Below are positions 1 to 64,000 of a stretch of 64,000 bases of DNA, one piece after another. Location of the stretch: NCBI GenBank assembly GCA_017163975.1, contig JAFFSR010000136.1, forward strand, positions 5,205,501 through 5,269,500. Direction: 5' to 3'. The position numbers and the translations under genes were made by a program. This DNA is from Anastatus disparis. Its lineage: Eukaryota > Arthropoda > Insecta > Hymenoptera > Eupelmidae. The notes beneath the pieces were generated by a model. The model made no database searches. It worked only from the letters and a program-made list of their open reading frames with translations, and had not been told where the DNA came from. How positions within the stretch are numbered: position 1 is the stretch's first letter; each line of letters starts with the position of its first letter.

Positions 1-2274
1 CTGCCCTGTAATTGATCAAATATTTTTATTTTATTTAAAAAATTTGAACATATTAGAATTTTATTTAAAAAATATTAAAAAGTGATAAAAACTGTTACTA
101 TAAATAGGTTTGTAAAATAATTTGTTAAATTTTTTTAAACCATACGTTACATTTTAAAAAACCATTGTCAATTCAAATACCAACAAATTTATAGTAAAAA
201 ATTTGTAAAATTTTACATGTCAATGATTTAAAATTATCATTTCAAAATTTGGCGAAAATTTTAATATTTTAATTACTGCATTAAAAATATTGTAATAGAA
301 AATTATATAGCAAAATCATTATTTGTAATAGTTGATTAATAATTATGTTTAGTTAACGTTTTATTAAAAATAACTTTTTATTTCTAAATAAAGCTTACCA
401 ATACAAATATGTTGTCCTTCGCCAAATGGGAAATATTGATATTTGCTGACACTTTTTTTCTTTTCTCCATAAAAGCGATCAGGTTGAAAAACTTCTGGAT
501 TTGGGAAATATTTTGAATCCATGTGAACAGCCCGCATAGGTATTGAAATTGGTGTACCTTTCTCGATTGTAATATTCGTTCCAGGAAATTGATAATTATT
601 CATTGCTACTCTATCCACAAATGGAAGTGGTGGAAACATTCTTAGTACTTCTGACATGACTGCGTCTAAATATGGTAGCGTCATTATCTAAAATTAATTA
701 AAAGTTTGAACGTTAGATTTACGGTAAAAGTTAAAAAAATCTTGCACATTAGTTATTTTAATTTTGTGTTAACTATTAATTTTAATTTATAAATTAAGAT
801 GATTTGATCCAATCAATATTTTACTTTCGTTAAGTTTAAAAAGTAAATTTTGAATATCTTAGAATTGAAAAATAAAATAATTATTATAATGAATAAAATT
901 AAAACAAACAAGACTATAAGTTAATTTTCCATCTGCTTCTGCCACTGCTTCATGAATGTCCTTCCTCAACTTTGTTTGGATATCAATATTCACTGCTAAA
1001 GTATGCAAAGCAAAAATAATTGTTAATGAAGTTGTACCAACGCCTGCAGAGTAAAAGACGCCAGCTTGGGCTAGCAATTCGTCATCTTTAAAATCTGAAA
1101 TAAATTAATATGCTCTTATATAAGATTGTTCATACGATGAATTAAAATGTTATTAAAATTTTTTTTCATACTGTATTTTAGTTTGTTTTCTGCAATTTCT
1201 TTTTTTATGTCTGCAAGTAAATCAAAAAAATCAGTATTTCCATTTTCACATTTCATCCTTTCTATTAAGGTTTCTGTAAAAACGCCTCTCAAAAATTTAG
1301 AAGTATCTCTGGTTAGAAATTCAATTCCAAATGGTTTTAAAAATTGAGGCATAAAAAATAAAGACAAGTACTGAAATTGACGTAAATAAGAAGCTTGGAA
1401 AATGTATTTGGCATGATAATAAAATTCAGATTTTCGATTTTTAAGAGCATTAAATTTAATGCCATAAGTAGCAACGCCAACTAAGTCGATTGAAAATCTA
1501 TCAACCATCTCCGAAACATTGATAACATTGTCCTTATCTGAGAACAAATTGTATGATTTTATCACTTTTTAAAATAGTATAGAATTAAAAATTGATAAGG
1601 TAATTTTTTTTAATTTCAAGAAGCTGATTAAAAAAAATTTGAGATTTTTAATCGTATAAAAACAAATAATTAGTGTAAAATATTCATAAATTTTTAATAA
1701 TTATATGTAAACTTAATTTACGATTTTATGAAATAGATTTACCTTTTAATCCAATCGAAAGAAGATATTCGTCTAAATCAGAACCGACCTCTGGCATACG
1801 TTCCCAAAGTCTTTTCATTTTGCCTGATGTAAAAAATTTCGACATAGCTCGTCTAATAATTTGCCATACAGGTCCTTTAATGAGAAAAAGATTCAAATTT
1901 CCCATTGGATCATTCTCACTAGCTGATACAAGTCTATCGCTAAAATATTCAAAATCCTTAACGAGCACATGTTTAATTAATTCTGGTTCGCGTATCATTA
2001 ATATTGGTTTATCTAAAACGTAGTAACCAATTATCTTTTCATCTTTTCCAACATTATATACTTCCTGTAGAAAACGTTCTGGTGATTTTTGCATTAATAA
2101 ACATTTTCCAAAATTGCCAAAAAATGGATAAGGAGGTACTTCCAATACTTGGCGTTTTTTCCAGTACCCAAAATTTCGTGTCATATACACATAAGCCGCA
2201 ACAAATCCAATAAATAACAGTATCAGTCCATTAGTATCAAATATATTCAGGAACAAATTCGTTAGTAGTCCCAT
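1..2274 (-). CDS. Cytochrome P450, CYP6-like (CYP3 clan), 3' end off window
   Basis: This is a microsomal haem-thiolate monooxygenase, probably acting on xenobiotics or endogenous lipophilic compounds at the ER. Exons on the minus strand, chosen from GT-AG sites and phase, are 2274-1743, 1564-1172, 1094-910, 687-399 and the first 5 nt of a fifth exon at 5-1 (acceptor TACAG at 10-6). Phases agree throughout, giving 466 complete codons. Visible features are an N-terminal membrane anchor (about residues 12-32), the proline-rich hinge PPYPFFGN, helix-I AGVGTTS (325-331), the helix-K ExxR pair E383/R386, a PDRF motif, and the haem loop F458..G461..C465 with the Cys ligand. The usual helix-I acidic residue is Gly, and the usual haem-loop Arg before the Cys is His463. 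About 40 C-terminal residues lie beyond the window. No stop or frameshift is seen, so it is probably functional. Subfamily not assigned. Confidence 0.92.
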
Positions 2275-2380
2275 TTTAATTTACCTATAATTTATAATAC
2301 TCAATAATTAATTTTATTTAATTATATAAAATGTTATAATAATTATTATGAAAACCAACTGATTAATTAATTTATCAAAT

Positions 2381-2862
2381 GTATGACCTTCGGATCACAG
2401 ATCTTTAGGAAATTTTGGGATATGTTTTTAGGTACCAAAAAAATGTGTAAAGCCACATAGTACGGTCTAGTGTTTCGAAAAACTCAATTCATATATGTAG
2501 TTTTATTTTAGAAAAAATGTAAGAAAATGTTTTGAATTTAAATGTAAATAATTCAACCTAGAAACGTCTTTAATAAATTTACAAGTTCTCAATTCCGAAA
2601 ACAGTAAATTCAATTTGTTTTCTCTACTTCGATTTCAGTTATTGTAAATTTATTAAATACGTTTCTAGGCTGAATTATGTACATTTACATTAGTAGCTCT
2701 TCTTTTAAATTTTCCCTAAATCAAGAGTGTAAACGTCCATAACTTAAATTTTTCGAAGCATTAGACCGTACTACAGAGGCCTTACTCATTTTTTTGGCAC
2801 CTAAAAACATATTCCGAAATTTTTTCAAGACTTGTAACTGAAAGGTCGCACACCCTTTTGAT
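2381..2862. repeat. Foldback element with ~200-bp inverted arms
   Basis: The sequence from about 2381 to 2520 (GGATCACAG, then TATGTTTTTAGGT and AGTACGGTCTA) recurs inverted at about 2755-2862. Inner blocks (AACCTAGAAACG / CGTTTCTAGGCT) also pair. The whole tract can fold into one imperfect hairpin, as expected of a non-autonomous DNA transposon. It has no ORF. The end motif resembles the GGATCACGG family at 29002 and 42104, so it may be an old relative. Confidence 0.7.
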
Positions 2863-3830
2863 CAATATTTTAATAGAATTGTTTTTATTTTTTTGTTTAT
2901 AAGATCTTTATTGTAAATAAATTTATAATGAAATTCTGTATAAAAATTACAGCGAAGATCAGTAAAAGAGAAATATGATGTTTTTTTCTCAATTATCACG
3001 ATGGCTAAGAATAAATTTTATAGAGTATTACTGTAAAAATTACTGCTATGTCATTTAATCAAGAAAGGAATACTATGCATAAGTGTGAACGTACATAGTA
3101 AGGCATCTATAAAAATAGCATTATTGTGTTGTGAAAAATGATATCTATAAATAACCTAAAAGTGTACGATGTGTCATTGTTGTTGTGACGGATATCATAT
3201 TTTTTCGGAAAATAGTTTCCTTGTATACAATTTTTTGTAATTTTTATATTGCAAATAAGAGAGATGGTATATATATCAGAAGATAAGATGCTATCTCAAG
3301 ATTCACTGCAGGAGTTTGCCATTCTAGCAAGCTATAAAATATAAACTTTTATGTCTTCGAAGACCATATTTACTTCGATAATTAGAGGACACATTGAATT
3401 TGTATTGGTATCGCATTTGTCTCAGCGTGACGCTCGAATCTTTACAAGATTTTTATGTAACTGTAGGCTGAATTCAGCTCAATATCTATAGACCGAGAAT
3501 GCATCTATATGTCTCCAGTGACGTATAGAAGCATTCCATACGATCCCCAGAACGTATGGACTCTAAACGTACTCAAGCTAGACAGCTTAGGTTGACTGTA
3601 TGACACAAATGCACATATGCTAACAGCTGTCTTTGACATTTTTTTTAACAATAAAATAATTTAGGGTTATACAAACAGTGATGCGAAAAAATAAAAGATT
3701 TATTTTGATAAATAAAAAACAAATGGATGAGTGATACCAACTGATTTGGATACATTATCAAAAAATTCTAAAGAAACTTTATTAGTTTGAATCAATTTTT
3801 TTATAGCCCCTCACGGCCTTCAGCGACATA
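2863..3830. other. Non-coding AT-rich interval
   Basis: No convincing ORF, splice-consistent exon or RNA gene is seen here. There is a short palindrome near 3538-3563 (CCATACG / CGTATGG). It is the distal upstream flank of the P450 gene. Confidence 0.5.
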
Positions 3831-3962
3831 AAATTATTTACGTAGCTTGAGAATACAAAGGATGAACATGGCCTCGACTATTATTTGTCGATTGAGCAGT
3901 AGTCAGTCTGTCGACAAATATTAGCCTCGCCTATATTCATGCTACGTACGCTCAAGTTACGT
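3831..3962. repeat. Short hairpin repeat
   Basis: ACGTAGCTTGAG at the left pairs with CTCAAGTTACGT at the right, and internal blocks with TATTTGTCGA also pair. This makes an imperfect ~130-bp hairpin that directly abuts a second one. Confidence 0.55.
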
Positions 3963-3964
3963 AT

Positions 3965-4102
3965 ATAACTATGTTCTTTGGTCGTATATCTGCTGAAGTC
4001 TGAGTCTCAAACATTGTTTGCGCTTCGCGCGCTCTCGGCATAAATTTTATTCTCGACTCATATTCCATCTAAATACGACCAAGGAACATATATAACTAAT
4101 GC
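3965..4102. repeat. Short hairpin repeat with GC-rich loop
   Basis: TATGTTCTTTGGTCGTAT near 3972 pairs with ATACGACCAAGGAACATA near 4075. The loop contains GCGCTTCGCGCGC, an unusually GC-rich stretch for this window. It is probably a miniature foldback element. Confidence 0.6.
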
Positions 4103-4641
4103 CAGCTGCCTGAATATTTAAAATTTTTAAACTTAAATTCTTTTTTCGTTATAAAATAAGTAATATTTTTGTTTAAATTTTATAAAAATAATGTATTAAT
4201 TTTTTGGTGTCAACGTCCTAAAAATACAAAAAATCACATTTTTTGAAAGTTATTTAATTTTTCTCTAAAATTTATGAACATATTTAAATTTGAAAATGTG
4301 ATTAAAAGTATACAGATATTTTTCTGAAATAAAAGCAAAATTCTGTGATTGTTTAGTAATAATAAATAAATCTACTACCTGTTATTAATTATTAAAAAGT
4401 TTTAATCTGTTAATGACTATAATCATTAGTCATGAGGACCGGTTTATAGTCAAATGTTTAAAGTTCGCAACTCACATTTTAGGAAACCAAAAATTTATTT
4501 CCTGACAAAATTTTTGGAGAAATTTTTTAAAACTTTCCAGAGAAATGAAACCCGAAGGAATAAAACAATTAAAATAGTTGTCTTGGGTAACGAAACAATT
4601 ATTGTGAATAAAAAAATACTTGTAATATTTGGCAGCAATTA
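4103..4641. other. Non-coding AT-rich interval
   Basis: Nothing recognisable is present. Reading frames here are short and overlap repeat sequence. Confidence 0.5.
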
Positions 4642-4976
4642 CCCTGTTAAAAAAAAAATCAGGTGATAAATCACGTGATTCCTTAGGTAATTTATCATGC
4701 CAAAACATCATGTAACGATTTTTTTGGATTTTACACGTTTCAAACCATGCTAGGCAATTCATAAGTGTTTGAAAATTTTTGAAAATTTTAAACTTAGAAA
4801 ATTTTTCAGATAATTTGGTCTTAGAAAAAATTTTTACTAATTTTACAAAAAAATTTCTAAGTTCAAAAATTTCAAAAATTTTCAAAAATAGTTCTAAATT
4901 GACTAAGCATTTGAAACGTGTGAAAACCAAAAAAATCATTACATGATGATAAATCACCTGATTTTTTTTACCAAGG
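4642..4976. mobile_element. MITE, ATCAGGTGAT-ended family, copy 1
   Basis: Terminal inverted repeats begin CCYNG followed by a poly(A) stretch and ATCAGGTGATAAATCAC. A subterminal block (TTACACGTTTCAAACCATGC) is repeated inverted near the right end. The family is confirmed by a second copy at 61767-62052 with the same order of blocks. No coding capacity, so it is non-autonomous. Reading frames across it are by-products. Confidence 0.8.
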
Positions 4977-6545
4977 TATCAAAACCTTCATCGAAATCTT
5001 CAATATCAATATTGAAAAGACAGCGTGAAAGAATTTACAAACATGTTAGAGGCGATCAGAAGATCAGGATATGAACCCCATAAGCATTAGAGGAAAAAAA
5101 ATAGAAATTTTTTTTAATGAATTATGGCAATTATGAATATATTTTTTTTTAATTAAACGGTTGATATTAAAATATTATTCTGGAAATTTCAAAAGATATA
5201 CAAAGATTAAAATCTAAAAGTTATATTTATCTTCATGAATTGAGTACAAAATAAATGATTATAATGATCTAAGCGAAATGATTGCAATTCCTTATCTTTT
5301 CAAAGTTAAATATTTGACTTTTAATAGACGTTTATTTGAAGTGCTTTTTTCAAATGATAAAAAAATAAACTCATAGTATATTTATTTTGTATTTGAATAA
5401 CTTTAGTCTTTTTTTTTTAAATTACAGTAAATATTACAATAAATAATTTTGTTAATTTTGCGTGCAACAATCAGGAATCAATAATAACAAAAGAATTATG
5501 AATACTTTTTATTTACTGGTCAAATAGTACTTTTTAGGCACGACCGCTATACGGAAGTGCCTTATATTTTCGACATCGCGGAAAATGTGACCCTTTAAAA
5601 TATGTTATTTTATGATAAAAAACTTATTTTTATAGCAGAATAAGACTATTACGAAGCTTCCTTAAAATGTATGTATGGATGTAGTGTGTGAGAAATCAAG
5701 TTGATGAATTTTCTTGACGAGTTTTTATCCGATCTGAATAATTCAAACAGGGAATTATTTTAAATAATAATACAAGTGAACGTTCCTATTTTGAAAAAAA
5801 TCGTTCGAAGCGTTTTTAAATAGGCGCCTTTTAAATGGTCAAAAAAATGAATTTTTGGTAATAATTCGAAAAATACGATATTTCTTAAAAGTATATAGAA
5901 TAAAAGTTATAGAATATAAAAAAATAAATCTTTTTTATATCATACATTTTTCTCTAAAGTTAATATTTTTCAAATCGTTCATGAAAAATGTTGAAATCGA
6001 AGGCTTTTTAATGATAATTTGATAAATATTATTTAAAAATATATATATATTGATAAATATTATTTAAAAATATATATATAATATTAAGAAGATGTATCTC
6101 ATTTTTTTCTATAAATTTTATTTTATATACTTTTTTCAAAATTCGTTTTTTTCAAGTTAACACCAAAAAAGCAGCCCATAGTGCCGCTGTGGCGAGCTAG
6201 TTAATACTAGTTCGTTAAATTATAAAACGGTCTATAACATGAGTACTTAATTTCTTACTTGTATAGAATTATATTTTTTGACTTCAAGCGCGTTCTTGTA
6301 TCGAACAATTTTATTGTGTGTTAAGTAAAATACAATTTTATGCACTTTGTGTCAAAAATGATTTCGCAGAAAATCAAATCTTAGATAAACTAATGCAAGT
6401 ACACTTTCATTTTTAGATTAAATATGCCACTTACAATTTTTTTACCTTTCTCGACAAAAATTGTAGAAACTTCAAAGTTTAAAAAAAAAATCGTTTTTTA
6501 AAATGTTAACACATTAAAAAAGAGGTATTATATTACACTTTCAAA
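4977..6545. other. Non-coding AT-rich interval
   Basis: No gene is supported. It includes a short perfect tandem duplication (6018-6080) and a small palindrome, AGGCAC...GTGCCT, near 5537-5564. Confidence 0.5.
6018..6080. repeat. Tandem duplication, ~31-bp unit
   Basis: The unit GATAAATATTATTTAAAAAT plus an (AT)n run occurs twice head to tail. It probably arose by slippage. Confidence 0.75.
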
Positions 6546-6934
6546 TTAAGAGCAGGTCGTATATCTCTGTCCTTTTCTAATCAAAGAATTAATTTTTTTT
6601 GCAAAATCTAATAATTGTAGCAAAAAATAAGGAGATAGCCCCATCTCGTATGATAAAAAGTAAGATTTTCTTTGATGAGGAAAAATTATTCTTATTGCTT
6701 TTTTTTAAGAAAACCTTGAAAAACTTAAAAAATAGAGGTTAGGATGAACAATTCAGTTTTTCAAGGTTTTCTTAAAAACGAAGCGATAAAAATAATTTTT
6801 CCTCATAAAATAGAATCTTGCTTTTTATTATACGAGATGGGGCTTTTTTCTTATTTTTTGCTACAATTATTAATTTTTGTGAAAAAATCAATTTTTTGAT
6901 TAGAAAAGGACAGATATACTCGACCTCCTCTTAA
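6546..6934. mobile_element. TTAA-flanked MITE, family A, copy 1
   Basis: TTAA at both ends (6546-6549 and 6931-6934) encloses inverted ends GAGCAGGTCG...CGACCTCCTC. The arms pair over most of the element, including TCCTTTTCTAATCAAA and GAAAACCTTGAAAA. Other copies are at 34487 (truncated) and 59235-59530. A TTAA target duplication is typical of piggyBac and Kolobok elements. No ORF. Confidence 0.85.
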
Positions 6935-7127
6935 GCTAATTATATTTTCCTGTAATTTTTTCTTAAAAAGTTACAAGCAAATTTATAAATAATAGAAACT
7001 TTTTTTAATGACAAACATATCCGCTATTATTTACTTTAGAGAAAAACGTCAAAAAAATGTTGATTTTTTAGCGTAGGATATGTCTACAAAGTTTGACCGA
7101 AATCAGATAAAAAAATGTTTTATTTTT

Positions 7128-8935
7128 CAATTTTTCTCTTTTTGCTTTCTCATAGAGAAAGCATTGTATCGGTAAAAAAAATTTTTTTCTATTTTTTCAT
7201 TAATTTGTACATATTTGAACTCAGTGAGTCGAAAAAAGTGGTTTCCAGAAAATGTCTGTATGTATTGTGTGTGTGTGTGTGTGTGTGGATGTATGAATTC
7301 AGTTAGTAAGCTGTATCTCGAGAACTACTCGATGGATTTGCTTCTAATTTTGCATGGAATTTAGTTTTGTGATTAACTTGCTGGGAAGCTATTGATAATT
7401 TGGTTCTTCCACCGTAGTTTTCATTTTAAAGTTTTTTTAAAAAAAAAAAAAAAATTCGATTTTTCGTTTTTTTTGGTTTTTTTTGTTTACTACTCGATGA
7501 ATTTGCTTCAAAATTTGCATGGAATTTATTTCTGATTGCCCGGATAAAATAAATTTTTAAAAACTGATTTTCTTAGCTCAGTTTTAATTTTAGAGCATTT
7601 TGAAATTTTTGAAAAAAATGTTTCTATTTATTAAGCCAATAAAATCTTAAAAACTACTCGATGGATTTACTTCAAATTTTCCATACAATTCAATTTTTGA
7701 TGAACTGGTGCGGAAGCTATTGGGAATTGGTTTTCTTAGCGCAGTTTTTTTTTTAGAATCATTTTAAGAATTTTTAAAAAATTTCGATTTTTCATTTTTT
7801 TTGTATTTTACGTAAACTACTCGAAGAATTTGTTCGAAAATTTGTATGGAACTTAATTTCGACTGCCAAAAGTATAAAAAATTTTGTAAACTAATTTTCT
7901 TAGCGCACTTTTAATTTTAGAGCATTTTTAAAATTTTTAAAAAATTTTTATTTTTATTTTTTTTCTATTTTACGAAAACCATTTGATAGATTTGCTCCAA
8001 AATTTGTATGCAATTTATTCGCTACTGTCTGAAGAAAACAAGCTTTGGAAAATTAATTTTCTCAGTGCAGTTTTAATTTTAGAGCACTTTGAAAATTTTC
8101 AAAAAAATTTTTATTTTTCATTTATTTTCTATTTTGCGTAAACCATACTATAAATTTTCTCCAAAATTTTTATACAATTAATTCGCTGTTGTCTGAAAAA
8201 CATAAGCTTTTGAAAACTAATTTTCTTAGCGTGGTTGCAATTTTAGAGAATTTTAAAGATTTAAAAAAAAATTCGATTCTTCTTTTCTTATTTTTTTTTA
8301 TTCTACGTAAAGTACTCGATAGATTTGTTCTAAAAATTGCAGGGAAATTATTTGCGACTGCCAAAAGAAGGGAAATTTTCAAAAATTGATTTTCATAGCG
8401 TAGTTTTAATTTTAGAGAATTTTTAAAATTTTGAAAAAGAAATTTTGAAAAGAAAATGTTATTTATTTAACCAGTTAGATCTCGAAAATTACTCGATGGA
8501 TTTGCTTCAAATTTTGTATACCATCTATGTTTTTGTATAACTAGACGGGAAGCTATTGAAAATTGGTATTCATAGAGTAGTTTTTTTTATAGAGCCATAA
8601 ACATGAACTGTATTTATATATAAATATGATTGCATTTTATAAAGATTAGAAATTTTGTTGTCATCATTCTTTTTATTACTACATTATATCATTTTTCAAT
8701 AGAACAAATTTTTTTGTATTACTTGATGATTTAAAATAAATTATAAATGTTGAAAAAGCAAACAGCTAGCATATGTGTTCGAAATTTATAAAGCACAATA
8801 TGAGTAAATATTAATGTTAGACAATTTTTTAATATTAAAATCACATATAAATAAATATAAAAAAATTAATGAAACTCAAAGAACTCTATGAGAAAGCATT
8901 CCGCCAAAGCACTTGGCAGCGTTTTTGGTTCTTTA
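7128..8935 (+). repeat. Tandem ~163-bp unit repeat, left inverted copy
   Basis: The copy starts with the palindrome GCTTTCTCATAGAGAAAGC and a (GT)n run (about 7269-7287). About eight degenerate units of 161-176 bp follow, each containing a variant of ACTCGATGGATTTGCTTC. It ends near 8935 with GAAAGCATTCCGCC. The same structure is found inverted at 13970-16168 and as a 5' part at 63777-64000. Short apparent proteins in it are shadows of the repeat. Its origin class is unknown: it could be a non-autonomous transposon carrying satellite-like units. Confidence 0.8.
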
Positions 8936-10032
8936 GTTAAAATTTTTAACATATCATGACAAATATAGCAAATAATTTAGATATCTTATAAATACTTATA
9001 AAAACATCATATAAAAGATTTTATAACGACTTTTGAATAAATTACAGTTATATTAACTACGTATCAAATAATTAGAACATTGAAAAAAAAAATTTTTATC
9101 TAATATCTGTTAAGTTTTATAGGCATATTTTATACTAAAAACACAAATTTTTTTCTTTATAATTTTTTTCTATAATAAAAAGTAGTGGAGATATTCGGAA
9201 TAAAAAAAGATGTCCCTTCTTTACGAATCGGCTTATAACTTATTAAAAAAAATCGTAGATTTTGATTTGAAAGAGAGACACTATACCTACGTTTTAATGT
9301 ATAAACACTTCCAAAATAATTTTTTTTTTATAATAGCAAAATATTAAAAAATGATGAATATTTAAAAAAATTTTCTTAGATTTTTCGTCTTTAAAAATAA
9401 AAAAAAGGTTTTCAAAATGGAATTAATACCACTTTTATTTGAAACTTTCAAACTCAATGTACTGTACATTAATGATTTTTCGATTTTTTAAAATTGTGTA
9501 AAAGTAACTAAGGATCAAAAATTAAAAATAAAAAACGTAATTTTTTTGTGTAAAAACACGATTTTACTTGTATCTTCTCTTACGAATAAATACTTGTCAT
9601 CCTAAAATAGTTATTAGAACATTTTCTAAAGAAATAAAAATTTAGATATGAAAGGGTTAAATAAGTTTCCAAGACTTTTCTAAAACCAAATTGCTGATTT
9701 CTGTACGTTGATTTTTCGCAATGATATAAAACTTTAAAGTTCATATAATTTTTGTTGAAATGGTCAGAGATTTGATTTGATTTGACAAAAATTTTATTAA
9801 TCATGGGGTAGTACCCCGTATGATTCAACAAGTACAATACAAAGAATTAATATAAAAATAAACTAATGTAATTAAAACAATGAACAGCAAAAATTTCAAA
9901 ATTGAAAAACAATGAAAAAATAATTAAGAAAAGCTTATGTAAAATTTAAGATTAAACAAAAAATTGATTTTAGTAAAATTAAGTTAAATTGCGTACGCCA
10001 GCTGGTAATCCCATAGCAGCTAGGGCTCAGTT
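8936..10032. other. Non-coding AT-rich interval
   Basis: No ORF with protein-like composition, and no RNA gene, is recognised. Confidence 0.45.
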
Positions 10033-10092
10033 TATATATATATATATATACTAGGGGGGGTTCCCCCTGCTCGCTTCGCTCGCCAACCCCCC
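10033..10092. repeat. (TA)n tract and G6/C6 hairpin with GC-rich loop
   Basis: A (TA)n microsatellite is followed by a hairpin with GGGGGGTT and AACCCCCC stems (10055-10092). Its loop contains CTCGCTTCGCTCGC. The GC content contrasts sharply with the surroundings. Confidence 0.7.
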
Positions 10093-10182
10093 ATTGTCAA
10101 TATCAATTATCAAATCAATATCAATTTCCAAGAGAACGTTCTTAAATTAGATAACAATTAATTAGATTAGCTAACAATTAAC

Positions 10183-10540
10183 TACCTTTCAGCTATCTCT
10201 CAGCTAACTTTCAGCTGAATTTTATCTGAATTTCAGCCAACTTTTAGCTAACTTTCAGCTAAATTTTATCTGAATTTCAGCCAACTTTTAGCTAACTTTC
10301 AGCTAAATTTTATCTGAATTTCAGCTATCTCTCAGCTAACTTTCAGCTAAATTTTATCTGAATTTCAGCTATTTCTCAGCTAACTTTCAGCTAAATTTTA
10401 TCTGAATTTCAGCTATCTCTCAGCTAACTTTCAGCTAAATTTTATCTGAATTTCAGCTATCTTTCAGCTAACTTTCAGCTAAATTTTATCTGAATTTCAG
10501 CTAACTTTCAGCTAAATTTTAGCTGAATTTCAGCTAACTG
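10183..10540. repeat. Minisatellite of TTTCAGCTAA units
   Basis: About 11-bp motifs (TTTCAGCTAAC, TTTTATCTGAA, CTCTCAGCTA) alternate in higher-order units of roughly 45-55 bp for about 360 bp. No coding frame is maintained. Confidence 0.85.
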
Positions 10541-10563
10541 AGGGCACATAAAATTCTTATACA

Positions 10564-10610
10564 CGGCGGCGGCGGCGGCGGCGTAGGCGATATATCTTTA
10601 TTATATAGAG

Positions 10611-10643
<33 letters not shown>

Positions 10644-10645
10644 GT
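10564..10645. repeat. (CGG)n and (AT)n microsatellites
   Basis: About six CGG triplets (10564-10583) are followed, after a spacer, by a long (AT)n tract. A CGG run is notable in such AT-rich DNA. Confidence 0.8.
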
Positions 10646-10761
10646 ATCATTGTCTTCGAGAATAGTATATTTAGCTGAGTAGAATGTTTTATTACAAGTT
10701 AATATATGTGAAGGCCGGAAACTTTAACAATTCTTTCGTTCAAAATATGCTCAATTTTCTA

Positions 10762-10793
10762 CCAGGGAAGCTATATAAATATAGCTTCCCTGG
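10762..10793. repeat. Perfect 32-bp palindrome
   Basis: CCAGGGAAGCTATAT, two A residues, then the exact reverse complement. It could be a small foldback or the ends of a deleted element. Confidence 0.8.
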
Positions 10794-10972
10794 CATATAA
10801 AATGCAGCTATGATTAATTGTGTACATAATATTTATGTTTGATGTATTATTAATTTAAAACTTTTATTTTCTAAAAAATCGAACTATAGTAAAAATATAA
10901 TTTATGGCTAAAACAATTTTTTTAACTTTTTGAAATCGATTAAAGATATCATTTCATAACTCCAACTAGAAG

Positions 10973-11552
10973 ATCATAAACCTGGATCATCGATTTCGTT
11001 AAAGCCGCGGAAGATATTCTCTTACATAAAAATATGAAACGCAAATACTAAACACATTTGTTTATTGATCTGAAAAAATGTATCAAAATAATATTCAAAG
11101 TTTAGGAGGATCCATAAATATTAGCTTTATTGTATTAAAAAATATTAATTTGTTAAAAAAATATAAAAAATAAAAAATATAAAAATTATTAGTTTTACAT
11201 GTACTATGCGATAAATAACTTTTAATACATTTTTAATCTCTATTTTTAATTCTTGATAATTTTTGAAAAAAATAATATTTTATGATACATTAAGCTCGAA
11301 TAAAAGGATTTTTTTAAACTTTGAGTATTATTTTTATGGATCGTATGAGACAAATACGTGCTCATCTAGGATCTTATGAAATAATGCTAATTTTCATTAT
11401 GTTTCATGAAACTATTGCATATATATATATATGATCTAGCTCTGAACCCGTTGAGCGTTTGTACCTAAAACTCTTTCATATTTTTATTTAAGAAAACTTT
11501 TCTCGCAGTTTCAACAAAATCGGATATCTGGAGTTATGATGCTCTCCTAATA
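10973..11552. mobile_element. Diverged CTAGGAGAG-type inverted-repeat element
   Basis: The left end (AACTAGAAGATCAT, then GGATCATCGATTTCG) and the right end (CGGATATCTGGAG, then GATGCTCTCCTAA) correspond to the termini of the elements at 29002-30040 and 42104-42460. Arms are weakly conserved. There is no ORF. Confidence 0.45.
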
Positions 11553-11668
11553 AGATAGCAATAGGATTATTCACTTATCTTTTGTGAAGTCAAAATTAAA
11601 TTAAAAAATTGATTTACAATAAAAATAAAATAAAATAATATTTATTTCCCTGTAATTTTCTACCCAAA

Positions 11669-11835
11669 GGTCTTTGATGGTTTAATCAATAGAGTGATAG
11701 ATTCACAATTTATTGAATCGAGTTTGAATCCCGGTCTAGTCCAATTAATACAAGCATCACTGTATGATAAACGTACTTTGTTCACAAACACACCGAAACC
11801 CTTAGTCATTAATTTAGCCTTTTGATTGTAACACA
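11669..11835 (+). mobile_element. Possible tRNA-derived SINE remnant
   Basis: An A-box-like segment (TGGTTTAATCAATAGAG) is followed about 40 bp later by a B-box-like GTTTGAATCCC (11722-11732). A non-tRNA tail and a short A-rich end follow near 11850. The acceptor stem does not pair, so it is not a working tRNA gene. Confidence 0.4.
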
Positions 11836-11976
11836 AATGTATCAACGTTAAGAAAAAAAATCTTAATAATTAAAATATTTTTATAAATATTTTTCGTTTT
11901 TTTTTAGAAAGCGTATTACATAATATGTTTATGACTAGCAAAAAGCATAAATTTCCAATAACAATCATATCATGGA

Positions 11977-12096
11977 GTTGGCGGAACAAAGGGGCATATC
12001 GTTTTGAATTTTAAAAAGGGGACACCTCGGTGTTAACATTAAATAGAGGTGTTCCCTTTTTTAAACTCAAATCGATATGTCTCTTTGTTCCACCAA
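11977..12096. mobile_element. Miniature hairpin related to the 39.7-kb foldback
   Basis: The ends GTTGGCGGAACAA and TTGTTCCACC pair, and internal GGGGACACCTC pairs with GAGGTGTTCCC. The terminal GTTGGCGGAACAAGG and the GACACCTCGG motif are shared with the large foldback at 39728-41202, so this looks like its miniature derivative. Confidence 0.7.
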
Positions 12097-12681
12097 ACCT
12101 GCGATATAATAATTTTTAATTAGAAATAAGCTACATAAATGTAGTATTTAATTTATTTCTTGTTACTCACCGCGAAGCTTTTTGAATAATATTACTTCTT
12201 TGTATGTTTTTATCATGAGGAAAATATCTATTTATCAGACACACTGTTGCGTATCAGTTAGTCTTTATCATCATATTTGCATTTATTTAATCTTCATATT
12301 ATTTATCAATCTATTCATAAGTATAATTCTCAATTGATGTTTAAACATCAAAATCGTACATCGCAGCTATTATATTCTAAATAATATTATTATCATTGTT
12401 ATATTTATTATAATTTGTATTATTCTGTTGTCATTTCTCTAATACTTTTTTCAGTCATTTATCTAAGTATCTTTCTTAGACATTTTTTACTTAATTTTTA
12501 ATACAATCTGACATAGAAATTTATAGAAATTTACTAAAAATTGTTACGAAATTCGTGCAAAGTTGTATATGTACCTTTATTTAAATAATCGACAGAAATT
12601 GAGGTAGTTAAATTTGCAGGGAATCGTGCAAGAATTCTTGTACGGTTTATTTTTTGAAAAATTACTTTAATAAAATTATTT
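12097..12681. other. Non-coding AT-rich interval
   Basis: Nothing recognisable is present. Confidence 0.45.
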
Positions 12682-13215
12682 TTAAGGAAGCATGAGCGGG
12701 TGACGCCTAAAAATATAGGATTATCTGAAATTAATACAAATAAAAGTAGAAACTCAGAGCTTTACAATGGTATAAAGAACAAATGGGGTCAACCATCAAA
12801 TAAATGAGTAAAATTAAATTAAAAATTTGTAACTTTAACATGTAACCTTATGGAATTATATGCAAAATTATTCATTATTTTCAAATAAAAATATAGACAC
12901 GTATAAAATGGTGATCAATCATTAGCTTTTTTTGTTAAGATTAAGATAAGCTATTTTTTAAATTGGGTTAACCACTGAAAAAAAGATTTATTTATGATTA
13001 AATAGAAAAAATTTCATGTGTTTTTGTGTTCTGTCAACGTTGCATGGTTAGGGTTGGATCGAATGCGAGAAGAACACGCGGATAACATATGGAATCATAC
13101 AGAACATACAGTTTTTAAAAACGTTAACAAAACAATGTTCACAGATCTAGGGTTAGAAATAAAATAAGTCGCATTCAACATTATCTACGATCTTAGCCCG
13201 CTCATGCCTCCTTAA
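12682..13215. mobile_element. TTAA-flanked element, AAGGAAGCATGAGCGGG ends
   Basis: TTAA at 12682-12685 and 13212-13215 encloses ends GGAAGCATGAGCGGG and CCCGCTCATGCCTCC, a TIR of ~17 bp. The interior is non-coding. The right TTAA is shared with the next element (13212-13620). Confidence 0.7.
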
Positions 13216-13620
13216 CGGGATGTCGTAGTTGTTGGAATTGATTTTTGCTTTTCTTATCTTACTGATATCTTTTTAAATTCACTATTTGGACAAATATAAT
13301 GACTTGTTCACGCTAAAACTATATTAATACGATACTTTTTGTTAAATTAAAAATTCAATTTAGCTTCATATTTTTTTATGAACTTTGAATGAAAATTAGA
13401 TATCAAGCTCGATGAACCTAACCTAAAAATAGTATATATCGAAAGTTTGTTTATAACTTTTTATGTATATTATTTTGGTAAATTTCTTGACTTGTCCACG
13501 CTAAGGATTAACCTTACGAATTTTCTTACTGAAATGAAAAAATTTAATTTGACGCACTGTTTACTCATGAACTTTGAATAAAAATATTATTAGGAGAAGC
13601 AGAACTACGATATCCTCCAA
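13212..13620. mobile_element. TTAA-flanked MITE, family C, copy 1
   Basis: It is collinear with copies at 36393-36796 (same orientation) and 55362-55771 (inverted). It starts with ACGGGATGTCG after TTAA and contains ATAATGACTTGT and TTTCTTGACTTGTCC. The right TTAA has decayed to CCAA. It is the most diverged of the three copies. Confidence 0.7.
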
Positions 13621-13969
13621 AAAATAGACATATTTGCAATAATTATTGTAGACTTGGCATTAATTTGAATTTTCGACTTTTTTTTAATAAACAAATTAAT
13701 CGTTGCTCTTCTTACGGGCCGAAACAGATCGGCTTGGAGGAGGATTAAAGACAATATAAAATCTTTCTTTTCCCAAAGTTTCATCGAATTTTGAATAAAA
13801 TATCTGTCTTTAACTTTAATTTTAAAAATTACCCATTTTCTCGAAAAAACTCCAATTCCCGAGAAAATTTGAAAATTTTAGAAAATTGCACACCTATAGT
13901 CTTGAAGAAAATTTAATTCTGAACAACTTTTGCTAAAAAAATTTTCTTCTAGAGTCAAAAGCATCAGCG

Positions 13970-16012
13970 CAGTTACAGAGGAAAAACGCTGCCAAGTGCT
14001 TTGGCGGAATGCTTTCTCATAGAGCTCTTTGAGTTTCATTATTTTTTTATATTTATTTAAATGTGATTTTAATATAAAAAAATTGTCCATCATTAATATT
14101 TATTCATTTTGTACTTTATAAATTTTGAATATATATGCTAGTTGATTGCCTTTTCAACATTTTGTTTGGGTTAAATGTTAGCTTTTAAAGTGTTTAATTT
14201 TGTTGACTTTAGCTAGCCTTATACATAGGTTCGAATTTATTATTTTTGTTATCTTGTGGATATCTTTTTATCACGACTAAGCTTGGTAAATCCAAGTAGT
14301 CAATTTTAGTAACGGTAATTAAATTCAGTAGTACTATTATAAATTTTCAAGAGTAACTCAGAAAACAAAAGAAGTGATCAAAAAGCTACGCTAATAAAAT
14401 TATTTATTTAAAACTTGGTTTATAAAGACAGTAGCAAATAACTTGTATACAAATTTTAGAGTAATTCTATCAAGTACTTTACGTAAAATGGAAAAATACT
14501 GAAATATGAAAATTTTTTAAGAAAATTTTTAAAATTTTCTAAAAAGAAAACTACGCTAAAAAGATCGGTTTATAAAAGTTATCCTTCTTTTGGCAGATGC
14601 AAATTATTCCCATGGAAATATCAAAGCAAACTCATCAATTAACTTACGTAAAATACAAAAAAAAATTAAAAAATCGAAAATTTTTTCAAATTCTTAAAAT
14701 GGCTCTATAATAAAAAAAATACACTATGAATACAAATTTTCTATAGCTTCCCGCCTAGTTATACAAAAACATAGATGGTATACAAAATTTGAAGCAAATC
14801 CATAGAGTAATTTTCGAGATCTAACTGGTTAAATAAATAACATTTTCTTTTCAAAATTTCTTTTTAAAAATTTTAAAAATGCTCTAAAATTAAAACTACG
14901 CTATGAAAATCAATTTTTGAAAATTTCCCTTCTTTTGGCAGTCGCAAATAATTTCCCTGTAATTTTTAGAACAAATCTATCGAGTACTTTACGAAGAATA
15001 AAAAAAATAAGAAAAGAAGAATCAAAATTTTTTTTTAAATCTTTAAAATTCTCTAAAATTGTAACCACTCTAAGAAAATTAGTTTCCAAAAGCTAATTTT
15101 TTTCAGACAATAGCGAATTAATTGTATGAAAATTTTGGAGAAAATTTATAGTATGGTTAACGCAAAAAAGAAAATAAATGAAAAATAAAAAATTTTTTTG
15201 AAAATTTTCAAAGTGTTCTAAAATTAAAACTGCGCTGAGAAAATTAGTATTCCAAAGCTTGTTTTCTTTAGATAGTAGCGAATTAATTGCATACAAATTT
15301 TGGAGCAAATCAATCGAATGGTTTTCGTAAAATAAAAAAAAATTAAAAATAAAAATTTTTAAAAAATTTTAAAAATGCTCTAAAATTAAAAGTGCGCTAA
15401 GAAAATTAGTTTACAAAATTTTTAATAATTTTGGCAGTCGAAATAAAGTTCCATACAAATTTTCGAACAAATTCTTCGAGTAGTTTACGTAAAATACAAA
15501 AAAAATGAAAAATCGAAATTTTTTAAAAATTCTTAAAATGATTCTAAAAAAAAACTGCGCTAAGAAAACCAATTCCCAATAGCTTCCGCACCAGTTCATC
15601 AAAAAATTGAATTGTATGGAAAATTTGAAGTAAATCCATCGAGTAGTTTTTAAGATTTTATTGGCTTAATAAATAGAAACATTTTTTTCAAAAATTTCAA
15701 AATGCTCTAAAATTAAAACTGAGCTAAGAAAATCAGTTTTTAAAAATTTATTTTATCCGGGCAATCAGAAATAAATTCCATGCAAATTTTGAAGCAAATT
15801 CATCGAGTAGTAAAGAAAAAAAAACCAAAAAACGAAAAATCGAATTTTTTTTTTATTATTTAAAAAAACTTTAAAATGAAAACTACGGAGGAAGAACCAA
15901 ATTATCAATAGCTTCCGAGCAAGTTAATCACAAAACTAAATTCCATGCAAAATTAGAAGCAAATCCATCGAGTAGTTCTCGAGATACAGCTTACTAACTG
16001 AATTCATACATC

Positions 16013-16044
<32 letters not shown>

Positions 16045-16168
16045 TACAGACATTTTCTGGAAACCACTTTTTTCGACTCACTGAGTTCAAATATGTACAA
16101 ATTAATGAAAAAATAGAAAAAAATTTTTTTTACCGATACAATGCTTTCTCTATGAGAAAGCAAAAAGA
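13970..16168 (-). repeat. Tandem ~163-bp unit repeat, right inverted copy
   Basis: This is the reverse-orientation counterpart of 7128-8935. From right to left it has GCTTTCTCATAGAGAAAGC, a (CA)n run (about 16014-16040), degenerate ~163-bp units with ACTCGATGGATTTGC, and the end GCATTCCGCCAAAGCACTTGG at 13990-14012. It is longer than the left copy because about two or three units (14400-14700) are missing from the left. The 5-kb spacer between the copies carries unrelated repeats. Putative small proteins here are repeat shadows. Confidence 0.8.
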
Positions 16169-16898
16169 AAAAAAAGTCGATTTTTTCATCTTAATTTGTT
16201 TATAAACATTTTTCCACAACTTTTTGAGATGGCGCACATCGATATTCTTATTATACATATTACCTACAATATATTTCTGCAAAAAACCGGCCTGTAGCAC
16301 ATTTTGCAGAAAAAAATTCTAATTTGACTGGACTATAAATAAATATGACTAAGAGTATAGTTGTACATGGCTATTGTGTACGATTTAAAGGTTTGTATTT
16401 ATCGATGGTAGAGTTCACTATATTGTGTAATATACGCAACGATTTAATTTGAATTTTGCTAATAACTTTACAATCAAATTATTAATTAACATTTTTATTG
16501 TTTTCCTCGTTTATAAAAATTAATGGGATTTGTAAATAACAAACATTTTCCAACAGAGGTTAGCAGCTCCTAAAAAAATGACATGAGCTCTCACGATCGA
16601 AAATTAAACAAAGTCTCATATGATAACCCACATGACGTCTCACGTGAGATCTCATATGCCAACAAATTTATTTCTTTCGAGACCCGATCTCACGTGAGAT
16701 CTCATGTGCTCAAAATTTTGATAGAAGCTATGCTTTTTATGCAAGGTTACGACAGGGGAACTAAATGTATAAAAATCGACAGTCCCAAATGTTACCCACC
16801 GTATATGTACGAATATGGCATAGGGTGCCTTTACTGCTATCAACATATATACCCTTATATTCTTTTCTCTTTCTTTCTCTGCTTCTCTCTCATTCCGC
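16169..16898. other. Non-coding interval with CACGTGAGATCTCAT repeats
   Basis: Between about 16580 and 16710, variants of TCTCACGTGAGATCTCATG occur several times. They are locally palindromic (CACGTG, AGATCT). No gene is seen. Confidence 0.5.
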
Positions 16899-17216
16899 TT
16901 AAGGTAGTTCATGACCCCCAGTCGTTCTCATCTAATTCGCCTGACGGTATATGAAGAAACGCGTGAGCGATTATAAACAAAGGTTGAGTGACACTGCCAC
17001 ATATACACACGTAAAAGCATGTCCGTGACACATCTGTGTAAACAAACACAAACTCGCGCGATAGAACAAAACAATTTGGCAACATCGCAACAGAATCATA
17101 TGTGTGCATATAACCTAAACTAAGGAATATTCTTAAAAATTATTCTTTGGTCAACCTACGTATTGTGTTTTTAGTATATAACATTTCAATGTAGTGAAGT
17201 TATCATTATAGTTAAC

Positions 17217-20200
17217 ATGTGGAAATCACAATATCGTAATATAAACGGCAAATTTAGTGTCAAGAAAAGAGATGAAAAAAAGAAAAAAGCACTGAAAGCG
17301 ATGTCAGATGCAAAGAAAAAAAAAGTGAACCAAGAGAATGATTTTTACAAAAATAATCTTTTTAAAGGAAATCGTATCATTAATGTTAAAGAATTAGCAA
17401 AAAATTTGAAATGTCGACAATGTCAAAATGTATTAAATTTAGAAAATAGTGTCGATGAGATTCGTTCAGGATTATTTAGTACATTTATAATTATATGCAC
17501 TAATTGTCATTTACGCAATGATGTTCAAACAAGCAAAAAGCATGAGCACGAAGGGCATAATTATTCTGATGTAAATACCTCAGCTGTACTAGGTGAGCAT
17601 TTTGAATTTTATTTTGTAACAATATTATTTTTAAGAATATTTTTTATTGATATATGCTAAACAAACACAGGTACGATACATTCTGGTCAGAGTTTTACGT
17701 CTTTGAAAAAGTTATTATCATGTATGAACGTCCCTATGATGACAGAGAAAGTTTATAAAAAATATGAAAGAGAGGTTGGCCATGCAATTGAAGAAGCTGC
17801 ACAAGACAGTTGCAGACAAGCGGCACAACAGGAAAAACAATTAGTAATAGAAAATGCACAAAAACTAAGTGAATTATTGTAAGAATCGTAAGCATCATAA
17901 TTAAATAATCTTAGGCTTAACTAACAAAAATTAAAAATTCCGATTGTTCGTAACCTCTTTAAATAAAGAGAATTTTTAATTTTCTTTTTCGTAAGAATTG
18001 TAAGAATAATATGAAATTTATTTTATTATTCAATTATGTTGATCTTATTGTTAAAAGAGTAATTCAAAATATAGTTATTGAACAAAAGCATACAGTTATG
18101 TTTACTAGTGATTTTATATTAGTTTTTTACTCTGCAAAAGTCTTATTGTGACTTGAATTTATATTTGAACCCTACTTTTTTATGATCAAGTTTTTAAATC
18201 TTTTCGATAATCAATTTAATCACATATTATTTATTATAATATTCATACAATTTTATAATTTCTATCTTATTTCGAGTTATTCTTTATATTAAATATATAT
18301 TAGAATTTAATTTTTCATTTTTATTTATACAAAAACTATTATATTTTTATTTATGAATAAGAATTTCTTAATAAGAATTTTAACGATAATTTATTATTAT
18401 GAAAACTTACGTGTACTTTAAATATAGACATCGAAAATTCAATGATAATCATTCTTATACTTTTAATGAACTGTACTAATTTATAATTTATAATGATTGT
18501 ACTAATGAATGATATTTTAATAAAGATTTTCACACTGGAAAACTTATTTAATGTGAGATATTTATAAATATATGTCATTTTAATAGGCCTCCAGATATTG
18601 CAAGAGATTTTCATCCTAATGTACAAGCTCTCCGTTCTTCGTTAAATATCCAAACCCAGAATCAAAGCAATGATCCTAATGAATCATTTGATCAAAGTAT
18701 ATCAGAAATTGTTAATATAGTAGTCTCATATGATATGGGTTGGAGCAAAAGAGGTAACGGCAGGTTCTATGATAGCCTAAATGGTTATGGGACCATTATA
18801 GGTTTTCTAAGTGGAAAAATTTTGGACTATACAACACGAAACCGTAAATGTGCTAAATGTGACGCAGGGTATTCACCAGAAGAACATGATTGTCGCAAGA
18901 ACTTCACAGGTAGCGCGAAGGCAATGGAAGCAGATGCAGGCGAAGCTTTAGTAAATAGAAGTAATATTCTTAAAGAAGAAAATTTGCAAGTCAAAGTGTT
19001 GATAGGTGATGATGACAGCAGTACTATTGCTTCGATTAGAAAAAATAGTTCTGAAACTATTTATAAACTCTCAGATAAAAATCACTTAGTTAAAAATTTT
19101 GGGAAAGATTTATATACCTTAACAAATAATTATAAAGAATTAAAAAGACAAAATGTGATAAAACATATAAAAAAATGCTTTTCTTACGCGATCGCGCAGA
19201 ATAAATGCAAAAGTATAGAAGTTGCAAATACTCTTCGTAATATTCCGGACCATTTATATGGTAGCCATGAAAATTGCAATAATTGGTGTAAGCGTAAAGA
19301 CGTCCCGGAATTTCAGACAATAAAATTAACCGATGAAAATTTATACATTAAATTAAAAGAACTTTTTAATAAATACGCGAATAATGCAAGCAAATTCTCA
19401 TTCGCGGCTTCTAGTCAAGCTAATGAAGCAGTAAACAATATGATTGCTCATAAAGCACCAAAAAGTATTTGCTATAGTAGAAGCAGTTCAGCTGATATAA
19501 GAATTGCAAGTGCAATATGTTCTAAAAATGAAGGCGAGGCATCTATCTTAAAAATTAAAAATAAATTGCACTTACCTGAAGGACAATTCACCAAAGAGTA
19601 CGCTTTAAAATCTGATAGAATTAGACAAACTAGGGCATCAAGAGCAAAAGAAGTTGAATATAAATTAAAAAGACTTCACAGAGCAAAAGACCAAGAGAAA
19701 TTACGAAAAAATAAAGAAAAATTGGAAGGTGAAACATACAAATCCAATTGCGGGATGAATGCCGAAAATTCATCTATTTCTACATCACTTGAAATATCTA
19801 ATAATTATCAAATCGTATACTTCGATTTGGAAACATCAGGATTAGCGATGAGTGACAGTATTTTACAAATAGCTGCGAAATTCAATGATCAAGACTTTAG
19901 TATATATGTAAAGCCTACTGGAGAAATAAGTAAGGACGCAACCAAAATTACTGGTTTATATGTGAAAGAGAATAAATTATTCTTGCACAATAAACAACTT
20001 ATAACTTTCAAGTTGGAAGATGCTTTAATTGCTTTCAAAGAGTTTTTAAATTTAGTGAAAAAACCAGTATTATAAGTAGCGCATAATGTTAAGTTTGATG
20101 CTCCAAGACTGATTAAAAATATAATTCAATGTAATATGCAAACTAATTTTAGCATGATCGTAGGTTTTTCAGACAGTTTGCCTATTTTTAAGAAGACATT

Positions 20201-20636
20201 TCCAGATAGAAAGGGTCCTGGAATGTTTAAATTATCAAATTTAGCAAATGCTATATTAGGTCCTCAAAATATTGATTTATTTCATGATGCTCTTTTCGAT
20301 GTAGACATTTAAAAAAAGTTGCTTTGTCACATTGGCAAAGAACACGAATTAGAAAATTATAAAAAAACTTATGAACACTATCTGTCTCAAGATACAGAAT
20401 CTAATTATATAAATCTGTACTTAAGTTCTTTTAAAAATGTCATTTCAAAAGGTGTTCTAAATAAAATGGCAAAGGCAAATTTAAAATATGAGAATATGTT
20501 AAAAATGTATATTGAAGAAAGTGAGGATGCAATAATTAATCTTTTCAGTAAAAAATTGACAAATGGAAAATCTACAATTAGTAATAATAAAAAAGTATTA
20601 GAAAAAATTATTAATTTTTTGAAAAATAATATTTAA
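17217..20636 (+). pseudogene. Transposase with DEDDh exonuclease domain, inactivated
   Basis: Three exons join in phase: 17217-17592, 17671-17878 and 18587-20636. Exon 1 is Lys-rich and has a CxxC...CxxC zinc motif (CRQCQ, CTNC). Exon 3 carries the DDE transposase core of the 'Mutator-like' type also used by Kolobok elements: D244 in DMGWSKRG, the DDD at 336-338, and a candidate E475 in QANEAVNNMI. A CxxC...HxC zinc motif lies after the first Asp. A Lys-rich linker is followed by a 3'-5' exonuclease domain: FDLE (D608/E610), AHNVKFD, and HDALFD. Two in-frame stops (20073-20075, and after DVDI near 20310) interrupt the exonuclease part, so this copy is dead although all catalytic motifs remain. 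Kolobok assignment is inferred from TTAA ends and fold motifs. Confidence 0.8.
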
Positions 20637-20691
20637 TGATAAATTTAAAAAAAATGTATCAGAATTTATTGTAATATTGAGCTACAATGGA

Positions 20692-20850
20692 AAAATAGTA
20701 TATTACGTTCCGAGGTACGGAACAGGCTCATTACATGCGCGTGTAAGTTTGCTCAAAACACGCGCATATGATGAGCCTTTTTCGTGCCGAGAAGCGTATA
20801 CGATTTTCCTTCATGCCCGGCCGGAACTTCGCCATCCCAAAAAGATAAAA
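20692..20850. repeat. Hairpin insertion, GCGCGTGT stem
   Basis: AGGCTCATTACATGCGCGTGT pairs with ACACGCGCATATGATGAGCC (20722-20780), flanked by TTACGTTCCG and CGTGCCGAG. A GGAACTTCGCC block at 20820-20835 recurs inverted at 21532-21567, so two related hairpins lie about 700 bp apart. Confidence 0.6.
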
Positions 20851-21531
20851 ATTCATTTTCAAGTAAAAAAATACATCGAAAACGACTTCTAGTGAAAAGT
20901 CATTTGATGCTTTAGTTTGTTGTAGCGCGCATGCGCAAGCAACTATAGTATACGTTGAGAGCGTGAAAGAGAGAGAGAAAGAGAGAGAGAATCGCAAATA
21001 AAAGTCCTATAGCGGTTAACATAGGATAAACAATTCGTTTTATTTAACAATTCAAATAAATAAAACGTGTAAAGAAACAAAAAAAGAACATAAATATTCA
21101 ATTATTTTATTGTATTTTTATTTTTTAAGTGTCTAAAAGCGTGTTGTGAGTGTCGTGAAAAAAATATCGCGAGTTAAAAAAAAATTGTGTATGCATGAAA
21201 GAAATGTGAAAAAACGGAACATGTGTATCCTATAGCTGATAACATAGGATATACAGTAAATATTCTAATGATAATTCATATAAAAAAAACGTGTGTAATT
21301 ATCATGTGTGTGTGTATTTCATAATTTTAACAGTCATGTCTAACGATGTTTGATGTATAATAACAGAGGTTAGACATACTGAGTATATATAGATATAGTC
21401 GGAACATGCAGCAGACAGTGAAGCGACCAAAACTGTTGTAGTATGAAGGTGCGCAGTGGCTTCTGAGCATGTGACTGTAAAGAAAATCACAAATGTAATT
21501 TGCCCGTTCCCTGCCGCACGAGAGGCACTTT

Positions 21532-21695
21532 TAGGCGAAGTTCCGGCACGGGTATGAAGGAATAGTACATTACGTTCCGTGGACAGATAGGCTTTTTTTA
21601 CGAAACGAGAAGATTACAAGCCGAGCCGAAGGCGAGGTTTGTAACGAGTTTCGTTAAAAAGCCTTTTTGTCCAAGTAACGTAATGAATTTTACGT
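21532..21695. repeat. Hairpin insertion with GAGCCGAAGGCGAGG loop
   Basis: CATTACGTTCCGTGGACA pairs with TGTCCAAGTAACGTAATG, and AGGCTTTTTTTACGAAAC pairs with GTTTCGTTAAAAAGCCT. The apex contains GAGCCGAAGGCGAGG, a loop shared with the repeats at 33952 and 47181. Confidence 0.65.
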
Positions 21696-22419
21696 TCTGA
21701 GAGCCGAAAATGAGAAAAGAAGTTGCGATTTTGAGGTTAGAAGAACGTAAAAATTATTTATAAGATATTATTTATCGTAACTTGTGATATTGTATTCTAA
21801 ATAATAAAAAAATCATATTAAAAGATAATTTGTTTTAAAGTAATTATTTATAGTTTAATATTAATTATTATAAATCAATTGTGTTTATATTTGATCTTTT
21901 ACTCCTATATAAAATAATGACTCGATCTTGCGCGCTCTTCCGCTGACTGCGGCGTTGCCACGTACTCGCATCTCTCTTGCCCCAGTCGCTTTCCTACTTT
22001 GTGAACATTCAAAAACTTTTAACTTTCAATTTAAATAACTCCGAAACGGCACGTGAGATTTTCTCCTAATTTTTTTATAGTGATCTAATTAAAGTCAATT
22101 ATCATGTGTCAGTTTTTCGTCAAAATTATAAGAACCATTTTTTTGTTATTAAATAAAACGTATGTCGAGTTCATGTTCGGTATAGGGGACGCGTGTTAAA
22201 TCTTGTAACTTTAGAGCTTAATATCTCAATTTCGGCACGTGAGAAAAATTTGAGATTTGTTAAGATTATGTATTTTATTATAAAGAACATATGTGTTAAA
22301 TTTGAGAAAAATTGTAAGAAAACTCGTTTTGGGATGAACTACCTTAAGAATATATGTGTATATTCATGCTAACTAAAGTAGATGTGTGCGTTAAATGTAG
22401 TACGATTGATGCTTGTAGT

Positions 22420-22452
22420 GTATATATATATATATATATATGTGTGTGTATA
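22420..22452. repeat. (TA)n/(TG)n microsatellite
   Basis: A TATATA tract is followed by TGTGTGTG. The small ORF across it is not supported. Confidence 0.7.
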
Positions 22453-22654
22453 GAACGTGACTTATGTAGACACTATAAAATAAGTATTTATCTTTTAATT
22501 ATAGTTTATTATACACGTAAATCTATCATTTTTGATATTTTATTCAGCTTTCTATTTATTTAATCAAATATTAGAAAATTTAAATATATTGACATGAAAT
22601 GTTAGATTCATAGACTAGTCTGCATAACTCTTGTGTTGATGTCCTTATAAATCT

Positions 22655-22755
22655 GATAACTTTATGTGGACACTTATGAGAGTTATGTCGACTCTTTTGA
22701 AACTTATGTAGACACTTGTGAGACTTATGTAGACACTTGATGAGCTTTATGTAAA
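22655..22755. repeat. Minisatellite CTTATGTAGACACTTGTGAGA
   Basis: Four degenerate ~25-bp units with ACTTATGTAGACACTT are in tandem. No coding role is evident. Confidence 0.75.
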
Positions 22756-23067
22756 TAGTACAAACTTTGTAGTTTAATCGTATAAAAATTCAAAGCTCTA
22801 ATTTTTTTTAATCCTACCACTACATACATTTTTATTTCTCTTTGAAACAAAATAATGCACAAATAGCACCCATATTAATAATTACATTGCAATTATTATA
22901 TTTATAAATATGATGAAATAACGACATAGTTTTTTAGTACTTCTGTCTATACAAAAAATTTCTATCTATCGACAGGAGCAACAAAAAAAATTGTCCAACT
23001 TCTACACTAATTTTATGATCTGTGGCGGAAAAAGAACTGAAACAGTTTCTTTTATAAGAAACTTTTC

Positions 23068-23450
23068 ACACTGGGCTGAAGTAACAACTGCGACTGTTGA
23101 CGAATAGTACGTACTATTTGGTGATGCTCCGATTCATACAGAACACGGAGCGAACAAATCGGGAACACTTCATGCGCCCTCTACTGCTATAGTTCCGTAC
23201 GCACGTTTTTGGAAATAGGCCTTGTGTACAAGCAACAATTCCATAAGTTATCGGGAAAAAGTCCGAACGCTTATAGAGCATTCGGACTTTTTCCCGATAG
23301 CTTATGGAATCGTTGCTTGTACACAAGGCTTATTTCCAAAAACGTGCGTACGGAACTATAGCAGTAGAGAGCGCACGGAAGTGTTCCCGATCTGTTCGCT
23401 CCGTGAATAATTATAGTCGCACTCACATCACAGTAATATTACCCCAGTGT
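23068..23450. mobile_element. Large hairpin MITE, CACTGGG ends
   Basis: The ends ACACTGGGCTGAAG and CCCCAGTGT pair weakly. The inner part is a nearly perfect inverted repeat (about 23138-23406) with ~125-bp arms, including GGAACTATAGCAGTAGAG and AAGCAACAATTCCATAAG. Apparent proteins on both strands mirror each other and are artefacts of the palindrome. Confidence 0.8.
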
Positions 23451-23498
23451 AGAAAGTCTTTAATCTTTTTTATAATATACGTTAAAACCTTTGCAGAC

Positions 23499-23915
23499 TA
23501 AAAAAATAACGTTAGGAAATAGGAATAACGGGAAATAAAGTGGACATAAGGGTGCTTATGCTCCACTTATTCCTTTTATGCCCGCTTATTCTTCTTATAT
23601 CCATGGACACAACGGGCATAAGAGGAATAAGCGGAGTATAAGCACCCTTATGTCTACCTTAGGGACTAACCACATAATTGCCGTACCTTCAATTTCAAAA
23701 ACGATTCACCATTTCTAAATTGAGATACAGAACTATAAAATTAAAATTTTGAACAAATTTACGTCCTAATTGCAATTTATAAAGTTTCTCATCTCAATTT
23801 AGAAACAGTGAATCATTTTGAAATTTAAGGTACGGCTTGACATAGCACGGCACGACACTTATGTGACTAGCCCCTTATTTCCTCTTGTTTCTAGTCACTC
23901 ACGTTATTCTTTTAG
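23499..23915. mobile_element. Compound hairpin element with two nested palindromes
   Basis: The outer ends CTAAAAAAATAACGT and ACGTTATTCTTTTAG pair. Inside are two separate hairpins: 23548-23655 (CATAAGGGTGCTTATGCTCC pairs with its complement near 23635) and 23680-23835 (CCGTACCTTCAATTTC pairs with GAAATTTAAGGTACGG). Confidence 0.7.
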
Positions 23916-24152
23916 CTTGTAAAGACCCTTATACCTCGTGTACGGGAAAGATATAGTTTTATTTTAAAACACTTGCTCCTAAAAGAAATTGTTAATTTTT
24001 ATATCTAAATAAAGAATTGTATAAAATTATTCATCGTTTGATATTAAAATTTTAATTGTGTTTGTCACACGATTAAATTATTTATTTTAAGATAATTTTT
24101 TGATTTGGACTTGTAATTTTAATGTATTTTTCTTACTATTATTCGTTGCACA
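23916..24152. other. AT-rich upstream flank of the split gene
   Basis: This is the presumed 5' flank of the gene starting at 24153. No clear TATA box or initiator is recognised. Confidence 0.35.
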
Positions 24153-24575
24153 ATGTTTTCTTTAATAAAAACAGACGTTGGAGAGTATAAGGTAATCAAA
24201 AAGAAACATCTGAAAAAAGTTGATAAGGATCATTTTTCATTCAAAATAAAAAACAATAATGCAACGAATATTTGCGAAATCTATGCATCTAATGGTAAGT
24301 TTATTTTTATTTAAATTTTATTTTCTGATTTAAAAAATGGATTTATTCTTGTATAAAATAATCTAAATTTTATTGAATGTATTGATTTGAAGTTTGCTTT
24401 TTAAATCTTGTTTTTATTCCTAAAAATAATTTTTATTTTGATGATATTTTTATTTTTTCAGATGAGCATGATAAACTATTAAATATAGCTAAGTTTATGA
24501 ACGTAAATTTGCCTAAAGTTGCTATCAGCGATATACTGATAACCAGTTTTGATCTATCCCAGGATTTAGAAAAGT
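24153..24575 (+). CDS. Unrecognised host gene, exons 1-2
   Basis: Exon 1 (24153-24294) starts with ATG and ends at AATG|GTAAGT. Exon 2 (24462-24575) begins after TTTTTTCAG and ends at AAAGT|GTAAGG. Both junctions are phase 1. Together they encode about 85 residues, basic at first (IKKKHLKKVDKDHF), then DEHDKLLNIAKFMNVNLPKV. The split codon at the end (T) completes as TCC with the exon at 47926, supporting one gene across a ~23-kb intron. I do not recognise the family. It is not F-box-like, although a Skp2-like pseudogene lies just downstream. Confidence 0.6.
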
Positions 24576-25088
24576 GTAAGGTCTTATTATAATAATTTTA
24601 ATATAAATTAAACATCATAATGAACATTCAATTTATATTTCTTTTTACTTCCTTTTCTTGACATCCTAGCTGTTCACTAGGGCAAATTTAGTATTATAAA
24701 TTTTTTAATGTCTAAAGATATTAAATGTCCTCCAGACCCCCCTCTCTTTTTTATTTTTAATTAGTTTTTCACAGAAGTTTGTTTTTTTTTTTAAACTAAA
24801 CCAGGATATATTTTATTTTGAGTGCAAACATATTAAACTTCATTTATGTATTACAATAAGATTTTTACGACGTTCAATTATTTTTGTGTATACTGAAACA
24901 CTTGTTGCATACTTATTGTGATCTGAGTATCTTATATATTACTTTTAAGCTTATATTGTTGCAATAAGACAATGCATGATAACTATTTATTTAGCCATGC
25001 TCTTAATAAACAAAAATAACACCAATTAAAATAATTTGATTATTAAAACTATTTTAAAGTTTAAGAATACTAATAAATTAGTAAGCTA

Positions 25089-26450
25089 ATGATTTTGAAA
25101 TGGCTACCCACAAAATGTTTAGTTTGTTCTATGTTAGTTTGCAAAAGATGGTGCCAAATAGCTCGAGATGAAACTATATGGACAAAATTAGATCTTGAAA
25201 GTAAAGTTTTAAATGAAAGTACACTAGGAAATATTCTTCCAAGAGGTGTTCAAATACTTAGAATGGCACAAGCTAAAATAGCACAACCAGCGTTTCTTCT
25301 AAACAGTGATAATTTTTTTGAAAACTATGTTAGTAAACTTCAATATTTAGATCTTTCTATGGCTGCTGTCTCTCCGGCAGACTTGTCAGAATTGTTGTCT
25401 AAATGTAAATATCTGAAAAAACTTTCTTTCGAAAAGTGCACTTCGAACAAATCATGCTGTGAAGCAATCAGTAAAAACAATGATTTGGAAGTACACTAGG
25501 ACATATTCTTCCAAGAGGTGTTCAAATACTTAGATTGGCACAAGCTGAAATAGCACAACCAGCGTTTCTTCTAAACAGTGATAATTTTTTTGAAAACTAT
25601 GTTAGTAAACTTCAATATTTAGATCTTTCTATGGCTGCTGTCTCTCCGGCAGACTTGTCAGAATTGTTGTCTAAATGTAAATATCTGAAAAAACTTTCTT
25701 TGGAAAAGTGCACTTTGAACAAATTATGCTGTGAAGCAATCAGTAAAAACAATGATTTGGAAGTACACTAGGACATATTCTTCCAAGAGGTGTTCAAATA
25801 CTTAGATTGGCACAAGCTGAAATAGCACAACCAGCGTTTCTTCTAAACAGTGATAATTTTTTGAAAACTATGTTAGTAAACTTCAATATTTAGATCTTTC
25901 TATGGCTGTTGTCTCTCTGGCAGACTTATCAAAATTGTTGTCTAAATGTAAATATCTAAAAAAACTTTCTTTGGAAAAATGCACTTTGAACAAATCATGC
26001 TGTGAAGCAATCAGTAAAAACAATGATTTACAAGTCCTCAATTTAACCATGTGTGAAGGAATGAACATTGATTGTCTAAAGGATTTAATGAAATTGACGA
26101 AATTAACTTCTCTCAATATGGCATGATGTGCCTTAGATTCTGAATCAATAATTTATCTATGTCGTTCGTTACCTGCTTCTATTACAAGATTGAACATTGC
26201 TGAATGTCGAAAAAGCTGACTGATGACAATTTAAAAGATTTAGTTTAAAGCTGTCCTTATCTAGCAGAGCTAAATTTAGGTGACTGTACCTTACTTACAA
26301 TCAATACAGTCCACAGTTTAATGACTTTAGATGAACTAGATCATTTATCAGTGAGTAGAGGTTATTTGTACACTTGTACATATGATTTTCATATTCTAAG
26401 TATGTTAAGAAATTACCGCTGTGGCTTAAAAATAGATTATAATTTATTGT
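25089..26450 (+). pseudogene. Skp2-like F-box/LRR pseudogene with 272-bp internal triplication
   Basis: The first frame (25089-25499) gives an F-box C-terminal half (MILKWLPTK...VCKRWCQIARDETIW) followed by leucine-rich repeats typical of SKP2, the substrate receptor of SCF ubiquitin ligases. A 272-bp segment is present three times in tandem (starting at 25218, 25490 and 25762). As 272 is not a multiple of three, each junction shifts the frame and hits a stop. The third copy runs on into further LRRs (VLNLTMCEGMNIDCL) with stops and a frameshift after 26126, ending near 26345-26450. The F-box N-terminus and C-terminal end are missing and no introns are visible, so it is a 5'-truncated, possibly retrotransposed, copy. 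Confidence 0.8.
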
Positions 26451-26846
26451 AGAAACTTTTTTTGTAATAAAATATGAAAATGAGAATATAAAAAAATATA
26501 GTAAATAAATATAGTAATAAATTAAAATAATAAAAGCGCATGCAATAGCATGAAACACAGTTAGGTACACATTCACTATACCACGAATAAAAAATTTAAA
26601 CTTCTTTAGTTAAAGCTTAGTCATACTCATCTACATGGCAAATGTAATGTTTGGTATCATTTTTGTTAAATTCTAATAGCTCTCTTTTCCTTAAGTTCAA
26701 CATAACAATTCATGAATTTATTTACTATATTTGTATTTTATTTCTATGAATGATTTTTAGATTTTCTAGGTATATGTTGAGCATAAACTGACCCATTCCC
26801 TTATCAATATTTTTTAAATTTTAAAAACTTTGGATTGTAGCTATAA
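26451..26846. other. Non-coding AT-rich interval
   Basis: Nothing recognisable is present. Confidence 0.4.
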
Positions 26847-27007
26847 CCCACACAGCATGAAAGATTTGTAATATTTCTGAAATATTCCTATGCCCGCAAA
26901 AAATCTATGTTAAAACATTTCATGAAATGTTTGAAATGTTTTTACATGAGTTTTTCGCGGACATAGGAATATTTCAGAAATATTACAAATCTTTCATGCT
27001 GTGTGGG
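26847..27007. mobile_element. MITE, CCCACACAGCATGAAA ends, short copy
   Basis: A nearly perfect hairpin with ~50-bp arms: CCCACACAGCATGAAAGATT at the left and its exact complement at the right, including TTTCTGAAATATTCCTATG. The family also occurs as the longer element at 33364-33862. Confidence 0.85.
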
Positions 27008-27927
27008 AATTTATAAATAATATTTTTGACAAGCGACTACCCCAACCCCAAACTAAATGTCATGTGAGCTCAAAATTAATTGCATCAATGTTTTGAGAAA
27101 GATGGAGCTATATTATAAGTTTATGATTTAGTGTATAATATAGAGCTTCCATTTAAGAGATCTCTATCCTTTAATAATAAAATAATTTAATTGATGGTAG
27201 TAATGAATCCCAAAATCTCATTTGACAATATTAATTATTTTGATATGTTTGTAATCATCAATTGGAGACTATTTTTGAAAAATTTGGAAAATTATTTTGA
27301 ACCAGTAGAGTAGAAATCTATTTTATATATTTGTTTGTTATTGTTAATATCTATCTATCATTTGATAAATTTATTGTTAAAACAAAAGAATTTGACAAAT
27401 ATTAAGATTATAAATTTAGATTTAATAATTTACATTTAGCATAAAATAAAAGTAATTTCTATGTATACTTAACAAAAAATCTTTTTTCTAATTAGCTATT
27501 CTGTGTTGAAGATTCTACATAATTATTGTATATAAAAAATATTTTTTACTACAGAAGTTGATTGTATTGAGTTTGAAACTTTTTTCATGTTTCTCTTATG
27601 AAATCTTAAAAAAATTACATAAGTAATAGAAAAAATAAAATAGTAATATATTAAACGAATGTCAAAATTCAAGATTCTTAAATATAAAAGTTACTGATAT
27701 ACTTATACTTTGTTATTCTCAACCTTAATTTTTGACATTTATTTTTTACATTCGAAATATTTATCTTTAAAACGAAAAAATTTACAAATATTATTATTGC
27801 TTTTAATATTAACAATATTAATTTTCACGTTTATCTAAATTTTTTTAAAATTAATTACATAATTTTTTTAGATTTGATAAGAAACGTCAGAAAAAATGTT
27901 CAAACTTAATAAAATTGAGTTTTGTGC
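27008..27927. other. Non-coding AT-rich interval
   Basis: No gene or clear repeat is seen. Many T/A runs. Confidence 0.45.
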
Positions 27928-29001
27928 AGCTGATAAACAAGCTGATGAATGAGCTGATAAATCTGGTGATATATCATCTGATAAATCAGATGCTGATTTG
28001 TCCGCTAATCACAGCTGATATGTTAGCTGATTTATCAGCAGATTTTCCATAAAATATTTTTTTACTAAATAGTAAATCATAAATCATATTATACATGTAA
28101 AAGAATATATCTTTTTATTCTTATAAGTTATAAAATTTTATTTTTTTGATTTTTGAAAATACATTAATTAGAAAATTAAATAAAAAGCGAATTTGTGTTG
28201 AATACACTGAGAGAAATTTTATATGAAATATTACAAGAATCATAGTACATTTTTACGATGTAGCTTTGTAAACTTTTCAATTTTGTGAAATTTACTATAC
28301 TATATAGAAAATTTTATTCCTCTACTTAATAAATTTTATATAAAAAAACTTTACCAATTTTTTGGCTGATTTTTTGGTTACTGATTTCCATTTTATGTAC
28401 AGCAATTTATTTACATCTGGATACAAATATTATTAGAGTCGATTTTCAGATACAAGGGATTATTTCATATTGACGTTACTACCTTCGCTGTGAATTAATA
28501 TAAGCTATAAACATATAACTAAATATAAACGTAAAATCGCAGAGGTCTCTAGAAAACACGCGCGCATGTTAATAACGGTCAGATGGATCGGCCTTCTAAA
28601 CAAAGTGTGCTAAACTCTCACCACTTACGGGAGTTGGGTACAAATTTTAACGCAACAGTCGCCATGAATATATGCTGTTATCGTTCTCTCTTATTTCAAA
28701 ATCAACCTCTGCATGCGCAAGGGATATTGTTACAAGAAATTATAGAGTTTCTACAATGTGTATGACAAAAATTAATATCTGAACTACTAAAAATTTACAG
28801 GTATTATTGAATAAATTGAAACATTCAAAATTTTATTAACTTGACATTGTAATTATTTCAAGATTGTTTTGTAATATTTTGAAAATGGTCTAATATTTTT
28901 TGCTGTTTATTTTGTAAATAATTTTTATTAGGTTTATAAAATTGAAAATATTTTATGGAAAATCTGCTGATCTGGACAAAAAATCCAGTTGAATTTCCTA
29001 A

Positions 29002-30040
29002 CTAGGAGAGTGTCACACCTCCGGATCACGGATTTCGCTCAAACTTCGGGATAAGTTTTCAGATGATAGAATATAGAAAAAACTAAAGTTATAGTCACAA
29101 ATACTCAATATTTTCCTAGTTACAGGCAATCAAAGAAAAGCACTAAAAAAGTTACTAGATTTTAAAACGCATATAGTTCTTTAGCATTGATACCTAAAAG
29201 CTTGAAATCTTTTTCAAATTAAAGCTGAGCTCAAATCCTTTCGAAACAGTGGTTACAGCATATCAAAATATTATTATTTCCCAAAGTTGGAGCGTAATAA
29301 GGATTGGACCTGAATTTTCTTTTCAAGAGCAGACCGGATTCACTATCCTTGTCTAATTGAGATTTTTGTTATTTACTCAAGTATTAATCGGTGTATTTGC
29401 AAATTGAAGGTTAAGCGCAATAGATATTATTATTACAAATATGTATGCACAAGAAAAAAAAATCTACCGTTTCATTTTTGAGAAAAGTAAGGAACGCGAA
29501 AATATTATAAACATTAACTTTTACTTCGGCGTTCCTTACTTTTCTCAAAAACAAAGCGCTAGAATTTTTTTTTCTTGTGCATAGATGTTCATAATAATAA
29601 TATCTATTGCGCTCAACCTTTAATTTGCAAATACACCGATTAATACTTGAGTAAATAACAAACAACTCGATTGTTACTCGGATTCTACTCTGGCCTGGTC
29701 TTAAAACAATTAATAATAAAAGCTGAAATTAGGTCCAATCTTTATTACGCTCCAACTTTAGGAAAAAATAATATTTTGATATGCTGTAACTACTGTTTCG
29801 AAAGGATTTGAGTTCAGCTTTAATTCAAAAAAAGTTTCAAGCTTCTAGTTATCAATGCTAAAGAACTATATGCGCTTAAAAATCTAGTAACTTTTTTAGT
29901 GATTTTCTTCAATTGCCTGTAACTAGGGAAATATTGAGTGTTTGTTACTATAACTTTAACTTTTTCCATATTCTGTCATCTGAAAACTTATCCCGAAGTT
30001 TGAGCAAAATCCGTGATCCGGAGATGTGACACTCTCCTAG
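29002..30040. mobile_element. Inverted-repeat element, CTAGGAGAGTGTCACA ends
   Basis: The ends CTAGGAGAGTGTCACACC and TGTGACACTCTCCTAG lead into ~320-bp arms that pair almost throughout (GGATCACGGATTT, AACTTCGGGATAAGTTTTCA, TTTCGAAAGGATTTGAG). The centre is interrupted by a family B MITE at 29323-29704. A partial copy lies at 42104-42460. Confidence 0.85.
29323..29704. mobile_element. TTAA-flanked MITE, family B, copy 1
   Basis: The ends GAGCAGACCGGA and CCTGGTC are flanked by TCAA (left, mutated) and TTAA (right). The inner hairpin arms contain TTACTCAAGTATTAATCGG and CTTACTTTTCTC. Copies are at 48201-48592 and 51668-52059. The first few bases (GAGCAG) match family A, suggesting a shared transposase. 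Confidence 0.85.
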
Positions 30041-30345
30041 TAAGTGAGAAATCTAGCTGGGGAACCTGAATTTAAGCTGGATTTTAATGGATTATCCAGT
30101 TAGAATTCCATTTTTTCCTATACAATACTTCCAGTAGTTTTGAGTTAAATTTTTACCCAAATTTCTGTGCTGTACCTTGGTTTCCTATAAATCATTTAGT
30201 AGATTTCCATTTACCTTCCCATATACTTTGAAGCAGAATTCCACCTTTTCAATTCGTCTTTTAAGGATTTTTCATCTACTTTTGTCTGGACTTCCCAATG
30301 AACATACATACCTCGATGACGTGGATTCCTGTCGATACGGAAGTA

Positions 30346-30667
30346 CACGGAAAGAAATTTTCGCTTTAGGGATTCCCGTACTATACATTTACCGACTTCG
30401 AATTTGGGAGTCTGGCAAGCCCAACGCAGAGTCTGTTGGTGCCCAGTATCGAATGCAGCCAATTCAAATATTTTTCAAAGTTGAAGAATTCTAAATATGA
30501 TTATATTTAGTGAACTTTTGAGTTCTGTCATTTCAATAGTTTTTGAATTGAAGTATCTCAAGTTTTAATGTCTAGTTATTGAAAGCTGGAGTCAATTCCA
30601 TCAAATCTATAGAAGTTCTCTTATTCAAATTTAATTGTAGTCTCCAAAGCGAAAATTTCTTTCAGTG
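30346..30667. mobile_element. MITE with CACTGAAAGAAATTTT ends
   Basis: The left end CACGGAAAGAAATTTTCGC and right end GCGAAAATTTCTTTCAGTG are flanked by TA on both sides (30344-30345, 30668-30669). It sits inside the left inner arm of the foldback complex. The right arm lacks it, which shows a clean empty-site difference. Confidence 0.75.
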
Positions 30668-30959
30668 TAGTAATCGATTTGAATCTTGTGTATTCTATGA
30701 ATTTCTAACTATTATTACCTAAATTTACCGTAATACATCTCACCTATTTACAACTGGATTTTTATATGGATTCCCGTTCTTAATGTGCGCATATTTGTTT
30801 CACTTGTAAATTTTTACCAATTACTAAGTGGATTCTTATTTCGATTTGAGGTTCCATTTTGAATTAGATTCCTGTCCGATTCATGGATTCTCACTTTTTC
30901 AATTGGATTTTCAGATAGATTTACAAGGCGGAAAACTATAGTATTTTCTATCATAAATA

Positions 30960-31345
30960 TCCAGCTGAATGTGACTGTATAGTCGATGTATATTTGAATG
31001 GGTAATCCATCTGAATGATCCACCTGGATTTTCCAGCTGGATAATACCCATGTATTCAGGTAGATTACTCATCTAGGTGGATTACCCATCCGAATATCCA
31101 GCTGGATTATCAATGTAAATATGTAGGTGGATTACTTACCTAAAATTTAGATCAATTACCCATCTATACATCTAGGTAGATTTCCCAACTGATTATACAC
31201 CTAGAATATCCAGGCAGATTACCCACCATCTAATCCAGAGATATTTCCCATCTAAATATATAGCTGGAAAATCCAGGTGGATTACTAATCTAAATATCCA
31301 GCTGGATATCCATCGACTATCCAGTCACATCCAGCTGGATCTTTT
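30960..31345. repeat. Degenerate CCAGCTGGAT / GGTGGATTACCCAT array
   Basis: Motifs of ~16-30 bp containing CCAGCTGGAT and GATTACCCATCT recur about 15 times in both orientations. The block is palindromic at its ends (GTGACTGTATAGTCGATG / CATCGACTATCCAGTCAC). Confidence 0.7.
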
Positions 31346-31418
31346 TGATTGAATTTATTTTGAAAATCTAGCTGCATATTTTTGTAATAATATGTATTGC
31401 GCATAAATGTAGATAATA

Positions 31419-32030
31419 ATTGGGAACTCACACGAAGGCGTAACCTATATGTATATAGTATACTAACATGGCGACTGAATTCCCCAGTACAAGCTGGGCT
31501 TAAATGTAATGACATTAGTTTTTTAGTCTAAACATCATCACCGTGAAAAACATTTGTAAATACGCTAACACCAATCGTGCACAACGTAAATTTATACAAG
31601 GAGAAATGGTTTATCAGACCCAATTCGAAATAAAATGTGAAATTAATAAGAAATATACATTCAACGGTGAGGTTAACGGTGTGCTTATTGCTTGCAGACG
31701 TCTACTTGTCCACGCTTCATACAAATCTATCTTCGCAGAGTTGTCAAATATATTCTGCTTGTTTACATAACCTCGATTTGTTCTCGGGAAGAGATGAAAA
31801 CTAACATTTAAATTCTTGACTGCTTAAATTTCACGACCCCTTACTACACAATAATCTCTGTTGGAATTTTTTTCACGCATTTTGAACTCTTTTTATGACA
31901 TTGTAATTAGTTTTCAATTAAAAACTAAAAATTAAACACCAATTGCTATGCTACTCAATGCAAAGTTGTGTTTTCGATTATTTCACAGCTTTGCCACGAG
32001 AGGTCATCGCAAGTGTGTGAGTTCCCAATA
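31419..32030. mobile_element. Inverted-repeat element, ATTGGGAACTCACAC ends
   Basis: ATTGGGAACTCACAC at the left and GTGTGAGTTCCCAAT at the right form 15-bp TIRs around ~580 bp of non-coding DNA. It interrupts the inner foldback arm. Confidence 0.6.
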
Positions 32031-32569
32031 GTTGGAAATTTATCGAATACACAAGATTCGAATCCATTACCACTTCGGTATAGACACAAATGCACGTCAT
32101 CGAGGTCTGTATGTTCATTGAGAAGTCCAGACAATAATAGATAAAAAAAACCCTGAAAAACGAATAGGAAAGATGGGATTCCACTTCAAAGTATATGAAA
32201 AGGTAAAGAGAAATCTGCTAAATAATTTATAGGAAACCAAGGTACAGCAAGGAAATCTGGGTGAAAATCTAACTCAAAACTATTAAAAGTATTGTATAGG
32301 AAAGAATGGAATTCCAGCTGGATAATCCATTAAAATCCAGCTTAAATCCAGGTTCCCCAGCTAGATTTCCCACTCAGGAAATCCAACTAGATTTTTTCCG
32401 GGAATAAATCAGCTAATATATCAGCTGATAAATAAGCTGTGATTAGCGGACAAATCAGCATCTGATTCATCAGCTGACATATCAGCTGATTTATCAGCTC
32501 GTTTATCAGCTTGTTTATCAGCAGGTTTATCAGCTGCTTTTTCATAGCAGGGTGATTTATTTTTTTAGT

Positions 32570-32640
32570 TGTTACAATAAGAATAGATTAATAAACAAAG
32601 TTTTTTAATCTATTCTTATTTTTATGTATGTTTTATCTAT
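32570..32640. repeat. Small hairpin AATAAGAATAGATTA
   Basis: AATAAGAATAGATTA pairs with TAATCTATTCTTATT across a short A/T loop. Confidence 0.7.
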
Positions 32641-32689
32641 GTCCAGCTTAATATTTAAAATTAAGTCTTCACGGTTTTTTTTCAATGGG

Positions 32690-33130
32690 AAAAAAGTACG
32701 AGATAAAATTACATTATAAAAACGTATGAAAAAAATACGTGAAAAAAGACTTGAAAAAAATGCAAATTTAAGATGTTAAAAATACGTGTTATTTTTACAT
32801 TTTTTTCAATTCTTTTTTAACACATGAAAATAATACGTGATTTTTTATTAGATAAAATACATGTAAAATAACATGTTAATTACATGTGGAATCGCATAAT
32901 AAATTACATGTAATATCACACGATAAATTACATAAAAAATTACATGACAAATTATATTATTAATCACATGTTACAACACGTGTTTTTACATATGTAAAAT
33001 TCGGTCGAGTTTTTTACGGTATTTAACATACAATTTAACATGTGATTTAACACATGATCCACCATATCATCTAACATGTTATTCAACACGTTATTTAACA
33101 TACAATTTATTACGTCATTTACCACCTCAT
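32690..33130. repeat. Degenerate ACATGT/ACACGT repeat array
   Basis: About 13-16-bp units with AATTACATGTAA, ACACGTG and TTTAACATG recur with both strand senses, changing orientation near 33000. Non-coding. Confidence 0.65.
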
Positions 33131-33363
33131 CATTTTCAGTAGAGATATGCCCTATGTGTTAAAAAATAGTTTACGACACTCGTAACCTTAGGGCGCTAAC
33201 TTCGGCCGTGTAATAAAGTACCACTTAAGTCCCATACATCGTAATGTACCATATTTTGCTTTGAACTCTGACGATCATAATGTCATCGGTAGTAGATTAA
33301 TGTTTCAATGATACCCTAGGTACATTAAAGAACCTTTTTGAATAAAGGTTAAGTATCACTACT

Positions 33364-33862
33364 AACACAGCATGAAAGATTGCTGCAAGGTTGCTGCAAA
33401 GTTTTATGAAAGATTTAAAACCTTGCAACCTTTTATGAAAAGTTACAGAAACCTTTACACGTCCGCGCAAGAACCTGGTTACAATATTTTAAGAAATCTC
33501 GCCAGAACCTTTGATAGACTTTCCAAAAATCTTTTATATAAAATTTCTTGAAATGTTTCTTGAAAAATTTTCTTAAACATTGCAGAAACCTTGCAGAATC
33601 TTTGCAGAAACTTTTCGTGAAAGAATTCTTGCAATGTTTCTTAAAATATTTTTAAAACCTTGCAACAATTTTTCATTTAAGATTTTTGTATGATTACTTG
33701 AAATGTCTCATGAAACCTTACAGCAAGGCTCCACTTATTTTATATTACAATATTTTCTAAAAACTCTCGGCCATGTTCATGCAAGGTTGCTAAAATCTTG
33801 TGACAACATTTCGGTGCAATATTTCAGTGAAATTTTCATTGCAATATTTCATGCTGTGTGGG
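33364..33862. mobile_element. MITE, CACAGCATGAAAG ends, long copy
   Basis: AACACAGCATGAAAGATTGC at the left and ATTTCATGCTGTGTGGG at the right share termini with 26847-27007. The interior is made of degenerate ~15-25-bp motifs such as CTTGCAGAAACC and TTCTTGAAATG. Confidence 0.75.
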
Positions 33863-33951
33863 TAATAATATGTAATAAAGCTAGCTATAAGCTACAAACT
33901 TCTATACCAATAGCGTAGTACTATCTCACGAAACATTATATTGTTTGAATA

Positions 33952-34170
33952 TAGTATATTTTTTCCCTAGGGAAAAGAAGTAAAGAATGTCCGAAATCGT
34001 ATGTAAATTGTCACCTGAGCCGAAGGCGAGGGGGGCAAACATACGATTTAAGGCATTCTTTTTTTCCCCGTGGCGAAAATGCAATTTTTTTCAACACCGG
34101 GCCGAAAATACAACTTTTTTTTGGCGCTATGTAAAAAAGTAGTAGTTTCGGGCCAGGTGTTGAAAAAAAG
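33952..34170 (+). repeat. Dispersed repeat with GAGCCGAAGGCGAGG loop, copy 1
   Basis: It is almost identical to 47181-47400. AAATCGTATGT pairs with ACATACGATTT around GAGCCGAAGGCGAGGGG. A second hairpin follows, with GGGCCGAAAA and TTTCGGGCC. Class unknown, non-coding. Confidence 0.8.
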
Positions 34171-34486
34171 AATTTTTTCCTTAATGACATCTAATTTCAC
34201 AGTGATATATATAACAAAAAATGTATCAAAAACTGGATATTTTGCATGAAACCCTGTCAAAAAATAAAATGTTAATTATTTGAATTCATCAAACAGTAGC
34301 TATTGACATTTGTTCATCAAAAAAATTTAATTTTTCTCAAATGTTCTGTAACAATATTTTGTCAATGTTTCATTGCTGTATTCAAAAACATTTTAAGAAA
34401 ATTCATGAAATGTTACAAAAATATTTTATAAAATGCACTCATAATAGCAGTTAATTTTTTGTAATAAATTTTTCTTTAAACCAAAT

Positions 34487-34735
34487 TTAAGAGTAGGTCG
34501 TATATTTCCGTTCTTTTTTAATTAAAGAACTCTTTTTTGCAAAAACTGACTTTAGCAAAAAATAAAAAGAAAACTATCTTGTATCATAAAAAGCAATATT
34601 TTGTTGACGAGGGAAGATTAATTTATTGATTCGTTTTCAAAAGAATCTTGAAAAACCATATTGTTAACTTTAACCTCTATTTTTAAAGCTTTTGTAGGTT
34701 ACTTTAAAAACGGATTGATAAGATTAATTTTTTCT
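34487..34735. mobile_element. TTAA MITE, family A, truncated copy
   Basis: It starts at TTAA (34487) with GAGTAGGTCG and is collinear with the first two-thirds of 6546-6934. The right end is lost at the junction with copia sequence. Confidence 0.7.
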
Positions 34736-35274
34736 AACTAATGAACAATTGATCTTGACTTCGCACATACTCTATTATAATCTCGCCATCATTCACCTTT
34801 TCCCTGATAAAATGAAATTTGACCTCGATGCGTTTCAATCTTCTATTAAATCTTGGGTGATTACTCAACTCAATAGCACTTTTATTATCAACATTTAAAA
34901 CCGATGCTGTATTACATCAAAATCCAATCTCATTCAAAAATCTTCTCATCCATTCAAGTTCTTTACAAGATTCACTAACAGCAATATATTCAGCCTAAGT
35001 TGTGCTTTGAGCCACTACAGACTGACGCTGAGAAAACCATATTACATGCGCTGAGGCATAAGCAATCACACAGCCACTAGTCGTTTTTCTAGTATCTTTA
35101 CATCTAGCAAAATCTGCACCCGAAAATGCATTTACGATCAAACCATCGACTTTTCTTTTAAAAAAAAGCCAACACCACATGTATCCAATACATATCTTAT
35201 TACACGCTTAACACATCCCCAATGAGCTTTATCATAGTAAGTAACAAACCTACTCAAATAGTTTACAATATATA

Positions 35275-36204
35275 CAGTGGGGTCCAATAAAAAAGAGCCA
35301 CCCTTGAGAAAAAAAGTACTAATTAAAAAATTTTGTATCTCAACAAATAAGGGTCGTACAGAACTCCACGACCACTCATTTTAAACGCATTTGTAAGGAA
35401 TTTTTAATGGTGTATTGGCAATTTAATTTTGAGTACTTGTCTGGGAAATATTACGACTTAAAAATAGAAAAAAAAAATTTTTTTATTCGCCTGTGTTTAA
35501 ATTCAAATCATTTTTCGGAAAATGGTGGTAGAAAAATATTACACGGCTAGTTTTAAAGGTATTTTGCTTAACTTGAAATTTATATTTTAGTTTTTTTCTA
35601 GGTTCAAAATTGACCGAAAATTAGCGATTAAAATTTTTTTGATATTGTTGCGGTACTCTTATAAGAGTATGGTATACATGTATATAAGAATACCGCAACA
35701 ATATCAAAAAAATTGAAATGCACAAGAAATTTTGAAAAAATTTAAGGTTATTCTACACGCAAAAATGCACTTTTTTATTTGCCATTTTTCTACATCTCCT
35801 TTCATTAAGCAGATATCGGAAAAATAAAAAAGATCCTTTTTTCAACAAAAATCGCTGATTCTCGGTCAATTTTAAACCTAGAAAAAAAACTAAAATTTAA
35901 ATTTCAAGTTAAGCAAAATACCTTTAAAACTAGTCGTGTAAAATTTTTCTACCACCATTTTCCGAAAAATGATTTGAATTTAAACACAGGCGAATAAAAA
36001 ATTTTTTTTCTCTATTTTTAAGTCGTAATATTTCTTAGACAAGTACTTAAAACTAAATTGCCAATACACCATTAAAAAGTCCTTACAAATGCGTTCAAAA
36101 TGAGTGGGCGTAGAGTTCTGTACGACGCTTATTTGTTGAGATACAAAATTTTTAAATTAGTACTTTTTTTCTCAAGGGTGGCTCTTTTTTATTGGACCCC
36201 ACTG
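35275..36204. mobile_element. Tc1/mariner-like MITE, 930-bp palindrome
   Basis: The ends CAGTGGGGTCCAATAA and TTATTGGACCCCACTG are flanked by TA on both sides. The two halves are inverted copies over almost the whole length, meeting near 35670-35690 and around ATATTGTTGCGGTA. It splits the copia pol within its connection region. No transposase. Confidence 0.88.
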
Positions 36205-36392
36205 TATGACAAATCAGGTCTTGTCACTACTGTCAAGAATATAAGTGAGCCTATGGCTTCTCTAAAAGTAAAGTTTAAATTACAATCATTATTCGCCTAT
36301 ATGGGTAAAACAATATTTGGATCAGCTGGCGTGTCCACGGGATCTGCATTTTTCATACCAAATTTATTAACTATTTTTCTAGCATAATTTTC

Positions 36393-36796
36393 TTAACGGC
36401 ATGTCGGAGCTGCAGCAATCGAGTTTTGCTTTTTTTATTTTATCAATATCTTTTTAAATTTTCAAAACAAATATAATGACTTGTCCGCACTAAAGCTATA
36501 TTAATAGAATAATTTTTGTTAAAATAAAAAATCATTTGGACTTATTTTTTTATGATCTTAGATTGGAAATTAGATGTCAAACTCGACAAACCTAACCTTG
36601 AAATACGATATATTGAAAGTTTTTATAAAAACTTTATATGTATAATATTTTGGTGGATTTCTTGAGTTGTCCGCACTAGAGTTTAATCTTAAAAATTTTT
36701 TCTTTGGTGCAAAGAAACTCGATTAAACGCATCGTTTATTCATAAGTTAGGATTGGAAATATTATTAGAAGGCGGACAGCTTCGTCATGCTCTTAA
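36393..36796. mobile_element. TTAA-flanked MITE, family C, copy 2
   Basis: TTAA at 36393-36396 and 36793-36796. The ends CGGCATGTCGGAGCTG and CAGCTTCGTCATGCTC are imperfect TIRs. Inserted in copia pol between RT and the connection region. It is nearly identical to 55362-55771 in reverse orientation. Confidence 0.88.
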
Positions 36797-38112
36797 TGCA
36801 AAAAGATTCAATTATTTAACTATCTCTGACAATTTGTATACAAACAAACATGTCAGCTGATCCAACCTTAGCATCAAATTCTTCACACAATGCTCGCAAT
36901 ACATCGTTAATCTCACTCATACTTTGAGCAAATATCATACTGTCATCCACCCTGAGCGCTAGATACATTTTATCACCTTTATTTACATTCATAAAAATAG
37001 ACCATTCAGAATCACATTTTTTAAAATTATATTTACATAAAAATTCATTATATCCATCACACCAGCACTTTGACGATTGTTTCAGTCCATGAAGAGATTT
37101 CTTCAGCTTACAAGCCTTATTTTTAGCATCAGGAACAAGTAGACCCTCTGAAATTTTAATATACAATTCTTCATTCAAAATTCCATAAAGAAAAGCTGTC
37201 TTTATATCGAATTGAGCCATTTCCAATTTTCCTTGTGTTACTATAGCAAATAGTATACGAATAGACTCATACTTAGCTACTGGAGCATAAGTGTCATAAT
37301 AATCAATTGCATGTCTCTGATTGAAACGTCTGGAATGTTGATTCCAGTGAAACATCACTATTCCTATTCCTAGAATTTGTTTTATTCATTGTTCTATCAC
37401 TTATCTGAACTTCTTGCATCTGAGTTTCCTGAGTCTAAACCTCTCGAGTTTCCATATGGTGAGTTTCCATTTCAATAGACTGATTAAGGTCACTATTAGC
37501 TTCTGAGTTTACTTCAGACACTTCCATTAGACTATCTTGAGCTTCATTATAAAACTTTTTAAAATATGTCAATGCTTCGTTCTTATGTTTAAGAAAATAT
37601 ACATGTCGGAAGCCTGTTTTTTTTTCCTTTAATAACAGAAAATACTTTGAGATACCTAAAGAACTGAACATAAGGCCACAAAGGTCTCCACAGATGCAAT
37701 CACTCACATCAAAATCATTCCTATGATCAACCTCGTGATATGGTAGTCGATACATTTTACCTTTTACACAACCTTCACAGAATGACTACTTCTCCTGGAC
37801 CTTGTCGACTCCATCCACAATCTCATTCCTTATCATGTGCGTCAAAGTTCCTTTGACGCACATGATAAGGACGTTTACGTGTCCTAGGCTTTCATGTAAT
37901 TGTTGAAGACTGCAACTAGTTGCATTGACTTTTATGGAATCAACCTCAAAATACAAACAACAAATATTATTACAGCATCTAATACCTTCAACTACTTTTT
38001 CAAAAGTTTCTTTAGTTTCAATTATAATTTCGTCTTGTTTAAAAATAACTCTCAAACCGTTTTGAGTAGTTACACCCGTTGAAAATAAATTTTTCCCGAG
38101 CGATGGCACATG

Positions 38113-39727
38113 CTCGTGCTGAAATCGTACACTGAAAATCTTTGTGAACGCACTACAAATAAGCGTGGGCGTTCAGTTAACTATTGCGTGATTAGAACCC
38201 CTGTGAATCGGTGAGTAGTTTACTGAATAACGGCATGGCGTCGCTCTGATACTGAATTTACGTATCTTAATCCTAGACTTTATAGGTTAACAGTTTTGAG
38301 CACCACGATTCTAAGAGAAAAGGGTTCTCGGTGTAGAAGAAAAATGCTGCATTTTTGTCTGAATTTTATCTTAATCTTCATCTTTTCATAACTTTTACAC
38401 AACATAAATTTTAGAAACGCAATTTTTTTTCGATTTTTTACGAAATAAATTTGGTTTTAAATTCTTTTCTAACGGGAAAGAAAATATATTTCTATGATAT
38501 AAACGATTACCAGAATGAAAAATCAGTTACATTTGGATGAGGACATTTTCGCGACATTTATATTGATGCGTTTAGTTGAAAAATTCTTTGAAGATTAAAA
38601 TCCACTATTAGTGAAAAATCGTGAGTCAGTTGGTTACTATAGCTAGCAGGATAGAAGATAAGCGCAATATTTTATCAGTTTTCTATAAGTATAGACTTCA
38701 TACTATCAACTTATTTTATCTAATATAATCATTTAAATCATTTTAGATATTCCAAAAAATCCAAAAAAATATTATTTAAGTTATCAAAATTTAGATTCTA
38801 CAGAAGATTATTGATTTACAATTAGCAAGCCTCTAAAAAAAGGTACATTTTTTACGACAGAGGCAATAATCAGAATACAATACTATCCACATTTGGTTTG
38901 AGAAACTTCCTCGACATTCATGTAGTCCAAACAATAGAAACAAAGTTGTGACATTCATTCAGGGCTTAATAAAACCTATACAGAGCTATTAAGGCAATGA
39001 AAAAACATACTCTATGTGAAATGTAATAAAAAAAAAAAAAAAACGGTAGAAAATGCTCCAGGAGGCTGCAAAGTTAGCCAAAACAGGTTTTTTAATTCTC
39101 TGAAGCAACGTACGCATTTAAGAAAAAAAAATTATAAATAAAAGTATTAGTGAATAAAAAAACCTACAATTTGAGTGGTGCCGCGATTATTTTCGTCAAT
39201 TAGTTATTGCAAAAAACCAAAAAACCATAAAAAATGTCTATTTCTTGTATATAAATTATTTATTGTAAAAATATTTTTTTAAATATTTTTCACTTTTACA
39301 AGAAAGCCTTCAGAATAAAAACAAAAAGGGAGGTAACAGCAAATCGACTAATTTCTTGCTGAGATATTCCCTATTGTTTATCCCAACACACATAATGTTT
39401 AAAGCAATAATTTTTTTTAATGAACATGTAGAGTTGCTTAAACTCTTCATGAAGGTTGAAATTTTCATACTCCATTTAGAGCAAACGAGAAAATTCAATT
39501 GCAACATTTTTTATAATGCTTTAAAAAAGAGGGTGTTCTTTATAAATAAAAGAAGTCGGAACTTTATTTATAACTTTTATGAATTTGCAATTTGAATATT
39601 CTTATAGCTGAGTCCGAAACGAAGATTTAAAAAAAAGAACTCTCTGAAGCCAAGATAAGATTTTTTTTTTAAATCACAGCCGCTTTGTTTAAAAATAGAC
39701 TTTTTAAAAAAGACATACTAAAAACAT
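38113..39727. other. Non-coding AT-rich interval
   Basis: There is no supported gene. A TACACTGAAAATC motif at about 38130 resembles the CACTG element ends and may mark the truncation point of the copia relic. A poly(A) run is at about 39029-39043. Confidence 0.4.
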
Positions 39728-41202
39728 ATCTCGTCGGGTTGGCGGAACAAGGCGACACCTCGGTTTTTGGCGTGGAAAAGGATACACGTCATATTTTGTT
39801 TAGAAAAGGCGACACCTCGGTTTTGGGCCTGGAAAAGGATACACGTCTTTTTTTGTTTGGAAAAGGCGACACGTCGGTTTTCGTTTTAAAAAAGGCGACA
39901 CGTCGGAGGGAAACTTGTTTTTCAAATGTTGAGTTAAAAAAAGAAATTCAATTCTCTGTATAACTAGGAGCTACACTAGTTTCTAACTAGCAAAGTACTC
40001 ACTAACATTTATAAATGACTAAATTAAAATAATTTTTTAACAGGAAATTTTTCTTTTTTTTAATTTTGAAATAATTGGTAACACAACTAAAATAAAATAT
40101 AATTAGTGTAAATATTATTTACATATTATATGTTGTAAAAAATATTATAATTTAGAAAATAAAAAATTTGAATTGAAAATTCCGTTTATGGTACTTTTAA
40201 AGTTTACTGAATTTGTTACATAGTTCATATTATTAGTTCTTAGTTACATATAATCTACGTTTACATATTTAACATATTATAGTTTATATATAACACACAT
40301 TTACATATTATGTTCAGTACATATAAAAGAATAAATATTTAAAAGAAAAGTATTAAACTTTTGACAAGAATTTCGAGTGGTATCTTCAAGACTCATGGCC
40401 ACAAAGAAAGTATAAACCATGGCATTTTCTCGTACTCATGAGTCTAGAAAATATGACTCGTAACACAAAGAAAGGATTAAACATTTCGAAAATCTAACGT
40501 AATTATTATATTTTTATAATAATGATAACATACTTTTTGGCAATTAAACGGATTTTAAAAAATAAATCAAATTCATCACGCGGCTTAATAAACGTATCAC
40601 ACAGTTACTATATATCATAAGATGTAAATGTATGGTATATATAAACTATAATATCTCAAATATGTGACCGCAGATTATATGTAGCTATGAACTAATAATA
40701 TAAACTATGTAACAGACTCAATAAACTTTAAGAGTACCATAAACGGAATTCCCAATTCAAATTTTCATTTTGTAGATTACAGTATTTTTTACAACATATA
40801 ATATGTAAATAATATTTATACTAATTATACTTTATTTTAGTTGAGTTACCAATTATTCAAAAATTAAAAAAAAAAAAAATTTCTCCGTAAAAAATTATTT
40901 CAATTTAGTCATTGATAAATTTTAGTAAGTACTTTGCTACTTGAAAACTAGTGTAGCTCCTAGTTATACAAAAAATTAAATGAATTCTTTTTTTAACTCA
41001 ACATTTGAAAAACAAGTTTCCCTCCGATGTGTCACCTTTTCCAAACGAAAATCAACGTGTATCCTTTTCCACGCCCAAAACCGAGGTGTCGCCTTCTCCT
41101 AACGAAAAACGACGTGTATCCTTTTCCGTGGCAAAAACCGAGGTGTCGACTTTTCCAAACGAAAAACGGTGTGTATCCTTGTTGCGCCAACCCGACGATC
41201 TG
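39728..41202. mobile_element. 1.5-kb foldback with iterated CACCTCGG/CACGTC termini
   Basis: The ends ATCTCGTCGGGTTGGCG and CGCCAACCCGACGATC pair. Each terminus holds three iterations of a ~60-bp unit (GGCGACACCTCGGTTTT followed by GGAAAAGGATACACGTC). The interior (39960-40980) is also an inverted repeat, pairing CTAGGAGCTACACTAG and GGTACTTTTAAAGTTTA with their complements. Two short ORFs across the termini are repeat artefacts. Confidence 0.85.
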
Positions 41203-41221
41203 TTATAGTCCAAAATCACGG

Positions 41222-42104
41222 GTGATAACCTCAAATATGATCGTAACACTTCTAATACGGGAGATTAAAGAAAAGTTTTATGTGAAATACAATAAAGACT
41301 ATAAAGAAGTTTATACGTCAAGTGAATCAGATTTTAATTTGCTAAAGGAACTCTGGATTAATAACGGTGTACAGTTTCATACGTACACAAAAAACAAAAC
41401 AAGCAACGAGTATTCATCTTAAGAGGACTGTACGCTGACACAGAAATAGCACAAATAACAAGCGATATAAAAGATTTAGATTATAATGCTACAAAAGTAA
41501 ATTTAATAAAAAATACCATAAAGCTTTTATTTATGGTAACCTTCAGTGATGAAACCAAGCTAGCAGTGCTTGGCCAAAATGCAAAGTTTATCTGCTATAC
41601 GAAAGTTACATGGGAGAATTATATTAATAAAAAAAAATTAACAGAGTATCGTAGGTGTCAGGAATGGGGACATGCTACAAGCAACTGCTATGCGGAAATA
41701 AGCTGTTTAAAGTGTGTGCATAAGCACCTGACAAAAGATTGTAGTAAAGATGAAGCTGAACCAGCTAAATGTGCTAATTGCAGCGGTGATCATCCTGTAA
41801 ATACAACCATTTGTTTAGTATGTAAAAGACGAGTTGAAATACTTGCAAACAAAAACAAACACATGAATCATAAAACGAAAACGAAAGTCATAACGAGTGC
41901 TAAACTACAAGATCATAAGCAGTTACCTAAACTAAAAACAGTGAAGCCAACAAATGTATGGAATACTTGGGACATAACCTCAACACATGATGTAGTAGGT
42001 ACTTCAAGAACCAGTCACAATTACGATCGAAATACAATCACAAACGTAAATCTAGAAAGTCATAATGCAACACTTATAAAATTGACCAAAGAAATCAAAC
42101 TAAC
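41222..42104 (+). pseudogene. Jockey-type non-LTR retrotransposon ORF1 (gag-like) relic
   Basis: An N-terminal part (to about 41420, ending GVQFHTYT) continues in another frame as VFILRGLYADTE, so there is a frameshift. From 41533 the frame is open: a pre-C2HC domain (KVTWENYINKKKL) followed by zinc knuckles of the CxxCxxxGHxxxxC form (CQEWGHATSNC, CLKCVHKHLTKDC, CANCSGDHPVNTTIC). Such proteins bind retrotransposon RNA. The 3' part is cut by the repeat starting at 42104. The following 200 residues of the open frame are only partly genuine. Confidence 0.85.
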
Positions 42105-42460
42105 TAGGAGAGTATCAGACCTCCGGATCACGGATTTTGCTCAAACGTTGGGATAAGTTTTCAGATGTAAAAATATGAAAGGAAACAGAATTTTAGATCC
42201 CAACGCTCAATATTTCCCTAGTTACCGGCAATTTTAGAAAATCACTAAAAAAGTTACTAGATTTTCAAACGCATTTAGTTCCTTAGCATGGATAGCTAAG
42301 GGATCGAAACTTTTTTTAAATGAAAGCTGAGCTCAAATCCTTTCGAAATAGTATTTATAGCATGTCAAAATATTATTTTTTCCCAAAGTTATAGCGTGAT
42401 AAACATTGGACCTGATTTTTCTTTTTAAAACATTAATTAATAACAAAAGCTGAAATTGGG
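42104..42460. mobile_element. CTAGGAGAG element, partial copy
   Basis: It begins CTAGGAGAGTATCAGACC and is collinear with the left arm of 29002-30040, including GATCACGGATTTTGCTCAAA. It then has only a short piece of the right arm (AAAGCTGAAATTGGGTC). It interrupts jockey ORF1. Confidence 0.8.
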
Positions 42461-42461
42461 T

Positions 42462-44830
42462 CTAAATAAAAAGATAAAAATTAGATCTAAAATAAACACA
42501 CCTAGTAAAATACACGAAGAGGTACAAGAAATTACAAATAATATCAAAGTCGAGAATACTCATGTGCACGAATTTGTACATAAGTACAGCTATAAAATAT
42601 TGTCTCCTTGAATCAGTACGCAGGCAACCCAGCGCAGTTCTATGAGTAGAAACACGATCGCCCATCGTCATGTCTAATATATATCTCATACATGAATTTT
42701 GTAGTCTTTGTAATCGTCTCCTCCACTCCTGTGAAGCATCGAGCAGAGCTACTGAGCAGTAGTCTAGATGTGGAAATAGCAGGGTGGTTGCGAGTTTTTT
42801 GGGTAGAGCCTCAGAGGTATGCCGACAAAGAAACTAAATCGTACATAGTTCTACTAAATTTTTAGTCAACGTATTAATGTGTGGCGCCCATGATAGCTTG
42901 AAGTCAAGCACAACACTGAGGTTCGTAACAGCATCAGATAAAGATATGCCGACACCACCCTCAAGCTCAACTGTCTTTGGCTCACCAGCATAAAAGTCGT
43001 TGATAAATCGACTATTGCCGAAAACGATCGCCTTAGTTTTGCTTACATTTAATGTGAAGCATCGACAGCCCACTCCGACACCGCCTTGACCGCCCTCTGT
43101 AGAATACGAATAGCTTCACACTGAGAAAAAAACATAGTTGGCTTTATTGCGTTCTCTAGTAACGATAACCATGTTACTCTAGTATTCAATATATAGTCAA
43201 ATTAACCGTTTATATAGTAGCATTTACTAGATTGAACGTAGTAGGAATTTCTACAGTCTTTATTAGTATTTTATTTACTTTTTTCAAGATATACTAACCG
43301 AAGTTTTAAGACTTTAAAGTCTCGTTTTGAGTCTTCTAGGCTTTTATTATAATTAAATATTCTTATTTCATTTATTTTCGTTTGTAGATTATAACAATAT
43401 GCAAATTAATAGTATAATTTATTATATAGATTTTGAGGTTAAGATCTATTCACCATGTGCTACTGAATGCCGACCAGAGAATCTAGTTGTATTTACTATG
43501 TTACCGTAATAAACGAGAAAAACAGTACATTGGTTAAACTCATCGGTCTTAACGTAGTAAAGCCAACTAGGTTTTTCTTTCAGTGCATTCACATCCTCGT
43601 AAGAGACCTGCGTATAAATTTGCAGGTTATCAGCATATAGTAGGTGCTCGACGCAAGCAGAGTCGAATGTGTCACGTATGTTATTAATGTTAAGGCAAAA
43701 CAACAGAGGTTCCAGCTCTGAACCCAACGGAACTCCTAAATTTGTTGTTAGCCAATTCGATTCCTCTTTTAAATGCATGAAAATTATTTGTTTCCTACAT
43801 AATAAATAGGAGCTAATCCACTCGTTTGCAGCCCTGGAAAATCCCATTGATCTAAGCCTCGCAAGTAGTTTGGAGTACAAGATCGTGTTGAATGCCTTTC
43901 TGAAGTCAAATAGAAGTAGTAACGTGACAAGTTTCTTATGTATAACCGATCTTATGTCGTCTGTAAGTTTAAGTACGACAGTCTGCACTGAGTTATGCTT
44001 TTTAAAGCCAGTTTGCATAGAGTCAAGTATTTTATGTGCCGTAATGTACTCTTGGTTATGGGCAATCTTCTCAAGGACCTTTGGAAGAAAACATAAGATT
44101 GCTATGGGCCTAAAATCTTTAGGTAATGTAGGTGCAGGGCATTTCTTTAACGGCACAATGCGTGCACGCTTCCAAAGGCAAGGGAACGCTTTGCGGGATG
44201 CCATCCTTGCCACAAGTCTGTGATGAAAAATGCAAAATTGCAAGGACTACATCAATAACATTAATTGGCTTGAAGGCAAAGCCACTTTCACTACATTGAG
44301 AAAGAATTCTCTTACATTCCTCATTATCATCGTGTGGCAAGATTGACAAGTGCGCATTAAGCTCATCTGGAATGAGTCTATTCAACTCCCTTCAAGGTCC
44401 GGACAAGAGCCTCAGATCTTTTAACTCCTTCCAGACATTACCTGTGGCAAAAGCTTGAATGGTCTATTATGATAGTAAGTAGTCTAGCTTGTTCAATCTG
44501 TTTGTCTATTGTTTTACGCAGTTGCAGAAATTCGGAGAGATATTTCTCATCCTTCATCCGTTTGTATCTTGGATACGTGGCATCTCTCTTGCACTGCATA
44601 TGCGACAATACTTTGTCTATCTATGAAAATTTGTCTTTACTAAATTTAATTGTTTTTAGTAGCGCCAGATTTTGTATTGCTTCTGTAAGATTGTCACAGA
44701 GGCAGTCGAGTGCAGATTCAGGGTCAACTTTACCAACTGTAAATGGCGTCCAATCACAGCCCGCTAAACTCTGTACCAATAATGTTAGACAGATATCTTT
44801 ATAATTTCTATACCTAATTGCTTTTTAATC
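42462..44830 (-). pseudogene. Jockey-type non-LTR reverse transcriptase relic
   Basis: On the minus strand, from right to left: the linker between endonuclease and RT (44804-44400), then RT with LWKRARIVPLKK, FRPIAILCFLPKVLEKI, LLFDFRKAFNTI and GVPLGSELEPLLF, and the catalytic box mutated to YADN (normally YADD/FADD) at about 43640. A CACTG MITE (43119-43585) interrupts it. Beyond that it continues with NVSKTKAIVFGNS and a C-terminal LDYCSVALLDASQEWRRRLQR segment to about 42462. It has several stops and frameshifts. It lies opposite to the adjacent ORF1, so the two come from different insertions or a rearrangement. Confidence 0.87.
43119..43585. mobile_element. MITE with CACTGA ends inside the jockey RT
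   Basis: The left end CACTGAGAAAAAAACATAG and the right end CTAGGTTTTTCTTTCAGTG lead to paired TTGGCTTTA/TAAAGCCAA blocks. It is flanked by CA on both sides. RT reading frames on the two sides join in register around it. Confidence 0.8.
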
Positions 44831-45675
44831 TGTTATAACATGATTACAAGAAATACATACATCAATTACGTTATACCGATTAGATTAACAAAATTTGGAT
44901 TTTACAAAAGCTTGTTGATTCATGATAAGAGCCTTACGAAACAAAGGATACATTTTTTATGATAGGAACAATAAATAGAATGAATAGACTTTTCCAACCA
45001 AATCTCTACCTCATGGCGAGAATCTGGAAGTTTCTACGTTAGGCTCTAGCATCATCCGTTTTCGATGTTTATGTCACATTCGGCATACTTAGACGCCGAA
45101 ACCATATTTCTCTCCCCTATCACACACATTTTGGATAGCAAAAAATCACCTAATTGACTTACGAAGTTGCATAGGGCATTGTGACCTATCTAAATAATAA
45201 CCACATACCTTCATTTATTATTATATACTTGTAATTGATGCAATCAGTTGACAGTAATTGGTTTGAATCATTTTTTTAGGTCACAGTTATATATTCGTTT
45301 GCACTCGTTTTAATTACATTAAACATGAAATTATTTATAAAATATTAAGAATCGATGCTTTTTCTCAGCTTTGAAAAAAACATTTAAAAGGTGTTTGAAG
45401 AAAAAAATATTGAATTTTATTTCATTACAATTTTTATATTGACAAACCAATCGAAGAATTTTGTTAACTCGCATGTATCTGGTACAGTTACACTATTCCA
45501 CCTAAGGATGATCACATAGGGTTGTAAACCGAAACGAATCAACACTGTACCATCCTCGGAGTGGAGCATTAATTTACTTATGAAAGAAGAACAGTTTGAT
45601 CCAAACCGAAATTGTTAATAAAAGTTTTTGGTTCGGACCGGAGTGGTACAGGAGCGGTTTTGAACTAGTTGAATC
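44831..45675. other. Non-coding interval
   Basis: No gene or clear repeat is recognised. Confidence 0.4.
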
Positions 45676-46575
45676 TTAAGGATGTTCTATGATTATATCA
45701 AAATGTACAGAAATGCATGAAACTTCAAAATATGATAATTTAACATATAAAGAACAAGCTAGAATTTTTTCAGTATTTTTTATCGCAAGATTTTTATTAA
45801 AAATCTAGTTTAAAAATAGTCCCAAATAACATTGCTCTTATGGGAGACTGAAGCAATTTTTCCTTATGTCTTGAATTTTTCACATACGCAATGTACAGAA
45901 TTAAAAAAAAAACTGATATTATGAAAGAATAGGTTTTAAGGAATAATTTTGATATTTTGTTTTTTATACCTCATCGGAAATTTCGCAAAGATAAATGTAC
46001 TTAAAGTTTATATTTTCATTCATTATCAGAGCACTATTACAAAAAAATGAAAAAGTTGGCAGCGCCGTACAAATATATATATAGATATACTTATCTGGTA
46101 GTCTTTATAACAGCTGACTTACGAACGTAAGTTTTGAGGTTATAATACGAAGGAAGACTGTGATGCGTCAATAATTTATATAAAAAGTAAATGAATAATT
46201 TATATAAAAACTAAAAAAGTTAATATCCAATAATATTATAGAGAGCGCGGTGGCGTAATGGATAGAGCTCTTGCCTTCAACGCGGAGGGCACGGGTTCAA
46301 ATCCTGGCCAGGTACCTCTAACTTTTTTTCGAAAGAAAATTAGTGTATGTGCCATTTATATCGCGACTCTTCAATAATCCGACCTCATTGGGTATCGGTT
46401 GATTGTTGGTCACAAAAAGTGGCTGACTATCCATCGGTAGTCAAAGTCTTCGGTATGGTGGTGTCTGATAGTCTAGCCTGATGTAATGTGTTAAACGGTT
46501 CCGGGCTGGGGTCCCTCGACATCTCCATTGAAAAAGGTTAATTATATAGAGGATAACAATATCCTTTATATAATT

Positions 46576-46639
<64 letters not shown>

Positions 46640-46795
46640 TCAATGATATTTTATGGTTTTACATTTATTTTTTATGTAATTTATTTAGACTGATTTTTTT
46701 TTTCTAAGATTGGTAGCTCTACATCTTTCAATGCTTTTAACCCATGTCTCCCCTGTCCCCGCTACCCTCCCTTTGGCATCATAGAACATCCTTAA
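45676..46795. mobile_element. TTAA-flanked element, GGATGTTCTATGAT ends
   Basis: TTAAGGATGTTCTATGAT at the left and its complement ATCATAGAACATCCTTAA at the right enclose ~1.1 kb of non-coding DNA. A SINE (46241-46626) lies inside and must be younger. Confidence 0.65.
46241..46626 (+). mobile_element. tRNA-derived SINE with 45-nt poly(A) tail
   Basis: A tRNA-like head (about 46243-46311) has an A box TGGCGTAATGGATAGAG and a perfect B box GGTTCAAATCC. The anticodon loop CTTCAAC and D-arm resemble tRNA-Arg. A ~250-bp body follows, including GTTAAACGGTTCCGGGCTGG, then a TATATAATTAATCTT block and a pure A tract (46582-46626). The long intact tail suggests recent, LINE-driven insertion. The acceptor stem is imperfect, so it is not a functional tRNA. 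Confidence 0.85.
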
Positions 46796-47180
46796 ATTTT
46801 TTTTATAAATATAATAATACTATATCGTATATTATCAATGAATAAGAACTAAAATCTACTTAATTATATTTAATATTCTTAATGTAACATATAAAATATT
46901 ATACAATCGTGTTTTACATAATACAAAATATTAATTTACAAACATATTATTTTTTATGACACCGAAGGCTGGATTTGACTTAATATCTGTAGACCAAGCT
47001 GAATTTGTATTTGTTTTTATGAGTAATTTCAAATTATCTTTTGATATATTTTTATTATATATTGTACATACACTTTTAAATAATTATTTAAAATAGTGAA
47101 AAACCGCTTAGAAACCGTTACGGAGCGCTCCTCGTTTTTCTTTTTGCTCTTTCTTAGCAATTCCAAAAGCCACCTTAAAA
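46796..47180. other. Non-coding AT-rich interval
   Basis: Nothing recognisable is present. Confidence 0.4.
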
Positions 47181-47400
47181 TAGTATATTTTTCCCCCAGG
47201 GAAAAAAAGTAAAGAATGTCCAAAATCGTATGTAAATTGTCACCCGAGCCGAAGGCGAGGGGGGCAAACATACGATTTAAGGCATTATTTTTTTTCCCGT
47301 GGCAAAAATGCGATTTTTTTCAACACCGGGCCGAAAATACAACTTTTTTTTTGGCGCTATGTAAAAAAGTAGTAGTTTCGGGCCAAGTGTTGAAAAAAAG
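47181..47400 (+). repeat. Dispersed repeat with GAGCCGAAGGCGAGG loop, copy 2
   Basis: Nearly identical to 33952-34170. The flanks differ, so both ends of the repeat are defined by the comparison: it starts TAGTATATTTTT and ends GTTGAAAAAAAG. Confidence 0.8.
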
Positions 47401-47493
47401 AGGTTTTCAACCCTGGTTTTCATTTGGATACTGATTTGGTTAATGAAATATGAAATAAAAACAAAATTATCATAAACAACAAAAATTATTATT

Positions 47494-47706
47494 TTAAGGC
47501 GACTACGGAAGTTCGGTTCGATTTCATTTTGTAGTTTACAAATTACTCTTTCAGTTTCTAAAATTTTTTGAATTTTTTAACTTTCCACCATTTATTATAA
47601 TCCGTAGAATGGTGGAAAATTAAAAAATCTGAAAAATTTTACATATTGAAAGAGTAATTTGTAAACTCAAAAATAAAACCTAACCTAAAATCCGAAGTCG
47701 CCTTAA
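47494..47706. mobile_element. TTAA-flanked MITE, GGCGACT ends, copy 1
   Basis: TTAAGGCGACTACGGA at the left and TCCGAAGTCGCCTTAA at the right. The arms pair over ~90 bp (AGTTTACAAATTACTCTTTC, TTTCCACCAT). A second, ~98% similar copy is at 63506-63718. Confidence 0.88.
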
Positions 47707-47925
47707 AGACGAATAAATTAGAAATCAAAATTACAAAAAAATCGAAGAATTGCCGAATAAATCCTTATATTCATATTTATCCTACCTTATGTAATTATAT
47801 GATCACACAGTAACGATGTCAAGAAAAGATTTTTTAGTTCATTGTGAAACGGGTTTAAGGTATTAAATTTTTTCACAGTAGTTGAAATTAAAAAATAATA
47901 TTAATATTTTTGTTTGAAAATTTAG

Positions 47926-48006
47926 CCACAAAATCTTGTCCAACTTCTGTTATTAAAAGAACATCACAAGAATTTAGAAAATTTGGAGAAGCTGCACCTT
48001 CAGTAG
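47926..48006 (+). CDS. Unrecognised host gene, exon 3
   Basis: An 81-nt, phase 1-1 exon between AAAATTTAG and a GTAAGA donor. It encodes TKSCPTSVIKRTSQEFRKFG and a few more residues. The first two bases complete the Ser codon begun at 24575. The next exon at 52227 joins in phase. Confidence 0.6.
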   Translation, partial: PQNLVQLLLLKEHHKNLENLEKLHLQ

Positions 48007-48200
48007 GTAAGATTATTTAACTTCTTATGTATTAGCATAAAGTGTGTTATTCTATTGTAGATTCTCTACATCTTGCCGCATGGTACTGTACATAAGTCTT
48101 TATGATGAATCCTATTTTTATGCTTTTCTAATTGGGACATAAAAAAGTGTTTTGAATTTCAAATGAGGCATATATTAGATAGTCTTCTTTATCAAATGAC

Positions 48201-48592
48201 TTAAGACCAGGCCGGAGTAGAACCTGATACCGACCGAGTAACAATTTGGTTGTTTGTTATTTACTCAAGTATTAATCGGTGTATCTTCAAATTAAAGGTT
48301 AAGCGCAATAGATATTATTATAATAAACATCTATGCGCAAGAAAAAATTATTCTACCGCTTTGTTTTTGAGAAAAGTAAATAACGCCAAAGTAAAAGTTT
48401 ATGCTTATAATATTTTCGCGCTCCTTACTTTTCTCAAAAACAAAGCGATAGATTTTTTTTTCTTGTGCATAAATATTTGTAATAATAATATCTATTGCGC
48501 TTCACCTTCAATTTGCAGATACACCGATTAATACTTGAGTAAATAACAAAAATCTCAATTAGACAAGGACAGCAAATCCGGGCTACTCTTAA
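48201..48592. mobile_element. TTAA-flanked MITE, family B, copy 2
   Basis: TTAAGACCAGGCCGGAGTAG at the left and CCGGGCTACTCTTAA at the right. The inner hairpin is shared with 29323-29704 and 51668-52059 but reversed. It lies in the intron after exon 3. Confidence 0.88.
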
Positions 48593-49184
48593 GACTATGA
48601 AAATGTTTTAGAATTTATAAATTTAGGAGAGCTAAAAGTTAAAATTTTCGTAAAGTAATAATTTTTCCTTATATTAATCAAATACTTAATTTTTATTAGT
48701 ATAAAAATTAAAACTATTGTATGTTCCTTTGGCACGAACCGATGATTGGGATTGTTCTACTACTCATTACTTCTTATAAAGACATTATTCGTTTAACAAA
48801 CAATTATTATTAAAAAATTCTTTATTTTTATGAAGTTTTCTAGCAATTTACTAAAAAATAAATGATGATAAATTCTGATCACAGGTTCATGTTAATGATA
48901 AAAAAGAAACATAAGATAACATGTCATTTGTTAAATGAAAGGGGCTTTCTTTAATCCTCGAAATAAAAATTACTATTGCTAAAAAAAAGAATATCTTTTT
49001 CATAAAATTTTGTACGTAAGTTTTTTTTTATTTCGTAAGATAATGTAAATTCAGTTTTCGCGTACATTGAAAAAGCTCGATAAAAAAGAATCGAGAATCA
49101 ACCAGAATCCACTTAAAAGGCGGTCGGGACTATTTTCCGCATGGGGGCGCTACGGTCAGGTGAGAGAAAAATGTAAAATAATTT

Positions 49185-49575
49185 TTACTCAGCGATTTAC
49201 AATTTACTGAAACAATAATATACCTCTAATGTTGTGAATAACTCTAGCCATATATATGTGGAATAATTATTGATGCTAATCTTGTTTGAAAAGTATAAAA
49301 TATTGTTGTAAAGCGAAAAATGCAGCGCGAGATAGAGCCGGCGTGAGCATATGTATTCATCATTCTTTAGTATTGCTTTCTCTTTCGCACTAAAGAAAAA
49401 TACACATGTTTACATCGGCTCTATTACGCGCAGCATTTTTCGCTTTACAAAAATATTTTAGACTTTTCAAACAAGATTAGCATTGATAATTATTCTACAT
49501 ATATATGGCAGGAGTTATTGACAACATTAGAAGTATATTATTGTCTTAATAAATTGTAAATCTGTGTATAAAAAA
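49185..49575. repeat. Hairpin with ~180-bp arms
   Basis: AATATACCTCTAATGTTGT, ATTGATGCTAATCTTGTTTG and GCGAAAAATGC pair with complements on the right side around 49385. It is probably an independent insertion in the composite. Confidence 0.75.
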
Positions 49576-49606
49576 TATTTTATATTCTTCTCTCACCTGC
49601 AGCTCT

Positions 49607-51425
49607 GTTGAAAATAACTAGGTAACTTTATCATGTGATAAAATCACATAACAAAATCACATACCTTGTCATGTGACAAAGCGTACCAATATATCACATG
49701 ATTTTGTTATATGATTTTGTTATGTGACAAAGTTATGAAATAAAATCACATCAGATCTTATGTGATTTTATTCGAGAATCAAGTAACTAGCTGAATATAT
49801 AGTCTTTTCATAGAAAGCGAAAATAATAGATACGAATAATAGTTCAAAATACGGGTTAAAAATATTGATATATTTAAATTCAAGCTATATACATGTATAC
49901 TTTACTTATGTCATTGTACACTTGGCGGAAAGGATATTTTTCCGAATGTGTACCTCAAATGGCAGTGCCGCATATTTTACCACAGACATAAGAAAACTTC
50001 GAATTATGCATTGAGTTTCGCATCATGATTATTTTGTTTTTTCTTATACATTATTCGTGCAAAATTCAAATAATAACTTAAATATTATTCCTCATATAAT
50101 TTAAATTCACAATATTAGATTCTATATGACTATTGAACTTATTTAATAAAATAATAATTCGGATCATGAAAAAAAAAGTAATATTGTTTGTTTACTAAAA
50201 TTATGTCATTAAGTAATGATTAACGATGATGCGAAATTTGTTCTATAATTTGGAATTATCTTATGCCTGTGGTAAAATATGCGATGTTGCCATTTGAGGT
50301 TAACATTCAGAAAAATATCCCTTCCGCCAAGTGTACATTTACGAAAGTAATGCAGATAATAATTATAGCTTCCATATCATGTGGACTGTTTATCTAGTGT
50401 TTTAGATATTATTTATGTTTCATAGTAGAAACGGTTAAAATTCTATACTTATTTACTCGTTTCCCAGATGTATATGCAACTTCATTTTATAAGGATTTAA
50501 TGTGATTTTACTGTGTGATTTTGCTTTGTGATTTTATGTGATTTAGTTATATGATTCTATTATGTGACAAAGTTATTTAATAAAATAACATAACGAAATC
50601 AGGTAACTAATTATATTTGTATGGACCTATAAAATATTAAAAATAGAGTTACGAATAATACCTAAAAATATATTCAGCTATATTTATGTATACGTTACTT
50701 ATATCAGTACATTTACGTAAGGAATGCAGATAATAATATAGCTTCCATGTTATGTAGGCTGTTTATCTTTTTTTCTTTATATTTGATATATTTCAAAGTA
50801 GAAACGATTATAATTCTATATTTACATATACTTGTTTCTTAGATGTATATGCAACTTTATTTTATAAAGATTTCATGTGATTTTATTACATAATTTTGTC
50901 ACATAATAGAATCATATAACAAAATCACAAAACAAAATCACACAGCAAAATCACATTAAATCCTTATAAAATGAAGTTGCATATATATCTGGGAAACGAG
51001 TAAATAAGTATAGAATTCCAACCGTTTCTACTATAAAACATAAATAATATCTAAAAAAAACTAGATAAACAGCCCACATGACATGGAAGCTATAATTATT
51101 ATCTGCATTTCTTTTGTAAATGTACAATGATATAAGTAAAGTATACATGAATATAGCTAGAATACATTAATAAATACACGTATTTTGAACTATTATTCGT
51201 ATCTATTATTTTCGCTTTCTATGAAAAGACTATATATTTAGCTAGTTACTTGATTCTCGAATAAAATCACATAAGATCTTATGTGATTTTATTTCATAAC
51301 TTTGTCACATAACATAATCATGTGATATATTGGTACGCTTTGTCACATGACAAGGTATGTGATTTTATTACATGATTTTGTTATGTGATTCTATCACATG
51401 AAAAAGTTACCTAGTTATTTTCAAC
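49607..51425. repeat. Foldback of iterated AATCACATGA motifs
   Basis: The arms (about 49607-49920 and 51110-51425) pair over ~310 bp, from AACTAGGTAACTTT through repeated ATCACATGATTTTGTTATGTG. Further partial copies lie between (50350-50600 direct, 50700-50930 direct, 50930-51140 inverted). Non-coding. Confidence 0.75.
49921..50331. mobile_element. Hairpin MITE, CTTGGCGGAA ends, TGTACA duplication
   Basis: CTTGGCGGAAAGGATATTTT at the left and its near-complement at the right are flanked on both sides by TGTACA (49915-49920, 50332-50337), a likely 6-bp target duplication. It is inserted in the foldback arm. Confidence 0.8.
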
Positions 51426-51667
51426 AGGGAGCGCCATCAAGCGGCAAATGGTTCCGACCGCCTCTTAATGGTATAAGATTTTCGCTTTGTTTTATAACCT
51501 CATAAAATATCAATTGACACAAGAAGAAAATCTGCTTCAATGATATCGACTTCCTTTAAAAAGATATTCTACCCGCTTAAGCGGACGGGAAAGTGCTACT
51601 TTGCGCCAGAAGAGTTAAAATATTTTTTTTACGTTCGATATAAATTTTCTTATTCATTTCTTTTGAT

Positions 51668-52059
51668 TTAAGAGCAGGCCGGATTCGCTGTCCTTGTCTA
51701 ATTGGCATTTTTGTTATTTACTCAAGTATTAATCGGTGTATCTGCAAATTGAAGGTTAAGCGCAATAGATATTATTATTACAAATATTTATGCACAAGAA
51801 AAAAAAAATCTATCGCTTTGTTTTTGAGAAAAGTAAGGAACGCGAAAATATTATAGACATAATCTTTTACTTCGGCGTTCCTTACTTTTCTCAAAAACAA
51901 ATCGGTAGATTTTTTTTTCTTGTGCATAGATATTCATAATAATAATATCTATTGCGATCAACCTTTATTTTGAAGATACACCGATTAATACTTGAGTAAA
52001 TAACAAACAACTCAATTGTTACTCGGTCGGTATCAGGTTCTACTTCGGCCTGCTGTTAA
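51668..52059. mobile_element. TTAA-flanked MITE, family B, copy 3
   Basis: TTAAGAGCAGGCCGGATTCG at the left and CGGCCTGCTGTTAA at the right. The hairpin centre contains GTAAGGAACGCGAAAATATT. It sits about 170 bp upstream of exon 4 of the split gene. Confidence 0.88.
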
Positions 52060-52226
52060 AGGAGAAGCTAAATTGACTCTCATGAATTCATTTTTTCCAT
52101 TTTAGAACTTGTTTATTTAATTTATTTTATTCAAAAGCTGGAAATAGTACGAGAAAAGATGTTGCTAAAGTAGTTAGTAGCTTTTTTTATTAGTTATATG
52201 ACTTTAATGTAATATTTTTATTTCAG

Positions 52227-52391
52227 TGGATTTATGTAATGATGTAGATGATTCAGATTGGGAAAGTGTTGACAGTATTGTTATAAAAAACAAATCACCT
52301 ATTAAAGCTCAGCTTATTCCAGATAATGAGGATATTATTATACTGAACGAAGATAATGTATTTGCTCTTTCTTCTTCTGGTACTCTATACC
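52227..52391 (+). CDS. Unrecognised host gene, exon 4
   Basis: A 165-nt phase 1-1 exon between TATTTCAG and a GTAAGT donor. It encodes an acidic segment (VDLCNDVDDSDWESVDS, then NEDIIILNEDNVFAL). Hydrophobic cores flanked by acidic residues (DIIIL) resemble SUMO-interacting motifs, but this is only suggestive. Downstream exons are not certain (see 54708). Confidence 0.65.
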
Positions 52392-52616
52392 GTAAGTTGA
52401 TCTTAATTTATTTATCTGTTCATTAATTTGTTAAAACTAATGCTAAAACATATAACTTCATATAGTATAAGTTCATAAGCTAGTTTAAGAGTTCAGGGTA
52501 AGGTTACACGCAATCGCAGCAACCTTATGTTTCCTTGTCCGAAGCCCTTTGCAACCTCAAGGATTATCCCACCAGCAGTCCTTGTGGATAGGTTTAGAGC
52601 GTGTGCGGTTTTTCAA

Positions 52617-52868
52617 GCATATACTACTGGAGGAAGCCTCCAAATGGCAGCATGCGTTATAAGGCAAAAAGAAAGAAGGCTGCTATCAAGGTACGTGCTA
52701 TCTCTCTCTCTCTCTCTTATCTCATTAGATAGGCTGTTTCCGTTTCTTGTGATCAGAATAGCCAATCAAATGAGGCGAAAGAGAGATAACATGTACCTTT
52801 GTAGCAGCCTTTCTCTCTTTGCCTCGTAATGCTTTTAATAGCGGGAGGCTTCCTCCAGTAGTATATGC
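52617..52868. mobile_element. Hairpin MITE, GCATATACTACTGG ends
   Basis: GCATATACTACTGGAGGAAG pairs with CTTCCTCCAGTAGTATATGC, and GGCTGCTATCAAGGTAC pairs with GTACCTTTGTAGCAGCC. A (CT)n run is near the centre. The 100-residue ORF over it is an artefact. Confidence 0.8.
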
Positions 52869-53014
52869 TCGAAGACGCGTTAGACATTTAAAATTAACTT
52901 CAATTAGTAATGTCCTTGTAAAAAATTATTATCTCATTTAAGGAGAGTAATTAAAGTCTGCTAGTATCGCAATGATCCTTCCCTATATGTTTCAGCCTAT
53001 TTTTCACCAGTTCT

Positions 53015-53270
53015 CTGCATTTCCCTTAGAATGAGCTGAGCAGTTTTCGGAGCTCTTTCGCGCTATCTGTATATCAGAGAACTTAACCATCCCTATGCTA
53101 TATCCCTATGCATATGATAGTTTATATGCATAGGGATATTTCCCTGCATTTCCCTTAGAATGTGCTGAGCAGTTTTCGGAGCTCTTTCGCGCTATCTGTA
53201 TATCAGAGAACTTAACCACCCCTAGGCTATATCCCTATGCATATGATAGTTTATAGGCTAACATAGAAAA
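53015..53270. repeat. Tandem duplication, 129-bp unit
   Basis: The unit containing CTGAGCAGTTTTCGGAGCTC and CTATATCCCTATGCATATG occurs twice in tandem with few differences. Junction near 53143. Confidence 0.8.
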
Positions 53271-54005
53271 AGAAAACTTTTTTTTTTAGAAAAATGCGAC
53301 TTTATTGTTTATGATTGTTGCCTTCGAGAATGATACACTAATTCCAACGATTTTCTAACTTTTCGATACCATTTTTGTGGTACAATTTTTCATAAGCCAT
53401 AAAATGGATCTTTGTTTCTGCAATCACTCATTCGCAACGAATATAGAAGCGTATAGAAGAGTATTGCCTGTAGTAACTTTGGAGACACGTTTTTTTCAGG
53501 AAACACATGCTGCTTGTATGAAATGTTGCGTCAAGACGAGTCCTTAATAGTTTACAAAATATCCTTCTATATTACTCCTATATTTGTTGTCATTCGTTTG
53601 TTCTGAATTTCTTTTCAGTGAGCATTCTCTTGAGATCTACTAAAAACCCATGTTTCATCAATACACGAAATTATTATTTATCTATTTTTTTTAAAGTGGT
53701 TCTATGAAACTTCGAAAGATTAATATGAAGCTTGGCAAAAAATTCATGAAAAGTAAAATTGATATTATTTTATAGCACTGCGTGTCTGAAATCCGCTTAC
53801 CATGCACGCTTATTCGGAATGCGATTAGCTTATTATGGTATGTTTCACATAATTGTTTAGAATATCTATATATACGCAGTATATGCGCATTTTAATACTA
53901 GACCGGTAAGACACGTTAAGACCAGTGTGGTTATCTCGTAGAACAAGTCAATGATGCGCAGTATCTGACTTGTCTGCACGAAATAGCTATACAAGTTAAG
54001 ATACG
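53271..54005. other. Non-coding interval
   Basis: No gene is supported. It lies just outside the 7.5-kb element. Confidence 0.4.
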
Positions 54006-54176
54006 TACACTGAAAAAAAAGCCGAACTCACACGCTGCGAAGTCGATTGTTGTGAGTGATTTGGACAACATTCGCAGCTATTAATAACGGAAAATCGCTA
54101 TATAAGAGTGCGTAACAATATCGCAGCCAATCATTCGAACTTTCTGTATAAAAGATTACAATTGATCGGAGCAGAG

Positions 54177-54480
54177 CGCTGCGACTAAGCTGCGTTGTGG
54201 CTCGCTACGGCTCTCCGTAGTCTACGGCACAGAAAGCTGAATCCAAGCCCAACGACTAAACTGCTTTGTCGCTCGCTACGGCTCTCCGTAGTCTACCGCA
54301 CAGAAAGCTGAATCCAAGCCCAGCGGCTAAACTGCTTTGTCGCTTGCTCCGTCTCTTCGCATTGAATCATGCAGAAGGCCGAAGGCAAACACTGCGAATA
54401 AACTCTGTAGTCGCTCACTACGGTTCTCTGTACTCTAACGTATACAGAAAGCTGAATTCGAACATAGCGATTTATTGCGT
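54177..54480. repeat. Subterminal ~70-bp tandem repeats
   Basis: About four or five units containing CGCTCGCTACGGCTCTCCG and AGAAAGCTGAATCC are in tandem. They are GC-rich relative to the window. A 97-codon frame through them is mirrored at 60952-61245 and is probably not a gene. Tandem subterminal repeats are often transposase-binding sites. Confidence 0.75.
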
Positions 54481-54707
54481 GGTCGCTCGCTTTGAATGCC
54501 GATCTCAAGCATTGCGACAACGCTTTGAACACGCTTACTTGGTTAATAAATATCATTGAAAAAATGATAATTTTTACTTCCTTTTATATTTTTTTTTAAT
54601 GTTCATGTAATTATGTGAATACATAATTTTGAACTATTTTCAAAAATTTATAATTTATAAATACAGTTAATGCTTTAATATCTTTGATGATTTTTTTTTA
54701 TTTTCAG

Positions 54708-54727
54708 ATTTATTAGGACATATTTAA
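54708..54727 (+). other. Possible terminal exon inside the element arm
   Basis: TTATTTTCAG at 54698-54707 is a strong acceptor. Joined in phase to exon 4 (52391) it gives HLLGHI and a stop at 54725-54727. It may be a chance site or an exonised transposon end. The identical acceptor exists inverted near 60800. Confidence 0.2.
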
Positions 54728-55165
54728 AGTTAAATAGTTAAAAACTATACTAATAAATCTATTAACAAATCTAAAAATAAAACAAATAAAAAATTGAGAA
54801 AGAAAAAACTTTTTTTAACAAACAATTTATGTAATTATGGATACTAACATTTATGAAGTTATTACTAAACATTAGATTACCTTAATTATATTGTTCCAAA
54901 TTTCATACGCAAGTTTTATTCACTTGACGAAAAAGGGAAAATATTTACAGATGATTTTTATGCTATTTTAAATTCTTAATTAATTTAGGTACATAATAAA
55001 TAATAAATATTTCCAAGTAAAAAATACTCAAAACCTGGTAAAACTAAGATTTATTGGTGATATCGTCACTACATATTTACACATGATATCTGATAAAAAT
55101 GTATTTTTACGTTTTCTTCAAAACAAAGTGCGTTTGAAGAAAGAAAATCTTACAATTGATTAAAA

Positions 55166-56023
55166 ATGACTGTTTTTAATACTTTTCCGCAAATTCAGGG
55201 GTTTTCAAAAATTTATTCAAATTTTGAATTGCCAATTACTGTTAACATAATTATTTATGGCCCTTTAGACTCAATAAAAGTTGGTTATGTTGTAGTTGGA
55301 TCTAAATACCGCTATCGAGTAGTAGGAGATAATATTATATTAAAGGCTATAGAACTAGCTTTTAAGAGCATGACGAAGCTGTCCGCCTTCTAATAATATT
55401 TCCAATCTTAACTTATGAATAAACGATGCCTTTAATCGAGTTTCTTTGCTACAAAGAAAAAATTTGTAAGATTAAACTCTAGTGCGGACAACTCAAGAAA
55501 TCCACCAAAATATTATACATACAAAGTTATAATAAAAACTTTCAATATGTCGTATTTTAAGGTTAGGTTTGTCGAGTTTGATATCTAATTTCCAATCCAA
55601 GCTCATAAAAAATAAAAAGTCCAAATGATTTTTTATTTTAACAAAAATTATTGTATAAATATAGCTTTAGTGCGGACAAGTCATTATATTTGTTTAATTT
55701 AAGAATTTAAAAAGATATTGATAAAATAAAAAAAGCAAAACTCGATTGCTGCAGCTCCGACATGCCGTTAAAATAGTAATAGCGTTGGAAAAATTTTTCC
55801 TGAGGCTTCGAAAGCTGTATGGCAATTTATTAAATATTATATTTTTAAATGTAATCGTACCACAATTTTCTCTAATGTTGCCTCGCTTATGGATAAACTT
55901 GATGATCCATTGAATTTTATTGTGACTAAAAAACAGTGTTTAAAAAAACTACTCCCTAGTCTTGTCAAATATTATTTAATGAAATTTCATAATTTTTATC
56001 ATGATGTTAAAATATTCAAATAA
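55166..56023 (+). pseudogene. Element-encoded ORF of unknown family, split by a MITE
   Basis: The first part (55166-55361) encodes IQGFSKIYSNFELPITVNII and GYVVVGSKYRYRVVGDN. The second part (about 55775-56023) encodes VGKIFPEASKAVWQFIKYY and ends at a TAA at 56021. Both have protein-like composition in an AT-rich tract with few chance open frames. A family C MITE (55362-55771) lies between them. Removing it leaves the two parts in different frames, so another indel exists. I do not recognise the family. It starts inside the left TIR. Confidence 0.55.
55362..55771. mobile_element. TTAA-flanked MITE, family C, copy 3
   Basis: TTAA at 55362-55365 and 55768-55771. It is the inverse of 36393-36796 with high similarity (GACGAAGCTGTCCGCC ... 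GCAGCTCCGACATGCCG). Confidence 0.88.
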
Positions 56024-58040
56024 TATTTATAGTTTGATAAATTTTTTATTTAAATTTAAAGTGCTTTTTATAAGTGCTAAATTGAGAAATAACTAGTTTT
56101 AGAAAATATTATTGTATTATACACACACACATATATATATATTATGATTCACATTAAAAATATATTAGATTTATAAAGTTGATCTAAGTCTCTTATCGAT
56201 TAAAAATTATAAAAATTTTCTTGCGTTAATTTTATGTTAATCTGATAAATTATTTCGATAGTCAAACTCATATGTATAAAAACAATTGTGTTCTTTAAAA
56301 TTTAGACAAATAATGTTTTAAAATTAAGAATTACAATATTATAAGATTCCAATGAAAACTTTTGACTTTTCACAACTTCAACGTTGATTTATATTGAAAT
56401 TGGTATCGATGGTTGCGATTTTCAATGAATAGCACATTTTGAAATGTTTTTAGAATAAGTTTTGCTTTTCATTTTAGTTATTGAACTTAAATGAAGTCAA
56501 CACAACTAAAAATTTGGATTTTGAATAAAATTATAATCAATGGAAGAAAATAGAATTATTTATTTAAAAAAAAGCACGCATTGAATATTTCGCAAAACTT
56601 TCTCCTAATAAATATATATTCTTTTTTAAATAAAAATTATCGTAAAGATAATATATTTTGAAATTTTGGAAAATTTTTAAATTTTCAACGTTTTTGTATT
56701 TGAGGAATTAACTTTAAAAAAAATTTTATGTGATAAGTGAGTATGTGTGCAAGTGTGCACGTATATATTTTAATCAATAAATATGTATATTATAAAAAAA
56801 ATAAAAATTAAAAAAAAAGTTGTTTTATTCAATGTTACTCTATATTTTGATAATATACTTGTAAATCCTCAAAAAGCATTAAAATACTGAAAACAATTAG
56901 TAGCATATTGCTATTATACATGCAAAAATAATGAATCACAAACATTGCTAGAATTAAGTTAATAAGTAATTAATTTGAATAGAAAAAATAATAAATTTTA
57001 AATGATACAGGTTTATGAATACAAAACAGAAAAATAGACATAAAAAAATATATTTTTTACACGTACTTTAAATATTTCTTTTCCAGTATAATTTTCAAAG
57101 GTAACTTAAATGTGTAGTTTTAAAAATATTAAAATAGTTAATTCAATATAGATTATTCATCGATTATATAAATATAAAAAATTAGGGTAAAAAATTAAAC
57201 TTAAGAAAAATCGATTTGTTAAAAAATATTTAATTTTAATTATCCAATCTCAGATTGAGAGGTAATAATCTTGAAATGAATTAATAATTTTTTAAGGAAA
57301 TTCGGTGAGAAAAATACTGTATTCTGAATATAATTCTATACTTTACATAAATAAATGACAAAGTAATTGATTATTTGGAGAAAGGAGTGATATTATCGAT
57401 TTTAAAAAGATGTTTTTTAATATAATTTTATTGTAAATTATTTTCACAGGTAACTTTCTTTACATAATAAATTTTTTTTTAATATTTTCGACATTACACT
57501 GAGAACTAGAAAAATTTTCTGGTAAAAATTACAAGGAACAGTGGTAGCATAGTTATAGGCCGACATTATAGCAAAAAATTCCCATGTTACATAGTAAAAT
57601 TTACAAGAAAAATAAGAATTTTTATTATATTTCAAACTAAAAAACTAAATTTATTGTAAATCTATAATGAACAGCGCTTTCAATAATTTTCTTAAAATTA
57701 TATAATTTTTATAAAAAATCACGATTTTTGCATTATACCTCTTAAATAAACTTTAATATAATTATAGAACCATAATTATAAGAAGCAAACATTAGTAGAG
57801 TCATGTGTAACTTTATATAGCAATTTTTTTATGAACATTTACTGACTTGGAATTGTTGTAACGGCTCATATTGATTTTGGGTATAATTATTAAATTAAAC
57901 ACAAATATGTCATAAGAATGACTATATTATTTAAAAGATAGAATAAATTTTAGTTATAAGAAATTTAAATTACATTAAAAGAATAAGTAGGACTTCATAG
58001 TTACCTACTGAGGTCGATAAGATAACTCAAATGTATATAT
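56024..58040. other. AT-rich interior of the 7.5-kb element
   Basis: No ORF or RNA gene is recognised. It includes an (AC)n/(AT)n microsatellite at 56120-56143. Confidence 0.45.
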
Positions 58041-58062
58041 ATAGATATAGTAAAATGATTAT

Positions 58063-58429
58063 AGAAATAGAATGTTCTATTTCTTTTAATAAAAAGTATT
58101 ATCAATATTTAATTGTTAATAATAAAATGTAACTTTCTAAAATAATTGTGTATATATAAATAGAACATTCTATTTATATAATATGTATGAAACTGATTAC
58201 TCTATTTAAAGTTTAAAGATATTAATTAAAATATAAAAGATTAACTTTTTCAATTAATAAATAATAAAATTAACTATAAAAAATAGTTATTTGAAATGTA
58301 AAGGAAATAGAATGTTTCTTTTACTAATACATTTATCTTAATTAAATGTTTCTTTTGTAAATATCTAAAATAAATGTTATGGAACATTCTATTTCCTAAA
58401 ATATAATTCTTCAATAAGAAATAGAACCT
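58063..58429 (+). promoter_or_regulatory. Cluster of heat-shock-element-like palindromes
   Basis: Motifs built from GAA and TTC blocks: AGAAATAGAATGTTCTATTTCT-like at 58063-58084, AGAACATTCT at 58162-58171, AGAATGTTTCT near 58309, GGAACATTCTATTTCC at 58381-58396 and TTCTTCAATAAGAAATAGAA near 58408-58427. Each has the GAAnnTTC core recognised by heat-shock factor. Several have flanking GAA/TTC with a 1-nt gap. They lie 25-390 bp upstream of a TATA box. HSF binding is inferred from the motif only. Confidence 0.55.
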
Positions 58430-58450
58430 CATAGAAGGTTTAAGAAATAA

Positions 58451-58458
58451 TATAAAAG
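58451..58458 (+). promoter_or_regulatory. TATAAAAG box
   Basis: A canonical TATAAAAG is followed about 30 nt later by CTCTCAATT, a plausible initiator (start near 58480). It is placed between the HSE-like cluster and the hairpin array. Confidence 0.55.
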
Positions 58459-58479
58459 AGCGTGAACTCAAGCAAGCTC

Positions 58480-59080
58480 TCTCAATTATCTTTTAGATGT
58501 TCGACCATGTAACATCTAACATGGATACTATATTCATTCAATCTTATACTGTCAGAAGTATAAGATTTAAGCATTCTGTCTTAAAATACTAAGTAACTTT
58601 AGAATCTTTGTAATATATATATTTTCTTAATTTTTTAATAAAAAGATTAAGTATTTCAAATTTAAATGAGACTGTGTTTAAAAAGTTATTGATAAAAGTA
58701 TAACTCATCTCATCTCATTGATCATTTTTCATATAAATACTAAACAAATTAATTATCGCACATTGAAGAGTATTGCACTTGGAGATGTCGTCGATAATAA
58801 TTTGTTTATTCATTTTGCATTAAATAGAAGTGTTATTTATCGCACATCTAAGAGTATTGCACTCAAAGATGTCGTCGATTTAAACACTTCTCTACATATC
58901 TCATATAATAAAAAAGTTGATTATCGCACTCTTTAGAGTATTGCACTCAACGAAGTCGTCGATAATAACTTTTATCATTCTACCCTCTCCTCCACACGTA
59001 AAGAAAATTATAAATTATCGCATCTCCAAGAGTATTGCACTGGAGGAGATCGTCGATAAACATAATTTTCTTATACAATA
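58480..59080 (+). ncRNA. Putative structured RNA with at least six hairpins
   Basis: Two simple hairpins (58495-58517, AGATGTT/AACATCT; 58540-58567, AATCTTATAC/GTATAAGATT) precede four homologous units: 58742-58807, 58826-58891, 58912-58973 and 59001-59072 (84-89 nt apart). Each unit has a variable outer stem, then TTATCGCA opposite TCGTCGATAA, a variable middle stem, and the apical loop AGAGTATTGCACT. Outer stems differ but stay complementary: AACAAATT/AATTTGTT, GAAGTGTT/AACACTTC, AAAAGTT/AACTTTT, GAAAATTAT/ATAATTTTC. Middle stems also covary (ACATCT/AGATGT, ATCTCC/GGAGAT). No protein frame runs across the units. I do not recognise the family. Transcription is not proven. Confidence 0.6.
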
Positions 59081-59234
59081 TTGTTGTATGCACCTTGTAT
59101 ATGCATGGAATTAATTAAAATAATGAAGTAAATTTAAATTCGGTAATTAAAATATTACCTGGCGACCGTGAATAAAGTCGGGAACGCTTCATTGTCATTA
59201 CCAGTTTCAATATTGAACCTGATTGTACCTTGTT

Positions 59235-59530
59235 TTAAGAGAAGGTCACGCTTCTCCTTTTCTTTTCTAATCAAAGAATAAATTTTGCAAAAACTAATTT
59301 TAGTAAAAAATGAAGAGAACGCGGCATCTCGTATAAAATAAAGCAAAATTTTCTTTGATAAGAAAAAATTAATTTTATTACTTCGTTTTCAAGAAAATCT
59401 TGAAAAAGAAAATTTTTTACCTTAAACTATATGGTTTAAGTTTTTTAACGTTTTCTTGATTATATTAGTTATTGTAAAAAAAAACAATTCTTTGATTAGA
59501 AAAAGACGAATATACTCGACCTGCTCTTAA
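59235..59530. mobile_element. TTAA-flanked MITE, family A, copy 3
   Basis: TTAA at 59235-59238 and 59527-59530. The ends GAGAAGGTC and CGACCTGCTC enclose the family A interior, slightly shortened. Inserted in the 7.5-kb element. Confidence 0.82.
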
Positions 59531-61504
59531 ATTTGTTGTTTTAGTTTTCTTAAAAATTATTTGCGTGGTTTAAATTATATTTAATGAAAGAACCTCCGAA
59601 AATTTGCTTTTTTCCATACCATTTATGCAAAAACCATTCATATAATTTTTCGAAAATTTTGATACTATTAATGAAATTTTCAAGGTACCGTGCAATATTG
59701 CTTTTAAAAAATGAATTTTGTTTAACAATTTGAAAAATGAATAATTTATTCGCAAACAGTTGTGTATTTTTTAATTTAATGGAATAGTCACTGTTTAAAA
59801 ATTGTTTGAAAAAAGTGATATTTAAAGTTGAAACTTTTAAGGATGTACCAATATATCTTTGAAATTTATTTAAAATAATTTTCGTTAGTATATTATTTTA
59901 TTCCATTTTATGAAATCTTAATAAAATAATAGTCTTAGTTATAACATTAAATCCATAGAACTTGTAGATATATATATATATATACGTAAAATTTAACATG
60001 AATTCACACGGCTAAATAATAAAAATCAATAAGTCTGGGAATATGTTCCATTTGGTTTCCAAAATAGAAATCAAAAATTTTGAGGTTAAAAATTCAAAGT
60101 AATGGAATATTTTTATTTACTCAAATTTTTTGAGTGAAATTAAGTTATAATTACAATATGTAGACTTTTTAACTTACCTGTTAGGTGAAGATCACTATTG
60201 AATATACACAAAAACTGCCTAAGTTGATTTGATATTTAATGACTTGACTTAATATTTTTTTTATAAAGAACGAATAAATTTCAGCGATAACGAAGACAAT
60301 TTTTGAAAACCCCTGAATTTGCGGAAAAGTATTAAAAACAGTCATTTTTAATCAATTGTAAGATTTTCTTTCTTCAAACGCACTTTGTTTTGAAGAAAAC
60401 GTAAAAATACATTTTTATCAGATATCATGTGTAAATATGTAGTGACGATATCACCAATAAATCTTAGTTTTACCAGGTTTTGAGTATTTTTTACTTGGAA
60501 ATATTTATTATTTATTATGTACCTAAATTAATTAAGAATTTAAAATAGCATAAAAATCATCTGTAAATATTTTCCCTTTTCGTCAAGTGAATAAAACTTG
60601 CGTATGAAATTTGGAACAATATAATTAAGGTAATCTAATGTTTAGTAATAACTTCATAAATGTTAGTATCCATAATTACATAAATTGTTTGTTAAAAAAA
60701 GTTTTTTTCTTTCTCAATTTTTTATTTGTTTTATTTTTAGATTTGTTAATAGATTTATTAGTATAGTTTTTTAACTATTTAACTTTAAATATGTCCTAAT
60801 AAATCTGAAAATAAAAAAAATCATCAAAGATATTAAAGCATTAACTGTATTTATAAATTATAAATTTTTGAAAATAGTTCAAAATTATGTATTCACATAA
60901 TTACATGAACATTAAAAAAAAATATAAAAGGAAGTAAAAATTATCATTTTTTCAATGATATTTATTAACCAAGTAAGCGTGTTCAAAGCGTTGTCGCAAT
61001 GCTTGAGATCGGCATTCAAAGCGAGCGACCACGCAATAAATCGCTATGTTCGAATTCAGCTTTCTGTATACGTTAGAGTACAGAGAACCGTAGTGAGCGA
61101 CTACAGAGTTTATTCGCAGTGTTTGCCTTCGGCCTTCTGCATGATTCAATGCGAAGAGACGGAGCAAGCGACAAAGCAGTTTAGCCGCTGGGCTTGGATT
61201 CAGCTTTCTGTGCGGTAGACTACGGAGAGCCGTAGCGAGCGACAAAGCAGTTTAGTCGTTGGGCTTGGATTCAGCTTTCTGTGCCGTAGACTACGGAGAG
61301 CCGTAGCGAGCCACAACGCAGCTTAGTCGCAGCGCTCTGCTCCGATCAATTGTAATCTTTTATACAGAAAGTTCGAATGATTGGCTGCGATATTGTTACG
61401 CACTCTTATATAGCGATTTTCCGTTATTAATAGCTGCGAATGTTGTCCAAATCACTCACAACAATCGACTTCGCAGCGTGTGAGTTCGGCTTTTTTTTCA
61501 GTGT

Positions 61505-61766
61505 ATGATGAACGTACAGACAAATAATAGTACTATACTATACGTCTGTGTGTATTCAGCTACTAGGTTGCGTATATTCTATAACTAACAGCATTAAACT
61601 ACTAATACAAACTTAACCTCATCGTCATAATACAGTTTGTTTTCGTTATGATACTGCCTTTACTGTGATGATGATGATATTAAGCAAATTTTAGAATAGA
61701 ATAGAATATATTTTTGCATACAAAAATAGATTTATTAGTAAAATTCATATTCAATGATATCTATTT
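61505..61766. other. Short non-coding interval
   Basis: Nothing recognisable between the 7.5-kb element and the next MITE. Confidence 0.4.
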
Positions 61767-62052
61767 CCTAGTAAAAAATCTCAGGTGAGAAATCACCTGA
61801 TTTCTCAGGTGATTAATCATGCCAAAATCTCATGTGATGATTTTTTTGGTTTTTACACGTTTCAAACCATGCTTAGTCAATTGCGAACTATTTTTGAAAA
61901 TTTTTTAAAAATTTTCAAAAATAGTTCGCAATTTACTAAGTATGCTTTGAAACGTGTAAAAACCAAAAAAAATCGTCACATGAGATTTTGGCATGATTAA
62001 TCACCTGAGAATCTCAAGTGAGTGATTTCTCACCTGAGATTTTTTAGTAGGG
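61767..62052. mobile_element. MITE, ATCAGGTGAT-ended family, copy 2
   Basis: CCTAGTAAAAAATCTCAGG at the left and CCTGAGATTTTTTAGTAGG at the right enclose ~140-bp arms that pair nearly throughout (TTTTTACACGTTTCAAACC, TTCGCAA). It is better preserved than copy 1 at 4642-4976. Confidence 0.88.
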
Positions 62053-63505
62053 TTATTATTAAATTCTTTAGGATCTAGTTCTACTGAATGATTCAAAGAT
62101 TTGTTTATTAATTGAATTATAACTTATTTTTACACAAAATTCGCTTTTAACCATGCATCTTAAGAGTTCACGATTGTTATTTAAAAATCTAATTCTGAAT
62201 AATAATTTAAAATATAATTTTGTTTATCAATCAAACTATCACTTATTTGCATATAGAATTTGCTACTATTTACGCATTTTAAATATTCATGATTAGGTGA
62301 CGGATTTCATACACACGTTCTACAAAACAGTATGTTATATTCGTCTTTCAAATGGCATATTCTGTCACGGCACTTAAAACACTACACCATTTAAAACACT
62401 TGTATCATAATATACTATTATAACAATTTAAAAAATATAAGGTCATTGATTAAATTAAAATAGAAAAAAATAAAAATTCAGAAATTTAACATGAGCTTTC
62501 ATGACAAAAAAAGCGTTTGTGCTTATACTTGGTAATAAATTATTATATTTCTATGAATTAAAAAAGAAATTGTAGATTTTTTCATTACAAAGGGCCTTGC
62601 CGGGTAAGATAGTAAAGAGTGTCTTTAGCGCTTTTAAAAACTGACTAGAACCAACTTGTATATCATCCATCAAAAGTTATTTTCCCAAATTTTTAGACTT
62701 CTAGCAGATCACATGATCTCACAATGTCATATTTTGTAACTTATCGTCACTTCTGTAAATATTGGTCAATTTTCAAGCTTTTTCAAAAATTTGAAATAGA
62801 TTTTGAGAGAATTTAAATACGCAAACATGGCCTTTTTAAAATTTTTGACGCCAATTTAAACATTTTACTGACATTTAAAAAGCTCAAATGATCATAAACA
62901 AAAAACTAGAACCTACTCACTCAATCACGAAAAAATTATATTTTTTGTATTTTAATATAAAGAGTCACCGTCAATTTTTTCAGATGCTTCAAATTACTAT
63001 AGGAAAATGATAGAAAAATAATATCAGAAAAGGTATACAATAAGTCTTTATATTCAGTAGAAATTTTATTAACTACATCTTATACTTGAGAATGGTATAA
63101 CAATCAACGTAAATGGAGAAATCCATTTTTTACGTTGCTCTTTATTTTTCTGAACCATTAATAGAAAAATAAGATAAGAAAAAAGGTACGATTGACGTAA
63201 TCGGCTAAGGTGCTGTGCAGATATGACTTCTCGGTTGACATAATTATACATCGGGGGGCGCTGCACAGTGGTCTTTTTTCGAAAAAAGCTGGCCAAAAGT
63301 CAATTTTTGAAGTTTCATTTTCTGTCGAAATAGTCTGATGTTTTAAAGGTATATTAAATAGAGCATTTAAAAATGCTATTACATTAGAATTACAGTAATT
63401 TTTTCTTTCTTGACAGAGCTGTTAACTTAATGAATTTTTGTATTAATTTTATTTTTTTATTTTTTACATAATTATTTTAAATGATGCACATAATGAGTGA
63501 TATAC
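62053..63505. other. Non-coding AT-rich interval
   Basis: No gene or clear repeat is recognised. Confidence 0.4.
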
Positions 63506-63718
63506 TTAAGGCGACTACGGAAGTTCGGTTGGATTTCATTTTGTAGTTTACAAATTACTCTTTCAGTTTCTAAAACTTTTTGAATTTTTTAATTTTCCAC
63601 CATTTATTATAATCCGTAGAATAGTGGAAAATTAAAAAATCTGAAAAATTTTACATATTGAAAGAGTAATTTGTAAACTCAAAAATAAAACCTAACCTAA
63701 AATCCGAAGTCGCTTTTA
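63506..63718. mobile_element. TTAA-flanked MITE, GGCGACT ends, copy 2
   Basis: Nearly identical to 47494-47706. The left TTAA is intact and the right end is altered (CGCTTTTA instead of CGCCTTAA). Confidence 0.87.
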
Positions 63719-63774
63719 CGAAATATCTTTTAACTGCTATATTTCTGACATAATATGGGTTATAAACTAAATTT

Positions 63775-63776
<2 letters not shown>

Positions 63777-63831
<55 letters not shown>

Positions 63832-64000
63832 TCAGTACGCCAATAAGATCTCGAGAACTACTCGATGGATTAACTTCAAATTTTGCATGCAATTTATTTT
63901 TTTGTCTAACTGGGGGAAGCTATTAAAAATTGATCTTCTTAGCTCAGTTTTTTTTTAGAGTCATTTTAAGATTTAAAAAAAAATTTTGATTTTCAATTTT
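63777..64000 (+). repeat. Tandem ~163-bp unit repeat, third copy, cut by the window
   Basis: A ~50-bp (GT)n tract (63779-63828) is followed by CTCGAGAACTACTCGATGG and the start of the first ~163-bp unit, matching 7269-7480. Confidence 0.8.

Follow-up and report, generated by a model that had tools for sequence, protein, structure and literature searches.

Four tandem hairpins at positions 58742-59069 of the window (the whole 64,000-nucleotide stretch of Anastatus disparis DNA analyzed here) lie within a solo long terminal repeat (LTR) of a dispersed retrotransposon, and selection acts on the pairing of their stems in active copies. We propose for the array a cis-acting role as RNA, in the U5 segment of the 5′ leader, where it would serve as a set of docking sites bound by Gag, an explanation to which, taken as a whole and resting partly on analogy, we assign a probability of about 45%.

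The hairpin array and its predicted fold

The four units, spaced 84, 84, and 94 nt apart in the window sequence, lie on the plus strand at 58742-58807 (unit 1), 58826-58891 (unit 2), 58910-58975 (unit 3), and 59004-59069 (unit 4). The 13-nt apex AGAGTATTGCACT, found on the plus strand at 58767-58779 in unit 1, is identical and exact in all four units, with the other copies starting at 58851, 58935, and 59029; no further site in the window resembles it at up to two mismatches, with 1.7 expected by chance. TTATCGCA and TCGTCGAT are likewise present in all four units, and TCGTCGATAA is confined to units 1, 3, and 4, with TCGTCGATTT at this position in unit 2. Folding z-scores of units 1 to 4 are -4.6, -5.8, -3.6, and -5.6 on the plus strand and -4.3, -6.4, -3.0, and -6.6 on the minus strand, and because these values are similar, folding energy picks no strand. 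Relative to 23 other aligned segments, the window copy has two private changes, one in GGAGATG of unit 1 (a G that is T in the other 23) and one in CGAAGTC of unit 3 (an A that is G in the other 23).

A first-pass annotation, made from the letters of the window, had described four tandem hairpins with differing outer stems and a set of segments kept in every unit. The hairpins are real and lie where it placed them, with folds that far exceed those of shuffled sequences on both strands, and the outer stems that it quoted, including AAAAGTT/AACTTTT of unit 3, are correct; among the conserved segments, TTATCGCA and AGAGTATTGCACT hold for four of four units and TCGTCGATAA is missing from unit 2, which reads TCGTCGATTT. 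Its remark that it knew no family with this consensus also agrees with a search of Rfam, in which none of 4227 families reached its gathering cutoff in the window; over 57700-59400, the best match to the array was mir-507, on the minus strand (17.5 bits, E 2.5, cutoff 79). Sequence patterns of the array gave zero matches in viral contigs. Two pattern matches in bacterial contigs were rejected as probably due to chance, as the covariance model R1 finds nothing in them at E up to 1. Among literature titles and abstract openings concerned with such repeats and with leader signals, we found no description of a tandem hairpin array in LTR elements.

The array resides in the LTR of a dispersed retrotransposon

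Comparison with 20 other copies defines a solo LTR of 1335 bp on the plus strand at 57857-59191, which runs from TGTAACGG to GCTTCA, has TG...CA ends, and contains the array as bases 886-1213. The LTR starts at the same TGTAACGG in 17 of the 20 other copies, and in the window it is flanked by matching 4-bp target site duplications (TSDs), TTGT, at 57853-57856 on the left and 59192-59195 on the right. The 4-bp flanks match in 10 of 11 copies in which both ends abut other DNA, with L024 one base off and with the match in L023 of little meaning, given the AT repeat at its insertion site. A primer-binding site (PBS), AC followed by TGGCGACCGTGACAGGAC (ACTGGCGACCGTGACAGGAC), which we take to be of the tRNA-Arg type, lies directly 3′ of the LTR in L009, L019, and L022, and a G-tract (TATCTGGGGG...CTA) lies directly 5′ of the LTR in L010, L020, L021, and L026; one or the other is visible in 7 of the 20 copies, the remainder being solo or incomplete. 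The family therefore has the features of an LTR retrotransposon, namely a TG...CA LTR, short target duplications, a PBS after the 5′ LTR, and a polypurine tract before the 3′ LTR. At the four loci with enough flank, we found no tRNA gene with the PBS complement at its end; 20 more loci are cut too close to tell.

In the 939-Mb genome, the apex 13-mer has 923 + 832 exact copies, compared to 11 + 9 for a reversed control, and among the apex matches listed, most belong to arrays whose units are 84 and 94 nt apart. The 35-nt core of unit 4 is found, at up to two mismatches, at 521 places (273 + 248), with zero for the control. It is practically certain that the window array belongs to the LTR of a retrotransposon with hundreds of genome copies. 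A free-standing noncoding RNA gene is ruled out since the array is inside a dispersed LTR; the first-pass annotation was right about the hairpins and overlooked this LTR, which makes the array a cis-element of a mobile element. One LTR copy, L026 (4807-5249), has six hairpins in the order 1-2-1-2-3-4, with units 1 and 2 tandemly duplicated.

The window LTR is itself inserted midway into a larger inverted-repeat element (54006-61505). The arms of this element, 54006-55213 and 60298-61505, are 1.2 kb each and 99.7% identical, contain 71-bp internal repeats, and have ends that begin about CACTGAAAAAAAAGCC, in the manner of a foldback-like DNA element around the LTR. An origin of the array with the inverted-repeat element is ruled out by the LTR's own ends and target duplication, and no match to the arms of more than 80 bp was found at 19 of the 20 other LTR loci, with only short matches of 71-75% in L025. 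Elsewhere in the window, three nearly identical 272-bp tandem repeats at 25217-26029 overlap the end of an open frame that resembles, by eye, an F-box/leucine-rich-repeat protein.

Coding content and lineage of the element

The copy at L029 encodes a protease-reverse transcriptase frame (domains RVP and RVT_1), preceded by a 452-residue frame with no Pfam match that we took as gag. No further frame of at least 120 residues is present in L029, and the presence of protease and only part of the reverse transcriptase marks it as an internally deleted copy; it nonetheless retains its hairpin arrays. Its two LTRs differ by one mismatch and one gap over their comparable parts (≈910 columns) and are thus nearly identical, so that L029 seems to have moved recently. 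Two broken RVT_1 pieces in L019 and the Integrase_H2C2 and rve domains in L020 are flanked by two LTRs and apparently belong to a single longer copy. The resulting order of protease (PR), reverse transcriptase (RT), and integrase (IN) is that of Ty3/gypsy elements (Metaviridae), and judged by its sequence the element is a Ty3/gypsy-type LTR retrotransposon. A protein search with the RT returned 26 relatives of 26-55% identity, and a further RT query, for viral relatives, found none. The internal region of L009 also contains a LINE-like open frame (5795-9899; endonuclease and RT by eye).

Within Ty3/gypsy, the available text of one study describes an element of the Mdg1 lineage, cqgypsy_47, with a tRNA-Arg PBS and 4-bp TSDs, and one Mag-lineage element that also has a tRNA-Arg PBS (PMC3286476). 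The window family is a candidate for the Mdg1 lineage, which it is like, in that text, in its 4-bp target duplications, presumed kind of PBS, and PR-RT-IN order. The PBS and TSD fit Mdg1, with the reservation that a tRNA-Arg PBS is also known outside Mdg1, and the word hairpin is absent from the main text of that study (PMC3286476).

Probable position of the array in the leader

A probable promoter is marked by the TATA box TATAAAAG on the plus strand at 58451-58458, which is retained in 8 of the 11 copies aligned. Another U3 type, with the TATA box TATAAAAAGG closer to the array, is present in L015, L018, and L020, and the two U3 types, each with its TATA box (TATAAAAGAG or TATAAAAAGG), join a common part that starts near 58532. 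From this LTR anatomy, the U3/R border would fall ≈30 nt downstream of the TATA box at 58451-58458, and transcription would start near 58484-58532. A plus-strand AATAAA at 58637-58642, ≈100 nt past the start of the common part, is a probable poly(A) signal near the presumptive R/U5 border; it occurs at or beside this site in 10 of 11 aligned copies (L016 is without it at 58637), a figure to be weighed against many other AATAAA in the AT-rich LTR. The order along the LTR is TATA box, AATAAA, hairpin array, LTR end, and PBS, and from the positions of the TATA box, poly(A) signal, and PBS we place the hairpins on the window plus strand and probably in U5 rather than in R. They would then be found at the 5′ end only of the genomic RNA.

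The PBS, the G-tract, and the L029 pol frame concur in making the window plus strand the sense strand of the element, and the orientation of promoter, PBS, and G-tract leads us to infer that the array very probably works as sense-strand RNA rather than as DNA. When the predicted leader was folded with each of three alternative starts and the LTR end as its 3′ limit, all four hairpins persisted, with mean pair probabilities of 0.73-0.99 in the outer stems and 0.96-0.97 in the middle stems, except for the less firm middle stem of unit 3 (0.54-0.55). We also considered G-U relative to A-C appositions as an indicator of strand; these were suggestive in the first 24 segments and not significant in larger sets, with 6 to 3 independent events (p = 0.25) and ratios of 5:3 among shared and 27:30 among one-copy changes. 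Of the earlier contention that selection acts on an RNA fold and not on DNA, selection for pairing stands, and the G-U/A-C counts (6:3) leave the strand undecided.

Inside the LTR, a second PBS-like sequence, TGGCGACCGTG, is found on the plus strand at 59160-59170 and starts 32 nt before the LTR end. A second PBS-like sequence is also present ≈40 nt before the PBS in the related-family loci L108, L109, L112, L116, and L118, and L121 carries TGGTGACCGTG at this site. Such a sequence may be left over from a change in the LTR border, or it may serve as an additional point of contact for the tRNA.

Covariation and selection in family A

We denote the family of the window copy family A. In an alignment of 17 hand-picked units (A1), two-sided changes occur at 11 of 26 pairs. 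Paired cells make up 91.0% of this alignment, compared to 39-50% when it is slid by 1-3 columns; the covariation score was reached by 0 of 500 shuffles and the count of further pair types by 117 of 500. Across copies, one pair of unit 1 is C-G in 29, G-C in 28, and T-A in 19, and one pair of unit 2 is A-T (A-U in RNA) in 37, G-T (G-U) in 29, and G-C in 14.

Changes found in one copy were taken as mostly decay after insertion and compared with those shared among copies. Pairing survives 10 of 13 changes common to at least six copies versus 29 of 122 one-copy changes (p = 0.0002), and with the limit lowered to at least four copies, pairing is kept in 12 of 19 (p = 0.001). These counts comprise only pairs whose commonest state pairs and come from a gap-free scan of 90 sequences, which passes over units that contain indels; changes present in 2-5 copies (2-3 under the lower limit) were set aside. 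A first set of 24 R-U5 segments, consisting of one from the window and 23 from L009-L037 and omitting the rearranged or incomplete arrays of L014, L019, L024, L026, L030, L031, and L034, gave 9 of 10 shared versus 11 of 36 one-copy changes with pairing kept (p = 0.0011). Copies added later all carry the exact unit-4 core. In L030, also of family A, the bulges of unit 2 are lost.

Unpaired positions are even more restricted. Changes common to at least five copies number 0.101 per paired column, 0.036 per unpaired column, and 0.329 per spacer column (p = 0.0003), whereas one-copy changes number 0.47, 0.55, and 0.55, respectively, in 77 of 84 arrays, with seven dropped for gaps and changes in 2-4 copies set aside. 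Because shared changes are rarest in the unpaired apex and bulges and one-copy changes are about equally frequent in hairpins and spacers, these are the most constrained parts of the array. Among 10 representatives, the array is the best-conserved stretch of R-U5 (0.89-0.96 versus 0.71-0.86). Weighing against selection, one-copy changes are themselves three times rarer in the array than in the LTR outside it, and the two regions are alike in their proportion of one-copy and shared changes (44:15 versus 160:76; p = 0.35); since copies were picked by an intact apex or unit 4, the spacer comparison is safer than that with the outside LTR. Shared changes thus keep pairing and spare unpaired bases, from which we conclude with high confidence that the pairing structure, together with its bulges and apex, is under selection in active elements. 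The covariation first noticed among the four window units persists with more aligned copies (11 of 26 two-sided pairs in A1 and 0 of 500 shuffles), and selection on pairing holds with many more copies and with a second, diverged family.

A second LTR family with a diverged array

A search with the 15-nt PBS complement found 197 genome places. Of 23 PBS-match loci (a set that leaves out L101, which is L009), three have the same arrays, five have diverged arrays with R1 scores of 40-61 bits, one (L121) has a decayed array scoring 29 and 26 bits, and 14 are without a detectable hairpin; TGG precedes the PBS match in 22 of the 23, the exception being L103. Given the 14 loci that lack hairpins, the array is no general need of such elements. 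These loci (L100, L102-L106, L111, L113-L115, L117, L119, L122, and L123) have a PBS match, no R1 hairpin, and a different preceding sequence, and are probably other LTR families.

In the second family, denoted family B, three hairpins of the same design occupy the corresponding site ahead of the PBS; their stem sequences are unrelated to those of family A, and their apex differs. The family B module is found at 317 + 313 genome places (control, 8 + 2) and the module form with the shorter loop at 880 + 826 (control, 1 + 1). In units 1 and 3 of family B, outer and middle stems of other sequence pair in the same register, and unit 2 shows a length difference in the copies examined. An alignment of 15 hand-picked units from families A and B (A2), which omits family B unit 2, three family B units with ATCGTA, and the apical stem, has 13 of 22 pairs that change on both sides and none that changes on one side only, with a covariation score of 0.501 versus 0.079-0.140 when slid. 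In all 15 of these units, a module of six pairs, AUCGCA/UCGUCGAU, with single-base bulges C and U, is unchanged; outside A2, U-G replaces the C-G pair between the bulges in 3 of 16 complete family B units. The apex that had been annotated as conserved is so in the four window units, while across families GUAUUGCAC of family A gives way to GUAAAGCAU in family B, with GUANNGCA common to both. Among the 100 family B matches listed, of 630 in total, A-U/G-C and U-A/C-G exchanges occur with G-U intermediates, with 29 G-U versus 18 A-C cells in distinct sequences. In L116, part of the LTR end is duplicated in nested fashion at 639-709, with one truncated family B hairpin in the duplicated stretch.

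A candidate docking array and its alternatives

The array may be viewed as a cis-acting RNA element in the U5 segment of a Ty3/gypsy-type 5′ leader, with the genomic RNA ordered as transcription start site, R, hairpins, PBS, and gag. Each hairpin would constitute one protein docking site, with the GUANNGCA apex loop at one end of a 5-6-bp middle stem and the two-bulge AUCGCA/UCGUCGAU module at its far end, and the three to four tandem copies would permit multivalent binding. The likeliest partner is the element's own Gag, which would in this way pick out the RNA for packaging, at a site beside the PBS. A constant loop and bulges, drifting stems, and several copies per LTR tip the balance slightly toward a protein-docking array. 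Packaging by Gag specifically is a more tentative proposal, drawn by analogy; a cis packaging signal fits the leader site beside the PBS and the retention of the arrays in the internally deleted L029, which appears to have been mobile recently.

A DNA-level regulatory site of the insulator or enhancer kind is quite unlikely. Such sites can occur as repeats in the untranslated regions of LTR elements, according to the available text of PMC3286476, and the units fold about equally on both strands, with G-U/A-C counts that are undecided; recognition of double-stranded DNA, however, has no need of stems in which bases vary freely as long as they pair, as in the C-G/G-C/T-A pair of unit 1, and this covariation makes DNA sites unlikely. 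A DNA cruciform could pair, but bulges kept in 15 of 15 A2 units fit a folded single strand better. Very unlikely, too, is that pairing is kept without function by template switching, with one arm copied onto the other while DNA is synthesized or RNA is reverse transcribed. This mechanism can generate stems and mend them (PMC8794818, available text) and could act on a reverse-transcribed element, yet it would not fix the unpaired apex and bulges, which vary least in active lineages (0.036 per column), and is expected to remove the bulges. Furthermore, two-sided changes that keep pairing make up 3 of 13 shared versus 2 of 122 one-copy changes (p = 0.006), and G-U intermediates are common, as in unit 2, where 29 G-U stand between 37 A-U and 14 G-C.

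Small-RNA precursors with microRNA-like or siRNA products have the slimmest chance of all. Tandem hairpins of 62-72 nt and the weak minus-strand mir-507 match would suit them, as would the apex TATTGCACT, which we take to equal the 5′ end of the miR-92/miR-310 family. These miR-92-like bases are in the terminal loop and not in an arm, and the second family has TAAAGCATC at the seed-like bases, so that the would-be seed is not conserved and a miR-92-like seed is ruled out; the stems are short and interrupted, no arm is conserved over 20 nt, and the long, near-continuous stem and conserved mature arm of a microRNA precursor are absent. An RNA export or translation element, with host proteins bound to the repeated hairpins, is unlikely, if somewhat less so than the foregoing. 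Some mammalian retroelements use duplicated, structured elements for RNA export, for example, the RNA transport element of IAP; against this stands the position of the array, which would be at the 5′ end only. Finally, the 5′ leader position and identical loops in tandem would be compatible with dimer initiation through loop-loop kissing of genomic RNAs, as in retroviruses, and kissing dimers are proposed for Ty1 and Ty3 in the available text of PMC5454406 and PMC11381356. We consider this improbable in view of the weak self-complementarity, at best, of the loops: self-pairing of the family A apex amounts to -4.7 kcal/mol (-2.9 for the loop alone, -13.9 for a GC hexamer control), family A has only a weak UGCA, and the family B loop UAAAGCAU is without a 4-base palindrome, so neither offers the self-complementary loop of a dimer initiation site.

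Comparison with known leader elements

If the array does act as a docking platform, it could tentatively be placed in a class of its own among retrotransposon cis-elements, as a tandem array of modular hairpins in the U5 leader of several LTR families of one genome that offers multivalent docking and is also kept by internally deleted copies that would be mobilized in trans. For LTR retrotransposons, signals in the leader and those for packaging are poorly characterized, and the hundreds of copies in two families amount to a natural mutation experiment with clear covariation, in which a candidate binding site can be read from sequence; a single RNA and a single protein would suffice to test it. 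More generally, sorting the changes in a repeat into those of one copy and those common to a lineage offers a way to tell selection from decay. Structured leaders in LTR elements are known; a tandem covarying hairpin module common to several LTR families was found neither in Rfam nor in the literature searched and is what we consider new here.

TAR of HIV-2/SIV and the IAP RNA transport element are stem-loops with a constant loop and bulge that serve as protein-binding sites. The hairpins described here are like them by this general description, and the array is without any Rfam match. The gypsy 5′ untranslated region insulator, in the available text of PMC3286476, is similar in having tandem sites in the noncoding leader of an insect LTR element; those are DNA regulatory sites, whereas in the present array stems covary and bulges are kept. 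Close parallels are also offered by the leaders of Ty1, with its TIPIRT domain, and Ty3, which are likewise structured 5′ RNA ends near the PBS. In the text available for these systems, the Ty1 5′ leader is required in cis for packaging and the start of reverse transcription (PMC5454406), the Ty3 packaging and leader signals are "not precisely defined" (PMC11381356), and the leaders act or are thought to act in cis for packaging, dimer formation, and initiation of reverse transcription. The Ty1 and Ty3 leaders described there harbor a pseudoknot, kissing loops, or palindromes (PMC5454406, PMC11381356); the arrays of families A and B, in contrast, have no shared palindrome and instead present three to four copies of one modular hairpin, placed inside the LTR.
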